A program made the translations under genes and the position numbers. The notes under the pieces are model-generated. The model made no database searches and was not told where the DNA came from. It worked only from the letters and a program-made list of their open reading frames with translations. A stretch of DNA of 64,000 nucleotides from Cynocephalus volans (taxonomy: Eukaryota; Chordata; Mammalia; Dermoptera; Cynocephalidae): NCBI RefSeq assembly GCF_027409185.1, contig NC_084463.1, positions 43,130,407 through 43,194,406 of the forward strand. Direction: 5' to 3'. Each line of letters opens with the position of its first letter. Within the stretch, counting starts at the first letter, position 1. Shown here in pieces: positions 1 through 64,000 of the stretch.

Positions 1-109
1 ATGTGCAGTTATGCTACTGTTACATAACTTGCCTGCAATGGATGTGCTGAATCATACCCAGCCAGATATGAGGCGAGGGGGCCTGACTATACTGACTCCA
101 TTTTCTTCA
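1..109 (-). mobile_element. 3' LTR (partial) of a class III endogenous retrovirus
   Basis: Positions 1-109 closely match 3985-4093, including the shared stretch around CTGACTATACTGACTCCATT, so the two form a direct repeat around a retroviral interior. Read on the minus strand this copy starts TGAAG at 109. It runs off the window start, so its 3' end is not visible. Pol order on the minus strand makes this the 3' LTR. Confidence 0.8.
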
Positions 110-760
110 CACCCCAATGCTTCAGGGTCCCTCACTGTACAATCTATGTGTCTGAGATCCTCCATGACGTTCCCTTAGTGAGAATGGCTGACCATTGCAT
201 CCATAGGCCACAGCAGCAATATAGGCTGCAGCAACATGCCACCAAAACACAGGCACTTCCTCCCTGTACAGCTAACACCCACCTCCAGGAGGACAACATA
301 TTGGCTCACCATTCCTGGAGGGGATCTCTAGTCATTTGTGGACAGCGTGAGTTTCACCGGTGCATTGCTGCAAATGTTGCTAAGCAACATTATGTGACAG
401 TCAGGCTTATACACACAGCATTCTGTTCAGGCCAAGTTCAGGCAGCAGTCGTCAGTGGGATGATCTCCCACAGGAATCCTGCGGCCACACTGGTAGGAAA
501 CTCAGTGCATATATATGCTCCCAGTCAACTGTGCTGTTGGCAGCCACAAGACTGTTGGCAAAAAGACAAAAAAGTTGTTGGCACCAATAGAGGGAGTTCT
601 CATCCCTCTGGCAGAACACGTGCCAGCTTACCATCCTGGAAAGAATGGTTGCAGGAACAGGTGCTATGGCTCTATGCAACAGAGCCTCCACTGGGGAGGG
701 CCTGCCCTTGTGGGGTCTGTCATTCAAGATTCTGACTGTTGGCCATAATGCCATGTCCAC
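110..760 (-). pseudogene. Degraded 3' part of retroviral pol (integrase side)
   Basis: This segment lies between the reverse-transcriptase remnant and the 3' LTR of the minus-strand provirus. A minus-strand open stretch at 452-760 ends the interior and contains an RPSPVEALLHRAIAP-like segment, which I take for the C-terminal end of pol. Frames are broken, and no complete integrase catalytic set could be read. No env was recognised: the interior (about 3.7 kb) is too short for a full provirus. The assignment rests mainly on position and strand. Confidence 0.5.
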
Positions 761-1579
761 CCCTTCAGGGAAGGGGGTTGGATGGATAGCCTTAGTCCCT
801 TTTTCAGAAGATCATTGCACTATTCAATCATTCCCACTGCTGGGGATGATATGGCATGTGTAATTTCCACTTAATAGACAACTGGGAAGCCCATGTCTGT
901 ACTTCATGTCTAGTAAAGTGGGTTTCATTATAGCTCTCTGTGACCAGGTGCCGACAAGGCTATTTGGTGCCTTAATAGTGCTTACTGGGTCTGGGGACTT
1001 GCAGGGCTATACAAACAGAACACCTGTAGCCATATCAATGGCTGTATAGATATACCTGAAATTCTCTGACCTGGACAGTAGTCCCCCAATGTCCTCTTGC
1101 TATCAAGTCAGGGGCACCCTTCCATGAGTTATCTGCTTGTTGGTATGTGGCACCCACCAGGGATGTGGACTCTCTTGAGTGTACACCAGACAAATGTGTC
1201 ATCCTATTTTATGAGCCATTGACCACATGGTCTTGCAGCCAGCATGCTGCATCCATTGATGTAACCAGTGGCCTACATCAGTGGCTGGATCTCTCTCTAT
1301 CTATCTTATCTTAGCCAATGCATTGGCTACATCATTGCCCAGACAGGCGAAGGGGAAGTATTCTGTGACATGGAAAACAGTTACTTTCTTCTCATGTCCT
1401 AATTCCCATAACTCTTGCCACGTGGCTTGTCCCCACAGGGGTCAGTGGCCTGCCACTATCTACTTGGATATTTCCAAATCGATATCCAAATGGAAAGTCC
1501 CTCATGTATGGCCCACTCACATTATTCCAAATGACCTAGGAGCATTGGAGCCACCTTGGTTGAATCTGTAAGAGAATCA

Positions 1580-2146
1580 GAAGTTAGTAAGACATCATCT
1601 GTAATGAAACATTGTAACCATGTTGGGCCTAGTCCACTTGGCTAGGTCCCCAGCCACTAAACCATGGCAGATGGTTGGACTATGCAGGTAGCCGTGGAGC
1701 AGCACTTGGAAAGTCCATTTCCTTCCTTCCCCAGTGAAGGCAAATTGATCTTAGCTATGAGCCAAGGTTGGGATAGAGGAAAAAACATTTGTAAGGTCCA
1801 GTACATAATGATAAGTTCCTAGCTCAGTCATCAGCTGATCCATCAAGTTGTGACCTGAAGGCACAGCCACATGCAAAGGTTGTACTACTTTCTTCAGTTC
1901 TTGACCATCCACAGTCATTGTCCAGGTCCCATCAGGTTTTTTCACTGGCCATACTGGGTCAGTAAGCAGGCTATGTGCAGGATGAATAATGCCAACCTTT
2001 TCTAACTCCAATATAGTGGCACCCATCTCTGCATGTCCTCCCAGCAGGTGATACTGTTTCACCTTGACTGCGCGTATTGACTTGGGTAATACTTGTGGGT
2101 CATGTTTAGCATGTCCCACAACACAGGCTTTACTCTCTGTATCCAC
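1580..2146 (-). pseudogene. Endogenous retroviral reverse transcriptase remnant
   Basis: The minus-strand open stretch at 1751-2146 shows a typical retroviral RT fingers/palm start: PVWPVKKPDGTWTMTVD, then the GTYHYVLDLTN segment that carries the first catalytic aspartate region. Below 1751, in shifted frames, come an SPTICH-type segment and a TDD tetrad near 1590, the YxDD-box equivalent. That tetrad is out of frame with the upstream part, so at least one frameshift separates the fingers from the catalytic box. The wording of the motifs resembles class III (ERV-L/ERV-S) pol. It is not a functional gene. Confidence 0.8.
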
Positions 2147-2475
2147 AGCCAGAATTCTCTGATCAGCATGTGCAGTTGTAACCCATAAAGTACATCTCTA
2201 CCCAACATGTATTCAGCTAGAGTAGATTCATACACAGTATATACATGAGGAGGCAATCTTCCTATGCCCAGCAGCAAGCACACAGCTTTGACTTTAGTAT
2301 CATGTCCTCCATAGCCATCAGCATTCACTGTGGCCCCCAGAAACTTATCTGGGTTGCCGTGTATCAGGCTACATTCTGTGCCGGTATCCACCAGTGCTAA
2401 CACACACTGTATATCTGTCTCTGACCAATGTATTGCCAGTTCACCATGAGACCTCCAGTCCTCATCTGTCCCCAA
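2059..2475 (-). pseudogene. Endogenous retroviral protease remnant
   Basis: A minus-strand open stretch contains the aspartic-protease signature region ALVDTGTECSLI, in which DTG is the catalytic triplet, followed downstream by GRDVLYGLQL, which resembles the second conserved block of retroviral proteases. It lies between gag-like sequence (2849-3244) and RT (below 2146), as expected for gag-pro-pol order. The frame overlaps the RT stretch by about 90 bp and differs from it, consistent with decay or a former frameshift site. The flanking coding frames are broken. Confidence 0.75.
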
Positions 2476-2848
2476 AAGGTGAGCACCTCAGCCTGCTCCC
2501 TAGCTGAAAGAGAACAGTCCATCCACCTCTGTGGAAGTAGCCATGAAATCTTTCAGATTCGCTGGGAATACTTGATCATTTGCCTCTTTAGGAAGTTTGG
2601 TGTAATGCTGTTCAGGGTGCAATTGCTGCCACAAGGCAAACAGGACCACATTTGGTTGCCAGTTGATTTTTTCCCTATCAATCCCTGCTGTAAGCAAGTC
2701 AAACCACATCTGCAAATGGCTGGTCTTGCTCAGTCCCTTCTGGGCAGCATCTGGACATTTTGGGGGAACTTGGTCTTCACCACCTTTCAGATCCCCTTTG
2801 TTTGTCTCCTTCCCTGTGCTTCACAGACTGGCAATGAGGGTCATTACT

Positions 2849-3244
2849 TCATGTATAGAATGACCAATGTACGGGGTCAGTATGGCCATCAGTGTCCCAA
2901 AGGATGTTGATGGAGAATTTTGCAGCACTATCTCTCATGCTGCTGGTAAAACATTCATCGTCCAGGCCATGGGTGTTCATATTGAACATGGACTGCTGCA
3001 TCCCGCACTCCCAAGTTATTTGGACCAGCTTGGCATATGTTTGCCATCTACTCACAGTTTTGGGCAGTTCTCTGGCATTTGTCCACATCTTCCAGATGGC
3101 TGCATCCACCCATTCCATCAAGGAGTGGTTATGCTGTCCTGGTGCATGTCTGCAGCTGTTCTGTAGCTGCTGTTTCAGGGATGGGTGCATGGTGATAGAG
3201 GCTAAATTTTCCATCTCATCAGCAGAGCACATCACACTATCCAT
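2849..3244 (-). pseudogene. Endogenous retroviral gag remnant
   Basis: A 131-codon minus-strand open stretch sits between the primer-binding site/5' LTR (3762-4093) and the protease remnant. Its sequence (HPSLKQQLQNS, then WTNARELPKTVSRWQTYAKL) is compatible with a capsid region. I do not see a major homology region clearly, so the gag call is largely positional. A further 71-codon stretch at 2500-2715 probably continues gag in another frame. The 3245-3760 leader shows no good open frame. Confidence 0.5.
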
Positions 3245-3761
3245 CCCTAGGTCCCACGGTCACAGGAGCTGAGCAGCTAGAGGTTCACCCTGTTTTGCCA
3301 AAACTGTTTCCCCAAGTTAACCAACTCAGTTTGAGTGTAGGGGACATAAGTAGTAAATTGGGTCACTTGTGGGTTGCCTACCAGTTGTCTGTCTGAGCCC
3401 ATGGGCTGTTCATGCTTCACTTTCTGATGTACAACAGGTCAAGCCAGGGGATGCACAGTCTCCCTCAACTTCTCCCTCAACTCACCACTGGGTTCGTCAT
3501 CATCTCCTATGTCATAAGCAGGAGTGACAGGTTGCTGTACTTCAGCCTCCAGAACAAGTACCCATGCTTCCAACATGTCTGCTTTCGGCTGCAAATCTTG
3601 AAGCCACACCACTTCATAGAATGCCTGGTCCGTGTTGACTCATAGTACAGTTAGCAAAGCCAGATGCCAGTCAACAAGAAAGTGGCTGCTGGGTACCACA
3701 TACTTGTGGGTAGCCACATTTTCTCCCCCTCCTGAGGGACTAGTGGCTTCCTTACCTGCTC

Positions 3762-3782
3762 AGAATCCTGTCTACTAAACCA
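3762..3782 (-). other. Retroviral primer-binding site, tRNA-Ser-like
   Basis: Read on the minus strand this is TGGTTTAGTAGACAGGATTC, which matches the complement of the 3' end of serine tRNA (TGG plus a GTAGTCGGCAGGATTC core) at most positions. It lies two bases inside the end of the 5' LTR (…TGACA), where a PBS belongs. A serine PBS is the defining trait of ERV-S/HERV-S elements within class III. Confidence 0.65.
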
Positions 3783-3784
3783 AT

Positions 3785-4093
3785 TGTCAGGCTGGATCAC
3801 AGACCCCTCTGCCCCATCCTGTGCAGGCTGTGAGTCAGGTAGTTGAAGAGATTCTAGCAGCCAATGATAGGATAGACATGCATTATTCCAATGCAAGCTC
3901 TGCTGGCCAGGGGTCCAGAGCTGCTGCCTTTTATACCGAAAGTACACGATAGTGAGAATGAGCCAAGGAGTACATATGGGCGCACATGTGCAGTTATGCT
4001 CCTCTTATGTAACCTGTTTACAATGGATGTGCTGAATTATACACTCTGGATATTAGGTGAGGGGGCCTGACTATACTGACTCCATTTTACTCA
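3785..4093 (-). mobile_element. 5' LTR of the class III endogenous retrovirus
   Basis: This LTR is about 309 bp, beginning TGAGTAAAATGG at 4093 (minus strand) and ending in CA at 3785. It holds a TATA box (TATAAAAGGCAGCAGC on the minus strand, near 3930). It matches the partial copy at the window start. It abuts old antisense L1 sequence at 4095, so the provirus landed in or next to that L1. Confidence 0.8.
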
Positions 4094-4094
4094 T

Positions 4095-5764
4095 GGGGGC
4101 ACTTAACTGGGAGTGGAATTTCGAGGCCATACAATAGTTCCATGTATAACATCATGGAGAACTGCCTTTTTTCACAAGTTGGCTGCACTATTTTAATGAC
4201 CACCAACAATTGTGAGGCTTCCGCATTCTTCACATCTTTACTAACACATGTTATCTTTTTGATATAGTCATCTATTGGCAATTAACTATTATCTCATTGC
4301 TGTTGGTTTTTAACTAGAATTTCGTTGGAAACTTGCATATATCTTTTTTGAAAACATGTTTATTCAAGTTTCTTGCTCAGCTTTAAAGACTGACAGGTTG
4401 TCCATTTTATTATTAACTTGCATTGTTCTTTTTATGTTGGGTACAGTAGACCATAATTAAATATATAATTTCAAATATTTTTGCATATTATGTTACATGT
4501 CTTTTTATTTTATTCTTAGTGTTGCTTATAGAACAAAAGAAAAACTTGTTAAAGTTCAGTTCATCTTTTTGTATTTTTTTTTTTTTTTTAAGTGGCTGGC
4601 CGGTATGGGGATCTGAACCCACTGACCTCGGTGTTATAACAGCATACTCTGAACAACTGAGGCAGCCAGCCAGTCCTTTCTTTTTCTTTTCCTTTTTTGT
4701 GCTTTTGGTGTATTCTAAAAAATATTTGCTTAATCCAAAATTACACAAAGAAATATTCAAATGTCTCAGTAAGAATTTTATAGTCTTTAGCTTTTATATT
4801 TAGGTGTTTGATCTGTTTAGAGTACTATTCATCTGTGATTTGAAGTAGGAGTCTAACTTCATTCTTTGCATGTGAACATCCAATTTTCTCATCACTTGTC
4901 AATAAGGCAATATATTTTGCACTAAATTTTCATGGTCTCTTTTTCAAAGTCAATTTACCATAAATTAAAGTTTTTAATACTGGACCAGTGTAACAATGAG
5001 CAATGAATATATTGATTTGATCATTACACATTGTACACAGATATCGATATTCAATACTATACCCCGCAAATATGTATAATCAATTAAATTTCAATAAAAA
5101 AACTACACCTGCAAATTTATTCCATTGATCAACATGAGTCTATTTTTATGCAAATACCACACCTTATTACTGTAACTTTGTAGTAATATTTGCTTGTCAT
5201 CCAATCTTTTTCAGATCATTTGCATATTCAGTTTTATTCAAATTTTCATGTAAAATTTAGGATGAGCTTATCAATTTCAGTAAAAAAGAAAGTTGGAAGG
5301 TTGAAGGGATTGCATTGAATTCATAGGTCAATTTGTGGAGTATTATGATTTTAACAATATTAAATATTGTTATCATTGTATATTTGATGTATTTTGTTCA
5401 TTCAGTTTTTTGATTGACTTTACTAATGACTTTTTAAAGTTTTTCAGTATAAAAGATGTGCACTTTTTGTCATTTCTATTTTTTTCCTGTGATGCTTTTA
5501 TTAATAAAATTGTGGGTTTTTTTTTTTACTTCATTTCAGATTGTTCATTTCTGGTATATAAAATCACAGTTGAATTTTATATGTTGTTCTTATATTTTGT
5601 AACCTTGCTAAACTTATTTATTTGTTCTATTAGGTTTTGAATGAATACCTTACATATACATGGGATTAGGTAATGAATATATGACAATTATAACTTTTAT
5701 TTTGTAATCTGCTTTTTGAATGTTAAATGAACATCACATTTGGGAAATAATCCCAATTGATCAC
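4095..5764 (-). mobile_element. Old L1 fragment, antisense
   Basis: Reading the minus strand gives decayed L1 3' and ORF2 sequence. On the plus strand the signature appears as GGATTGCATTGAATTCATAGG near 5306 and a degraded CACCAACAATTGTGAGG near 4201. No open frame survives at protein level. The same L1 resumes at 8054 after the MaLR insertion, and a SINE interrupts it at 4566-4680. Confidence 0.7.
4566..4680 (-). mobile_element. tRNA-Ile-derived SINE (CYN-like), antisense
   Basis: The minus strand reads TGGCTGCCTCAGTTGTTCAG, then TATAACACCGAGGTCAGTGG and GGTTCAGATCC (B box), and ends in an A-rich tail (poly-T at 4567-4590 on the plus strand). The TATAACACCGAGGTC block is the anticodon-stem region of tRNA-Ile. 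Mutated CpGs suggest an old copy. Confidence 0.7.
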
Positions 5765-6148
5765 TGATGGAGTTTGGATGTATTGTCCTCCCAGAACTCA
5801 TAGAAATCTGATCCTCAGTGTGGCAGTTTGAGTCACAGGGGCAGATCCCTCATGAATGGGTTAATGCTCTCCCTAGGTGGGAGGAGTAATGAGTGAGATC
5901 TCGCTCTATTAGTTCCCATGACAGCTGATTGTTTAAAAGACCCTGGCACCTCTTCTCTCTTGCTCCCTCTCACCATGTGATCTGCTTGTACCCCCTGGCT
6001 GCCTGCCACTTTCCACCATGAGTAGAAGCAGCCTGAGGCCCATGCCAGGTTCAGCTGTCCCCGAATCATAAGCCAAATAAACCTCTGTTCTTTATACGTT
6101 ACACAGTCTCAGGTATTTCTATTTTAGCAACATGAATGGACTAATACA
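5765..6148 (+). mobile_element. 5' LTR of a complete MaLR element (MST/THE1-like)
   Basis: The LTR is 384 bp, starting TGATGGAGTTTGGATG and ending GGACTAATACA, with the MaLR hallmark blocks TGGTTGTTTAAAAG-like, GCCAAATAAACCTCTGTTCTTTA (AATAAA signal) and TCTCAGGTATTTCT. It is paired with a 3' LTR at 7686-8053. The flanking target-site duplication is ATCAC/ATCAT (4 of 5 bases match). Confidence 0.88.
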
Positions 6149-7685
6149 CAAAATTGGTACCAAAGAGTGGGGTGTTGCTATACAGATACTTGAAAATGTG
6201 GATGCAGCTTTGGAACTGGGAATTAGGCAAAGGTTGGAGGAGTGTGGAGGACTTAGAAGAAGACAAAAAGATGAGGGAAACTTTGGAACAGTTTAGAGAT
6301 TGGTTAAATGGCTGTGACCACCAGATTGCTGATAGAAATGTGGCCAGTAAAGACCATGCAGATGATGAGGTCTCAGATAGAAATGAAGAACTTATCTGGA
6401 ATTGGACAAAAGATCACCCTTGCTACACCATAGCAAGGAGCTTGGCTGCATTGTGTCCATGCCCTTGGACTTTGTGGAAGGTGGGACCTAAGAGTTGTGA
6501 ACCAGAATGTTTGGCAGAGGTAATTTCCAGGCAGCAAAGCATTAAGTAAGCTGCCTGGTTACTTTTAACAGCCTACTCTGAGTTATGGTGGCAAAGGCAT
6601 GATGCAAAGCCAGAATTTAAAAGGGGAAGCAGAACATGAAGATTTGGAAAATTTGCAGACTGGCCATGTGGTAGAGAAGCTGAGAGCAAGAGAAAAATGC
6701 AAGGGTGAAGCAGATAAATTGGTTGCTAAAGACATTAGCTTGGTGGTGAGGCAGCCAGATGCTAATAGCCAAGACAATGAGAGAAAAATGCCTGAAAGCA
6801 TTTGAGAAGTCTGGAAGGGTGCCCCTCCCATCACAGACCCTGAGGCCTAGAAGGACTGAGTTGTCCCAGAGGATGGACCTCAGGAACCTGCTCCCTGCAT
6901 TCCAGCTGATCCAGCTGGAGCAAGCCTTCCTCAAACAGCCCAAAGTGTAGTTCATGGAGCAGCTCTGGAGAGTAGAAGCCTGAAACCTCAGTGGCATCCA
7001 CATTAAAAGTCTGCAGGCCGGCAGGACATGAGAGCAGTGGAGGCATGGCAGCCTCCACCCAGAATCCAGAGGAGGTATGGAAAAGTCTGGGGGCCCAGGC
7101 AGAGACCTGCTGCAGGGGCAGAGCTCCCACAGTGAGCCTCCACCAGAAAATGTCTAGTAGACCCAAGGCAGTGGGGCTGCCACCAGTACCCCAGATCTGT
7201 AAGACCACTGGCAACATGCAGCACCAGCCTGGAAAAGCCACAGGTACCAGTGCAGCTCAGTGGACTGCACATCACAGAGCTGTGGGAGGAAGACTGCCCA
7301 AAGCTTTGGGGGTCCAGATGCCCCATTGTGCCAGGAAGCAGGAGTTGTAGTCAAAGAAAATTATTTGGGAGTGTTAAGACATAATGTCTTTTGTGCTGGG
7401 TTTTGGATTTGTTTGGGGCCTGTTTCTCCTTTCTTTTGGCCTATTTCTCCCTTTTGGAATGGGAATATGTAGCCAGTGTCAGTTCCACCATTGTATCTTG
7501 GCTGTAGATAAATTTGGTTTTGATTTTTACAGGTTCACAGCTGGAAGGAGTTTTGCCTTTGGTCTTGGATGAGAGTTTGGACTTTGGACTTTTAAATTGG
7601 TGCTGGAACAAGCTAAGACTTTGGGATGGAATGATTGTATTTTGTATGTGACAGGGACATGAGTTTTGGGGGACCAGGGGTCAAT
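6149..7685 (+). mobile_element. MaLR internal region (gag-like, non-autonomous)
   Basis: This 1.54-kb interior between two matching LTRs has the usual size for MST/THE1 internal sequence. It opens with TTGGTACCAAAGAGTGGGGT and carries an open stretch at 6154-6549 (131 codons, beginning MVPKSGVLLYRYLKMWMQLW) of the gag-like type seen in MaLR interiors. There is no protease, RT or env. MaLRs are known to be non-autonomous and mobilised by ERV-L machinery. The remaining open frames here are interrupted. Confidence 0.8.
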
Positions 7686-8053
7686 TGATGGAGCTTTTGA
7701 TGTATTGTATTCCCAGAACTCATGGAAATCTGATCCCAAGTGTGGCAGAATCGTGGGGATGGATCCCTCATGAATGGGCTAGTGCTCTCTCTAGGTGGGG
7801 GGAGTAATGAGTGAGATCTTTCTCTATTAGTTCCCACAAGAGCTGGTTGTTTAAAAGACTCTTGCACCTCCTCTCTCTTGCTCCCTCTCTGCTTGTACCT
7901 GCCAGCTTCTTGCCACTTTCCACCAAGAGTCGAAGCAGCCTGAGGCCATGCCAGATGCAGCTGTCCCAGAATCACAAGCCAAATAAACCTCTGCTCTTTA
8001 TAAATTACCATCTCAGGTATTTCTGTTATAGTAACACAAAATGGACTAATACA
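7686..8053 (+). mobile_element. 3' LTR of the MaLR element
   Basis: This 368-bp LTR begins TGATGGAGCTTTTGATG and ends GGACTAATACA, homologous along its length to the LTR at 5765-6148. L1 sequence resumes immediately after it (ATCATGCTTTC). Confidence 0.88.
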
Positions 8054-8500
8054 ATCATGCTTTCTAACAAATTTCATATTTTTCTAGATTCAATTTGCTA
8101 GTATATTTGTGGATTTTGGTGTCTGCATACAAGAGGGATAATAATATATTATCTTCCTTTTTTGTAATGCCTCTGCTAAATTTTGGAATCAGGATAATAC
8201 TAACCTGACAGAAGAAATTGGAAAATATTCTCATCTCTTCAATTCTTTGGCAGTGTTTGTGAAGAATTGGTATTAATTCTTCATTAAATATTTGGCAGAA
8301 TTTGCGTTAAGCTACTTGTCCTTGGGCTTTTCTTTGTGGAAATATTTTAAATTAATTTAATCTATTTCCTCATTATAGGTTTATTGATATATTTCTCTCT
8401 ATGAAGGGATATTTATATATTTAATTTCTTAAGTTTATTTGCATAATTTTTGCTTGTTAAAGTATTTATTTTTAACTTGTAGTATTCTGTGTTTCTACAT
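8054..8500 (-). mobile_element. Old L1 fragment, antisense (continuation)
   Basis: Degraded antisense ORF2 sequence continues the L1 that stops at 5764: plus-strand text such as TTTGGAATCAGGATAATACT followed by AGAATTGGTATTAATTCTTC is the standard antisense L1 RT stretch. Homology fades near 8500. Confidence 0.65.
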
Positions 8501-10980
8501 TTTCTCTGAAGTTGACATGAAAGAATCAGAAATAATAATGTGTAAAAACAAGGCTTTGGGGCAATCAATGAATGAACCATTTGAAGAATGTAAATTATGA
8601 CTATAGCTGCTATACTTAATGCTTACATTGATTGTGTGCACAAATGATGTACTGAAAATAAATTAAGTTAGTAGAGCATGTTTGAATTTGGATTTTATTA
8701 AAACTGCAGATTAAATCTGCCTCCTCTTTTAGATAGGATGGAAAATTAAATTTTCAGTAGGAAACAAATACAAAACAACAAAGTAAATGAAGAGTAGCAT
8801 GAACAAATAAAAATATGATGTCAGAATGGTTAATACTAATTTAGTAAATAAAATGTGTTACACACTGTTCTAAGTCATTGACACATACAGACTTAATACC
8901 TAAACATTAAAATATATAACTCAAAGATTTATAAAAATGACAAATTGATACACTTGCAGTCATGTTAGGTGACATTAATACCATCATATGTATCTAATGT
9001 ATTGTGGTATAGCTAATAAATGAAGATAAAGGATGTTAAATAACTTCATTAGAAAATTTGACCAATTAAAAATACAAATAGAAAACCATTTCTCACCAGC
9101 AAACTGAGGATACACATTATTTTCAAATGCCAGAGAAAATTATTAAAAATGGGAGGTTTTAGGCCTACCAATTTTAAGTGTCTTCATAAAAGCATAAACA
9201 CAACAGACCATATTTTCCAGGCACAATGAAATAACAATAGAAACAATAGAAACCCACAAGTACTGTTAGCTTCTTGTGTTAGATGAGTAATATTTACCAT
9301 ACACAGTAATATTTACCATCCATAGGTACTGTTCCTGTTGTGGAGCACTATTATTTCAGAAATGTATGCAAAACATAAAACAAAATTTTAAGTATTAAAA
9401 ACCAATTACACTGAACAAATTATTATTACTAGAATGTATATAGGGTTGTGTGTGTTCCAAATAAACTTCAGAAATTTCAAGAGTGTCTCTGATGAGATAC
9501 TGTTGTCTGCCAAAAAAATCTATGTGAAATATTTTACTTATTTATACACTGTAGATATTTGTGCTTCTGTGAAAATATTATATATTTCAAAAACTTTTAA
9601 TGCATACAACTAAAAATACTTAAAACATTACAAGAATTTTTAAAATGCTGAATAAATTTAAAGGAAAGTATAAGCAATTCCTAGGAGCTGAAGTAAATAG
9701 AGAAACATGGAGGAGACTATTCAATCTAAGAATCAAGTGCTCCCTTAAGATACTGCCTGGTTGCAAACACATCAAATTTATGTGGGTTTTCTATTTTGCC
9801 CCCAGCACAATTGGAATAAATAAAGAAATTAGCTGACTGCAGAAATCCTAAAGGTGCTATCTCCCAAAAGCAAAAACCAAATGAAAAATGATAAGGCACA
9901 AAAGGAAATAAGCTACATGAATAAACAGTCACAAGAAAATAGATGCCACATAAACATTAATATTGGCTTTATTTTTAAAATATTTAAGTAAATAAAATGG
10001 GAAAGTAGGAAATCAAAATAATTTGGAAAGAGCAAGAAACTCTAAACATGGTAAGACATGTATTAAAAACAGAGAAATCTAAAAAAAAAATGTAGTAAAC
10101 ATTAAATTTATGAGTTAAACGTGAAATTAGACTGAGCTGATGACAGGACTAGTGAACTAAAATATTGAGCAGAATGAATATAGCCAAATAGAGTAAAGAG
10201 GGGAAAGTGATACAAAATATAAATATAGTACTGTATATTTTTATTTCAGGTAAAATTGGTATACTGAGTATAACATATAAACATTAAAGATAATCAAAAT
10301 GATGCTTATTTATAAATTTCCAAATTTTGAAACCAGTTATGAATCTTTGAATTCAGAAATTTTTTTTCATCAAAAAAGCTTTGTATCAGTATTCAAAACA
10401 AATATTAGCAAAACTGCATAAAAATAAAATAGAAAAAATTGCTTGAAAGAAGTGACAGAGAAAGAGAGATCAACTACAAAGGTAAGAACAAAATCTGCAT
10501 GATTTTTTTGGAGCCAGAATATAGGGAAATAAATATTGAGTGCTGAGAAAAATTATTATTAAGGGTAAAATTGGATACTTAACTAAGATATCTTTAATAG
10601 ACACACATAAATTTAAACATTTTCAAAAGGAAAAACACCAGCATTTAATTACCAATATAAGATTCTTAAGAGTTCACTTCAAGGAGAAACATTTTTTGTG
10701 TGTGAAGGGCTGAGAATCAAAATAAAAAAATGAAGAGGATGATATGGGAATATCAACTTATGATGAACATTGAACTAAAAAGAACCAAAAAACAAAAAAT
10801 AAAAAACATGTCTTTGGCAGCACTAGTTCTGAACATATTTAGATGTAACAAAATTATAACCACACATTTTAATTAAATTAGTGGCAAATCCTGCACTATT
10901 GGAATAATTTTACCAATGGCAGAAGAATCTATTCCTTAGAATTTTTTTTCATAACTAGCTGCGTAAAGACTGATGTCACT
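8501..10980. other. AT-rich stretch with no recognisable gene
   Basis: The stretch is about 2.5 kb of AT-rich DNA with only short open frames. Around 9150-9260 there is weak similarity to decayed plus-strand L1 ORF2 (GACCATATTTTCCAGGCACAATGAA), not strong enough for a separate call. Nothing else was identified. Confidence 0.5.
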
Positions 10981-10984
10981 TCTG

Positions 10985-11560
10985 TTATAAATTTTACGGA
11001 ATCGTGGTTTCCTTTTTATCAAAACCGATTAGCACAAAAGGACTGACAGTGGCATAGACATTAAACACATGCTTCTGGACATGTGGGAGGACTGGGTCCT
11101 TTGTCCATAACAGAGTTGAGAATGATAACACGACGAGGTTCATCCGGTACATGACCACAAAAAAGCTCAGCAGCAGCAGGACGGTTTGGGTGGCCTTTTC
11201 TTTTAGGAGGCTCTTGGGGACAGGTCGGTGCTGTGAAGGTTCTGGGATTGCCTCTGATGCCTGCACAAGAGAACGACTATGTGTGCACATGAAAGCAGCA
11301 TAATTCCCACAGAGAAGACACTGCTGGATAGTTTCAGTGTGAAAAACAAGCTCCTGACAATGGGCTTCACGGGGAAAGTGAGCAGCCATCATTGAGGACC
11401 AGCAAGTTGGTCTGGGTCGCATTGGAAATAGCCACAGTGTAGAAGATCAGGTCACTACTGCAAGACAAACTGAGGGACCCAAAGAAGACAAAAACATGGA
11501 TGGTGTAATTTATGAATTTATGTTTTAACCTCACCAACCAGGAAGTGCTGGCTTTAAAAC
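10985..11560 (-). pseudogene. Vomeronasal type-1 receptor (V1R) pseudogene
   Basis: V1Rs are intronless seven-helix pheromone receptors of vomeronasal neurons, signalling through Gi2 and Trpc2. The minus strand carries the C-terminal half of one. In one frame near 11400-11540 it reads like the TM4-TM5 region (DLIFYTVAISNATQTNLLVL). After a frameshift, 10994-11422 reads KATQTVLLLLSFFVVMYRMN (TM6), then HVFNVYATVSPFVLIGFDK (TM7 and tail), the classic V1R ending. The linker between TM5 and TM6 is scrambled. TM1-TM3 and the start are absent: homology ends near 11560, against roughly 300 codons for an intact V1R. At least one frameshift and a 5' truncation make it non-functional. The family call is strong; the ortholog cannot be named. 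Confidence 0.85.
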
Positions 11561-12664
11561 ATAAAATTTGATCTAATTATATACAATAACTTGAAAAACA
11601 ATTAGAAAATTAGGAAAAACACAGTTCCAGTCCAAATTCAACATCATAAAATTATAAAAGTCCTTTCAGAAATCTATACATTTAGTGCCTCATAAGACTT
11701 ATGAAATTAATCTTTTCATCTGAAGACATCTATTGTATTTAGTGATGACTCAATGAGAGAGGAGTAAAGTTATAAAAAGAGAATTATCTTAACATATTAT
11801 TGAGAAAATTCTGGTTCATTTCACCACCAACCCAAGTCTTGAGCTCTCTCTGTTAATGAAGCTGAAAAATACACACTCACCTGTCACTTCTCTCTGTGTG
11901 GTGGGGATGCAAAGATTACTCAGAACCCAAATATTAAGAGCAATGAGAAGGCTGAAGGGACTACACCAAGACAACTCCCTCAAGAAGGGAGAAACAAGAC
12001 ACAGCCCTGAGTATTTGTTTCAGCTTTTATTGTACAGACAAGGAAATACAAGAGAAAAAAACAACTGAATCAATAATTTATCAAGGGAATAAAAAGAAAT
12101 TGGCTATGGGACAATCCCGGGAAAACATCTTGAGAAATAAAGGAAAGGGAGTAAAATGGATAAGAAATGACTTTAATTTTCTTATCTAATCTAGCAGAAA
12201 CCATTTGCTGTTTTCAGCATGTGCTGTTTTCAGCATTTAGGTTCTGCATAAAGTGCATTTAGGACTTTTGCCCTTTGTGCACTCCCTGTTCTTTGTCAAG
12301 CATGTGTGCTCCCACACTCACCAAGCTCAGTTCTTGGACTGGGGCTGTGTATGTGAGATGAGACCCCAAGGATGTGGTTATAAGAAAGTGATGTCGTCAG
12401 CCCATTTTCCTCCAGGCCCATAATTGTCATGTCACCTACAGAAGCAGAACAAGCCCTGTCTCTGGGATTGGTAGAAAGGGGAGCCACCAGAAGAAACACC
12501 AAAACTTACCTTATTATTGGAAAGCAGCAGATTAAGAAGTGCAGAATTCCAAAAATTTAGGATGCAAGCTCATTTTTCCAGATAATCTTGTTACAGGGGG
12601 TTTTATTGTCATATACATTATCATCAACACATGCTTTTTAATAATTGTTTTTTTGTATAAAGAA
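11561..12664. other. No recognisable gene or repeat
   Basis: About 1.1 kb without a supported gene. Short open frames at 11856-12068 (+) and 12296-12502 (-) have no recognisable features and lie in non-coding-looking sequence. Confidence 0.4.
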
Positions 12665-13040
12665 TTGAAATTTTTTTCTCACAGCTTTGATCTGGGAGGC
12701 TGGGAAGTCCACAATCCAGGGGATACATATTGTGAGGGGTTTCTTCTGTGTAGAAACTCTCTACAGAGTCCCATGGTAGCAAGGGCGTCATGTGGCAAGA
12801 ATGAACTGAGCAAGACAGCTAACCTTCTCACTTGCTCTCCTTTCAAAGCCTTTGGATCCATGCCCATTACTGTATGAATGGATCAATCCATTCAGCAGGG
12901 CACAGTCCTCACAGTCTAATCACCTCTTAAAGGCCTCACCTTTCAAACACCATAATTGGATTTCCCACCCTCCTAACACTGTTACACTGGGGGTCAAGTT
13001 TCTAATATATGAACTTTTGGGGGACATTTTTAACCCATAG
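12665..13040 (-). mobile_element. MaLR LTR, antisense, 5'-truncated in plus order
   Basis: The plus strand reads as the reverse complement of a MaLR LTR: CTCACAGCTTTGATCTGGGAGG-type text, then CTAATCACCTCTTAAAGGCC, then TTGGATTTCCCACCC and TCTAATATATGAACTTTTGG before the ACCCATAGAA edge. Only one LTR is seen, so it is probably solo. Confidence 0.65.
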
Positions 13041-13153
13041 AAAAATCGTTGTTCTTAGGAAATACACATTGGAATATCTATGAAAAAACTTCCAGAAGAA
13101 AAAAATAGTATTATGTATATTTTGTACACATACAAAGTGCATATGGAAATATT

Positions 13154-13188
13154 CTGTCTCTCTCTCTCTTTCTCTCTCTCTCTCCCAT
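13154..13188. repeat. CT-rich simple repeat
   Basis: An almost pure TC/CT dinucleotide run of about 35 bp. Confidence 0.8.
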
Positions 13189-13263
13189 TACTGCTCAAAT
13201 CTATTCACTATCTCCTAAAGAAATTGGAAAAGTTGTTCCCTCAACTGCAAATAGAAATAAATA

Positions 13264-13490
13264 CAGTTACCCCTCAGTATCCTCAAGGAGTTGGATTCAA
13301 GACCACAGAGAATACCAAAATTCAGAGACATGCAAGTCCCTTATATAAAATGGCATAGCATTTGCATACAACCAACAGAAATGTCCATATACTTTAAATC
13401 ATCTCTACATTGCTTATAATGCTTGTCAATGCTATGCAAATAGTTCTTATACTGTATTTTTAAAATTTGTATTTTTTCTTAATGCCATCT
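13264..13490 (+). mobile_element. MER2/Tigger-type DNA transposon fragment
   Basis: The sequence starts CAGTTACCCCTCAGTATCCT and continues with CAAGTCCCTTATATAAAATGG, CATAGCATTTGCATACAACC and ACTTTAAATCATCTCTA, the terminal part of the MER2/Tigger1 pogo-like family. No transposase frame is present. It was inserted next to the 3' end of the following L1. Confidence 0.75.
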
Positions 13491-13494
13491 TGTG

Positions 13495-16400
13495 ATTTTT
13501 TGTAAATATTTTAAATTTTATTTATTATTATTATTATTAGCATATTCATTATTAAAAGTCATAATTTTTCTTTATGCCTTTAACAAACCTGTCACTCCCC
13601 AGCCCCCATCTCTCCCCCCTCCCCAGTTCTAGTATTATTAGGTCTGTTCTCTCCTTCTGAAAATTCAACATATTATTGTGGTTCTTTCCTTCTTCCTTCC
13701 TTTCTTCTTTCTTTCTCCCTTTCCTTCTTTCTTATTACCCAGGTATGAGTGAGGACATGAGGTATTTCTCTTTCTCTGTCTGGCTTAATATAATGCTCTC
13801 CAGTCTCATCCATGTTGCTGCAAGTGGCAGAATTTTATTCTTTTTTATGGCTAAGTGGTATTCCATCATGTGTATATACCACATTTTCCTTATACAGTCA
13901 TCTGTGGTGGACATTTAGGTTGGTTCCATATTTTAGCTGTTGTATATAGAACTGTGATGAACATAGAAGTGCAGGTATCCCTTCAACATGATGATTTCCA
14001 TTCCTTTGGATATACATCCCATAATGGGATTGCTGGATCATATGGTAGTTCTGTGTGTAGTTGTTTGAAAAACCTCTATATTGTTTTCCATAATGGCTAT
14101 GCTAATTTACCATCCCACCAACAATGTAGAAGAGTTCCCCTTTCCCCATATCCTCACCAGCATTTGTTATTCTCAGTCTTTTTCATACTGCCAGTCTAAA
14201 TGGGGTGAGATGATATCTCAATGTGGTTTTGATTTGCATTTCCTGGATGACTAGTGATGATGACACTTTTTCATGTACCTGTTGGCCATTTGTATGTCTT
14301 CCTTTGAAAAATATCTGCTCATCTCTTTTACCCATTTCTTAATTGAATTGTTTGTTTATTTGTTTGTTTTTACTGTATAGTAGTTTGATTTCCTTATATA
14401 TTCTGGATATTAATCCTTTGTCAGATGTATAGTTTGTAAATATTTTCTCCTACTCAGTAGGTTGTCTTTCCTCTCTGTTGTTTTTTTCCTTTGCTGTGCA
14501 GAAGGTTTTTAATTTGATATAATCCACTTGTTTATTATTCCTTTTGTTGCTTGTGCTTTGGGGACCTTATTCATAAATTCTTTGCCTAGTACTGCTAACT
14601 GGAGTGCTTCCCCTATGTTTTCTTTTAGTAAATTTATGGTTTCAGGTCTTATATTTAAGTCTTTAATCCATTTTGAGTTGATTTTGGTATATGTTCAAAG
14701 GTACGGATCCAGTTTTATTCTTAAGCATATGGATGTCCAGTTTTCCCAGCATGATTGATTGAAGAGGCAGTCTTTTCCCCAATGTATGCTCATGTAGCCT
14801 TTGCCAAAGATTGGTTGTCTAGAAGTCTGTGGGTTGATTCTTGGGCATTCTATTCTGTTGCATTAGTCCAAGTGTCTGCTTTTATGCCATTGCCATGTTT
14901 TGTAATATTATTTGAAACTTTGTAATGTTATTTGAAGTTGGGTAGGGTTAGGCCTCCAGTTTTATTGTTTTTTGATCAGGATTGCTTTGGCTATTCAGAG
15001 ACTTTTGTTGTTCCCTATTAATGTTAGGATTGCTTTTTCTATTTCTGTGAAGAATGTCATTGGAATTTTGATGGGGATTGCATTGAATCTATAGATTGCT
15101 TTTGGTAGAATGGACATTTTCATGCTGTTAATTCTTCTAATCCAAGAGCATAGTATGTCTTTCAATTTGTTTGTGCCCTCTTTAATTTCTTTCAGCAGTG
15201 TTGTATAGTTCTCATTGTAGGGATCTTTAATCACCTTGATTAAATTGATTTCTAGGTTTTTTGTTTGTTTGTTTGTTTTGTTTTGTTTTGGCAACTATTG
15301 TGAATGGGCTTGCTTTCTTGATTTCTTTTTCTGCTAGTTCGTTATTGGAGTATAAAAACACTATTGATTTTGGGGTGCTGATTTTGTATTCTGCCACATT
15401 ATTGAAATTGTTAATCAGCACTAAGAGTTTTTTGCTAGCATCTTTAGGTTTTTCTATATGTAAGCTCATGTCATCTGTGAACAGGGACAGTTTGATTTCA
15501 CTCTTTCCTATCTGGATGCCCTTTCTTTCTGTCCCTTGACTAATTGCTCTACCTAGTACTTCTAATACTGTGTTAAATAGGAGTGGTGAGAGTGGACATC
15601 CTTGTATTTTTCTTGTTCTTAAGGGAAAAGCTTTCATTTTTTCCCCTTTCAGGATGATATTGATGATTGATTTTTCATATATGGCTTTCATTGTGTTGAG
15701 ATAATTTTCTTCTGTATCTAATTTGCTGAGAGTATTTATCATGAAGGGATTTTGAATTTTGTCAGATGTTTTTTTCTGCATCTATTGAGATAATCACATG
15801 GATTTTGTCCTTGGTATTGTTGATGTGGTGTATCACATTTACTGATTTGCATATGTTGAGCCATGCTTGCTTCCCTGGGATAAATCCCACTGGATCGTGA
15901 TGTATAATTTTTTTGATGCATTCCTGTATTCTGATTGCTAACATTTTGTTGAGAATTTTTGCATCTATGTTCATCAAAGATATTGGCCTGTAATTTTCTT
16001 TTTTTGTTTTATATTTGTCTGGTTTTGGTATCAGGGTGATGCTGGTCTCATAGAATAACTTTGGGAGAATGGCTTCTGTTTTAATTTTTTTGGAATAGTT
16101 GTTGTTGTTGTTAATCTAGCTAATGGTTTCTCTATTTTATTTATCTTCTCAAGAATCAACTTTTGGTTTGATTGATCTTTAGTATCATTTTTGAAGTTTC
16201 TTTTTCATTTAGTTGTCCTGTGATCTTAATTATTTCTGTCTACTACTTTGAGAATTGGATTGTTGTTTTTATAGTTCTTTGAGGTGTTGTGCTGTCATTT
16301 ATTTGATTTTTAAAAAAAATTCTTTTGATGCAAGCATTTATTGCAATAAACTTCCCTCTTAGTATGGCTTTTTGCAGGATCCCACAGGTTTTGGTATGAT

Positions 16401-16861
16401 ATATCTTTATTTTTATTAGTTTAAAGAAACTTTTTGATTCCCTGTTTAATTTTTTCTTGGGCTCATAGGTCATTCAGGAGCCTGTTGTTTAGTTTTCCTG
16501 CACTTGTATAGTTTCCAGAGTTTCACTTGTTATTGATTTCCAGATTTAATCCATTGTTGTTTGAAAAGATACTTGGAATTATTTTGATTTTTAAAAATTT
16601 GCTGAGACTTGCTTTGTCACCTCACCTGTGGTCTATCCTTGAGAATGTTCCATGAGGTGATAAGAAGAATATATATTCTGTAGTTGTTGGATAAAATGGT
16701 CTGTAGATGTCTTCCAGGTCCAATTGGTCTAAGGTGTTTAAATCCTTTGTTTCTTAGTTGATTTCTTGCTTGGAAAATCAACATCCAATGTTGATTGGAT
16801 GGTCCATCCAATGCTGAGAGAGGGGTATTCAGGTCACCCACTCTAATGCAGGAGTGCCATA
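13495..16861 (-). mobile_element. L1 element, antisense: 3' UTR and ORF2 (part 1)
   Basis: The minus strand gives an L1 3' end (from 13495) followed by most of ORF2 in broken frames. Clear pieces include 14995-15294 ([19 protein letters not shown], the ORF2 C-terminal domain), 15227-15781 (RT palm with LFTDDMSLHIEKPKD; the catalytic DD is kept but the usual FADD reads FTDD), 15762-15977 ([19 protein letters not shown] fingers) and 16243-16473. Frameshifts and stops make it dead. At 16862 the L1 is cut by a retroviral LTR; it resumes at 17719 with about 770 bp of L1 missing, judged against the L1 at 54190-58075. Confidence 0.88.
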
Positions 16862-17340
16862 TGTGAGAGGGCACTTATGTAGTGTTTGCCAACTCCAAAG
16901 AACACTCCTGGTGGTCCAGCTGGTAGAGACATTGGTTTATTAGATTTATGAGAGTCACTGATGGTGGTGGGTCAGTCAGATATCCACACTGCTATGGGGT
17001 ACATGAGAACAGTTATATAGTGAACAGATCAGAGTAGTGGTAAAATTATTTTCGGACTTACATGTAGACTCTCATCTTACTCACGTAACTCAGAGTGTGT
17101 GGGAAATCTGGCTGAGTAGATAAGTTAACCTACTCTCTACTCTTCTGGCGCCAGAGTGCTTGTTCATTTACTTAGGTTCCCTGCTCCCTCCAGCCCTGTT
17201 TGTCTTAAAGGATGCATGCCTTCCCCTAGATAACTACTTTGGCCAGGAGTAGTTTCCCCAGGGGAAGGAGGAACTCTGGTATGTATGGGGAGGAGGGAAT
17301 AGGGCTATGTCTAGCATTTACCCTACATTCCACTCCTACA
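16862..17340 (-). mobile_element. 3' LTR of a class I endogenous retrovirus
   Basis: On the minus strand it begins TGTAGGAGTGG at 17340 and ends CTCTCACA at 16862 (479 bp), with an AATAAA signal near 16940. A purine-rich stretch (GAAGACTGAGAGTGGAA) lies just upstream, as expected for a polypurine tract. Env sequence precedes it on the same strand. Confidence 0.7.
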
Positions 17341-17373
17341 TATGACTGTTCCACTCTCAGTCTTCACAGCACA

Positions 17374-17718
17374 TTAATCTTCTGCATGTCCCCTAGGGTG
17401 GAGTAGCGAACTGTGCATTGCATCCAAATACCATAAATGCAGTACAGCCCACAAGTACTGAACAACAGCACTCTTGTCACTACTGCTACTCTTATTATGA
17501 CTTTTTTCCCAGAGTGAGCCAAGTGAGAAAAACCAATCTGAGAAAGGGTCTTGGGCACTAGCATCAATAGCCTTAATTTTGGCATGCGTGGTTTTCAGAG
17601 CAAGGGAGATAGTGTAAGAGAAATCAGGAATATACATACAACATTCTGTCTTAATAATGGCACAGCTGCCCACTTGGGCAGTGATAAGCCTGTCTAGAGC
17701 GATCCTGTTTTGCAACAC
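17374..17718 (-). pseudogene. Endogenous retroviral env (transmembrane subunit) fragment
   Basis: A 114-codon minus-strand stretch begins LQNRIALDRLITAQ, includes a CX6CC motif (CAIIKTECC) and continues CMYIPDFSYTISLAL. This is the ectodomain core of a class I TM envelope subunit: the region just after the heptad repeat with the disulphide motif used for linkage to SU. The upstream part of env (SU, cleavage site, fusion peptide) is absent because the element stops at the L1 junction at 17718. The downstream membrane anchor is only partly readable before the LTR. It is a remnant, not an intact envelope. Confidence 0.8.
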
Positions 17719-18890
17719 TACTCTTGCTGGGTATAGAATTCTTAGCTGACAATTTTTTTCTTTCAGTATTTTGAATATATCGTCCTGTTTTGTTCTGGAA
17801 TGTAGGTTTCAGTTGAGAAGTCTGTTGTTAGTCTAATGGAGGTCCGTTATGGTTGGCTTGATGCTTTTTTCTTGCTGCTTTTAGAATTCTCTTTGTCTTT
17901 GAGCTTTGCCAGTTTGACCAGAATGTGTCTTGGAGAGGATCTTTTTGGATTGAATATGTTTGGCAATCTTTGGGCTTCCTGGATATGAAAGTCTGTGTCT
18001 CTCCCTATGCCTGGGATGCTTTCCATTATTTTTCCTTAACTAGGTATTCAGCGTAACTTCCTTTTCCTCCCCTTCTGGAATACCAGTGATTCAGATGTTT
18101 GTGCATTTGAGATTGTTTGCTAGCTCTCTTAGATTTTTTTCTTTTTTAAAATTCTCTTTTCCTTTTTTTGTCTGGCTAAGTTATTTCAAAAATACCATCT
18201 TTGAGTTCTGAAATTCTTTCTTCTCGCCTGCTGCTCAAGCTGTCTGTTGTGCTTTTTATTTCACTGAGTGAATCCTTCAGTTCTAGGAGTTTTATATTAT
18301 TTTTTAAGGTATTAATCTCTTTTTAAATTTCCCCCTTCATATCCTGGATACTTTTTCTTATTTTATTGTGTTCCATAATTGAGTCTTCTCTCACCTCTTT
18401 GAGTTATCTTAAGATCACTGCCTAGAATTCCTTTTCAGACATTTCTAGGGTTTCTTGCTCTATGGGATCTGTATTTTAGAGTTACTGTATTCCTTTGATG
18501 GTGTCATATCTTCTTGTTCATTTTCAGTTCTAGTACTTTTTCATTAATGTTTGGTCATCTGGTAGGGCACTTGTTTCCTCTATTACTCTGGATTGGGCTA
18601 TGAGGAGAAAGGCTTTCTCTATTTGTAAGTTCTACTGGTGACTCCTGTTTCAATGCAATCAAATGTGCAGTGGGCTCCCTGCAGGCTGGCACTGGCTGCC
18701 ACTCTGGTGGTGAGCCATCCTTGCAGTGGCAGTAGATGTGGCAGTGGCTGTGGTAGACCACCTTGGCTCCTTCTCAGGCTTTGGGTGGGCCTTTCTGAGG
18801 CTTGGGTCTGGGCCCACAGAAGTGGCATGTGGGATGGTGCTCACCTTGGCTCATGGTCAGGCAGTTGGCAGGACATTCCCTTGTTTACCA
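17719..18890 (-). mobile_element. L1 element, antisense: ORF1 and 5' UTR (part 2)
   Basis: The sequence parallels 56900-58020 of the second antisense L1 (for example the TTGCTGCTTTTAGAATTCTC and GCCAGTTTGACCAGAATGTG blocks), which is L1 ORF1 in reverse, followed by a GC-richer 5' UTR part at 18640-18890. ORF1 frames are broken. Confidence 0.8.
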
Positions 18891-19918
18891 ATAATTCTAA
18901 CATAAATGAGTAGAATGTCTCTTAGATTTCTCAATATACCCTCAATGTTTTGAGTAATTCCTGCTGGTCTTAATACATGTTTCCTATTGGTTTCTGGCTT
19001 TTAAAGCTATACTTAGAATATAAGCACTTTGGCGGGAATTAAGAAAATGCCACCTCTGGCAGACCTACTTAAATAAGGTGCTCTGTCTTCCAGAGGACGC
19101 AACTCTAAGCTAGAGCACCAGGCATGGAAAGCAGAATTCAGGATACTTTTCACTATCCACCAGTATGCCAATTTTGGCACTTGCACATATAGAAGGAAGA
19201 AAGAACATCTCCATGTTAAGCAGCACTGAGGTCTGGAATATACATTGCCCTTCCAAATATATCTAACTTAGTATCAGGTCCTGGGGTGATGTGTTGTGCC
19301 ATTTTCATTCTCAGTCTCCTCGGCATCTTCTACTCATGGGACTGTTTTATTTCATGCACTCAGCATTAGAGCACCTACTCTTTAGCAACTTCCAAAGTTA
19401 TTGTTTCTCTGACAACCCATAAACAACATTTTTTGTGGTAATTAACCCTAACCTTACCACACATCATTTTATCTGTCACAATTTTCTCTTTTCTAATTAA
19501 ATATGTGGTTTTTACAGTGGTGAGTTTTAGTCTTCTAAACCTATGAAACTGAGAACAGTACTCCAGCTCCCAGCCTGTTTGCATTCAGCCTGATGTACTT
19601 ACCACACGTCTTCTCTGATTCCCTAACATTTTCTCCACTTGGACTCAGTCAGACTTCAGACCTACCACACAGACTTCTGTCTTCAAGTATAATTCTTCTA
19701 GCTATCTCCAACCCAGTACAATCTATCATCAACTTTTATCATTATGACCTCATTGCTCAATCCAGGCAAACGTCCTAGGTTTGGATCTGTTTGCCTTCTT
19801 GAAAGTCCTTTAAAACCTCTTCTTATTTTTATTCGGTGTTAAAACAAACAAACAAACAAACAAATATCTTTTAACCAAGAATTATGTATCCACCAAAGCT
19901 ATATATCAAAATTAAAGG
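18891..19918. other. No recognisable gene
   Basis: About 1 kb with only short open frames (19375-19584 on minus, 19593-19778 on plus), neither with recognisable features. A short AAAC tandem lies near 19845-19862. Confidence 0.4.
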
Positions 19919-20035
19919 CATGACTGGCTGGTTAGTTCAGTTGGTTAGAGCATGGTGGTATAACACCAAGGTCAAAGGTTCAGATCCCCATTCTGGTCAG
20001 CTAGCAAAATTAATTTAACTAATTAATTAATTATG
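19919..20035 (+). mobile_element. tRNA-derived SINE (CYN-like), plus strand
   Basis: CTGGTTAGTTCAGTTGGTTAG (A-box region), TATAACACCAAGGTC and GGTTCAGATCC (B box) follow tRNA-Ile closely. The tail is AT-rich. The body is somewhat diverged. Confidence 0.72.
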
Positions 20036-20039
20036 AGAA

Positions 20040-21830
20040 AACTAAAGGCAAAATAAAGAATCCCAGATAAAGAAAAAGAAAATTTGCTGCTAGCACACTT
20101 ACCTTATAAGAAATATTAAAGTGTAGTCCCTCAGTGACAACAGAGGGTAAATTGAGGGCACAGAAAAAGAGAAAGAGCACTGATAAAAGTAATTTTGTAA
20201 TTATAGAAGACAGTATGAATATATATTTATTTTTAATAAGTTATTTTTAAAAGCAATTGCATAAAAAATATATATGTAACCAAAAAATTGGGTCTATAAA
20301 TATATAGACATATTTTCTAATAGCTACACCAGGACCTGGAGAATCAAAGCTATATTGAGTCAAGGTAATCACTGAAGATAATAACTTGAATTCACAGGAA
20401 AAATGAAAAGAATAAGAGATGAGAAGGTTATCATGGAAAATGTAAATATATAATTGATCAACTAACTTCTCTCAGCTTTTTAAAAATAAATATAATTCCA
20501 TAGAGAAAGTCAGAACATTATATTTTTGAGTTTGTAACATATACATAAAATAACAATACTAAAGAAGTTGGGGAAAGAAATAGAGATATATAGAAATAAC
20601 GTTTCTGTAGTTCATTAGAGCTGTTTTAAAATAATTCTGAAGCAGACTGTGATGAGGTAAATGCAAACGATAACTCCTAGAGACACCAGTGAGAAAAAAC
20701 TGAAAACGTGTAGAAGTAAATTTTAAATATATTAAAATGCGACATGAAAAAGAATCACTTAAAGCAAATGAAAGCAGGAAAAAGAATAAAATATCCTAAA
20801 GGGCATGTGGTCTATAAAAAACAAAAAGTAAATGTCGGATGCAAATTCAACTGTATCAATATCAACATTGGACATGAAAGGACTGGTTAATCCTTTCAAA
20901 AGTTAGAGATTGTCTAACTGAATCTGAAAAACAGTATCATCAATAACAGCAAGATGAAAATAGATGAGGGTACTTCACAACTTTCATGGAAAGATTCATA
21001 TTATATTTTAATTCTATTTTTCCACAAACTCTTTGCAGTATCCTCTTGTACTCTATAAGACTCTCACATTGGATCCAAAGACACAAATAAGATAAATGTA
21101 AAAGTATTTATACACAAATGCAAACTTGTGAAAGCCAGAGTGGCTATACTAAAATCAGACAATAAACGTTAAAACAAAAAAATTGTTAGTGAAGATAAAG
21201 AGGGCTATTCTATAATATAATAATACTGTCAATTTATTCTGAATATATACAGTTATAATATAGGTAATATCAATAGTGATAACATTATATTAAACAAAAT
21301 ACTGTGCTTTATTCCTGGAATACAATAATGGTTCAACACACAAAATTTAATAAATGTAATATATCACAGTAACAATAAATGCATAAAACCATAGAATTAT
21401 TTCATTTGATACAGGAAAACATTTGACAGCTTTTAGCACTTCTTTCTTTTACAATAGCACTCGGCAATTAGAAATATGGGGAAATGACTGCAATATGATG
21501 AAGGCCGTATGTAAACAGCTCACAGCTGACATATTCAGAGGTGAAAGACTGCAAGGTTTTTCTCTGAGATCAAAAACAAGACAAGGATATCCACTTTTAA
21601 ACTTCTGTTAAACACAGTACTGGAAATTTTAGCTAGAGCACTTGCACACACATATAGAAAAAAGCATGTAGATGGGAAAGAAAAAATTATGTCTATTAGC
21701 AGATAACATAAGCTTATATGAAGGAAACCCTAAGCATTTTGTTTTAAAGAGCGAATTCATACCGAATTCAGCTAAATTAGATAGTACAAAATTAACACAC
21801 TAATATGAGTTTATGTTTAACCACTATTTC
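20040..21830 (+). mobile_element. Old L1 fragments, plus strand
   Basis: Decayed L1 sequence. The clearest part is 21390-21720, with TTTCATTTGATACAGGAAAAC, then CAAGACAAGGATATCCACTT (RT palm), then CAGTACTGGAAATTTTAGC. No open frame longer than about 60 codons survives. A hairpin repeat interrupts it at 20968-21044. Confidence 0.6.
20968..21044 (+). repeat. Short hairpin MITE-like repeat, copy 1
   Basis: The element is about 77 bp. The left end GGGTACTTCACAACTTTCA and the reverse complement of the right end (GGATACTGCAAAGAGTTTG) form imperfect terminal inverted repeats continuing through TGGAAA. A related copy is at 39472-39545. Confidence 0.6.
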
Positions 21831-21839
21831 TTAACATTC

Positions 21840-23055
21840 TAAAAAGGAAATTAGAAAAACCATTCATGATAAAATGTGTGTACCTTAAAACTACCAAATG
21901 TACTCCCATAAGTCCCTTAAGTTTTGTTCACTTTTTTCATTGCTGTTTTTTTCTTTTTTGATCATTTCAAATGGCTTTTCTTCAGTTTTGCTGGTTATTT
22001 TCCTGTCTGTTTGAGTCTTTTTTTTTAAAGCACTTTTACTGAATTTTTAAATTTTATTATTGTGTTTTCAGCTCCAGAATTTCTTTCGTTATTTTGATAA
22101 TATTTATATCTTTTTTTGATATTCTAATTTTCTTCATACATCATTTTTGTTATTTTATGTGGTTGTCTGTTGTGCTCTCTTTTGTTTTATTGAGCATATT
22201 TAGGAGAGTTGCTTGAAAAACTCATCAAGCAAATCTGAAGCCTGCCTTTAGGATCAGTTTCTGGAGTATTTTGGTTGTTTGCTCACTTGCTTGCTTGGAA
22301 TGACTTATGTTATCCTTATTCTCTGGTACATGTTTATTAAAAATTGGACACTTGACAAAACATTAAACTCTATCAGACTTCGCAGAACAATTCTATGCAA
22401 TAGAAGACATTAAATAATTAGACTGGTGTTGAAGTACTTGGTCCTCTTACAATGTTTTTAAGATTCATTTTTTTTCTAATTCTCCTTTATGCATGGCTGC
22501 TGTTAAATGTCTTAATTTCCATAAGAGTCTCAAAACCTTAGGTGTTTTCTTGTTGTTTTTTTTGCTCATATTATCTTACCCCCAGGTGCCCACAGGTCTA
22601 TAGTTCTCCTGCAGCTCTCACATGTTCCTGACCAACCACTTCTTTTAATGACCTTCTACCTGACATTTGAACTATGCTGCCACTTCTGTTGGCAGTGTGA
22701 GTCAGGTGAAACAGAGAGCAATCCTTCAGGAAGCCTTAGACTAGCCAGAACATTGCAAGCAAGTGACATTCTTTCCATCCTATGGGAAAAAAACAGGAAT
22801 CAGGTGGCTCTTCCCTAACTGAGCCACACTACACCAGTCCAGTGAGGGGCTGCAACAAGAGAAAGCAAAAAACAAAAAGTATTTTCTACCATTTTAAGTG
22901 TATTCTTTTATTCTTTAAGTGTATGGCTGCTGTGGCTTTTTAACTTGTTTCCAAAGTTCATACAAAATTATTATGGTTCATTATTGTTCATTTTATGTTT
23001 TCCTGTGGGAATAAGGGCCCAAAGCTTCTCAGTCTTCCATCTTGGAATCACTTCA
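21840..23055 (-). mobile_element. Old L1 ORF1/5' UTR fragment, antisense
   Basis: T-rich antisense text resembles L1 ORF1/5' UTR. On the minus strand the right edge reads CCAAGATGGAAGACTGAGAAG, the usual start of an L1 5' UTR around its CAAGATGG (YY1-type) site, so the element's 5' end is near 23055. Confidence 0.5.
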
Positions 23056-23149
23056 GATTTCTTTTATAAACTTGCATTTATCAATATTTTTGTACTTCCA
23101 AATTTTGAGTAATGAGTAGAAAAAAGTCCCCTTGCTGTTTCTTAGGTAA

Positions 23150-23582
23150 TTGACCCATTTTTTAAATCTTGTGATTGTGTTAAACAATCACGGGGTCAAT
23201 AACCTGAGCCTTTCTCCATATTTTGAGTTTCTACATAAAAAATATCACCCTAACACAGTGTATAATCAAATAAAACCTTAACATAAAAGTATATATATAT
23301 ATATATATATTTGTAACAAATCACAAGGTTTCAGCCATCACAGAAAGCCAGAATTCAACCAATCACAGGCAGCTAACTCATCACATCATGCACAAGTAAG
23401 GCAGACAACTAGCTGCAGTCAGGTAATCTCTCAACTTTAATTCTGTGTCTGGCCTATTAAAATTTGCTGTTCACATTGATGGTTGGTGGAACTGCTTCTA
23501 GTCTGAGTGCTGCGTGACCATGGATCATTTTTTGTTCAAGTGAACTCTGTAAAATTTATATGGTTGAAAGTTTTTTTTAACA
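23150..23582 (+). mobile_element. LTR of an ERV-L-type element (start uncertain)
   Basis: The right edge is sharp: sequence ending …TTTTTTTTAACA at 23582 is followed after three bases by a tRNA-Leu-like primer site. The LTR includes a (TA)n run at 23290-23310. The left edge cannot be fixed without the 3' LTR, so the 23150 start is approximate. Confidence 0.5.
23290..23310. repeat. (TA)n microsatellite
   Basis: About ten pure TA units inside the LTR. Confidence 0.9.
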
Positions 23583-23585
23583 GTT

Positions 23586-23605
23586 TGGTGTTAGAAGTGG
23601 AATCC
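23586..23605 (+). other. Retroviral primer-binding site, tRNA-Leu-like
   Basis: TGGTGTTAGAAGTGGAATCC differs at two positions from the ERV-L leucine-tRNA primer site (TGGTGTCAGAAGTGGGATCC) and sits three bases after an LTR ending in CA. Confidence 0.75.
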
Positions 23606-24310
23606 AAATGACACATCTGATGATTTCCATTAGTACCTAGTAACCAAGCGAAGGTACCTGGAGTAAGTAACCAAACAAAGGCATCTGCCAAGCTCATTTT
23701 ACCCATTACTCTCTCAAGGAGACTGGAGATCATGGATAAGTTTCCTCTTGAATTCAAGCTCTGTGAATTTGCATTTTGACCTCTAGGACATAATTTGAGC
23801 AATTCTTTGACTGGAGTGGGCCCAGAATTGCATTGTATCTGATTTTTAAAACTGGATTATGCCCAGTAGTAGACATCTGGTAGGTAAAGTTACTAGAATA
23901 CAGAAAACCATGGGCTCACCTGAATCCAAAGGGTGTAGAAATTCTCCACTTGGACCTCCAGCCAATTTTATGCATAACAGCTGTGAACCCAATATCTGTG
24001 CTTTTCTAGAGAAATGGAGATACCTTAGAAAAGGTAACAGAGTTACAGTGGCCACTATGGAGAATTTACTTTTAAAAGGCTTACAGGTACATGTCTTTAT
24101 GGCTACAACAGCTAAGGGAATTATGAAAACCTTCTCACAGTTAAACAAAAGCTGAGGGACCCTAAAGTGAAAAAGCCTGTGCTCTGACATGTCTGCCTTC
24201 ATTGTTCAGCCTTAGCCATGAAAAATGTATTGCTACGGTGTGGTCTTTTTGGCTGAAACTAAAGGAAACCCTCATGGGCTTGAATACAGGGACAATAAAC
24301 AATCTCTCAG
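23606..24310 (+). mobile_element. Probable ERV-L internal (leader/gag) remnant
   Basis: The sequence immediately follows the primer site. An open frame at 23859-24155 (98 codons, MPSSRHLVGKVTRIQKTMGS…) may be decayed gag, but I cannot confirm a domain. The extent is approximate and no pol was recognised downstream. Confidence 0.4.
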
Positions 24311-26718
24311 GAAAAAACAAAAACAAAAAGCAAAACAAAAAAGCCTCCCTCTGATAGGTGTTAAGAATTAAGCCCAGAATGTCTCTGTGTTTGAATCTTT
24401 TTAATTGATATTTAGATCATTTTCAGGTAAACACATACACTTACGAGAATTAGTTCTCTCTGTTTTCTCTGTTCAGTCTCACTTTCATGAAAACCTCTCA
24501 ATCAACAGAAACCCCTCTTCTAGAACCCCCGCTGACTATACACTCTGCCCACCTTTTTCATCATTGTTGTCTTTCCATGATCTTTGGTATGACCCCAAAA
24601 TCATTCTTGAAGGAAAAAAAAATACTGACTGGTCTGTTATTCAATGTTAAAAAAGAAAGAAAGAAAGAAAGAAAAAGAACACATCCATCTCTGACTACAA
24701 TGCAGGATTAGAAATATCTATGTTAAGTCCAGTTATAAACAGAACAAAGCAAAACAAAACAAAACTTTTTCTGTTTTTCTATGGACTCCACCCTGAATTG
24801 AGTAATCATGTTATAAAATACATACACACACAACCTGGGTTAGTAAACATCTAATCTAACCAAACTAGTCTTCAAAATATGCTCCTCTGACAAGTATTAT
24901 TTTAATTTGGTTATTTATACACTCTTTTGTAAGAGTAATTTACATCTATAATGAAATCCTATATTTTTAAGGGTGTCTTTCTCTCTGCATCAGAGAAGGA
25001 AGGCCTAAATCACCGAAAATAGAGAAGGCATTGATTTTAAACGACATTACATACCCTACCTTTGTTTAAAATACTGTTCCTGGCTGTCTTGCCTTAACTG
25101 GAACTTTACCTAAGCCTAAAATCTTAACCGAGTGACTCTGAGATATAAATTGTGGACTCTGTCTTCTCTAGAATGCGGCAGCTACCCCTTTAAGATGTGT
25201 CTTTAGGGGAGATGAGTCATCATCATCAGAAAAAGATACTTAAAAATTGGGAAAAGAAAAATATTAAATTTTTAATACAAATATTAATAAAAATCTTTCC
25301 ACATCTGTGTACAATTTTGTTCTACTAGAAGGAAAGAAGGAAGAAAAACTAAGTAGATATAGATAAAAGTAGCTTTCTCTTCAGCTTTTTATTGCAAAGA
25401 GGAAAACATAGTTGGGCCTGTTAGTAAAATTTGCTACATTAAAAACTTGCAGTATGAGAAAGCAGATGCTTCTAGATATTGTTAAATGGTAGTGAATTAA
25501 AGAACGTTGGTATGTAACAGACAGTTCATGAGTGCTTGCTTCATAGTTTTAATGGAAATTAACATTAATAAGTGTCAAGAATTTTAATTAATATGTGTAA
25601 TTAATATACTAGAAATAATAAGCTAAATAACTATATATGCAGGTATACAAGAAAGGTAAGTTGTGATTTTTGTAAGAAAAGCTGTAGGGTATGAGAATGG
25701 GTTTTGTTTTGTTTAGAAATAAAGATACTAATTTTTGTCTGACAGTAACTATGTTTCACAATGAGGAAAAGAATAGTACAAATACTGAAAGTATGTAAAA
25801 AAGTTATAGAGGGTTTGTGGAAGAGGACTCTTGACAAATGAATTTTATATGTAATCAGATGGCTAAGGTTTGAAGAAATTGATTTATAATTTTTAACTGA
25901 GCATTAATATTAAAGGGACACCGATGGTCCTGTCTGTTACAACAACAAGGCTCTTTTGAAGTGTATGCCAGCTTTTAATAAGAAATTGTGAACCATTTTT
26001 CTTTACCTTTTAAGTTATTGGCCTAGTACACAAAATTCTGAGTTTTAGCAAGATCATTTCCTGTGATTTATGTTTTTTATATATCAGATGTTTGATTACT
26101 TAGATAAATCAAGCCCTCTCTATTAAAAGAACTGTTTTTGTGTGTGTGTTTTTGTACACTTATATGCCTGTCCATATTTGCATTTGAAGTCTTTTAATTA
26201 TTACTCTTGTTAAATCAATAAGTACTTTTCTACAGTGACTTATAATCTTATTTCAATCAAGTGTCTTAAAATCTTTAACATTTTTCACAAATTTCCAAAA
26301 TTAAATTTTAAATTAAGACCTTTACCTTGTATACACTTTGGGACTGTACATATGTTCCCCCAGAATCTCTTAAAATAATTTATTCTCTCTCCTTATAAAA
26401 AGTAAAATGTTAAACTTAGTTAGGCTTATTTGATATATTAAGTTGTGTAGAAAGCTTGTCAAGTAAAAATTAATGGAGAACCCTTTTTAGGTCATATTAT
26501 ATGGTCATGTTGTTAATATGTGTATCAGGAATTGTATGAAATTTCTAGAATTTTGATAATCTTGGTATAACTATATATCTTAATTTCAGTTATTGTAAAA
26601 TATTGCATGTTACAGAAATAATGAAATTTCCTTGTCAGTTGCATTATAACAAACTCTCGCTGGATCTTTAACCATGGCCATTTTAACTCTTGCCATCCAC
26701 AGACAATGAATTGTTTTA
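24311..26718. other. No recognisable gene
   Basis: About 2.4 kb of AT-rich sequence with only short open frames. There are short tandem runs: AAACAAAAAC near 24310-24340, GAAA units at 24653-24675 and AAAAC units at 24745-24765. Some of it may be a further ERV interior. Confidence 0.4.
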
Positions 26719-26733
26719 GTCTTGTGTTTTTCT

Positions 26734-26878
26734 TTTTTTTTTTTTTTTTTGTCCTTTTCATGACCGGCACTCAGCCAGTGAGTGCACCGGCCAGTTCTAT
26801 ATAGGATCCGAACCCGCGGCGGGAGCGTCACAGCGCTCCCAGCGCCGCACTCTACCAAGTGCGCCACGGGCTCGGCCC
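26734..26878 (-). mobile_element. Young tRNA-derived SINE, antisense, with 15-bp TSD
   Basis: The minus strand reads GGGCCGAGCCCGTGGCGCAC, then GGTAGAGTGCGGCGCTGG, then CCGCGGGTTCGGATCC (B box) and an A tail (poly-T at 26733-26750 on plus). The target duplication GTCTTGTGTTTTTCT is perfect at 26719-26733 and 26881-26895. Retained CpGs and a perfect duplication mean a recent insertion. Confidence 0.88.
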
Positions 26879-26895
26879 TGGTCTTGTGTTTTTCT

Positions 26896-27778
26896 GATAA
26901 TTACTTTAAACAACTATAAATAAAAAATGTTTTATACTTGAGAAGATTCTTTGAAAAGATTTTGACAATTACAGTTTTGTGATAACTGAGATCATACCAT
27001 TGGACTGAGTAAAATTTCCAGAATTCTATTGAATAAAGTGGTTGGTTTATAAAACTGCTAGTTTAAAATCCAGCAGAACAAGAATTAATTGAACACAAAG
27101 AAAATGTATTCACCTTTTTCCATGCCAAGTCAGCTAATATTGAAATTGTTAAATATGCAATTTAAATAAACTCCATAAGATTGATTCAAGTCAAATTATC
27201 TATGATAACTTGTTTAATAAACAATCATGCGCTTGAATTGGGGGAAAAGTTGGCATTTAAAAATGCAAATTTAATGTTAAGTGTGGACATATGGAGGGAC
27301 CAGATAGCTGCCTGGTGTTTCCTGAGTCCTAAACGTTTCCATTATTAAAAACTCTTCTCTCCATGATTCATTGTGGGCTAAATAAAATGATAGAAATTAT
27401 ATGAAAATGATGAATTGAGTATTTCAAAATTTGCTAAAGTGGTCTATAACCAGTGTTGGGTTGGTCAAACTCTGGTAAGGCATTACAAAACTCAGGTGGT
27501 GCATTTCCATCATATGCTGGGCCTTTTGAATACTTATGGATAAGTTTTATCCAATTGACATCTTCAAAGGGAAATTAAAATGTTCGCATAATAGTCATAA
27601 TGTTTTCTAGTTGAATAGAAGCTTTTTCATACAGAAAGGCCTATGTCTCCCTAATAATAGAACATCATGTAGCTCCTACTCATAGAATCTCTAGCCTGAC
27701 CAAATACTGCAAGATTCTACTGCATAACGTCAAAGTATATTTTCAGCAGCTAAAACAAACCCTTCTTGAACTCACACA
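26896..27778. other. No recognisable gene
   Basis: About 0.9 kb of AT-rich sequence between the SINE and the next L1. No supported gene or repeat. Confidence 0.4.
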
Positions 27779-28630
27779 ACAGAGAGCTTAACCAGCAGGC
27801 TAGATCAAGTAGAAGAGAGAATATCTGACCTTAAAGATGGCATGTTCAAAATAACACAGGTGGACAAAAAAAGAAAAGAAAAATGAATTTTAAAATGTGA
27901 AGAAAATCTAAGAGAGATAACAGACAACCTCTAGCACTCCAATATCCAGATTATGGGGATTCCAGAGAGGGGAAGAAAAAGGAAATGGCATTGCAAACAT
28001 ATTCAATGAAATAATAGCAGAAAATTTCCCAGCTATATGGAGAGATACAGATCTTCAGATTTAGGAAGCTCAAAGATCTCCCAATATATTCAACCCCAAA
28101 AAGTCCTCTCCAAGATATTTTATAGTTAAATTGGCAAAACTCAAAGACAAAGAGAGAATCTTAAAAGCTGCAAGAGAAGCATGACACCACCTATAAGGGA
28201 ACCCCTATCAGACTATCATCAGACTTTTCCTCAGAAACCCTAAAAGCCAGAAGAGAATGGAATGATATATTCAAAACAATAAAAGACAAAATTTGCTGGC
28301 CAAGAATACTTTACCCAGCAAGGCTATCCTTCCAAAACAAAGGACAAATAGTATATTTCCCAGACAAGCAAAAATTGTGGGAATTCACTACCTCATGACC
28401 AGCCTTACAAGAAATTCTCCAGGGAGTACTGGGTTTCATACCTGAAAAACAACCATCTCTACCATGAATACTCAAAATAGAACAGAATCCACTAGTAAAA
28501 TAAAATGTTAATAATAAAGACAGAAACAGAGTTCATTCATTATTCTAAGAAAACAACAAACACAGAAGAAAATAAGTAAATCAGAAAGAAAGGAACACAT
28601 ATTTAAAACATCCAAACAAAAATTAGTACA

Positions 28631-29206
28631 ATGCCAGGAGTAAATCAATATCTTTCAACAATAACCCTTAATCTAAAAGCTTTGAATTCTCCACTCAAAA
28701 GACACAGACTGACTGATTGGATTAAAAAGATGGACCCAACAATATGCTGCCTTCAAAAGACCCACCTCACCTGTAAAAAAAAACATACACCAAGAATGAA
28801 AGGATGGAAAAAGATATACCACGCAAACAGAGATGAAGAAAGACTTGGAATAGCTATTCTTATATCAGATACAGTGGACTTTAAACCAAAAACCACAAGA
28901 AAAGATAAAGAAGGCCTCTATATTGTGATAAAAGGGTCTACCAAACAAGAAGACATAACAATCATAAATATATATGCACCCAACTTTGGAGCAGCCAGAT
29001 TCATAAAACAAACACTATTATTTAGACCTAAGAAAGATAAAGACACTAATGCCAAAATAGGTGGGGATGGGAACACCCCACTCTCCACATTGGACAGATC
29101 TATGAAAAAAATCTGCAGAGAAAAACAAGACCTAAACAGCACTTCTGACCAACTGGACTTGGCAGATGTATACAGAACATTTCATCCAATAATGTTAGAA
29201 AATTAA
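28631..29206 (+). pseudogene. L1 ORF2 endonuclease domain remnant
   Basis: A 191-codon open stretch encodes the apurinic/apyrimidinic-type endonuclease that nicks target DNA for L1 insertion. Visible features are LKALNSPLKRHRLTDWIKK (N-terminal helix), CCLQKTHLT (the metal-binding Glu region, here Lys in place of the usual Glu in the QET motif), NIYAPN (the catalytic YAPN segment), GGDGNTPLS (the usual GDFNTPLS, with Gly and a missing Phe) and DLADVYR. The E-to-K change and the altered GDFN box alone would abolish activity. A stop at 29204-29206 separates it from the RT part. Confidence 0.85.
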
Positions 29207-29507
29207 TTCTTCTCTTCAGCACATGAAACATTCTCCAGGATAGACCACATGCTAGGTAACAAATAATTCTCAAAAAATTTTTAAAAATTGGAATTATTCC
29301 ATGTATTTTTTTTAAACCACAATGGATTAAAACTAGAAATCAATAACAAATAAACTCTGGAAACTATGCAAATACATGGAAATTAAACAACATTCTACTT
29401 AATGACACATGGGTTCAAGAAAAAATTAAACAGAGAATCAAAAAATTTATTGAAACTAATGAAAATAATGACACGTCATACAAAACCTGTCAGATACTAC
29501 AAAAGCA

Positions 29508-30684
29508 GTGCTAAGGGAGAAATTTATTGCACTAAATGCTTACCTCAGAAGAATGGAAAGATGGCAAGCAAACAACTTAACACTTCATCTTAAAGAATTA
29601 AAAAAACAGGAACAATCCAAACCCAAAGTTAATAGATGGAAAGAAACAATTAAGATCAGAGCAGAACTAAATGAAATAGAAACACAGAAAATGATAAAAC
29701 ACATCAATGAAACAAAAAGGTGTTTTTTTGAAAAGATAAATAAAATTGACAAACCATTAGCAAGGCTAATGAAAAAAAGAAGAGGGAAGACTCAAATAGC
29801 AAAAATTAGAAATGAAAATGGTGATATTACAAGTGATACCTCAGAAATACAAGGAATCATTAGAGACTACTCTAAACAACTATACACCAACAAATTTGAA
29901 AGCCTGGAGGAAATGAATACATTTTTTGACACACACAAACTACCAATACTGAGAAAAGAAGACATAGATAATCTGAACAGACCAGTAACAATCAAAGAGA
30001 TTGAAGCTGTTATCAGCAGTCTCCCAACAAAGAAAAGCCTGGGACTGAATGGCTTCACTGCAGAATTCCACCAAACCATTAAAGAAGAATTACTACCAAC
30101 TCTCCACAAACTATTCCAAAAAATTTAAACAGAGGTCATTCTCCCAAACTCATTCTTTGAGGCAAAATTCACCCTGATACCAAAACCAGAAAAAGATACA
30201 ACAAAAAAAGAATAATACAGGCCAATACCGTTGATGGATAGAGATGCAAAAATCCTCAATAAAATACTACCTAATAGAGTACATCCACCATGATCAAGTG
30301 GGATTCATCCCAGGGATGCAAGGGTGGTTCAACATAAGCAAATCAATACATGTGATACACGACATCAATAAAATCAAAGACAAAGACCATATGATCATCT
30401 CTATAGATGCTGAAAAAGCATTTGACAAAATTCAACATTCATTCATGATAAAGACTCTCTATAAATTGGGTATAGAAGGAAAGTATCACAACACAATTAA
30501 AGCCATATATGACAAACCCACTGCCAACATCATCCTGAATGGAGAAAAATTGAAAGCCTTTTCCTTAAGAATAGAAAGAAGACAAGGATGCCCACTCTCA
30601 ATACTTCTGTTCAATATAGTGCTGGAAGTACTAGGCAGAGCAATCAGGGAAGAGAAGGAAAAATGTCCACACTACCCCAAATGA
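29508..30684 (+). pseudogene. L1 ORF2 reverse-transcriptase remnant lacking the catalytic box
   Basis: Two open pieces (29508-30128 and 30244-30684) carry the linker and RT fingers/palm: [53 protein letters not shown] (the first catalytic aspartate, in DAEKAFD) and [20 protein letters not shown] stop separates the two pieces. The second ends just after RAIREEKE, where the deletion removes the FADD catalytic box and most of the thumb. Downstream ORF2 C-terminal DNA follows in broken frames to about 31700. Confidence 0.87.
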
Positions 30685-32235
30685 TCTACAGATTAAATGT
30701 AATCCCCATCAAAATTCCAATGACATTTTTCTCAAAATTGGAATAAACATTTTAAACATTCATATGGAAGAACAAAAGACCACAAATAGTCAAAGCAATT
30801 CAGAGAAAAAAAAGAAAGCTGGAAGCATAACACTACCTGACTTTAAAATATACTATAAAGCAATAGTAATCAAAACAGCATGGTACTGGCATAAAAACAG
30901 ACACTGGACCAATGGAACAGAATAGAGAATCTAGAAATCAACTCATGCACATACAGCCATCTGATCTTTGACAAAGGAGCCAAGACCACACACTGGGAAA
31001 GAGACTGCCTCTTCAGAAAATGGTGTTGGGAAAATTGGATATCCATATGGAGGAGAATGAAAGTAAATCTGTAGCTCTCACCATATACCAAAATCAACTC
31101 AAAATGTATTAAAGAATTAAATATAAATCCTGAAACAATAAATCTCCTTAAAGAAAACATAGGTGAAACACTCCAGAAACTAGGAGTGGGTACAGACTTT
31201 ATGAATAGCATCCCCAAAGCACAGGCAACTGAAGGAAAAATAAACAAATGGGATTATATCAAACTAAAATGCTTCTGCACAGCAAAAGAAACAACAGAGA
31301 AAAAGACAATCAACAAAGTCATAGAAAATATTTGCAAAATATAGACCTGACAAAGGATTAATCTCAAGAATATACAAGGAACTCAACTTAACAGTAAAAA
31401 ATACCAAGTAACCCAATCAAAAAATGGGCAAGGGAGCTAAATAGGCATTTCTCCAAGAAAGACATGTGAATGACTAGCAGACACATGGAAAAATGCTCAA
31501 CATCACTCAGCATTTGGAAAATGCAAATCAAGACCACTCTGGGATACCGTCTAACTCCGTTGAGGATGGCTAATATCCAAAAGACTGAAAACGACAAATG
31601 CTGGGGAGGATGTGGAGAAAAAGGAACATGCTACACTGTTGGTGGGACTGCAAAATGGTGCAGCCTCTATGGAAAATGGTACGGAGGTTCCTCAAACAAT
31701 TGCAGATAGATCTACCATATGACCCAGCCATCCCACTGCTGGGAATATACCCAGAGGAATGGAAATCATCATGTTGAAGGGATACCTGCACTCCCATGTT
31801 TATTGCACCATTATTTGCAATAGCCAAGAGTTGGAACCAGCCTAAATGTCCATCATCAGATGAGTGGATAGGGAAAATGCGGTATATATACACAATGGAA
31901 TACTACTCAGTTATAAAAAAAAATGAATACTACCATTCGCAGCAACATGGATGGACTTAGAAAAAATTATATTAAGTGAAATAAGCCGTCCACGGAAAGA
32001 GAAATATTGCACGTTCTCACTTATTTGTGGGAACTAATAAAAATAAGTAAATAAATGAATGGGGGGAAGCAGACAGAACAATCACAATTCCTTGATTTTG
32101 TTAAGACACGTGAACAGATATGATGTTGATGGGGGAGGAGGGAGAGGAAGGGAAGAAAAGGAGAAATTGATAAAGGGACATGAAAATCAAATATACTGCA
32201 TATTGATAAATTAAAATAAAAAATTAAAAATAGGT

Positions 32236-33125
32236 ATAATTTAAGTTATTTTTCAGAATAATGATATTTAACCAGTCTAAAACTTATACAAAATGATTAA
32301 ATTGCATTGTAACAGTTTATATTAGATTTTAGTCTGTTAATAAATGTTGACCACAATTTCTAAAGGAAAACAGGGCATCAGAGTGAATCAGCTGAAAGCA
32401 AAGATAATGAGGAGAGAAATAATGGGGTGAGTCACTGAGTCCGTAAGATGGATCACCTGATGATGCACCGAGGCATGAAGAAGAGAGCTTCTTTAGGGAA
32501 ATGGGGAATAAAAGTAATAAATGTGAACAACTACAACACGTCCTGCAGATCTGTACACACAGCCGGGCTAGGTATCTGCTTGCCATGTCTTAAGCCATTT
32601 AGTCACTACCAAAGTCTATAAGGTTCATCCTATTGCCACCCCACTTTTTTGGAGGAGCAGACTGCATCTCAGAGTGCTTCAGTGACATCCCCAAGACACC
32701 AGTAGGTGGCAGAGTTACCACTGTGCCTTGGAGGAAACAGACACTCACCTACTGAAGAGCTGATCCAGGAACTGTGGGAAGGAGGTGAAGTCCCAGTATA
32801 AGCAATGGAAGGTGGAGAAGTGCGGGATGGTTCTACCCTGGAGAGCTGGCCCCAGGGACTGCCCCAGCTTCTCCCTCGTGCCTGGCTGAAGTGTCTACAT
32901 CATGCAGATCTCCTCTAGGTTCAGGGTAAAATATTTTTATACTAGAAGGAAAAAGGAGGAACATACAGTCAGTGTCAGATCCAAGAGCCACCAGAGAACT
33001 GGGGTCTGGTGGTCAGATCACAAAGTCCAAACCCATTAGGGATCTGTGCATGTGGAAGACAGAGTGTCCTTCATGAAAATCTTTGAAAAACTTTAATCAG
33101 ACAAAGGATTTCTATCTAGAAAATA
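32236..33125. other. Unique-looking sequence with an MIR-like core
   Basis: No supported gene. At about 32615-32735 there is MIR-like text (CCACTTTTTTGGAGGAGCAG, CTCAGAGTGCTTCAGTGACA, AGTAGGTGGCAGAG), an ancient tRNA-derived SINE of mammals. The rest is unassigned. Confidence 0.45.
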
Positions 33126-33129
33126 AAAA

Positions 33130-33660
33130 TACATCTTCTAAATAAAAAAGAAGACAGCCTTTACTAAAAATGGGCAAAATAACTGAACAGCTACTTCTAC
33201 AAAGAAGATATATGGATGACAAATGAGCATATACAAAGATCATTACTTGCCATTAGAGAGTACAAATCAAAATCGCCACAAGAGGTCACCACACACCACC
33301 AGAATGACTAAAATCACAAAGATTGACAATATCGAGCGTTTGTGAAGGCAATTGGAATTCTTATACATTGCCAATAGCAATTCAGGGTGGCACAATCACT
33401 TTGAAAGCCAGTTTGGCAGTTTCTTAAAAAAATTATACCTACGATTTGACCCAGCCATTCCATTCCTGGGTATCCACTCAACAGAAATGAATACATATTC
33501 CATATAAAGATTTGTACATGAAGGTCCATGGTGGCTTGATGTGTAATAGCCACAATTAAAAAAATCAAACCAATGTCCATCAAAAATCAAACGGACAAGT
33601 AAATTGGGATACATCCACACAATGAAACACTATGCAACAATGAAAAGGGAAAAAAACCTA
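33130..33660 (+). mobile_element. L1 3' fragment, plus strand (old)
   Basis: Diverged L1 ORF2 C-terminal/3' sequence: AAATGGGCAAAATAACTGAAC, TATGACCCAGC-like TTTGACCCAGCCATTCCATT, GGGATACATCCACACAATGA. No open frame. Confidence 0.7.
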
Positions 33661-33664
33661 CTTT

Positions 33665-34430
33665 TTTCTAATATTTAAAAATTTAATTGAAATGTATTGA
33701 TTTTACATATTTATGGAGTACACAGTTATATTTCAGTACATGTACAAAGAATAGTGATCAAATCAGTGTGGTTAGCAAATTCATCATTGAAAAATTTGTC
33801 TTTTTGTGTGTGTGTGTGATGAGAACATTTAAGCGCCTCTCTTTTAGCCATCGCACAACATACAATAGATTACTGTTAACTAGACATGCCTAGCACTACT
33901 GTGCATGAATAGAACTTAATTTTCCTATTTAGCTGTAATATTGTATCTATTAACCAACCTCTCACTATCCCCCATCCCCTCCTTTTTCCTTCCTCTAGTA
34001 ACTAAAGTTCTCTTTACTTCTAAAAGTTCAACTTTATTGTTATTATTATGGTTATGATTATATACTCCCACATTTGAGTGAAAACGTGTCATTTCTTATT
34101 CCATGCCTGGCTTATTTCACTTAACACAATTTTCTCCAAGCTCAACCATGTTGCTGTGTTTCACAGAATGATTTTTTCCCCTATGGATGAGTGGTATTTC
34201 ATTGTGTGTATATACCACATTTCTTTATCCGATCATCCATTGGTGGGCATTTAGATTGGTACCAAATCCCAGCCACTGTGAACAGAGCTGTGATAAATAT
34301 GGGAGTTCAGGTATCCCTTTGACATGTTGATTTTTTCCCATTGGGTATATACCCAGTGGTGAGAATGCTGGACCACATGGCAGTTCTGTCTGCAGTTGTT
34401 TGAGAAACTGCTATGGAGAGGGCAGTTTGC
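33665..34430 (-). mobile_element. L1 3' fragment, antisense
   Basis: The plus strand reads as a reversed L1 3' UTR/ORF2 end (TATTTATGGAGTACACAGTT; GTGTATATACCACATTTC; GGTATCCCTTTGACATGTTG), ending near 34430. It meets the previous L1 3' end tail to tail. Confidence 0.75.
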
Positions 34431-34439
34431 TACTGTCTG

Positions 34440-36425
34440 AAGCTCCCCCAAATCTGTCACCAAACCCAAGTCCAGCTGCCTCCCCTCAAACAAAAACAAA
34501 CAACCCAAAAGTCAAATGGTGGTTGGAATGGAAAGTCAGCATTTATTCAGGAATATCGGTGACCTGAGGAGAGACATTGGCCTAACCCATCTCTCCAGTA
34601 AGCCTGAAGGAAAATGGCCAGACTAAAGCCATCTCAAAGACTCAGATTTACTGAGGGGTTTTAAAGAGGGGATTGAAGGAATGAAACATGAGAAATGGAA
34701 AACAGGAGGGAGAAGGATGTGAGCTGTGGAGGGCTCCTAAAGGAGTAGAAAGGCACATTGAGGCAGGAGGAAGGATAAGGCTGACAGGACAGACTCCATT
34801 TTGTTGTCCACACTGAGAACCCAGTAGTAGTCTATGTGCTGGAAATGCAGCAGGGACACAAGAGGCAACAGAACATGTCCTGTCCCAGGAAACATCACGG
34901 AGGGCAGGAGTTAAAGATAAGCCTTAACGACCAGCCTGTATGTCCCCTTCCCACAAGCACAGCATTACCCAGCGATGCTTAATCCCGTGTAAACCTCCTC
35001 CTACAGGCCTCAAAAGAACGACGAAGCCCCCACCTGCTGAAGATGAAAGTAGTTGCCTCGTGATCAACTGGCAAAGACCCCACCATGAGATTAGAGATCT
35101 CGTCCTCTTTCCCAAGCCCTCTACCCAGCTCTTTTCTTTCTTTTCTAAAAAATTTTTATTATTTATTATAATCATATTCATTATTGCAAATTGTGATTTT
35201 TCTTTATGCCCTTTATCCAAACTATCCCTACCAAACCTCCACCTGCTTCCCCCAATCTCTAGTATCCTTAGGTTTGTTCTCTCCTGAAAGTTGAACATAT
35301 TGTTTTGGTCTTTTCTTTCTTTCTTTCTCTCTCTTTCTTTCTCTCTCCTTCCTTCCTTCTTTCCTTCCTTCCTTCCTTCTTTCTTATCACCTAGTTATGA
35401 GTGAGAACATGCAGGATTTCTTTCTTTGTCTGCCGTATTTCACTTAAGATAATTTTCTCCAGACTCCTCCTTGTTGATGCAAATGCCATAATTTCATTCA
35501 TTTTTATGGCTGAGTAGTATTTAATTGTGTATATATACCATATTTTCCTTATCTAGCCATCTGTCAAAGAGCACTTAGGCTGGTTCCGTATTTTGGCCAT
35601 CATAGATAGAGCTGTGGTGAACATGGGAGTGCAGCTGTCCCTTCAGCATGATGATTTCCACTCCTTTGGATACATGCCAAGTGTGGGATAGCTGGATCAT
35701 ATGGTAGTTCCATTTGTAGTTTGAGGAAACTCCATACTGTTTTCCATAATGGCTGTACTAATTTACTTATGAAGAAGACCCCAAAAGCACAAGCAACAAA
35801 AGAAAAGATAAACAAGTGGGACTATATCAAATGAAAAAGTTTCTGTACAGCAAAAGAAACAATCAGCAGAACAGAAAGACACCCTATGGAATGGGAGAAA
35901 ATATTTGCAAACTATACATCCAACAAGGGATTAATATCCAGAATATATAAAGCACACTATACAGTAAAAAAAAAAACCCAAATAATCCAATCAAAAAATG
36001 GGCAAAGGAGATGAATAGATATTTTTCAAAGGAAGACAAACAAATGGCATACTGGTACATGAAAGAATGCTCAACATGACTAGTCATCAGAGAAACGCAA
36101 ACCAAAACCGCATTGAGATATCATCTCACCCCGGTTAGACTGGCCATTATCAAAAAGACTGAACAACAAATGCTGGCAAGGATGTGGGGAAAGGGGAACG
36201 CTTCTACACTGTTGGTGGGACTGTAAATTAGTTCAGCCCTTTTCTTTTGCCTTAAGAACCACTTGCACTGAGCACTCAGGGAGCAACGCTCATCCTTTGT
36301 GTTGACTCCTGTGTGCACAGCAGTCTTTCAGTAAACTTAGATTGCTCACTCTCTCTGTGGTTTCAGTGTTCATTTCTATGACATTGACCCCCAAAGAACC
36401 TGGCATCCTAGGCCCAGTAACACCT
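34440..36425 (+). mobile_element. LTR-like element split by an L1 (34440-35135 and 36237-36425)
   Basis: The two halves read as one retroviral LTR-type sequence: CAGACTCCATTTTGTTG at 34790 and TAAACCTCCTCCTACAGGCC near 34990 on one side, and CCTTAAGAACCACTTGCACT with CTTTCAGTAAACTTAGATTG on the other. The family, orientation and outer ends are uncertain. The intervening L1 (35140-36236) accounts for the gap. Confidence 0.45.
35140..36236 (-). mobile_element. L1 insertion with 5' inversion (twin-primed)
   Basis: 35140-35765 is an L1 3' end read antisense, with CT-rich runs at 35315-35385. At 35766 it switches abruptly to upstream L1 sequence in plus orientation (GCACAAGCAACAAAAGAAAA … CACTGTTGGTGGGACTGTAA) up to 36236. 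This is the classic inverted 5' segment of twin priming. Flanking AGCTCTTTTCTTTC (about 35127) and AGCCCTTTTCTTTT (about 36235) look like a diverged target-site duplication. Confidence 0.75.
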
Positions 36426-36744
36426 TTACAAGTGTTTTTTAAAAATTTTTTGTTATTGTGGGCAAGTCTTTATGAGGCCACTTCATGTAACAAATCATTG
36501 TCCTGACACCTCCATTAAAATTCTAGGTACCTACAATAGCCTGCAGGGTTAGAGATCTCAGAATGTTAAGTTGCTGAGCTTGGATCCAAGTGGGACCTAC
36601 TATTGGTGGCCTGCAAATGCACAGCAAGAAAACAGTAAGCGCAAGGGGTTCAGGCGAGGACCCATATCTCATTTCTTATTGCTCCAGTGGGTCACCATCA
36701 AGGGATCTCTTTTGAATCCTCCTTCTGTTTCCAAAACTATTAAA
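36426..36744. other. No recognisable gene
   Basis: About 320 bp between two LTR-like segments. An open frame at 36571-36834 (87 codons) shows no recognisable feature. Confidence 0.35.
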
Positions 36745-37035
36745 AATAAGCTTCAGCACATTAAAGATTCAAAGAGTTTATTTGAACAAACAGCAATTCA
36801 TAAATTAGACAGCAGCAAACCACAAGTGGTTTAGGGTTCCACCAAGAGAATGTGAAGGGCAAACTTTTACAAGGTATTCACAATAGAAAAACAAACAAAA
36901 TATTAATTGGTTTAAGTGGAAAGTTCTTAGTTAAAGTCTGGTTGACAGTTTCGGATAGGTTATGTTACTCTGAGTTAAGTGTCAGTTTGCAACTTAGAAA
37001 TGAAAAACAGTAGAGCCATCTCAGCCTAATGGCCT
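36745..37035 (-). mobile_element. Probable retroviral LTR, antisense
   Basis: The minus strand begins TGTGAGGCCATTAGGCTGAG near 37035, passes a TTCAAATAAACTCTTTGAATC polyadenylation-type block and ends near 36745. The layout (TG start, AATAAA close to the 3' edge) fits a class I solo LTR. The family is not identified. Confidence 0.45.
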
Positions 37036-37122
37036 CACAAATAATTATTTAAAAATTACTGATTATTTAATTGTGCCCCTTCCCCCAATTGTCTTTACAA
37101 CACTTAGAATATTTCTCTCTAG

Positions 37123-37369
37123 AAGCATCCGTGCCCCTTCTGTACAAGTTCCGGAAAGGCTGACACTTGTTCGTATCACCTTCAGATCCCAGTCCTCCGA
37201 GCGGTTCATGGAGCTTCCACTGACTGTCATCCTCTTTGTCTCACCCAATGTGAAGATGATGCTGGTGAAGTTTCTGAAACCTGCCTTTTCGGGTAGAAAC
37301 ATCTATGTCACCACATTTCTCTGCTCCTACTGGCCCCTGGGCAGCACCAACCAGTTCCTGCACCAGCCG
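37123..37369 (+). other. Candidate coding exon or exon remnant, unrecognised
   Basis: An acceptor-like TTTCTCTCTAG ends at 37122 and a consensus donor (CCG|GTGAGT) starts at 37370, enclosing 247 bp that are open in one plus-strand frame for 82 codons (37124-37369). The peptide includes SERFMELPLTVILFVSPNVK and GRNIYVTTFLCSYWPLGS. The sequence is not an obvious repeat and keeps several CpGs, unlike its surroundings. I do not recognise the protein. The overlapping minus strand is also open for 79 codons (37063-37302), so the coding strand is not certain. It could be one exon of a gene whose other exons lie outside the window, a relic exon, or chance. Confidence 0.3.
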
Positions 37370-37375
37370 GTGAGT

Positions 37376-39394
37376 ATGCTCATACTCATGGCCTGCAAGG
37401 CGCAGTGGCGGCTCGGCCATCTGCTGTCTGTGTCTTGGAAATTTCACCGCAGCTGTCTGAGTCTAAATTCACTATGCTGAAAAGTGAGGTGGGAACAGAA
37501 TGAACCTCATGTGTTTTGGGTGGGAGCTAAATAGGATAGGCCATCGCAGGTAGTTACCTACTGCTTGGCTCTCTGAACATGCCTCCTAGATGTGTTGTGG
37601 TTGTTAATATTAATTATTTTTTCTCTCATATGAAGAATTTATCAGTCTCAATCCTCACTGGCCCAGAACATTATTTGTTTTGAAAAAGCGCAGAAAAAGG
37701 AAAACTGTTTACTTGTTTGTAAATGAGGTTTAAGATTCTACCTTGGAGGATTTCATTCTTAGTGCCGGCAGGAAGGTGGTGAGAATGGGGGCCAGTATGA
37801 GCCTTCTGCTTGCCCTTTCCTCACAGGAAAATGTCCCTCCTGCACCAGTTCCAGTGGCAGAGCTGTGGTGGCTGAGGCAGGGGGCCTTTCATTTCTCTCC
37901 ATGCTGCCGTCCTGGGCTTTCACGCTCTACCAGGATCCTGCCAGTCCCTTGTACTCCTGAGCTCTCCCACAGATGCTTCCATCAATATTTAGCTGTTTAT
38001 TTGTTTATTTATTTTGGCCCTTTTTTGTGGGAGAGATGTGCACCAGGCACCTCTACTCAACCATCCTGCCTGCCTGGAGATATTATTTGAAGGAAATCTT
38101 GAGATCTTCATTATTTCTGCTGAAGTTTATATTCCGAGATACATTTTCACCTGTTGTACTCATCAAGAATAATTCCTAATTTTTACTTTACAGTAATTTT
38201 CTATGTATTGGTATATTGCTTAAATTTTTTTCTTCTAATTAAAAAATAACGTGCCTCCTTAAAAAAAAACCCAAGTTTCAAATATATATGCATTTTCTAT
38301 CAATTGCAAATAAAAGTGCTGCTGAGTCATACTTTACATTACCAAAGAAATCAAACAGGCAAGGGACGAGATATAAATTAAAGGGTAAAAGGCTTTATCT
38401 TTTGCTTGATCTTCACTGACTGATGAACCTATCCTGTCTTTTAAAAGGTAACATAGAAAAACACCAAAAGTCACTGCTTTTTCATAATCTCTCAATCCCT
38501 TCATGTGTATTTTAAAAGCTTAATTCAGTAGAAATATATTTGTCTAAACAATGCTACATTGTATGCTGTTTGAAGAAAACTATCTAACATAGCTGCAGCA
38601 GAATAAAGTCCTGAAGAGATGGAATAGAAATATAACAATGCAGAAAGTGCATTAAAATCACTAAAATAACAAGTACCAACATTTGGCAATTGCCAAGCTT
38701 TAACTATTATTATAAGGCTGAGGTTATATGTACATCTATTGTTTACAGATACCCATTTTTGATCATGTTGTTTTTAAAATATGAATTTAAAGTTAATGAT
38801 TAAACTTTTTTCAAAATTCTTTAGTATAGTTCATTACCAATGTCATTATAAAGAGTCCTAGTGCAAACTGCCTATGCATGTATGTATCTGTTTTCCTCCC
38901 CTAACTTGAACTTAACATTGGTACAGTGTGTTACGTGATTCTGCCAGTCAAATAAACTCAACTGACGCAGCTCAGTAGTGCATGAAGACTGTATCAAACA
39001 GTTATCTTTATGTTTCAAAATATTATCTATCTGTATATCTAGGGTTTTTTGTAAGATATGTATCACATAAACAATGACCATAACACACCCATTTTTAACC
39101 TGTTTTACTAGATTAATACTGCTATTACTAGTTGGTTCCTAATTGTCGATAAGTTATCATATTTGAGGAATTTATCAAGTTTAATAGTGATAAGAAATTA
39201 GTAAATGTCTGGTTTTCATAATTTTAAACATGTAAAGATGGCATAAAACTTTCAGCAACTTACTTGAAACCCTTTTGTTCTTGCCTGTGTGAAGGGGCAT
39301 AAATTTTGAATGAGATAAATTTAGAAAAATTCATAATAATTTAATTTTTTAACAACAAGGCAAGACAAAATCAGTTTCTTCATAAAAGTAGCTA
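37376..39394. other. No recognisable gene
   Basis: About 2 kb, AT-rich after 38100. Short open frames (37743-38090 on plus; 38872-39081 on minus) carry no recognisable features. Confidence 0.4.
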
Positions 39395-39471
39395 TACTGT
39401 AATTTTATTTTTGATTGACATATAATAGTTATATACATTTATGGGGTGGAATGTGATGTTTAGATATATAG

Positions 39472-39545
39472 GGGTGCTTCAAAAATTTATGGAAAGATTT
39501 ATTTCATCTTTTCATTCAATTTTTCCACAAACTTTCTGAAGAACT
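39472..39545 (+). repeat. Short hairpin MITE-like repeat, copy 2
   Basis: GGGTGCTTCAAAAATTTATG on the left and CCACAAACTTTCTGAAGAAC on the right form an imperfect inverted repeat. It is closely related to copy 1 at 20968-21044, including the shared TTTTTCCACAAACT. Confidence 0.6.
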
Positions 39546-39677
39546 CTTGTATGTACAGGTATATAAGGTGGCACGATTAAACCAAGCCAGTTAACACGTC
39601 CATTGCTTCACTTACCTATCATCTTTTAGGGTGAGACATTTGAAATTTACTCTTAGTTATTTTGAAATATATAATCC

Positions 39678-40109
39678 TGCTATGATGTGAATGTCTCCTC
39701 CAAAACACAAATTGAAACTTACCTCTTTGTAACAGTATTAATAGGATGGGAAATCTGAGTGTTTCAGAGGTGGGGCCTTTAAGAGGTTGTTGGATCATGA
39801 GGACTATGCCCTCGTGAAGAAATTAATCCTTTCAAGAATGAATGGGTTAATGGGTTAATGGTTTATCATATGAGTAAAAGTGGTGGCTTTACAAGGAGAG
39901 GGAGAAAACATTAGCACACTCTTGCCCTCTCATCATCTGATGCCTGTGCCATCTCAGGAGTCTGCAGAGTCCCCACCAGGAAAAAGACCATCAACCAGAT
40001 GATCCCTGACCTTGGACTTTTCAGCCTCCAAGACTGTAGATACAATTTTTAAAAAAAATGACACAGTTTTAGGTATTCTGTTATAAGCAACAGGAAACTG
40101 ACTAAAGCA
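39678..40109 (+). mobile_element. MaLR/MLT-type LTR, plus strand (solo)
   Basis: It begins TGCTATGATGTGAATGTCTC and includes CAGAGGTGGGGCCTTTAAGA, GGTTGTTGGATCATGAGG, CTTGGACTTTTCAGCCTCC, and TTTTAGGTATTCTGTTATA before ACTAAAGCA. These are standard MLT1/MST LTR blocks. L1 sequence resumes on the right. Confidence 0.75.
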
Positions 40110-41047
40110 AATACACTGCCTGTGGTCACAGTGCTGTGCCCTAGTTCTCAACACCACCTCCTCCTCTCGCTCTGAAGCTATTTATTCTTGACAAACAACT
40201 CCCCTCTCTCTTCCTCCCGACCCCCAGCCTCTGGGAACCGTTGTTCTACACTCTACTTTGATGAGTTCAACTTTGATTCCACATGGAAACGAGATCACGT
40301 GGTATTTGTCTTTTTGGGCATGGCTGATTTCACTTAGCAAAATGTCCTCCAGATTCATCCACATTGATGCACATGACAGGGTTTCCCCCTTTTCTACGGC
40401 TGAACAGTATTTCATTGTGTGTATATACCACACTTTTTATTATCCATTCATCCATTGATGGATGTTTAGTTTGTTTCCATATCTTGGCTATTGTAAATAG
40501 TGCTGAGATAAACATGGAAGTGTAGATCTCCTTTCAATGTATTAATTAAAGTTCCTTCAGATATATATCCAGAAGTAAGGTTACTGGTTTGTATGGTGGT
40601 TCTATTTTTAGTGTTTTGAGGAATTTTTATATTGTTTTCCATAATGGCTGTACTAATTTACATTCCCACCTATGATGTGTTCCTTTTTTTTTTTTTACAT
40701 TCTCTAGAACAATTATCTTTTATCTTTTTGATAACAGCCATTCTAACAGGTGTGAAGTGATATTGTGGTTTTAATTTACATTTCCCTAATGATTAGTAAC
40801 GCTGAGCATTTTTTCATGTACCTGTTGGCCATTTATGTATCTTCTTTTGAGAAATATCTGTTTATATCCTTTGCTCATTTTTAAATCATATTTTTCTTCT
40901 ATTGAGTTGTTTGAGTTTCTTATATATCTTGGATATTAACCCCCAATCAGATGTATCATTTGCAAATATGTTCTCCCATTTTGTGGATTTTCTCTTCAAT
41001 TTTTAAATTTTTTTTTTTTCTGTGCAGAAGCTTTTTAGTTGGATGCC

Positions 41048-41609
41048 TGTGGGATATACTATAAAACATATGTACTTCACAGGGCCTGGTTTTCCAAAGC
41101 CTTGCAGTTTCAAATATTGACCTTGTGGAGGACTGGAAATTCTCCTCAGACTGTAAGTCTCTGGTGTAAGATAAAGATTTGTGGCACAGCAGGTTGCTGG
41201 CTCACAGACAGTTACTGATTGTTATGTAAAGATACTGAGCAATTGTTGTCAAGAAGGAATGTTTGCTAAGATCAAAGTGTTGTTGATAGGACCACTTAAT
41301 TGCCTTACTGGAATGTCATCTGGCTTGTTTCACTGAAAGTTATCAGCCTATACTGTTAAACTATAACCCCACCTATGTCTCTTCCTGTAACTTCCTGGTC
41401 TGGAAAATAAATGCAGGAAAAGAACCCCAATTTGGCATTAATTTCCCAAGGAAGGGATCCCTCTCGCTTGAGGGTTTCTGTGGGAGATTAACCACTTTGG
41501 GGCCTCTCACTGCTCGGAAGAAATGGGCTTTGAGTCATCCTTTGCATCTCCATCACCCAGGGGAAGTGGGGTGACAAATCCGTGGGGGGCAAACAACGCA
41601 AAGCAACAG
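41048..41609 (+). mobile_element. ERV LTR, plus strand, inside L1
   Basis: About 560 bp, starting TGTGGGATATACTATAAAAC, with an AATAAA signal near 41406 and ending near GCAAAGCAACA. It splits antisense L1 sequence that is contiguous across it (…GCTTTTTAGTTGGATG and CCATTTGTCTATTTTTGC). The family is not identified. Confidence 0.55.
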
Positions 41610-41702
41610 ATACCATTCCATTTGTCTATTTTTGCTGTTGGAGTCATGTCAAAAAGTTATTACCCAGATCAATGTTATAGAGAATTTTTCCTACATTTTC
41701 TT

Positions 41703-42057
41703 CTTTGTTTATTTTTTCTTTATTTTCTTTCTTTCTTTCTTTTACTGATTATGCATATTCGTGTGGTACAAAGCTGACCATCACCACCTGTGTCCAAGAT
41801 GTAATGATCAGATCAATACCATCAGCATGCCCATTACCCCAAATTGTCATTATTCCTCATGCCCCCCACACACCCTCTTCCCATCTTCCCCCTCTCAACC
41901 CCTCCATGCCCTCAACAGCCCTAGGTATGTTCTCTCACTCTGGCAGTCCAAAGCACCACTGTGATCTTTCCTTCCTTCTTTCTCTCTTAGCTCCCACTTA
42001 TGGGTGAAGACATCTGGTATTTCCCGTCTGTGCCTGGCTTATTTCACTTAACATAGT
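41703..42057 (-). mobile_element. Short 5'-truncated L1 nested in an older L1, antisense
   Basis: A T/C-rich tail (41703-41745) is followed by an antisense L1 3' end (CATATTCGTGTGGTACAAAG; CTTATTTCACTTAACATAG). The older L1 text CCTACATTTTCTTCT (about 41690) recurs as CCTATGTTTTCTTCT (about 42058) on the other side, a 15-bp duplication with two differences. Confidence 0.7.
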
Positions 42058-42715
42058 CCTATGTTTTCTTCTAATAGCTTTATAGTTTCATGTCTTATAT
42101 TTAAGTCTTTAATTTATTTTTGAGTTGATTTCTGTGTCTGGTGTGAGATAAGGGGCCAGTTACTTACTTCTGCATGTGGATATCCAGTTTTTCCAAAATC
42201 ATTTATTAAAGAGACTGTTCTTTCCCCATCGTGTGTTCTTCACATCTTTGTCAAAAGTCAATTGACCATAACTATACTGGTTTATTTCTGCATTTTCTGT
42301 CCTGGTCCACTGGGCTGCACATCTGTTTTTATTTCAGTACTAAACTCTTTTGATTACAAATCAAGGAGGGAGAAGCCTCCAGCTTTGTTCTTTTTACTCA
42401 AGATTATTTTGGCCATTTGAGGTCATTTGTGGTTCTATACAAATTTAAGAATTTTTTTTCTGTGGAAAATACCTTGGAATTTTGATAGAGATTGCATTGA
42501 ACATGTAAATCACTTTGAGTAGTATGGATGTTTTCACAATATTCTTCCAATGCATGAACATGGGATATCTTTCTACTTATTTGTGTTTTCTTCCGGGTTT
42601 TTTTTTTTTAATCACTATTTTATAGTTTTCAGTATACAGGTCTTTTACATCCTTGATCTTTTACACCTAGGTTTAATTTTGTTTCATTTTCCTCTATTTC
42701 CTTCTTATAAAGGAT

Positions 42716-44399
42716 TCTTGTTGAGTTAGCTAACACAGAAATACACTGAGTGAACTTTCACTTAGTTCTAAAACCTGCTGACAGATAAAATTCTTATTGC
42801 CTTTGTGTCAATAATAATTTTCTTTCTTTCTTTTTTTGCAGCTGATCTGGAAGGGGTGTGTAAATAATAATCTTGCATAATGAACTTTATTTTTATTGCT
42901 TCTCCATGTGATTATGAGATAAACAAGGGAAAGAAGGCAAAAACATAATAATATTTTTTAAGAGAGACATAAAGGTCACTGTAGCCAAACTATTATTGAT
43001 ATGTATAAAATAGTTTGATGTTTGCTTTTTAAAAAGTTTTATACCATGAGGTCATTTTATACAGCCATAAAGTTCATCTTGTCTGAATTCAGATTTGATG
43101 AAATTTATGGGTAATAAAGCAGACTTTTTATTCAGTTATCTGAAGGTGGCAGCCCGCAGTGCTTTTGTAAATAAGGGTGATCAGTGTTTTCATGAACACA
43201 TTCCTACAAATTCTTTCATTTATTCATTTATAATATAATATACCTCTTTTGGCTGCTACTTGGCAAAGATACATGGGTTAAAATAATATTAAAAGGCCTC
43301 AGTTTCTTTTAAATGTACAAAAACATTGAGGATAAAATATATTTGGTGAACATTCTGGTTTCCCTTATAAGTTTAATATAATAACAATAACACTTTAATT
43401 TTACTGTACTTCAGAAAGAATCAAATGTTCAGTTATTGTTTTTGGAAAAGGTTAAAAGAATCTATTTACTTGAACACTGTGCATTAATTTAAGTTTCTTG
43501 TTTTATTGATTCTTCATTTAATGTCATTTCCTGCTCAGTACCTAGAATATCCGATAGTATTGCAAGGAAAGGGCGTAGTTCATTCAATACATTTCTTCTA
43601 ACCCTGAACACACCGTGGGCTTTGATTCACCTGATTATTTATTCCTGCTTCTTTGTACACTCTTACTTGAGCTCCTTCAAAAACCACAGCTTCTGTCTTC
43701 TTCCATTCAGAGGGAATTCCTCCTTCTATGTTTTCTAAGACTTTGCTCCCACTTTTATTTCATAATTATCAGAAGGTATATTTTTACTTGACTACTCTAA
43801 GCTGTGACCTGGAAGTACTGGGACTATTTTCTCTTCCCCTTGCCTCCTGCCATGGAGTGCAGCACCTTGTGCACAGGCACGTCCTTCAGCATGGCTGGCT
43901 GGAGGAATAACACCCCCGAGACACCACCCACTTCCGTGCTTTTGGTTCATCCCTTGTTACTTATCCTGGAGACAACACTATGTTCCTGAGGGGTTAGTAA
44001 GGCCATCTGGTTTTGTGGACGTACGTGTGTGGCAGGCAGGACAAGTCATGCAATAGGACGAGCCAGGGCTTAGCAGAACCCGTTATGACGTGGCCTGTCA
44101 CTTCACACTTGATCTTGCATGTGCCATTTAATCTGCCTAAGCCTTGGCTTTCTCAGCTACAGGTGAGAAGAGAGGCTGGATGGTTTCCACCTCCCCTTTC
44201 ACTTTCCAAAATCTGGGAATAGTTGACTCGTTTCCTGTCTGATACGTACCGAGGTCTAAGCGACCTCACAGTGGGACTTGCTCAGTGCCAAGGAATAGGT
44301 GACGTATGAGAGCTAAGTAGGACGCTGGGTCTGTAAATTCTGACTCACTCAGGCAGCCGATTCAGCACGCTGGAGCACACGCACTCGGCGCTATTCCTG
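42716..44399. other. No recognisable gene
   Basis: About 1.7 kb, mostly AT-rich, with GC rising after 43800. Short open frames at 43728-43910 and 44013-44222 show nothing recognisable. Confidence 0.4.
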
Positions 44400-44900
44400 T
44401 GTGTTCGACACGCAGATTGCTTACAATAAAAGAAAGTCAAAACGTAGAGACACAGAAGGGAATGCGACTATTCGGCAAGGCGTGCGGAGGAGGCAGCGGA
44501 GTGGCAGCGCTGTGACTGGGCTGGAGTGGCAGCGCTGTGTGAGGACGGAAGGCGGCCTGACCCTGGAGCGGTGGGCCGGGCGGGCAGGCGTGGGGTCTGT
44601 GGCGTTGGCATGCGCACGCGAGTGTGCAAGGCTTGCTCCGAGGACCCTGCTAGGCCCGCGGGGCTGTGTGGATGGCTTTGCGGTGCGAGCAGTGGAGACG
44701 GAATTCGGAGAGACTGGTTTGTTCCTGAAAGGGCCCAGTATCTTCCATGGAAAGCAGTGGAGGAATCCTGAGAGTTTTTGAGTAGGGCAGGGCTGTCCCG
44801 GCAGCAGCCAACAGTTGTGCAACAGACCCCACATTTGGCAGTGCCGGGGTGTGCGGGAGGCGATTAGGAGGCCTGTTTGGATGGTGGATTATTCTTCTGT
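44400..44900. other. CpG-rich patch
   Basis: GC-rich with many CpGs (for example GCGCACGCGAG near 44611), contrasting with the AT-rich flank. An open frame runs 44401-44781 (126 codons) and overlapping minus-strand frames exist, but none has recognisable features. It could be a small CpG island (promoter) or a fragment of one. Confidence 0.4.
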
Positions 44901-45059
44901 GGTTCTGCCGTGTTCAGCGTGGTGGGAACTTTAGTCTCTGGATGAGGAATTCATCTGACCCCGTGGAATAGGCCCAAGAGCTGGAAAGATTGAATGCAAG
45001 TGCAAACGTTTGAAAGGCACCGTTCATTCCCTTTTTCTACAGATCCTGGCTGTTTGTGC

Positions 45060-45061
45060 TG

Positions 45062-45155
<94 letters not shown>

Positions 45156-45293
45156 CTCTCTCTCTCTTTCTTTCTTTCTCTTTCTTTCTTTCTTTCTTTC
45201 TCTTTCTTTCTTTCTTTCTTTCTTTTTCTTTCTTTCTTTCTTTCTTTCTTTTTCTTTCTTTCTTTTTCTTTCTCTTTCTTTCTTTCTTTTTAT
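45060..45293. repeat. (TTTC)n / (GAAA)n tract
   Basis: About 230 bp of TTTC units with some CT interruptions. It sits exactly at the 3' end of the adjoining antisense L1, so it is most likely an expanded L1 tail. The Phe/Leu/Ser-rich and Lys/Arg/Glu-rich open frames across it are repeat artefacts. Confidence 0.95.
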
Positions 45294-47122
45294 TGAAACA
45301 TAACTGATTGTTCATATCTGTGGGGTACAGCATTGAACATCAATACCTGTGTGCAATACCTGATGTTCAAACCATGTTTCTGATGTTACAATGAACTGTA
45401 CTAAGGACTGTTTGCTGCAGGCATGCATGAGGCGGCCCCCATTCTGTAGATTGTCTCCTTACTCTATTAAAAGTTTCCTTTGATATGCGAATTCTTCTTC
45501 GATTGATATAATCCTACTTGTCTATTTTTGCTTTTATTGCTTGTGCTTTTGAAGACTTATTTTGAAAAATCTCTTGCCCAGCCCCATGTCGTTTCCATAG
45601 GGGACCATTTTCCTTATGTTTTCTTCTAGTAGTTTCACCAGTTTGAGTTTTACATGTAAATCTTTAATCCATTTTGACTTGATTTTTGTATATGATGACA
45701 AGTAGGAGTATAGTCTCATTCTTCAGCATGTGGATATCCAGTTCTCCCAGCACCATTTATTAAAGAGACTTTCTTCTCCTGAATATGTACATATATTGTA
45801 TTAGTCCATTTCTGTCGCTTATAACAAAATACCTGGAACTGGGTAACTTTTAAAAAAGCAAAATTTATTGTTTAGAGTTTTATAGTCTGGGAAGCCCATA
45901 GGCCATGGAACACTTATGGTGAGGGCCTTCTTTGGTGGTGGCTTTACAGCAACACAGAGGTCTCACTGGCAGAAATGGTGGAGCAGAGAGATAGTTCCTC
46001 ATGCACTTTCTTTTTAGAGCCCTGAGAACCATGCCCATGACTGCCATTTTTAATCCACTCACTAGACATGGTCCTACAGTCTAATCACTTCTTCAAGTCC
46101 CCACCTTTCAATTACCATAATAGGATTTCCCACCCTCAACATTTACAGTGGGGATGAAATCTCATTGATGTTAGTTGGGGGGGGTGGCATTCAATCTACA
46201 GCAAATATTCTTGGTGCCTTTGTCAAAGATCAGTGGTCTGTAGATGCATAAATTGATTTCTGGGCTCTCTATCCTGTTTCATTAATCGAGGTGTCTGTTT
46301 TGGTACCAGTACCATGCAGTTTTGGTTACTATAGCTTTGTAGCATATTTTAAATTCAAGTAGTATAATGCCTCCATCTCTGTTCATTTTTCTCAGGATTG
46401 CATTGGCTATTTGAGAGCCTGTTTTGTTTCCATATGTACTTTAGGGTTTTTTCCCCCTATTTTTGTGAGGAATATCATTGGTATTTTGATAGGAATTACA
46501 TTAAACCTGTGGATCCCTTTGGGTGGAATGGCCATTTTACAAAATGAAATTTTCAAAACTGTGAACGCAGGATATCTTTCCATTGATCTCAGTCCTTTTC
46601 AATATTTTCTTCAAAGTTTTATCGTTTGTATTGTAGAAATCTGTCACCTCCTTAGTTAAGTTAATTTTTAAGTATATTTATGGTAGCTATTTTAAAAGGA
46701 ACTGTTTTCTTAATTTCTTTTTCAGATAGTTCCCTACTAGTATACAGAAATGCTACTTTTGTACGTTGATTGGTATCCTGTAACTTTACTGAATTCCTTT
46801 ATTAGTTCTTAAATTTTTTTTTGTAGAGTCTCTTAGGGTTTCCTATATATAAGATTATGTCATCGGCAGAAAGAAACAGTTTGACTTCCTCCTGTCCGTC
46901 TTGGGTTCTTTTTATTTTTTTCTCTTGTCTCATTGGTCTGGGTAGGACTTCCACTATTGTGTTGAATAGATGTGGAGAAAGTGGGTATCTTTGTCTTGTT
47001 CCTGATATAACAGGAAAGGATTTCAGCTTTTCCCCATTCAACATAACATTATCTGTAGATTTTCCATATATGGCCCTTATTGTAATGAGGCACAAACCTT
47101 CTATGTGTAGTTTGTTAAGAAC
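45294..47122 (-). mobile_element. L1 element, antisense, interrupted by a MaLR LTR
   Basis: The L1 3' end (GAAACATAACTGATTGTTCA, GTGGGGTACAGCATTGAAC) is followed by ORF2 in antisense. The clearest protein is at 46802-47146 on minus: [20 protein letters not shown], then [13 protein letters not shown], the RT palm with the DD kept but its context altered (FADD reads SADD). ORF2 upstream of this is missing at 47123. A MaLR LTR interrupts it at 45797-46200. Confidence 0.85.
45797..46200 (-). mobile_element. MaLR LTR, antisense (solo)
   Basis: The plus strand starts TGTATTAGTCCATTTCTGTC, includes AAATACCTGGAACTGGGTAAC, CTAATCACTTCTTCAAGTCC and ATAGGATTTCCCACCC, and ends near TTCAATCTACA. This is the reverse complement of an MST/THE1-type LTR. 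L1 sequence is contiguous across it. Confidence 0.82.
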
Positions 47123-47124
47123 TG

Positions 47125-47385
47125 CTGTAGATCGGATGCCCCCCACCCCAACCTCACTGACCCCATTCTAACTGTTGAGCGTGGGAGATCCTATGATGAT
47201 AATTGACAGGTGGAGCCTTGAAGAGGTGAATAGATTGTAGGACCACGCCCTCGTGAATGGACTAATAATAGTGGCCAGGGGCATGGTTCTGAAGACTTTA
47301 AAAGTAGAGCACATGAGAGGTTAGTCTCTGCTCTGCTCTCTCTGCTTCTACCATATTGCAATGTGAGATGCCTGGGTCACTTGTT
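47125..47385 (+). mobile_element. MaLR/MLT-like LTR fragment, plus strand
   Basis: GACAGGTGGAGCCTTGAAGA, ACGCCCTCGTGAATGGACTA and the CTCTGCTCTCTCTGCTTCTA block follow MaLR LTR order. The normal 3' end is missing: at about 47385 the sequence passes straight into a CpG island. Confidence 0.55.
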
Positions 47386-47945
47386 CCCGCAAGAGCACAG
47401 GCTGGCTGCAGACGCACCGCAGGAACAGCAGTCGCCGGGGAGCGGGCCGATCGCAGGGCCCCGCCGCGTGAGCGCACGACTCGGAGGCTGCCGGCCCCGG
47501 GGGAGCGCGCGGGACCTGCTCCAGCTGCGCAGGAAGGTGCCCGCTCGCCTTGTGCCCTGAGCTGGCCGATGCGCTCCCAGGTGCCGGAGTCCGCCGGCGG
47601 CGTGCCGCGTGCCGGGGAGGGGGACGCTGCCCGCGGCGGTGCGGCAGACAACCATGGTCGGCGCCTGTGACAGCCCCGGGTCCGCCACCGCCAGGGGGCT
47701 CAGGGGAGCAGCGCCCCCGCCGCCCGCCCGGCCGCCCTCCGGTGCCGGACCGGGGCTCCCCCGCCCTCCTGACGCTGGGGGATCCGCAGCCGCCCGCCCG
47801 CCGCACGAGAGCAATTCGGCTGCGGAGCCTCTCCCGTGGGAACCGCTCCAGGCCTCGGCTCTTCTCCGCTCGCTTTTTCCAGGCTCGCGAGGGCTGGCGG
47901 CTCGGCCCGGCCCCGACCCCTGGCTTTTAGCCATTCTCATAGATG
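47380..47945. promoter_or_regulatory. CpG island, gene not identified
   Basis: About 565 bp of very GC-rich, CpG-dense sequence with GC-box-like runs (CCCGCCGCCCGCCCGG near 47718) between AT-rich repeats. Both strands are open over long stretches (47377-47940 on minus, 187 codons; 47550-47930 on plus), which is expected from base composition alone. No protein was recognised. It may be a promoter/first exon or a repeat-derived GC-rich block. Confidence 0.55.
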
Positions 47946-47989
47946 TGTAGCCGCGGCTTATGTGGCTTTAAGTTGATTTGTATTATTAA

Positions 47990-48170
47990 AATTGCTAACG
48001 TCTTTATCATCTTTAAAGAAATTTTATTGACATTGTGATTATATTATTTATGGGGTACGATCTGATGCTTTGATACGTACATGTTGTGTAATAATCGGGT
48101 CACTGTGGTTATGTCTTACTCCGCTCATGCACTTATCGACACAGGAAGAACTCTCTGCCTTCCCCTATCT
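47990..48170 (-). mobile_element. L1 3'-end fragment, antisense
   Basis: AAAGAAATTTTATTGACATTG and TTTATGGGGTACGATCTGATG are a reversed L1 3' UTR. Short and 5'-truncated. Confidence 0.65.
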
Positions 48171-48189
48171 TCCTAAAAGGAGAATGTAA

Positions 48190-48760
48190 ATTCCTCCTTG
48201 TGAAGGTGTCCCCCTCTCCCACACGAGAACAATCCTGTCACCAAATGCAGAGACAGCACCGAGGCGGATCTGTGTAAATAAATCTTGTTAAATGACCCTT
48301 ATCTATTATGTTTCCTTATGTATTTGCCTTCCCACAATTTACCAGCAAGAAGCCCAGACCTCCTCTGCTTCCCTTTGTCTAGTCACTTACCCACAATTTA
48401 TCACCTGCTGTTACAGTGGCTATAAGTCCCCACGGTTTTTAGCTGTTTATGTTTTTTGGTTTTGTTTTAACATCTGTGAAGCCCCCATGCACATTATAAA
48501 ATAACTTAGCATCAGGACGGCCAGTTATCTCGGTTGGTTAGAGCGAGGCGTTATGACACTGGTTTGGATCCCGTCACCAACCAACCACCAAAAAAGAAAA
48601 AAAAAGAAGAAAGAAAAGAAAATAAATAAAAAAGCATTTAACACCAAATGAAATATATAAGGTTTTCTTCTGTTAAACTGTCTTTTGTCAGTTTAATTCA
48701 CTAAGAGAGTTTAGGAAAAGGTTTTTCTCCCCTACACCTCAGAAAAAGAAATGCTACAAA
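48190..48760 (+). mobile_element. Class I ERV-type LTR, split by a SINE
   Basis: The 3' portion has the family signature TCTGTTAAACTGTCTTTTGT followed by CAGTTTAATTCACTAAGAG. Related copies occur at 49560-49880, 61800-62230 and (antisense) 63640-64000. A SINE occupies 48515-48640. Confidence 0.6.
48515..48640 (+). mobile_element. tRNA-derived SINE (CYN-like), plus strand
   Basis: GGCCAGTTATCTCGGTTGGTT (A-box region), GTTATGACACTGG, a shortened B-box region (TTTGGATCCC) and a long A-rich tail of AAAAG/AAAT units. Confidence 0.72.
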
Positions 48761-48914
48761 CATACAACTTTTCATTTGAAAGTTTATTCATATTTTTCTA
48801 CACCCAGTTTTGTAAATTTCAAATAATAGTTGTTTGATTTGGAATTTGGGTTTCCATCCCTCAGACTCATGGGGCAATCATGGACGGAAACAAAAATAAT
48901 TAAAATTAAAATCA

Positions 48915-49060
48915 GGGCCGAGCCCGTGGCGCACTCGGTAGAGTGCTGCGCTGGGAGCGCGGCGACGCTCCCGCCGCGGGTTCGGATCCTGTATAGGAAT
49001 GGCCGGTGCACTCACTGGCTGAGTGCCGGTCACGAAAAAACGACAAAAAAAAAAAAAAAA
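48915..49060 (+). mobile_element. Young tRNA-derived SINE, plus strand, with TSD
   Basis: It starts GGGCCGAGCCCGTGGCGCAC, with GGTAGAGTGCTGCGCTGGGA and CGCGGGTTCGGATCC (B box), then GGCCGGTGCACTCACTGGCT and an A tail. A perfect 10-bp duplication, ATTAAAATCA, lies at 48905-48914 and 49061-49070. It is nearly identical to the copy at 26734-26878. Confidence 0.9.
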
Positions 49061-49074
49061 ATTAAAATCATACA

Positions 49075-49559
49075 AACTTCACAAAACCAAATAAGTAGAA
49101 AAGAGCTAGATATGCTGCCAGTCCCGCGCTGGCTCCATCAGGTTTTCGTGGGGTGAGGCGAGACCCTGAAGTCCAAAGTCTCAGGCACTCAAGTGCTCCT
49201 CAGTCCTATGGGATGATTTTTCCATTTAATCTTCTCCAAGATCCTGCACCATCGTCCACAGCCTCCCTCTACTTTCTACAAGCACCGTGGCCAGAGCTGC
49301 TTCTGTGCACCTGCCCCACCTGATCGGGCTTCCCACACTGGCCAGAACCCCAGCAAACACCCCCAGGCACAGGGCAGATCTCAGAGCCTATCCCAGGACA
49401 GCTTCGGGTGCATGTGCTCTCAGTGTTCCTCCAGTAACCTGCGCTGTGGAGAAGACAGGGCGCTGTTACCTGCAAGCCCTGAGTAAATAGCCTTTTGCCT
49501 CTTCTCATTAGGTGGTCTCTGTTTAGTTCCACACCAGGAAAAGTGGGGGGTTCTGGGGA
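49075..49559. other. No recognisable gene
   Basis: About 485 bp of moderately GC-rich sequence. Open frames at 49287-49490 (plus) and 49269-49532 (minus) overlap and have no recognisable features. It may be LTR-related, since it runs into the next LTR. Confidence 0.35.
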
Positions 49560-49880
49560 AAGGAGCTACCCTCTGGATTTATTTGTCCTTCTGCATAACA
49601 AGACAACCTTTATTCACCCTCCTGTAACTTGTCACCACGCCCAGAAGCCCCAGCTCTATTCCTTTCTGTAGCTCAGGACGCTGTACAAACTCCAGTCATC
49701 TGGCCCTTCCTTGAGTCTCATGTTTTGCGGGACTCCTGTACCTATGAACATAATTAAAGTAGTTTTTCTCCTGTTGATCTGTCTTATGTCAATTTAATTC
49801 GTAGCCCATCCAAAGAACCCAGAAGGGAAGAGGGAAGCCATATCCCCCTCCCCGACAGCATTAAAAAGATGAAGTAGAAA
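49560..49880 (+). mobile_element. Class I ERV-type LTR, plus strand
   Basis: TTTCTCCTGTTGATCTGTCT with TATGTCAATTTAATTCGTAG and AACCCAGAAGGGAAGAGG is the same LTR 3' signature as at 48660. Confidence 0.6.
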
Positions 49881-50429
49881 AAGATGAAGAAAAAAGTATA
49901 AGAAAAAGAAAAGAGAAACAATACTAATGTAAGTCTTAAAAGACCTCAAAACCGTGTTAGGATCCTGACTCAAACAAACCAACTTTTTACACACGCACGT
50001 TTTAGGTAATAGGTGGAATCTGAACAGGAATCAGAGGTCAGAAAAAAACAGGAATTACTGTCAATTGCATTGGGTAGGCAAAGCCGTGACTATCGGTAAG
50101 ACGCTAATGAAACTTCTGGAAGTGAAACTACTGATGTCTGGGATTTGCTTTAAAAAAAGAAAACCCTTCCGTCAAGACAAAACAACAGAACAGATGAAGA
50201 AAATGCAGTAAAATGCTCATTTGGATTGTTTATTTATGGAGTTCATTGTCCTGTTGTCTTGGGTGCAACTGCTTGAAATTATTCATTAAAGGTTTTTTCC
50301 GTGTTGTTGTTTTTTAATCCTGATTGTATTTTCTAAACTGAAGGAAACCCTCAGGCCACATTCCCCCATTGATGTAAACAGCAGAGAGGGTTCCGGGACC
50401 GGGAGGGGGGTTGGTAAAGTAGAATTAAC
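49881..50429. other. No recognisable gene
   Basis: About 550 bp without a supported feature, running into the CpG island. Confidence 0.35.
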
Positions 50430-52110
50430 AGCAGTTGTTCGCTCATGCAGAGAAGTGTGCGCGCCCACCACCTGCACCCTCCGGGCCACACGGAATCGAA
50501 GGACAGACCCCGTCCTCGTGTGTTTAGTGAGGAGAGACCACGGAAAAGCTCCAGCCGGGAAGCCCAGGGAAAGCCAGTCATCCACACCTGCAGCCAGGCC
50601 GTCTACACCCGGAGCCGGCCATCCACACCCGCGGCCAGGCCATCTACACCCAGAGCCGGCCATCCACACCCGCAGCCAGGCCGTCCACACCCAGGGCCGG
50701 CCATCCACACCTGCAGCCAGGCCGTCTACGCCCAGGGCCGGCCATCCGCACCCGCGGCCAGGCCGTCCACACCCAGGGCCGGCCATCCGTACCCGCAGCC
50801 AGGCCGTCTACACCCAGAGCCGGCCATCCGCACCCGCGGCCAGGCCGTCCACACCCGGAGCCGGCCATCCGCACCTGCAGCCAGGCCGTCTACACCCAGG
50901 GCCGGCCATCCACACCTGCAGCCAGGCCGTCTACACCCGGAGCCGGTCATCCACACCCGCGGCCAGGCCGTCTACACCCAGAGCCGGCCATCCGCACCTG
51001 CAGCCAGGCCGTCCGTACTCGCACCCCCAGGAGGTGGCAGAAAGGTGCTGCTTAGCCTTCAAGGCCTTCTGCTTTCCTGCTCGCTTCCCCACACCCCACG
51101 CGTGGCCAGAGCCTCAGTTTCCTCCTCTGTCCGCTCAACCCCAGGACTCGGGTTGGTCAGGGTTGGGGGGCGGCATTTCGGGGCTTGGTAACATCCCCCG
51201 CCCCGCCCCAGGGGACCGGACCTACCTGTCGCCTCCCCGCAGCCCGGCCTGCCCCGCCCACCGTCTCCGCCTAAGCCGGACGCCCCCTCTCTTCAACCCC
51301 GGACCCGACGCCGACGATGCCCGGGAGAGTTGGGGGATCGCTACCCCCGGCGACCCGCTTCACCCTCCCAGGGGGGCACCCGCCCCTGCTCGCTGCCGCC
51401 TGTCCCCCCGACCCCCTTCACCGACCGCCCACGGGGGCGCCCTCTCCCGCCCCCTCCACAGGGACCCCGTTCCCCTCCCAATGACTCACCCCAAACACAG
51501 CGGACAGGCTGCCGCCCCCTTTCCTCCCTTGTCCCCCAGCCCCTCCCCCACCAGCAAACCTCCTGTCCATCCCCCTGCCCAGGCCAAGGCGGCCCCACTC
51601 CCGGCTGTCCCAGGACGCCGAGGCTCCTCCACTCTCCTCCCCTCCCCCACCCTGACCCAGCTGACGCCACCAAGTCCCCCGCGGCCCGGCCATCGCCGAT
51701 CAGCCCCGGACGCCTGGCGTGGTGCGAGGGCCACCTCCCTGTGAGTACCGGCCCTGCAGGCCACCCTCCTGCGGCCTCTGGGTCAGGACCCCGGGTCCAC
51801 CCCCGCCTTCTAACGGCGGCGCCTTCCCGCCCCTCCCGGCCGTCCTGTCCCTGCAGAGGGTGATACGTGGGAACCGTGGACACTCAGGCCCCGCGGTCAC
51901 CTGGATGAGCCTGGCATTAACAAAGGAACATCCCCGGGACCGAAGGTGACCAGAGCCCTGATGACAGCCTCTGCCCAGACTGAGTCAGACCCCCAGCTCA
52001 CTGGACGCTCCCCATCCCTGGCTTCTGTCCGCGTAGACAGCGTCCCCCAACCCTGAGGACCAGGGAGAGAGCTGACGCCAAGAGCGAGGGCGCAGGAAGC
52101 GCTGATCAAG
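50430..52110. promoter_or_regulatory. Large CpG-rich block containing a minisatellite
   Basis: About 1.7 kb of GC-rich, CpG-dense DNA. The first part is a 41-bp tandem array (50578-51020). The rest is unique-looking C-rich sequence with a donor-like CCT|GTGAGT at 51741 and an acceptor-like CCTGTCCCTGCAG ending at 51856. Long frames on both strands (plus 50455-51744, 429 codons; plus 51330-51863; minus 51341-51883) are expected from low A/T content and show no domains. A promoter or 5' exon of an unidentified gene is possible but unproven. Confidence 0.5.
50578..51020. repeat. 41-bp GC-rich minisatellite, about 10.8 copies
   Basis: The unit is GTCTACACCC-GGAGCCGGCC-ATCCACACCC-GCGGCCAGGC-C with point variants (GTC/ATC, ACACCC/ACGCCC, CGG/CAG). 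Successive units start near 50601, 50642 and so on. As 41 is not a multiple of 3, each frame reads three peptide units in rotation; no frame meets a stop within the array on the plus strand. Confidence 0.93.
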
Positions 52111-52319
52111 TTCCCAGGGGACAGACTCCGAATGTCTGCAGTCCATAGACGCCATCACTTTCCGGATTGCAGAAAAATAGAGGAGGGTGGTGCTTGGAGT
52201 TTGGAAACGATTTTCAAATCCCTTTCCTAACTCGGTCCCAACAGCACCCCCGTGAAGTAGGCAGGCGAAGCTGTGGACCTCCACTGCGTGGGGTTACATA
52301 TTCTAACTCCAAAGGGTGC
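52111..52319. other. Spacer with no recognisable gene
   Basis: Ordinary-looking sequence between the CpG block and the TG-rich array. Confidence 0.3.
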
Positions 52320-52700
52320 CTGTGCGCTCGCATGTGTGTGCCTGTGCACGTCTGTGTGAGTCTGTGTGTGGGCCAGTGTGTATGTGCATGCACGTTTATG
52401 TGTGTGTGTGCCTGTGCATGTCTGTGTGAGTCTGTGTGGGCCAGTGTGTATGTGCATGCACGTTTATGTGTGTGTGTGCCTGTGCATGTCTGTGTGAGTC
52501 TGTGTGTGGGCCAGTGTGTATGTGCATGCACGTTTATGTGTGTGTGTGCCTGTGCATGTCTGTGTGAGTCTGTGTGTGGGCCAGTGTGTATGTGCATGCA
52601 TGTTTATGTGTGTGTGCCTGTGCATGTCTGTGTGAGTCTGTGTGTGGGCCAGTGTGTATGTACATGCATGTTTATGTGTGTGCCTGTGTGTGTGTTTACA
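52320..52700. repeat. TG-rich minisatellite, about 70-bp unit, about 5 copies
   Basis: The unit contains GGGCCAGTGTGTATGTGCATG, then CACGTTTATGTGTGTG, then CCTGTGCATGTCTGTGTGAG. GGGCCAGTGTG recurs at about 52369, 52438, 52509, 52578 and 52647. Degenerate TG/CATG-rich sequence continues to 52960. Confidence 0.9.
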
Positions 52701-52967
52701 TGTGTTTCTCTGTGTACATGTGTTTGTGCATGGCTGAGTACGTCTTTGTGCATTTGCATGTATGCATATGTATGTATATTTCTGTCTACATGTGCTTTGT
52801 AATTGTGTACATGTTGTGCATGTGTGTGCACCTGAGTTGGTGTGCTGTGTGCACATGTGTATATTTGTAAGCATGGGTGTGTTTGAGAGTACACATGTTT
52901 ATGCATGCATGTGTGTGTATATGTGTTTGTCCATGTACACACATGTATTCGTGTGTGCATGTGTCTG

Positions 52968-53375
52968 GTCCCCTTCTCCATTCCCTGGGTCCCTAGGTGG
53001 GCTCCAAGGTGCTGGCATGGTGTGCCTGGTTGTGGTAGTAGGGTATGGTCCCTGGCTCCATACCTCGCATCCCTGGGCGGTACCCAAGGTGCTGGCTAGA
53101 TGTGCCTGGTTATGGGAGAGAGGTCTGGTCCCCTTCTCCATACCTTGGGTCCCCTGGTGGGTGCAGAGGTGCTGGCATGGTGTGCTTGGTTGTGGGAGGA
53201 GGGTCCATTCCCCTTCTCCATGCCTGGGATCCCCATGCTGGCCCTGAGGCACTGACACAGTTTGCCTGGAAGTGGGAGTGGGGTCCGGTCGGCAGATCCA
53301 AGCCTCTGGTTCCCAGGCAGGCCCCAAGGTGCTGTTGGCTGGTGGTGTGCCCAGGCCAGAACTAATTTTTTGTCC
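52968..53375. repeat. About 80-bp tandem repeat, 5 degenerate copies
   Basis: GGTCCCCTTCTCCAT-type unit starts recur near 52968, 53046, 53127, 53205 and 53285, each followed by a CTGGGTCCC…AAGGTGCTGGCATGGTGTGC-like body. The array abuts an antisense L1 5' UTR on its right, so it may be the inner end of that UTR. Confidence 0.75.
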
Positions 53376-54185
53376 TTTGCTTCTAACACGGGGGAACTTC
53401 CTGTGGGAACCAGTATTTGAGTGTGTGGTTGTTTAAATTGCTGCTTTGCTGCTGTTTCCCTAGGGAAGGCTTTTTGTGCAGCTCGGGGTTTAATGGTTGA
53501 TCTTATAGGTATTTCCAGCTCTCCAGAGACCCAGTGGATCTGTATTCTGTAGAATCTCTGATTTGGGCCTGAGGTTTTCATCAAACTGCACCCCATGCAA
53601 TTCTGCATTCCTGACCAGTCTCCTCTGAGTGGTCCTGTGCTGATTGGGGGGCAGATCGGCTGTCCTTGCTGTGTCTCAGTGTTCTCCTGGTGGGCATGTC
53701 TCCCCCAACGACTGTGCTACAAACACTTCCCACGGGACCGGCCTGGTGCTGTCCCTTGCAATGACTCGCCAGCCTCTGAGGGGCTCCCTTTTTCTGGTTG
53801 TTCTGGTTCCTCGCTCCTGCATGGGTCCATGGGAACTCTGTAAGTGGTCTTGTTTTCCTGGGGGTTGCCAAGGCCCTCTTCTCTCCTGCCGCCTCCAAGT
53901 AACGCCATCTGAAGCGCACAGCTGTGGCTTCTGCAGGCTCCTGCTCTGTGTGCTCAGCAGCTCCAGCCTTAAAGCAGCTGCAGCCAGAAACTCTCAGAGC
54001 AGCTTTTTCTTTCTCTCATTGTAGTTTCTCCCTCCTTCATGAACTCCATAGGTCTCTCTCCTCCTCTTTCCCTGTGCTCCAGCAGCCCGAGCTTGGCTGA
54101 TGTTACATTTTTACAGTTGTAAATTGGTTGATTTGTGGGAGAGAGTGACGCTGGGAACCGTTTATTCTGCCATCTTGACTGGAAG
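53376..54185 (-). mobile_element. L1 5' UTR fragment, antisense
   Basis: On the minus strand the sequence begins at about 54185 with CCAGTCAAGATGGCAGAATAA; CAAGATGGC near the 5' edge is the typical start (YY1 site) of an L1 5' UTR. About 800 bp of GC-moderate 5' UTR sequence follow, then the 80-bp repeats. ORF1/ORF2 of this L1 are not seen further left. Confidence 0.6.
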
Positions 54186-54189
54186 CCCT

Positions 54190-55392
54190 GGTATTCGATT
54201 TGTAGTTCTTGTTGGAGAGATCTTTCACCTCCTTGTTTAAATTGATTCCTACGTATTTTATTTTTTCTGGTGACTATTATAAATGGGCTTCCTTTCTAGA
54301 TATCTATTTTTTGCTAATTCATTATTGGAGAATACAAATGCTACTGATTTGGGGGCATTGATTTTGTATCCTGCAACATTACCAAAATTGTTAATCTGCT
54401 CTAAGACTTTTTGGGTAGGGTCTTTAGACTTTTCTATATATAGGATAATGTCATCTGCAAACAGGAGCAGTTTGAATTTGTCCTTTCTAATCTGGATGCC
54501 CTTCATTTCTTTCTTTTGCCTGATTTTTCTGACGAGTACTTCCAATACTGTCTTAAGTAGGAGTGGTGATAGTGGGCATCCTTATCTTCTTCCTGTTTCA
54601 AAAAAAGCTGAAAGCTTTTATCAGGATGATATGGCAGTGAGTTTGTCATCTATGGCTTTTATTGTATTGAGGTACTTTCCTTTATGCCTGATTTGCTGAG
54701 AGCCTTTGTCATTAAGGGATGTTGAATTTTGTTGAATTCTTTTTCTGTATCTGTTAAGTATTGAGATAATCTTTTTTTTTGTCCTTGATGTAGTTGATGT
54801 GGTTTATCATATTTATTAACTTGCATATGTTGAACTATCCTTGACTCCCTGGGATGAATTCCTCTTGATCACAGTGTATAATTTATTTGATGTGTTGCTG
54901 TATTCTGATTGCTAGTAATTTATTTAGGATTTGTGCCTCTATGTTCATCAGAGATATTGATGTTTAGTTTTCTTTTTTTTATTGTACTTTTGTTTGGTTT
55001 GGTATAAGGTGATGCTGGCCTCATAGTGTGTGTTTGGTTGCGTGGCCTCTGTTTCAATTTTTTGGAATAGTTTAAAGACAATTGGTATTAATTCATCTTT
55101 AAATGTTTGGAAGAATCCAGCAGTAAAGCCATCCAGATCTGGGCTTTTCTTTGTTGGGAAACTGCTGATTACTGCTTCAATCTTGTTGCTTGTTACTAGT
55201 TTGTTCAGGTTTTCTATTTCTTCTTGGTTCTGTCTTGGTAGATTGTCTGTGTCCAGAAATTTATCCATTTCTTTTAGGCTGTCAAATTTGTTGGTGTATA
55301 GTTGTATGTAATAGTGTCTAATGATTATTTGCATTTCTGTGGTACCAGTTGTAATATCTCCTTTTTAATTTCTGTTTTTGTTATTTGGGTCT

Positions 55393-55483
<91 letters not shown>

Positions 55484-58075
55484 GTTAACCTATCTAATAC
55501 TTTTTCTATTTTGTTTCATTAATCTGTTGCATAATTCTGGGGGTCTGTATATCATTTACTTCTGCTCTGATCTTAATTATTTCTTCCCATCTATTAACTT
55601 TGGAATTGGATGATTCTTGTTTTTCTAGTTCTTTGAGGAGTAGCATTAAATTGTTTATTTGAAATCTTCCTATTATATCAATGTAAATATTTATTGTGAT
55701 GAACTTCCCTCTTAGTACTGTTCTTGCAGAAACCTACAGATGTTGATATGATTTTCTTTATTTTCTAGAATTTTTTGATTTCCTGTTTAATTTCTTCTTG
55801 GGCTCATAGGTCATTCAGAACCTGTTATTTAATTTCAATGTATTTGTATAGTGTTATGAGGTTCTCTTGTTATTAATTTCTAGTTTTAATCCATTGTGGT
55901 CTGAAAAGATAGTTGAGGTGATTTTGAGTTTTTAAAGTTGTTGAGACTTGATGTCTGACCTAATATGTGGTGTATCCTGGAGAATGTTGCATGTGCTGAT
56001 AAGAATGTGTGTTCTGTGGTTGTTGGATGATATGGTCTTTAGATCTCTGCCAAGTCCAATTGTTCTAAAGCATAATTTAAATCCTGTCCTTATCTGTTGA
56101 TTTGTTGCCTGGATGATCTGTCCAATGCTGAGCAAGTGTTGTTTGGTGCCCCACTATTATTATGCTTGGGTCTATCTCTTTCTTTAGGTCTGATAGTGTT
56201 TGCTTTATATATCTGGGTTCTCCAGTGTTGGGTGCATATATATTTGTGATTGTCATGTCTTCTTACTGAATAGATCCCTTTATCATTATATAGTGGCATT
56301 CTTTGTCTCTTTTTATGGTTTTTGTTTAAAACCTATTTCATGTGATATGAGAATAGCTACTCCTGCTCATTTTTTTGTTTCCATTTGCATGCTATATCTC
56401 TTTTCATCCCTTCACTATTAGTCTGTGTGCATCTTTACAGGAGAGGTGAGTATCTTGAAGACAGCATATAGTTGGGTCTAATTTTTATCCAATCCATCAG
56501 TCTGTGTCTGTTGACTGGAGAGTTAAACTAACTCATTTACACTTAGGGTTATTATTGAGAGGTATTGTCTTACTCCCAGCATTTGATCACATTTCATTTA
56601 GATGTTTTAAATATATGTTGTTTCTTTCATCCCCTTTTATTGTTGGTCATCAATGTTTGTTGGTTTTCTGAGGTGGAAAGACTTAGTTTCCTTTTTCTTT
56701 CTCATTTGCATTTGTGTTTTGCCAGTGGGTTTTGTTCATTCTTGTGTATTCATGATAGGGATCATTATTTTTCAGATTCCAGATGCAGGACTCCATTGAG
56801 AATTTCTTGCAGGGCTAGTCATGTGGTGATAAACTCCTGCAGTTTTTGTTTTGTTTTGTTTTGTTTTTGTCCGGAAAAACCACTATTTATCTGTCATTTC
56901 TGAAGGATAGCCTTGCTGGTTATAGTTTTCTTGGCTGGCAGTTTTTTCTTTTGGTATTTTGAATGTGTCATCCCATTTTCTTCTCATCTGTAGAGTTTCA
57001 GTTGTGAAGTCTGCTGTTATTCTGATGGGGCCTCCCTTATAAGTGACTTGATATTTTTCTCTTGCTGCTTTTAGGATTCTCTCTGTCTTTCAGTTCTGCC
57101 AGTTTGACTATAATGTGTCTTGTAGAGGATATTTTTGGACTGAATCTGTTTGGGCATCTTTGAGCTTCCTGAATCTGAAGGCAATGGTCTCTCTGTATAC
57201 CTGGAAAGTTTCCCCCTATTATTTCATTGAATAGATTATCAATGTCTTTACTTTTCTCCTCCCTTTCTGGAACACCCATGATTCAGATGTTTCTGCACTT
57301 ACTGTTGTCTGCTAGCTCTCTTAGACCTCCTTCATTTTTAAAAAATTCCTTTCTCCCTCCGTCCCAATTTTTTTTGTCTTCCTGGGTTATTTAATAAAGA
57401 TCATTTTGGGGATCAAAAGTTCTTTCTCCTGCTTGCTCTAATCTGCTGCTTAAGCTATTGCTTGTGGGGTTTTTTTAAAAAAATTTTATTGAATATGTCC
57501 TTCACTTCCAGGAGCTCTGCTGCATTGTTTTTTAAAGTATTAATTTATTTTTAAATTTCCTCCTTCATATTCTGGATACTTTTTCTCATTTCATTGTGTT
57601 GTCTAACTGAGTCTTATCTCTTTCAGTTTCCTTAAGATAGTTACTACAAATTCCATTTTAGTCATTTCAAGGGTTTCCTGTTCTATAGGGTTTAGTACTT
57701 GAGAATTACTTTGTTTCTTTGCTAGTGTCACATTTTCTTTTTTCCCATATATTTAGTATCTTTACATTGATTTCTGGTCATCTGGTAGATCAGTTTCTTT
57801 TTGTATCACTCTGGAGTGGACTTTGAGGAGGAATTCTTCCTTCTCCTTTTCCAGGCTCCTCTAGTGACTCTACTTGTCTCAGTGCAGCTGAATATGCTGC
57901 AGGCCACCTGCACAGAGGTTGTGGCTGTTACTGTGGTGGCAAGCATGCTTGCTGTGGTAGAAAGTGTGGTGCTGGCTGTTGTTGATGACTTCCACAGAAG
58001 TGTTGTGGGGCCTCCTGGGTCATGGTGGTGTTAGCTCCTGCTTTCTGTAAAGGCAGGCTGGAGGGCTACCTGGGG
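54190..58075 (-). mobile_element. L1 element, antisense: ORF2 (3'-truncated), ORF1, 5' UTR
   Basis: Read right to left: 5' UTR (58075 to about 57800), ORF1 (about 57750-56750, broken), ORF2 EN and RT (56600-54190). Clear protein pieces are 54258-54545 on minus ([16 protein letters not shown], the intact RT FADD box, then FGNVAGYKINAPKS) and 54948-55334 on minus ([37 protein letters not shown]). It stops at 54190 inside RT, directly against the other L1's 5' end, so its own 3' end is missing. Frameshifts are present. A TTTC expansion lies at 55390-55484. Confidence 0.87.
55390..55484. repeat. (TTTC)n microsatellite
   Basis: About 24 pure TTTC units inside antisense L1 ORF2, so it arose by expansion inside the element, not as a tail. 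Confidence 0.95.
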
Positions 58076-58119
58076 GTTTTACCTGCCTAAGCATGCCTAA
58101 ACACAGAGGTACTGACTCA

Positions 58120-58964
58120 AGCCTTTTGTCCATGAACTCTTTTTAGTCACAAACACACATGAAAAGATTAGATAACACTTCTTGATTCATTTTATGAAAG
58201 TAGCATTACCTTGATATCAGAAGTAGACAAAAAATCGCATGAAAATATAACATAAATGAAAAAAAAATTTTTATCGGTAAGGGGATCGCAACCCTTGGCA
58301 CTGTGTGGTCTGCACCATGCTCAGCCAGTGAGCACACTGGCCATCTCTATGTAGGATCCAAATCCATGGCCTTCGTGCTACTAGCACCACACTCTCCCAA
58401 GTCAGCCACAGGGCCCGCCCTATAAATGGAAATTTCTGATAAATGCAGATATAGAAATCCGCAATCAATACTAGCAAACTGAGTTCATCAACATGGAAAA
58501 ATGATTATACACCATTACCAAATGGGATTATTTTACAGATGCAATTTCAACTTAACATCCAAATCAATTAATTCAATACAGAATATTAACAGGTTAAACA
58601 AAAATTGCAAAGATTCTCTCAACAGACACACGAAAACATTTTCCAAATCCTACATCCATTTATTATAAAACTGCTGGCAAACTAGGAATAGAAGGGATCT
58701 TTCTATACCTGCTAAAGTGGACCTAGAAAAAATTTACAGCTAATGCTATACTTAATGGTGAAACCCTTGTGCTCTAATTTATCTCAAACTCGGAGAACAA
58801 AAGATGAATGTCCACTATTCCCATTCTATTTAACACTGAATTAAAAATTTTGCCAGCAAAACTTACATAAGAATTATAAGCAAAATTCTGAAAATTGAAA
58901 AAGAAGTAGGACTGTCATTGATTGCAAATGACATAAACTTGGTTATAAAATATTTAAGAAATTT
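58120..58964 (+). mobile_element. Old L1 ORF2 fragment, plus strand
   Basis: Decayed RT-coding sequence (GGCAAACTAGGAATAGAAGG; CAATGCTATACTT-like GCTAATGCTATACTTAATGG; ATGTCCACTATTCCCATTC). No open frame. A SINE interrupts it at 58262-58420. Confidence 0.6.
58262..58420 (-). mobile_element. tRNA-derived SINE, antisense
   Basis: The minus strand reads GGGCGGGCCCTGTGGCTGAC, then TTGGGAGAGTGTGGTGC, CATGGATTTGGATCC (B-box region), TAGAGATGGCCAGTGTGC and an A-rich tail. CpGs are mostly decayed, so it is older than the copies at 26734 and 48915. Confidence 0.75.
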
Positions 58965-59138
58965 GGGGCCAGCCCGTGGCTCACTTGGGAGAGTGTGGTG
59001 CTGATAACACCAAGGCCACAGCTTCGGATCCCTGTATAGGGATGGCCGGTTAGCTCACTTGGGAGAGCGTGGTGCTGAGGACAAACAGCAAGTCAAGGGT
59101 TAAGATCCCCTTATCAGTCATCTTTAAAAAAAAAAAAA
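58965..59138 (+). mobile_element. Dimeric tRNA-Ile-derived SINE (CYN-like), plus strand
   Basis: Two tRNA-like heads in tandem. The first runs from GGGGCCAGCCCGTGGCTCAC through GGTGCTGATAACACCAAGG (tRNA-Ile anticodon region) to CTTCGGATCC. The second starts GGCCGGTTAGCTCACTTGG and ends before a poly-A tail at 59125. The dimeric tRNA-Ile form is a hallmark of colugo CYN SINEs. Confidence 0.82.
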
Positions 59139-59347
59139 TACAACAGTATGTTGCTGTTAATTGTAATGTCAAATTTATTTGTTAAATAGTTCCAAAAAGC
59201 AAAATCATTTTTGTTGCATGTTATGGGTTAATGTTCCTCTAATTGCAGTGCCATAAAAGCTTATTGAAGTTCTTTTGGTTAAACCAGGCACATCATGCCA
59301 GCACCTCGGGGCCTGCCCAGGGACCCAGTGCATGAGCGCCTTAAGAG

Positions 59348-59394
59348 CCAATCAGAGCATAGCCTGCCGTCGCGCCACCCGGCGGCCAACCAAT
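59348..59394 (+). promoter_or_regulatory. Two CCAAT boxes of the histone H3 promoter
   Basis: CCAATCAG at 59348-59355 and CCAATGGG beginning at 59390 lie about 65 and 20 bp upstream of the TATA box. Paired CCAAT boxes are typical of replication-dependent H3 promoters (NF-Y sites). Confidence 0.8.
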
Positions 59395-59411
59395 GGGAGC
59401 GCTGCGGGCTC

Positions 59412-59418
59412 TATAAAA
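59412..59418 (+). promoter_or_regulatory. TATA box of the histone H3 gene
   Basis: TATAAAA, 70 bp before the start codon. Transcription would start near 59440, giving a leader of about 40 nt, a normal size for replication-dependent histone genes. Confidence 0.82.
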
Positions 59419-59481
59419 GCGAGAGCGCTGAGCCTCTCAGTGCCAGTCGGGAGCGGAGACAGCGGGAGCCTCTTCGTTGTC

Positions 59482-59892
59482 ATGGTTCGCACCAAGCCGA
59501 CGGCGCGGAAGTCGACCGGCGGCAAGGCGCCGCGGAAGCAGCTGGCCGCGAAGGTAGCCCGCAAGAGCGTCCCGGCCACCGGCGGCGTGATGAAGCCGTA
59601 CCGCTTTCGGCCCGGCTCGGTGGCGCTGCGCGAGATCCGCCGCTACCAGAAATCCAGCGCCCTGCTGGTCCGCAAACTGCCGTTCCAGCGGCTGGTGCGA
59701 GAGGTCGCGCAGGATTTCAAGCCAGACCTGCGCTTTCAGATGTCGGCTATGATGGCGCTCCAAGAGGCCTGCGAATCCTACTTGGTGGGGCTGTTTGAGG
59801 ACACCAACCTGTGCGCCATCCACGCCAAGCGTGTCACCATCATGCTCAGAGACATGCAGCTCGCGCTCCGTCTCCGCGGGACGTGGGTCTAG
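59482..59892 (+). CDS. Histone H3 variant with methionine at position 36 (K36M)
   Basis: Core nucleosomal histone, intronless, 136 codons including Met, exactly the family length. Tail landmarks are kept: R2, K4, R8, K9, S10, K14, K18, K23, R26, K27, S28; so are K56, K64, K79, C96, C110 and H113. Against canonical H3.1 I count 25 changes: A1V, Q5P, T22A, A24V, A29V, K36M, H39Y, Y41F, T45S, T58S, E59A, I62V, I74V, T80P, S86M, V89M, A98S, P121L, K122R, I124M, R128L, I130L, E133T, R134W, A135V. V24 and S98 are shared with testis-type H3t; C96 and the SA-M/M90 core place it with replication-dependent H3, not H3.3. K36M replaces the SETD2/NSD substrate lysine by the inhibitory residue known from chondroblastoma. 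The frame is undamaged and CpG-rich. The start is the only ATG at the family position (TTGTCATGG). It stands alone, with no neighbouring histone in the window. It could be a recently dead duplicate, but no lesion is visible. Confidence 0.93.
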
Positions 59893-59931
59893 GCTCCAGG
59901 GGCGATCGCCCTGAGGTCCTGTCACTCCAAA

Positions 59932-59947
59932 GGCTCTTTTAAGAGCC
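59932..59947 (+). terminator. Histone mRNA 3' stem-loop
   Basis: GGCTCTTTTAAGAGCC forms a perfect 6-bp stem with a 4-nt TTTA loop, 40 nt after the stop codon. It matches the SLBP-binding stem-loop that replaces poly(A) in replication-dependent histone mRNAs; CCAAA precedes it and ACCC follows. Confidence 0.92.
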
Positions 59948-59960
59948 ACCCGTTTGGTAT

Positions 59961-59977
59961 AAAAAGTGGCTGTAACA
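59961..59977 (+). promoter_or_regulatory. Histone downstream element (U7 snRNA target)
   Basis: AAAAAGTGGCTGTAACA, 13 nt after the stem-loop, closely matches the complement of the U7 snRNA 5' end (AAAAGAGCTGTAACA). Cleavage would fall between the two elements. Most decayed histone copies would not retain this. Confidence 0.8.
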
Positions 59978-59984
59978 TGGCGGG

Positions 59985-61799
59985 TTGCCGGGCGTCCACG
60001 GGGCTTCTTCCGGCGGTCGGTGCCGGTTCTGTCCCCTCTGTTCGCTTACCGATTAGGAAGGTAATAGACCTAATGAGGTGTTTGCGGTAACTCAGCCCGA
60101 TGCCAGTTAGGTTACGAGCCCCGCTAGTTGTCTGCACGAACTGGAGCATCTGTTCAGACGGCAGCCTAGATAGGCGCGCGCTAACTCGGCTTAGTGCCAA
60201 TTAGGTTGGAAGCCCAGTGAGTGGGTGCATTGTTAACTTGGCCCATCTGCTGTGGGGCTGGTTAGAGGCCTGTGTGTTCTCATCCCATCTCCAGTTAGGC
60301 CAGAAGTCCAGAGTCACGGGTTAACAGCCTAAATGCAAGGAGGTGCTCTACCCCGGTAGCTAACTTCCTGAGCAGTGTCTGGCATTGACTGGCATTGATG
60401 GCCCACATGCTGGCACGTTGAGACAGGCTTCCCAGACCTACAAAGTAGACTGATAATCTGGGGACGAGGGGCGAGGAATCAATTTGAGGAGAAATCCTGT
60501 CACCAGGGTGGTTAGCCTGGAACCCAATAGTGGAGTTTAGGTCAGGATAACTTGAGAATGGCTGTAAGGATACGGATGTAAGAATTTTCTTTCTTTGGTA
60601 CAAATTACAATTGTTCACTAAAGGCTTTATTAAATTACTGGAAGCCAGGCACTGTCTGGTGCTGAGAACACAGTAAAATCCATTCCCTACTGTCACTGGC
60701 CACTCGGTTTTCCAGGGGCTTACAGTTGAGTGAAGGAGGCTTGTATTGCACGTAGAAGCAATGATAGTAAAAAGTGCTCTTATGAATAGCAAGGGGTGTG
60801 AGTAAGAGGCTCTCAGAATGCAATAGTGGGATCTGGAAGCCTCTGAGCCCGGCTTCTATCCTGCCGACTCAATTCAAACGCTATAGCAACTAAATGAGTA
60901 CGCACACAATTAAAATGTCCACTTTTAGAATGTACTTAAGTTAGCTGATGACAAATCCTTGAAGGACTGTCCAGAAACAGTACGCAGAGACTGTTATAAA
61001 CAGAAGCAGACTAATAATATAGTACTCAAGGAAGCCTTTCCAACACACACATTTGTGTTACATCCCAGGACTGTCTGTGCGGAAGGGGCACAGCTCTGCA
61101 CTAGGCAGTGTTAATTCTGAGCAGAAAGACATGGACCTGTCCAGGAAGCGCAGCAGGACTGATAAAGCCCAGCAAGGGTTTTGCGTCCAGGGGTTTGCAG
61201 GCAACATGCATGTCAGGTCCCATGTGAATCCTTGACTCAAAACCATGTGGACCCAAAGCTGGAGAGTCGTGCTGAGAACTGGGCAGGGTGGCCAAGGACA
61301 GGGATGTACCAACTGGGTCCCATGGGGATGCCTTCTCACTCTCCAGATACCATGCCACCAACTTGGTGGTGCAGAGAGAAGATGACTTGAGAAAAGCTGG
61401 AAGAGGAGAGCACTGAGGAGAGGCTCGGGTTCTCCCTCTTGTGATATAACTGGGGTCGCTCAGGAAATAGCTTCTAAATACAGAACAAGTAACGCTGCCC
61501 TCTGTGGTAGGAAACAATTGCTTGAATGTTTTTAAGTTAATTGTTTTCAAGTGTTTGTCATGAGAACCAATTTAGTCCCACCTGGAAAATTTGAATCATT
61601 TTTATAAAACTATGGAACTATTACAATTAGGACTGGGGCCTTTGTTGCTGTCCTGCCGGTCCTACTCATGTGGGAATAGAAAGTTGAAGTGTAGACATTT
61701 GTTCCCCTTTTACTGAATTCTGTGAGCCCCTGAATGCTACAGAGACAGCCTCAGAGTGGAGCGTTTACCAGCAGAATGCAGCGGAAACCCTGAAAATAA
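59985..61799. other. Flank with no recognisable gene
   Basis: At 60091-60330 a motif with TAACTCGGC…TGCCA(A/G)TTAGGTT…AGCCC recurs at about 90-bp spacing, a degenerate tandem duplication. Around 60640-60740, CCAGGCACTGTCTGGTGCTG and GGGGCTTACAGTTGAGTG look like an ancient mammalian interspersed repeat (MIR/L2 type). Open frames at 60295-60792 (minus) and 61101-61550 (minus) have no recognisable features. Confidence 0.4.
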
Positions 61800-62230
61800 A
61801 CAATGGAAGGGAAAGAGGGCTGGGCATCAGAGGAAAGAATACGCCACCCCAAATATGCCAGGTGGGCATGTGGATTACCTTGAGCTAAAGGCACTTAAAA
61901 AGGCACTTCTGTTTTCTTCCTGAAAGCAGGGGACGTGACTCCCATGGGAAACATGCCCTCCTATACCAGGAGACAAGAAAGATTCTTATCACCATAGATG
62001 GGGACTTGAGGCTGAGAAAAATACACACCTTGTTAAAATAACTTGTATCTTCGTTTAGCCTCATATAATTTAGTTACTTTTTTACAAGTCACTACTCTGC
62101 TCAACCTGGTATGTAAACACATAGGCCGAACCACTTTGGGGGTCTTCATTTTCCTGTGAAGGTGCCCTGGTACATATAAAAATGCAATATGTATGCTTTT
62201 CTCCTGTTAATCTGTCTTATGTCGTCTTAC
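61800..62230 (+). mobile_element. Class I ERV-type LTR, plus strand
   Basis: It ends with TTTTCTCCTGTTAATCTGTC and TTATGTCGTC, the same 3' signature as the LTRs at 48660 and 49750; the last part is cut off by the following MaLR LTR. The left limit is approximate. Confidence 0.5.
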
Positions 62231-62231
62231 T

Positions 62232-62579
62232 CTGTTTAGGTTGCTATAACAAAATACCATAGCCTGGGTGGCTTTTAAACAGTACAAATTTATTTCTCAC
62301 AGTTCTGAAGGCTGGAAGTCATAGATGGGGTGCCAGCAGATTTAGTTTCTCAAGGTCATTTCCTGGTTCACAGATGGCAGCTTCTTCATGTGTCCTCACA
62401 TGGTGGAAGGGGTGAGGACCCTTTCTAGGGTCCCTTTCATTAGGGCACTAATCCCACTCATGAGGGCTCCACCCTCATGATCTAATCACCTCCCAAAGCC
62501 CCAGCTCCTAACCCCATCACCTTGGGGTTAGGATTTCCACATAGGGAATTCAGGGGAACACAGACATTCAGTCCGTCAC
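62232..62579 (-). mobile_element. MaLR/MLT-type LTR, antisense
   Basis: The plus strand shows TTGCTATAACAAAATACCATAG, TTTCTCACAGTTCTGAAGGC, ATGATCTAATCACCTCCCAA and TTAGGATTTCCACATAGGG. This is the reverse complement of an MLT1/MST-like LTR. Confidence 0.75.
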
Positions 62580-63417
62580 AAACTGGATTTGTCTTTACAC
62601 GACACAATGGACTTTCCTGACTAGGAGTCAGGGTTGAACACAGATGCCGTGACCCTGCTGTCCTGTTTCCGGGGGCCCGTCTTCCTTTCCGTTCAATGGA
62701 GCACACCATTTTTCAGGAGTGCCTGGTTCTTTCTCTCATCTTCTCTGCAATGTTAATAACTTCATGGGGGCTGGAGGGAGCAGCATCACACTGAAAGAGT
62801 GCCACTGACCGTCACAGTGAAGGGACAGCCGCCTTGTAACTGTTTAGACTTGGCTGACATTTTCACTTCAAAATTTTATTTATTTTTAAAAAGACAATCT
62901 ATAGAAATGGTATAAGATTTAAGAATTTCAAGAGTTTATATAGTAAAAATTGAATCTTTTTCAATTGGAGGGGGTTTCTCAGCCCTTAATTTTCCCTTCA
63001 GATGGAGTTTCTTGTATATTTTTCAAGAGGTGCTTATACAATCATCTAATTATGACTTTTTACCGAAATGTGCATATATGTAGTCTGACCTGTCTTTTAG
63101 TAAACCTAACAGCTTACCAGGACACATAAGAGCTTTCTGATTCTCCTTAATGATTTTATAGTGTTTCCTTTTCAGGATATTAAGGCTGTTTCCAATTGTT
63201 TTACCATAAAGGAAAAATAGCATCTCAGCCCAATAACCAGGGGTCCCTAACAGAACATTAATACTGAAATCCTAGGCTGATGCAGTATTTTAGCAAGTAT
63301 TTGTTGAATATCCACATTTTGCTGGGGGTGAGAGGGTGGGGAGGGAGGGCGAGGAACAGGTGGAGACCCTGTAAGGGCAAATATAACCCTTTCTTTCAGA
63401 ACTTCATCCTCTGTCCT
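62580..63417. other. No recognisable gene
   Basis: About 840 bp without a supported feature; the AT-rich part at 62870-63215 may be an old LINE or DNA-transposon fragment that I cannot name. Confidence 0.35.
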
Positions 63418-63506
63418 TCTCTTTTTTTCTTTTGCCACTGGGATAAAAACCCTTGACCTTGGCACTGTAACACTGTGCTCTAACCAACTGAGCTAGGCAG
63501 TAGCCC
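63418..63506 (-). mobile_element. tRNA-derived SINE, antisense
   Basis: The minus strand reads TGCCTAGCTCAGTTGGTTAG (A-box region), CACAGTGTTACAGTGCCAAG and GGTCAAGGGTTTTTATCCC (decayed B box), with an A-rich tail. Confidence 0.65.
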
Positions 63507-63639
63507 CATTCATTCTCTGTCTTTTTCAAATTCAAATGTATGTAAATCTTGTTAATGGCTAAACAAACCTCTTGCCAGTGTGACACCTCAGGAATATATC
63601 CTGAAGGACGTTGGAGCTATTTCTGAAATGTAATTGTAG

Positions 63640-64000
63640 AGAAGGAAAAAAACCTCTACCTTCTTAGGTTTGTAACTGGGGCCTACAAAGTAAACTGACA
63701 AAAGCCAGATTAACAGGAGAAAAAGCATGCACTTTTCATCTTGTTTTTAATTTTACATGCATGGAGGCTTCAGAGAAAAAGGAAAAACCAACGACGCTGT
63801 TAGGCTCAGGCACTCAGATACCATTTTCAACAGGTGATGAATTATGGGAAGGTGACTAGGGCATGCATAGGAGACAAGGGTTTAGTAAGGATTATTTGTG
63901 CAGACTCTTCTTGGTGCAGAATTTCCATCTTCTGCGTGGCCATAAAGACTCCCCTAGAGAGGAGATTTTTGGCAGTCCTCATTTCTCAAAGCTTCTGCTT
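63640..64000 (-). mobile_element. Class I ERV-type LTR, antisense (runs off window)
   Basis: On the minus strand, TGCTTTTTCTCCTGTTAATC followed by TGGCTTTTGTCAGTTTACTTTG is the same LTR 3' signature as at 62190, in the opposite orientation. Confidence 0.55.

Follow-up and report, generated by a model that had tools for sequence, protein, structure and literature searches.

The stretch of DNA analyzed here (64,000 nucleotides from the colugo Cynocephalus volans, hereafter the window) contains an uninterrupted open reading frame on the forward strand at 59482–59892, which by direct reading starts with ATG at 59482, ends with TAG at 59890–59892 and comprises 136 codons without an internal stop. 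Based on its sequence, the encoded protein is a histone H3: it matched the Pfam Histone domain at 143.3 bits and H3 chains from the PDB at E ~1e-70 among the best 60 of 222 distinct matched sequences. The matched H3 chains include one from PDB 7e8d, an entry that we take to belong to structural work on NSD2 bound to the nucleosome. In mature numbering, in which Ala1 follows the initiator Met, codons 35–38 read GTG ATG AAG CCG, and codon 36 (59590–59592, forward strand) specifies methionine in place of the lysine of canonical H3. Both the methionine at residue 36 and the intact, full-length frame had been claimed in the first-pass annotation, and both were confirmed by direct reading. Combining direct reading with the Pfam and PDB comparisons, we annotated 59482–59892 as an H3 coding sequence of putative H3.4 type (V24, C96 and S98) carrying K36M.

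The frame lies in what appears to be an expression-ready setting. On the forward strand upstream, two CCAAT boxes (distal, 59348–59352; proximal, 59390–59394) and a TATA box (TATAAA, 59412–59417, 70 bases before the ATG) were identified by motif match only; CCAAT boxes have a role in histone promoters. Downstream on the same strand, an Rfam match to the histone mRNA 3' stem-loop and the stretch that follows it (RF00032, 59927–59972) begins 35 bases past the stop codon, with a score of 36.9 bits that exceeds the gathering threshold of 34; all six stem pairs and the loop fit the consensus, and the stretch 3' of the stem-loop fits only weakly. A CpG island (59301–60200, no strand assigned), recognized by CpG observed/expected ratio and GC3, spans the promoter, coding sequence and 3' end. 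The coding sequence has a CpG observed/expected ratio of 1.10 and a GC3 of 0.88, compared to a ratio of 0.28 and a GC content of 0.40 for the whole window, and the CpG content of the gene shows no decay. Judged by these motifs, the gene is equipped as a replication-dependent histone gene would be, with two CCAAT boxes, a TATA box, the stem-loop and the CpG island, in agreement with the earlier suggestion of S-phase expression. A scan of the promoter for bacterial-type promoters and terminators returned nothing useful, and tRNA and Rfam scans found no gene besides the H3 stem-loop match.

Three residues point to a particular member of the H3 family. Codon 24 is GTA (at 59554), while residues 96 and 98 are specified by TGC and TCC, giving V24, C96 and S98. 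In a published survey of >100 eutherian genomes, V24 is described as distinctive of 60 H3.4-coding orthologs, with one A24 exception, no V24 paralogs are reported outside HIST3 clusters, and C96 is stated to be encoded by all eutherian H3-4 orthologs (PMC13396413). Because V24, C96 and S98 are all present, the gene is most readily assigned to H3-4 (H3.4/H3t; formerly HIST3H3, and H3f4 in mouse), which encodes the replication-coupled H3 of the eutherian testis and with which it shares these marks and a single-frame, replication-dependent organization with a 3' stem-loop. From the H3.4/H3t motif SAVM at residues 87–90, it keeps S87, A88 and M90, and V89M gives SAMM; the human-specific M71 and V111 and the mouse-specific H42 are absent. 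Taking H3.1 with V24 and S98 as the inferred H3.4 ancestor, the colugo protein is identical to this ancestor at 112/135 residues, to human H3.4 at 110/135 (81.5%), to mouse H3.4 at 111/135 and to H3.1 at 110/135. The top PDB match was mouse H3t (238.7 bits), followed by an H3.1 chain with M36 (238.5), human H3t (237.4) and H3.1 (237.2), margins so small that the H3.4 assignment rests on V24, C96 and S98. The same marks make germ-cell character probable, and to that extent the first-pass suggestion of a germ-cell histone stands, although that annotation had not recognized the gene as H3-4.

Synteny was sought within the window. The published criterion for the H3-4 locus is a HIST3 cluster adjoining TRIM11/TRIM17, with one H2A and two H2B genes (PMC13396413); no flanking TRIM11/17, H2A or H2B was seen in the stretches covered by the searches that follow. 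Searching the whole window by tblastn with H2A, H2B, H4, H3 and putative RNF187 queries identified the H3 gene only, apart from one chance-level H2B match (E 0.22), and the 59 kb upstream of the gene contained no H2A or H2B by this search. Six-frame Pfam scans of 59900–63999 and of six 5-kb upstream blocks (5–10, 21–26, 33–38, 41–46, 46–51 and 51–56 kb, amounting to 30 of the 59 kb) found no TRIM domains and gave two reverse-transcriptase matches only, one of them below the Pfam cut-off. Beyond the gene, the window extends for a further 4.1 kb; human TRIM17 presumably lies ~8 kb downstream of H3-4, a distance that falls past the end of the window. A putative H3-4 ortholog, called from its diagnostic residues, is the best reading. 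The gene could instead be another replication-dependent H3 copy that acquired V24 and S98 independently, in keeping with the lack of a HIST3 neighbor in the scanned portions of the window, the presence of S98 in one unrelated H3 (L003) and an H3.1 PDB score within 1.5 bits of that of H3t; however, V24 is reported to be exclusive to H3-4 (PMC13396413) and here coincides with C96 and S98, and we consider such a copy very unlikely.

The protein is highly diverged for a histone H3. This divergence had gone unmentioned in the first-pass annotation. The protein differs from canonical H3.1 at 25 residues including K36M, and from the inferred H3.4 ancestor at 23: A1V, Q5P, T22A, A29V, K36M, H39Y and Y41F in residues 1–44, and T45S, T58S, E59A, I62V, I74V, T80P, S86M, V89M, P121L, K122R, I124M, R128L, I130L, E133T, R134W and A135V from residue 45 on. 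Four changes (P121L, R128L, R134W and Q5P) are radical. The division between tail and core, with 7/23 changes in residues 1–44 and 16/23 from 45 on, matches chance expectation. Divergence by itself is weak evidence of loss, because camel H3.4, classed among the coding orthologs, shares just 86% identity with its human counterpart (PMC13396413). The same survey puts dn/ds at 0.024 among coding H3-4 genes and at 0.46 among pseudogenes of H3-4, and finds the gene disrupted or missing in gorilla, species of New World monkeys, Felidae, the dingo and several dogs (PMC13396413). Its main text does not mention colugo, Galeopterus or Dermoptera, and its supplementary species tables may include colugo. 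Among the matches listed in the open-licence literature, none described an H3 K36M encoded in the germ line or an H3-4 gene from colugo.

We compared these changes to neutral simulations (two transition biases, 1500 runs for each), which were halted at 23 amino-acid changes; their ancestor was assembled from codons of the window itself, and CpG effects were ignored. M36 turned up in 2% and 1% of runs, and methionine at any of K4, K9, K27 or K36 in 7.8% and 5.7%, so M36 is unusual, yet within chance for so diverged a copy; a single case is unsurprising because many lineages drift. Lysines are preserved no better than chance: 11/13 were kept, with K36M and K122R as the losses, and two or fewer changed in 46% and 52% of neutral runs. 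K36 is the sole loss from a list of 19 tail modification sites (18/19 kept), and the loss of one site or none has a 12% chance when 23 changes are placed at random.

Other features of the divergence depart from drift. The mean BLOSUM62 score of the changes is 0.22, compared to −0.53 and −0.47 under neutrality, and was as high in 1.3% and 2.3% of runs. Compared to the H3.4 ancestor, residues 90–120 carry no change (31 residues; 3% under random placement), although the longest unchanged stretch relative to H3.1 is 99–120 (22 residues; 18%). By 23 changes, 33% and 35% of runs were free of stops, and 0.9% had neither a stop nor an indel, assuming 0.1 indel per substitution. The base spectrum of the inferred changes, 11 AT-to-GC and 10 GC-to-AT, shifts with the choice of ancestral codons, four of which are ambiguous, and is given no weight. 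Pure neutral drift is a poor fit to the other features; under our model they point to constraint over at least part of the gene's divergence, and they say nothing on selection at codon 36. Since the changes are mild, the frame is intact, a long stretch is kept and the CpG content is undecayed, any loosening of constraint would have to be recent or partial.

The same figures bear on whether the gene is a silent, recent pseudogene, dead in transcription or in assembly, whose frame survives by chance. The repeated breakage or loss of H3-4 in eutherians (PMC13396413) and the radical substitutions at residues 5, 121, 128 and 134 fit such a history, but an intact frame would be improbable after 23 strictly neutral changes (the 0.9% obtained at the assumed indel rate), and neither the CpG island nor the promoter motifs and stem-loop have deteriorated. 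We consider a pseudogene of this kind quite unlikely.

The surroundings of Met36 are largely those that SETD2 would recognize. SETD2 is reported to recognize G33, G34, a hydrophobic V35 and P38, and to prefer R40 (PMC7495481), and the translation GGVMKPYR retains all five around M36. Two neighboring residues are altered, with Y39 and F41 in place of H39 and Y41: Set2 on the nucleosome is reported to contact both positions (PMC6706414), and Y41 to hydrogen-bond SETD2 (PMC9116022). H39Y need not be harmful, nor position 39 decisive, because replacing H39 with N or K improved methylation of peptides by SETD2 (PMC7495481). Binding of SETD2 to the colugo tail is plausible but altered. NSD2 has been solved on nucleosomes using H3 K36M (PMC8593083). 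With the H3.3 K36M oncohistone of chondroblastoma, the colugo protein shares M36 together with G33, G34, V35, K37, P38 and R40; it differs from it in being encoded in the germ line, in being of the H3.1/H3.4 type, in carrying A29V, H39Y and Y41F nearby and in having 16 changes from residue 45 on.

These observations would allow for a working, selected K36M histone, made in replicating spermatogonia, in which nucleosomal Met36 occupies the active site of SETD2 or NSD enzymes, lowers K36 methylation in germ cells and perhaps aids meiotic entry. Apart from the preserved recognition residues, this is in line with the intact frame, promoter motifs, stem-loop and CpG island, with the loss of K36 from an otherwise complete set of tail modification sites and with the biology of KDM2A, an H3K36me3 demethylase in male germ cells that is required for meiotic entry (PMC11448500), a requirement from which it follows that a mild K36 inhibitor could have a use. 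Several points weigh against it. So few tail-site losses have the 12% chance given above, H39Y and Y41F alter reported Set2/SETD2 contacts (PMC6706414, PMC9116022) and A29V falls in the same segment, while the sixteen changes from residue 45 on may hinder assembly. The parallel with KDM2A is loose, because loss of Kdm2a raised H3K36me3 and lowered H3K36me2 (PMC11448500), unlike a general block of K36. Male mice that lack Setd2 in their germ cells are completely infertile (PMC6792021). On balance, we regard a selected inhibitor as rather unlikely. The first-pass annotation had pictured a fixed, built-in inhibitor of K36 methylation, and this picture is not supported here: K36M is one change among 22 others, including P121L, R128L, R134W, Q5P and A1V, reported Set2/SETD2 contacts at residues 39 and 41 are also replaced, and the gene family is reported to have been lost in several eutherian lineages.

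A further form of this idea is that the lineage turned its testis H3.4 into a natural K36M oncohistone, deposited throughout germ-line chromatin in a replication-coupled manner in spermatogonia, where a dose-limited block of SETD2 and NSD enzymes would leave less K36 methylation at the approach to meiosis, for which the mouse uses the demethylase KDM2A; we hold this scenario to be distinctly improbable. Mouse H3.4 is reported to become the main H3 of differentiating spermatogonia (PMC13396413), and mouse-like expression of a K36M H3.4 would be very costly, because germ-cell loss of Setd2 sterilizes males.

Alternatively, the protein may function as an H3.4 whose residue 36 cannot be methylated and traps no methyltransferase, making it a divergent packaging histone of the germ line. 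Substitutions that are mild on average, the kept CpG island and a camel coding ortholog that is nearly as diverged, at 86% identity to human (PMC13396413), are all compatible with this, and H39Y together with Y41F could weaken SETD2 binding, but the trapping core GGVMKP is intact; we judge a passive role of this kind to be unlikely. These readings overlap, and the probabilities attached to them are not meant to sum to one.

The reading that we favor, with a probability somewhat better than even, is that the gene is an H3-4 ortholog, intact with its promoter motifs and 3' end, under loosened constraint, and that K36M is a by-product. Protein constraint on H3-4 would have loosened along the colugo lineage, recently or in part, and K36M would most likely be incidental among ~23 changes rather than an evolved inhibitor. 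If transcribed, the gene would be expected to be expressed in S-phase spermatogonia by way of the stem-loop pathway, and the resulting divergent H3 may assemble poorly. We infer the loosened constraint, the germ-line expression and the absence of a selected role for K36M from sequence. A misread or misassembled codon 36 might be entertained, given that the locus is known from a single sequence, but the frame is clean, 22 other changes accompany K36M and a single error would leave the picture of a diverged copy unchanged; we consider such an error extremely unlikely. A germ-line K36M H3 in an expression-ready setting would amount to a natural experiment on the effects of an oncohistone in an intact organism. 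Should its constraint be fading instead, the colugo would join the eutherians in which H3-4 has repeatedly been lost, with a K36M copy that is tolerable and presumably expressed weakly or not at all.

Comparison to other divergent H3 proteins puts these changes in context. Primate H3.Y has T80P, K122R, I124M and I130L in common with the colugo protein, but the two are identical at only 92/135 residues and H3.Y has A24, S96 and A98; it is listed among primate variants mostly derived from H3.3 (PMC13396413). Kinship with H3.Y is ruled out by the low identity, and the four common changes probably reflect convergence on substitutions that H3 tolerates. Mouse H3mm variants are likewise divergent, lineage-specific H3 copies, but differ in being H3.3-like, and those that enter chromatin are reported without a stem-loop; K4, K9, K27 and K36 are conserved in all of them (PMC4574566). 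In the same work, at least four mouse H3.3-like variants, marked #11, #23, #23 and #51, failed to enter chromatin (PMC4574566), where we took '#' in the table to be the number of changes and covered the first eight H3mm rows.

H3-like proteins were also found in other collections, on one viral contig and eight genome-bin contigs. By their sequences, these nine appear to be eukaryotic carry-over or distant relatives, and none could be recognized as H3.4 DNA from a mammal. At position 36, lysine occurs in 7/9, arginine in L007 and isoleucine in the distant L008, with methionine in 0/9. The genome-bin contig L007, assigned to bacterium TMED88, encodes at 1501–2002 a split H3 with asparagine 27, alanine 28 and arginine 36, the first segment of which is 85.6% identical to H3.1; it is probably eukaryotic carry-over.

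Several other features were observed in the window. A second CpG island at 47301–48100 (CpG observed/expected ~0.85–1.07 in 400-base steps) contains overlapping long frames on both strands and no Pfam domain, and is possibly the first exon or promoter of some gene. A GC-rich minisatellite at 50572–51013 (41-base unit, 10.8 copies) gives rise to a 248-aa frame at 50445–51191, which is a product of the repeat and not an evident gene. Other tandem repeats include a TGTG-rich array at 52333–52682 (70-base unit, 5.1 copies, 96% match) and a CTTT microsatellite at 45062–45289 (59 copies). Lastly, a tRNA-like SINE head lies at 58967–58984, ~500 bases before the ATG of the H3 gene, the single such match in the window, with one mismatch to what we take to be the colugo CYN-type pattern.
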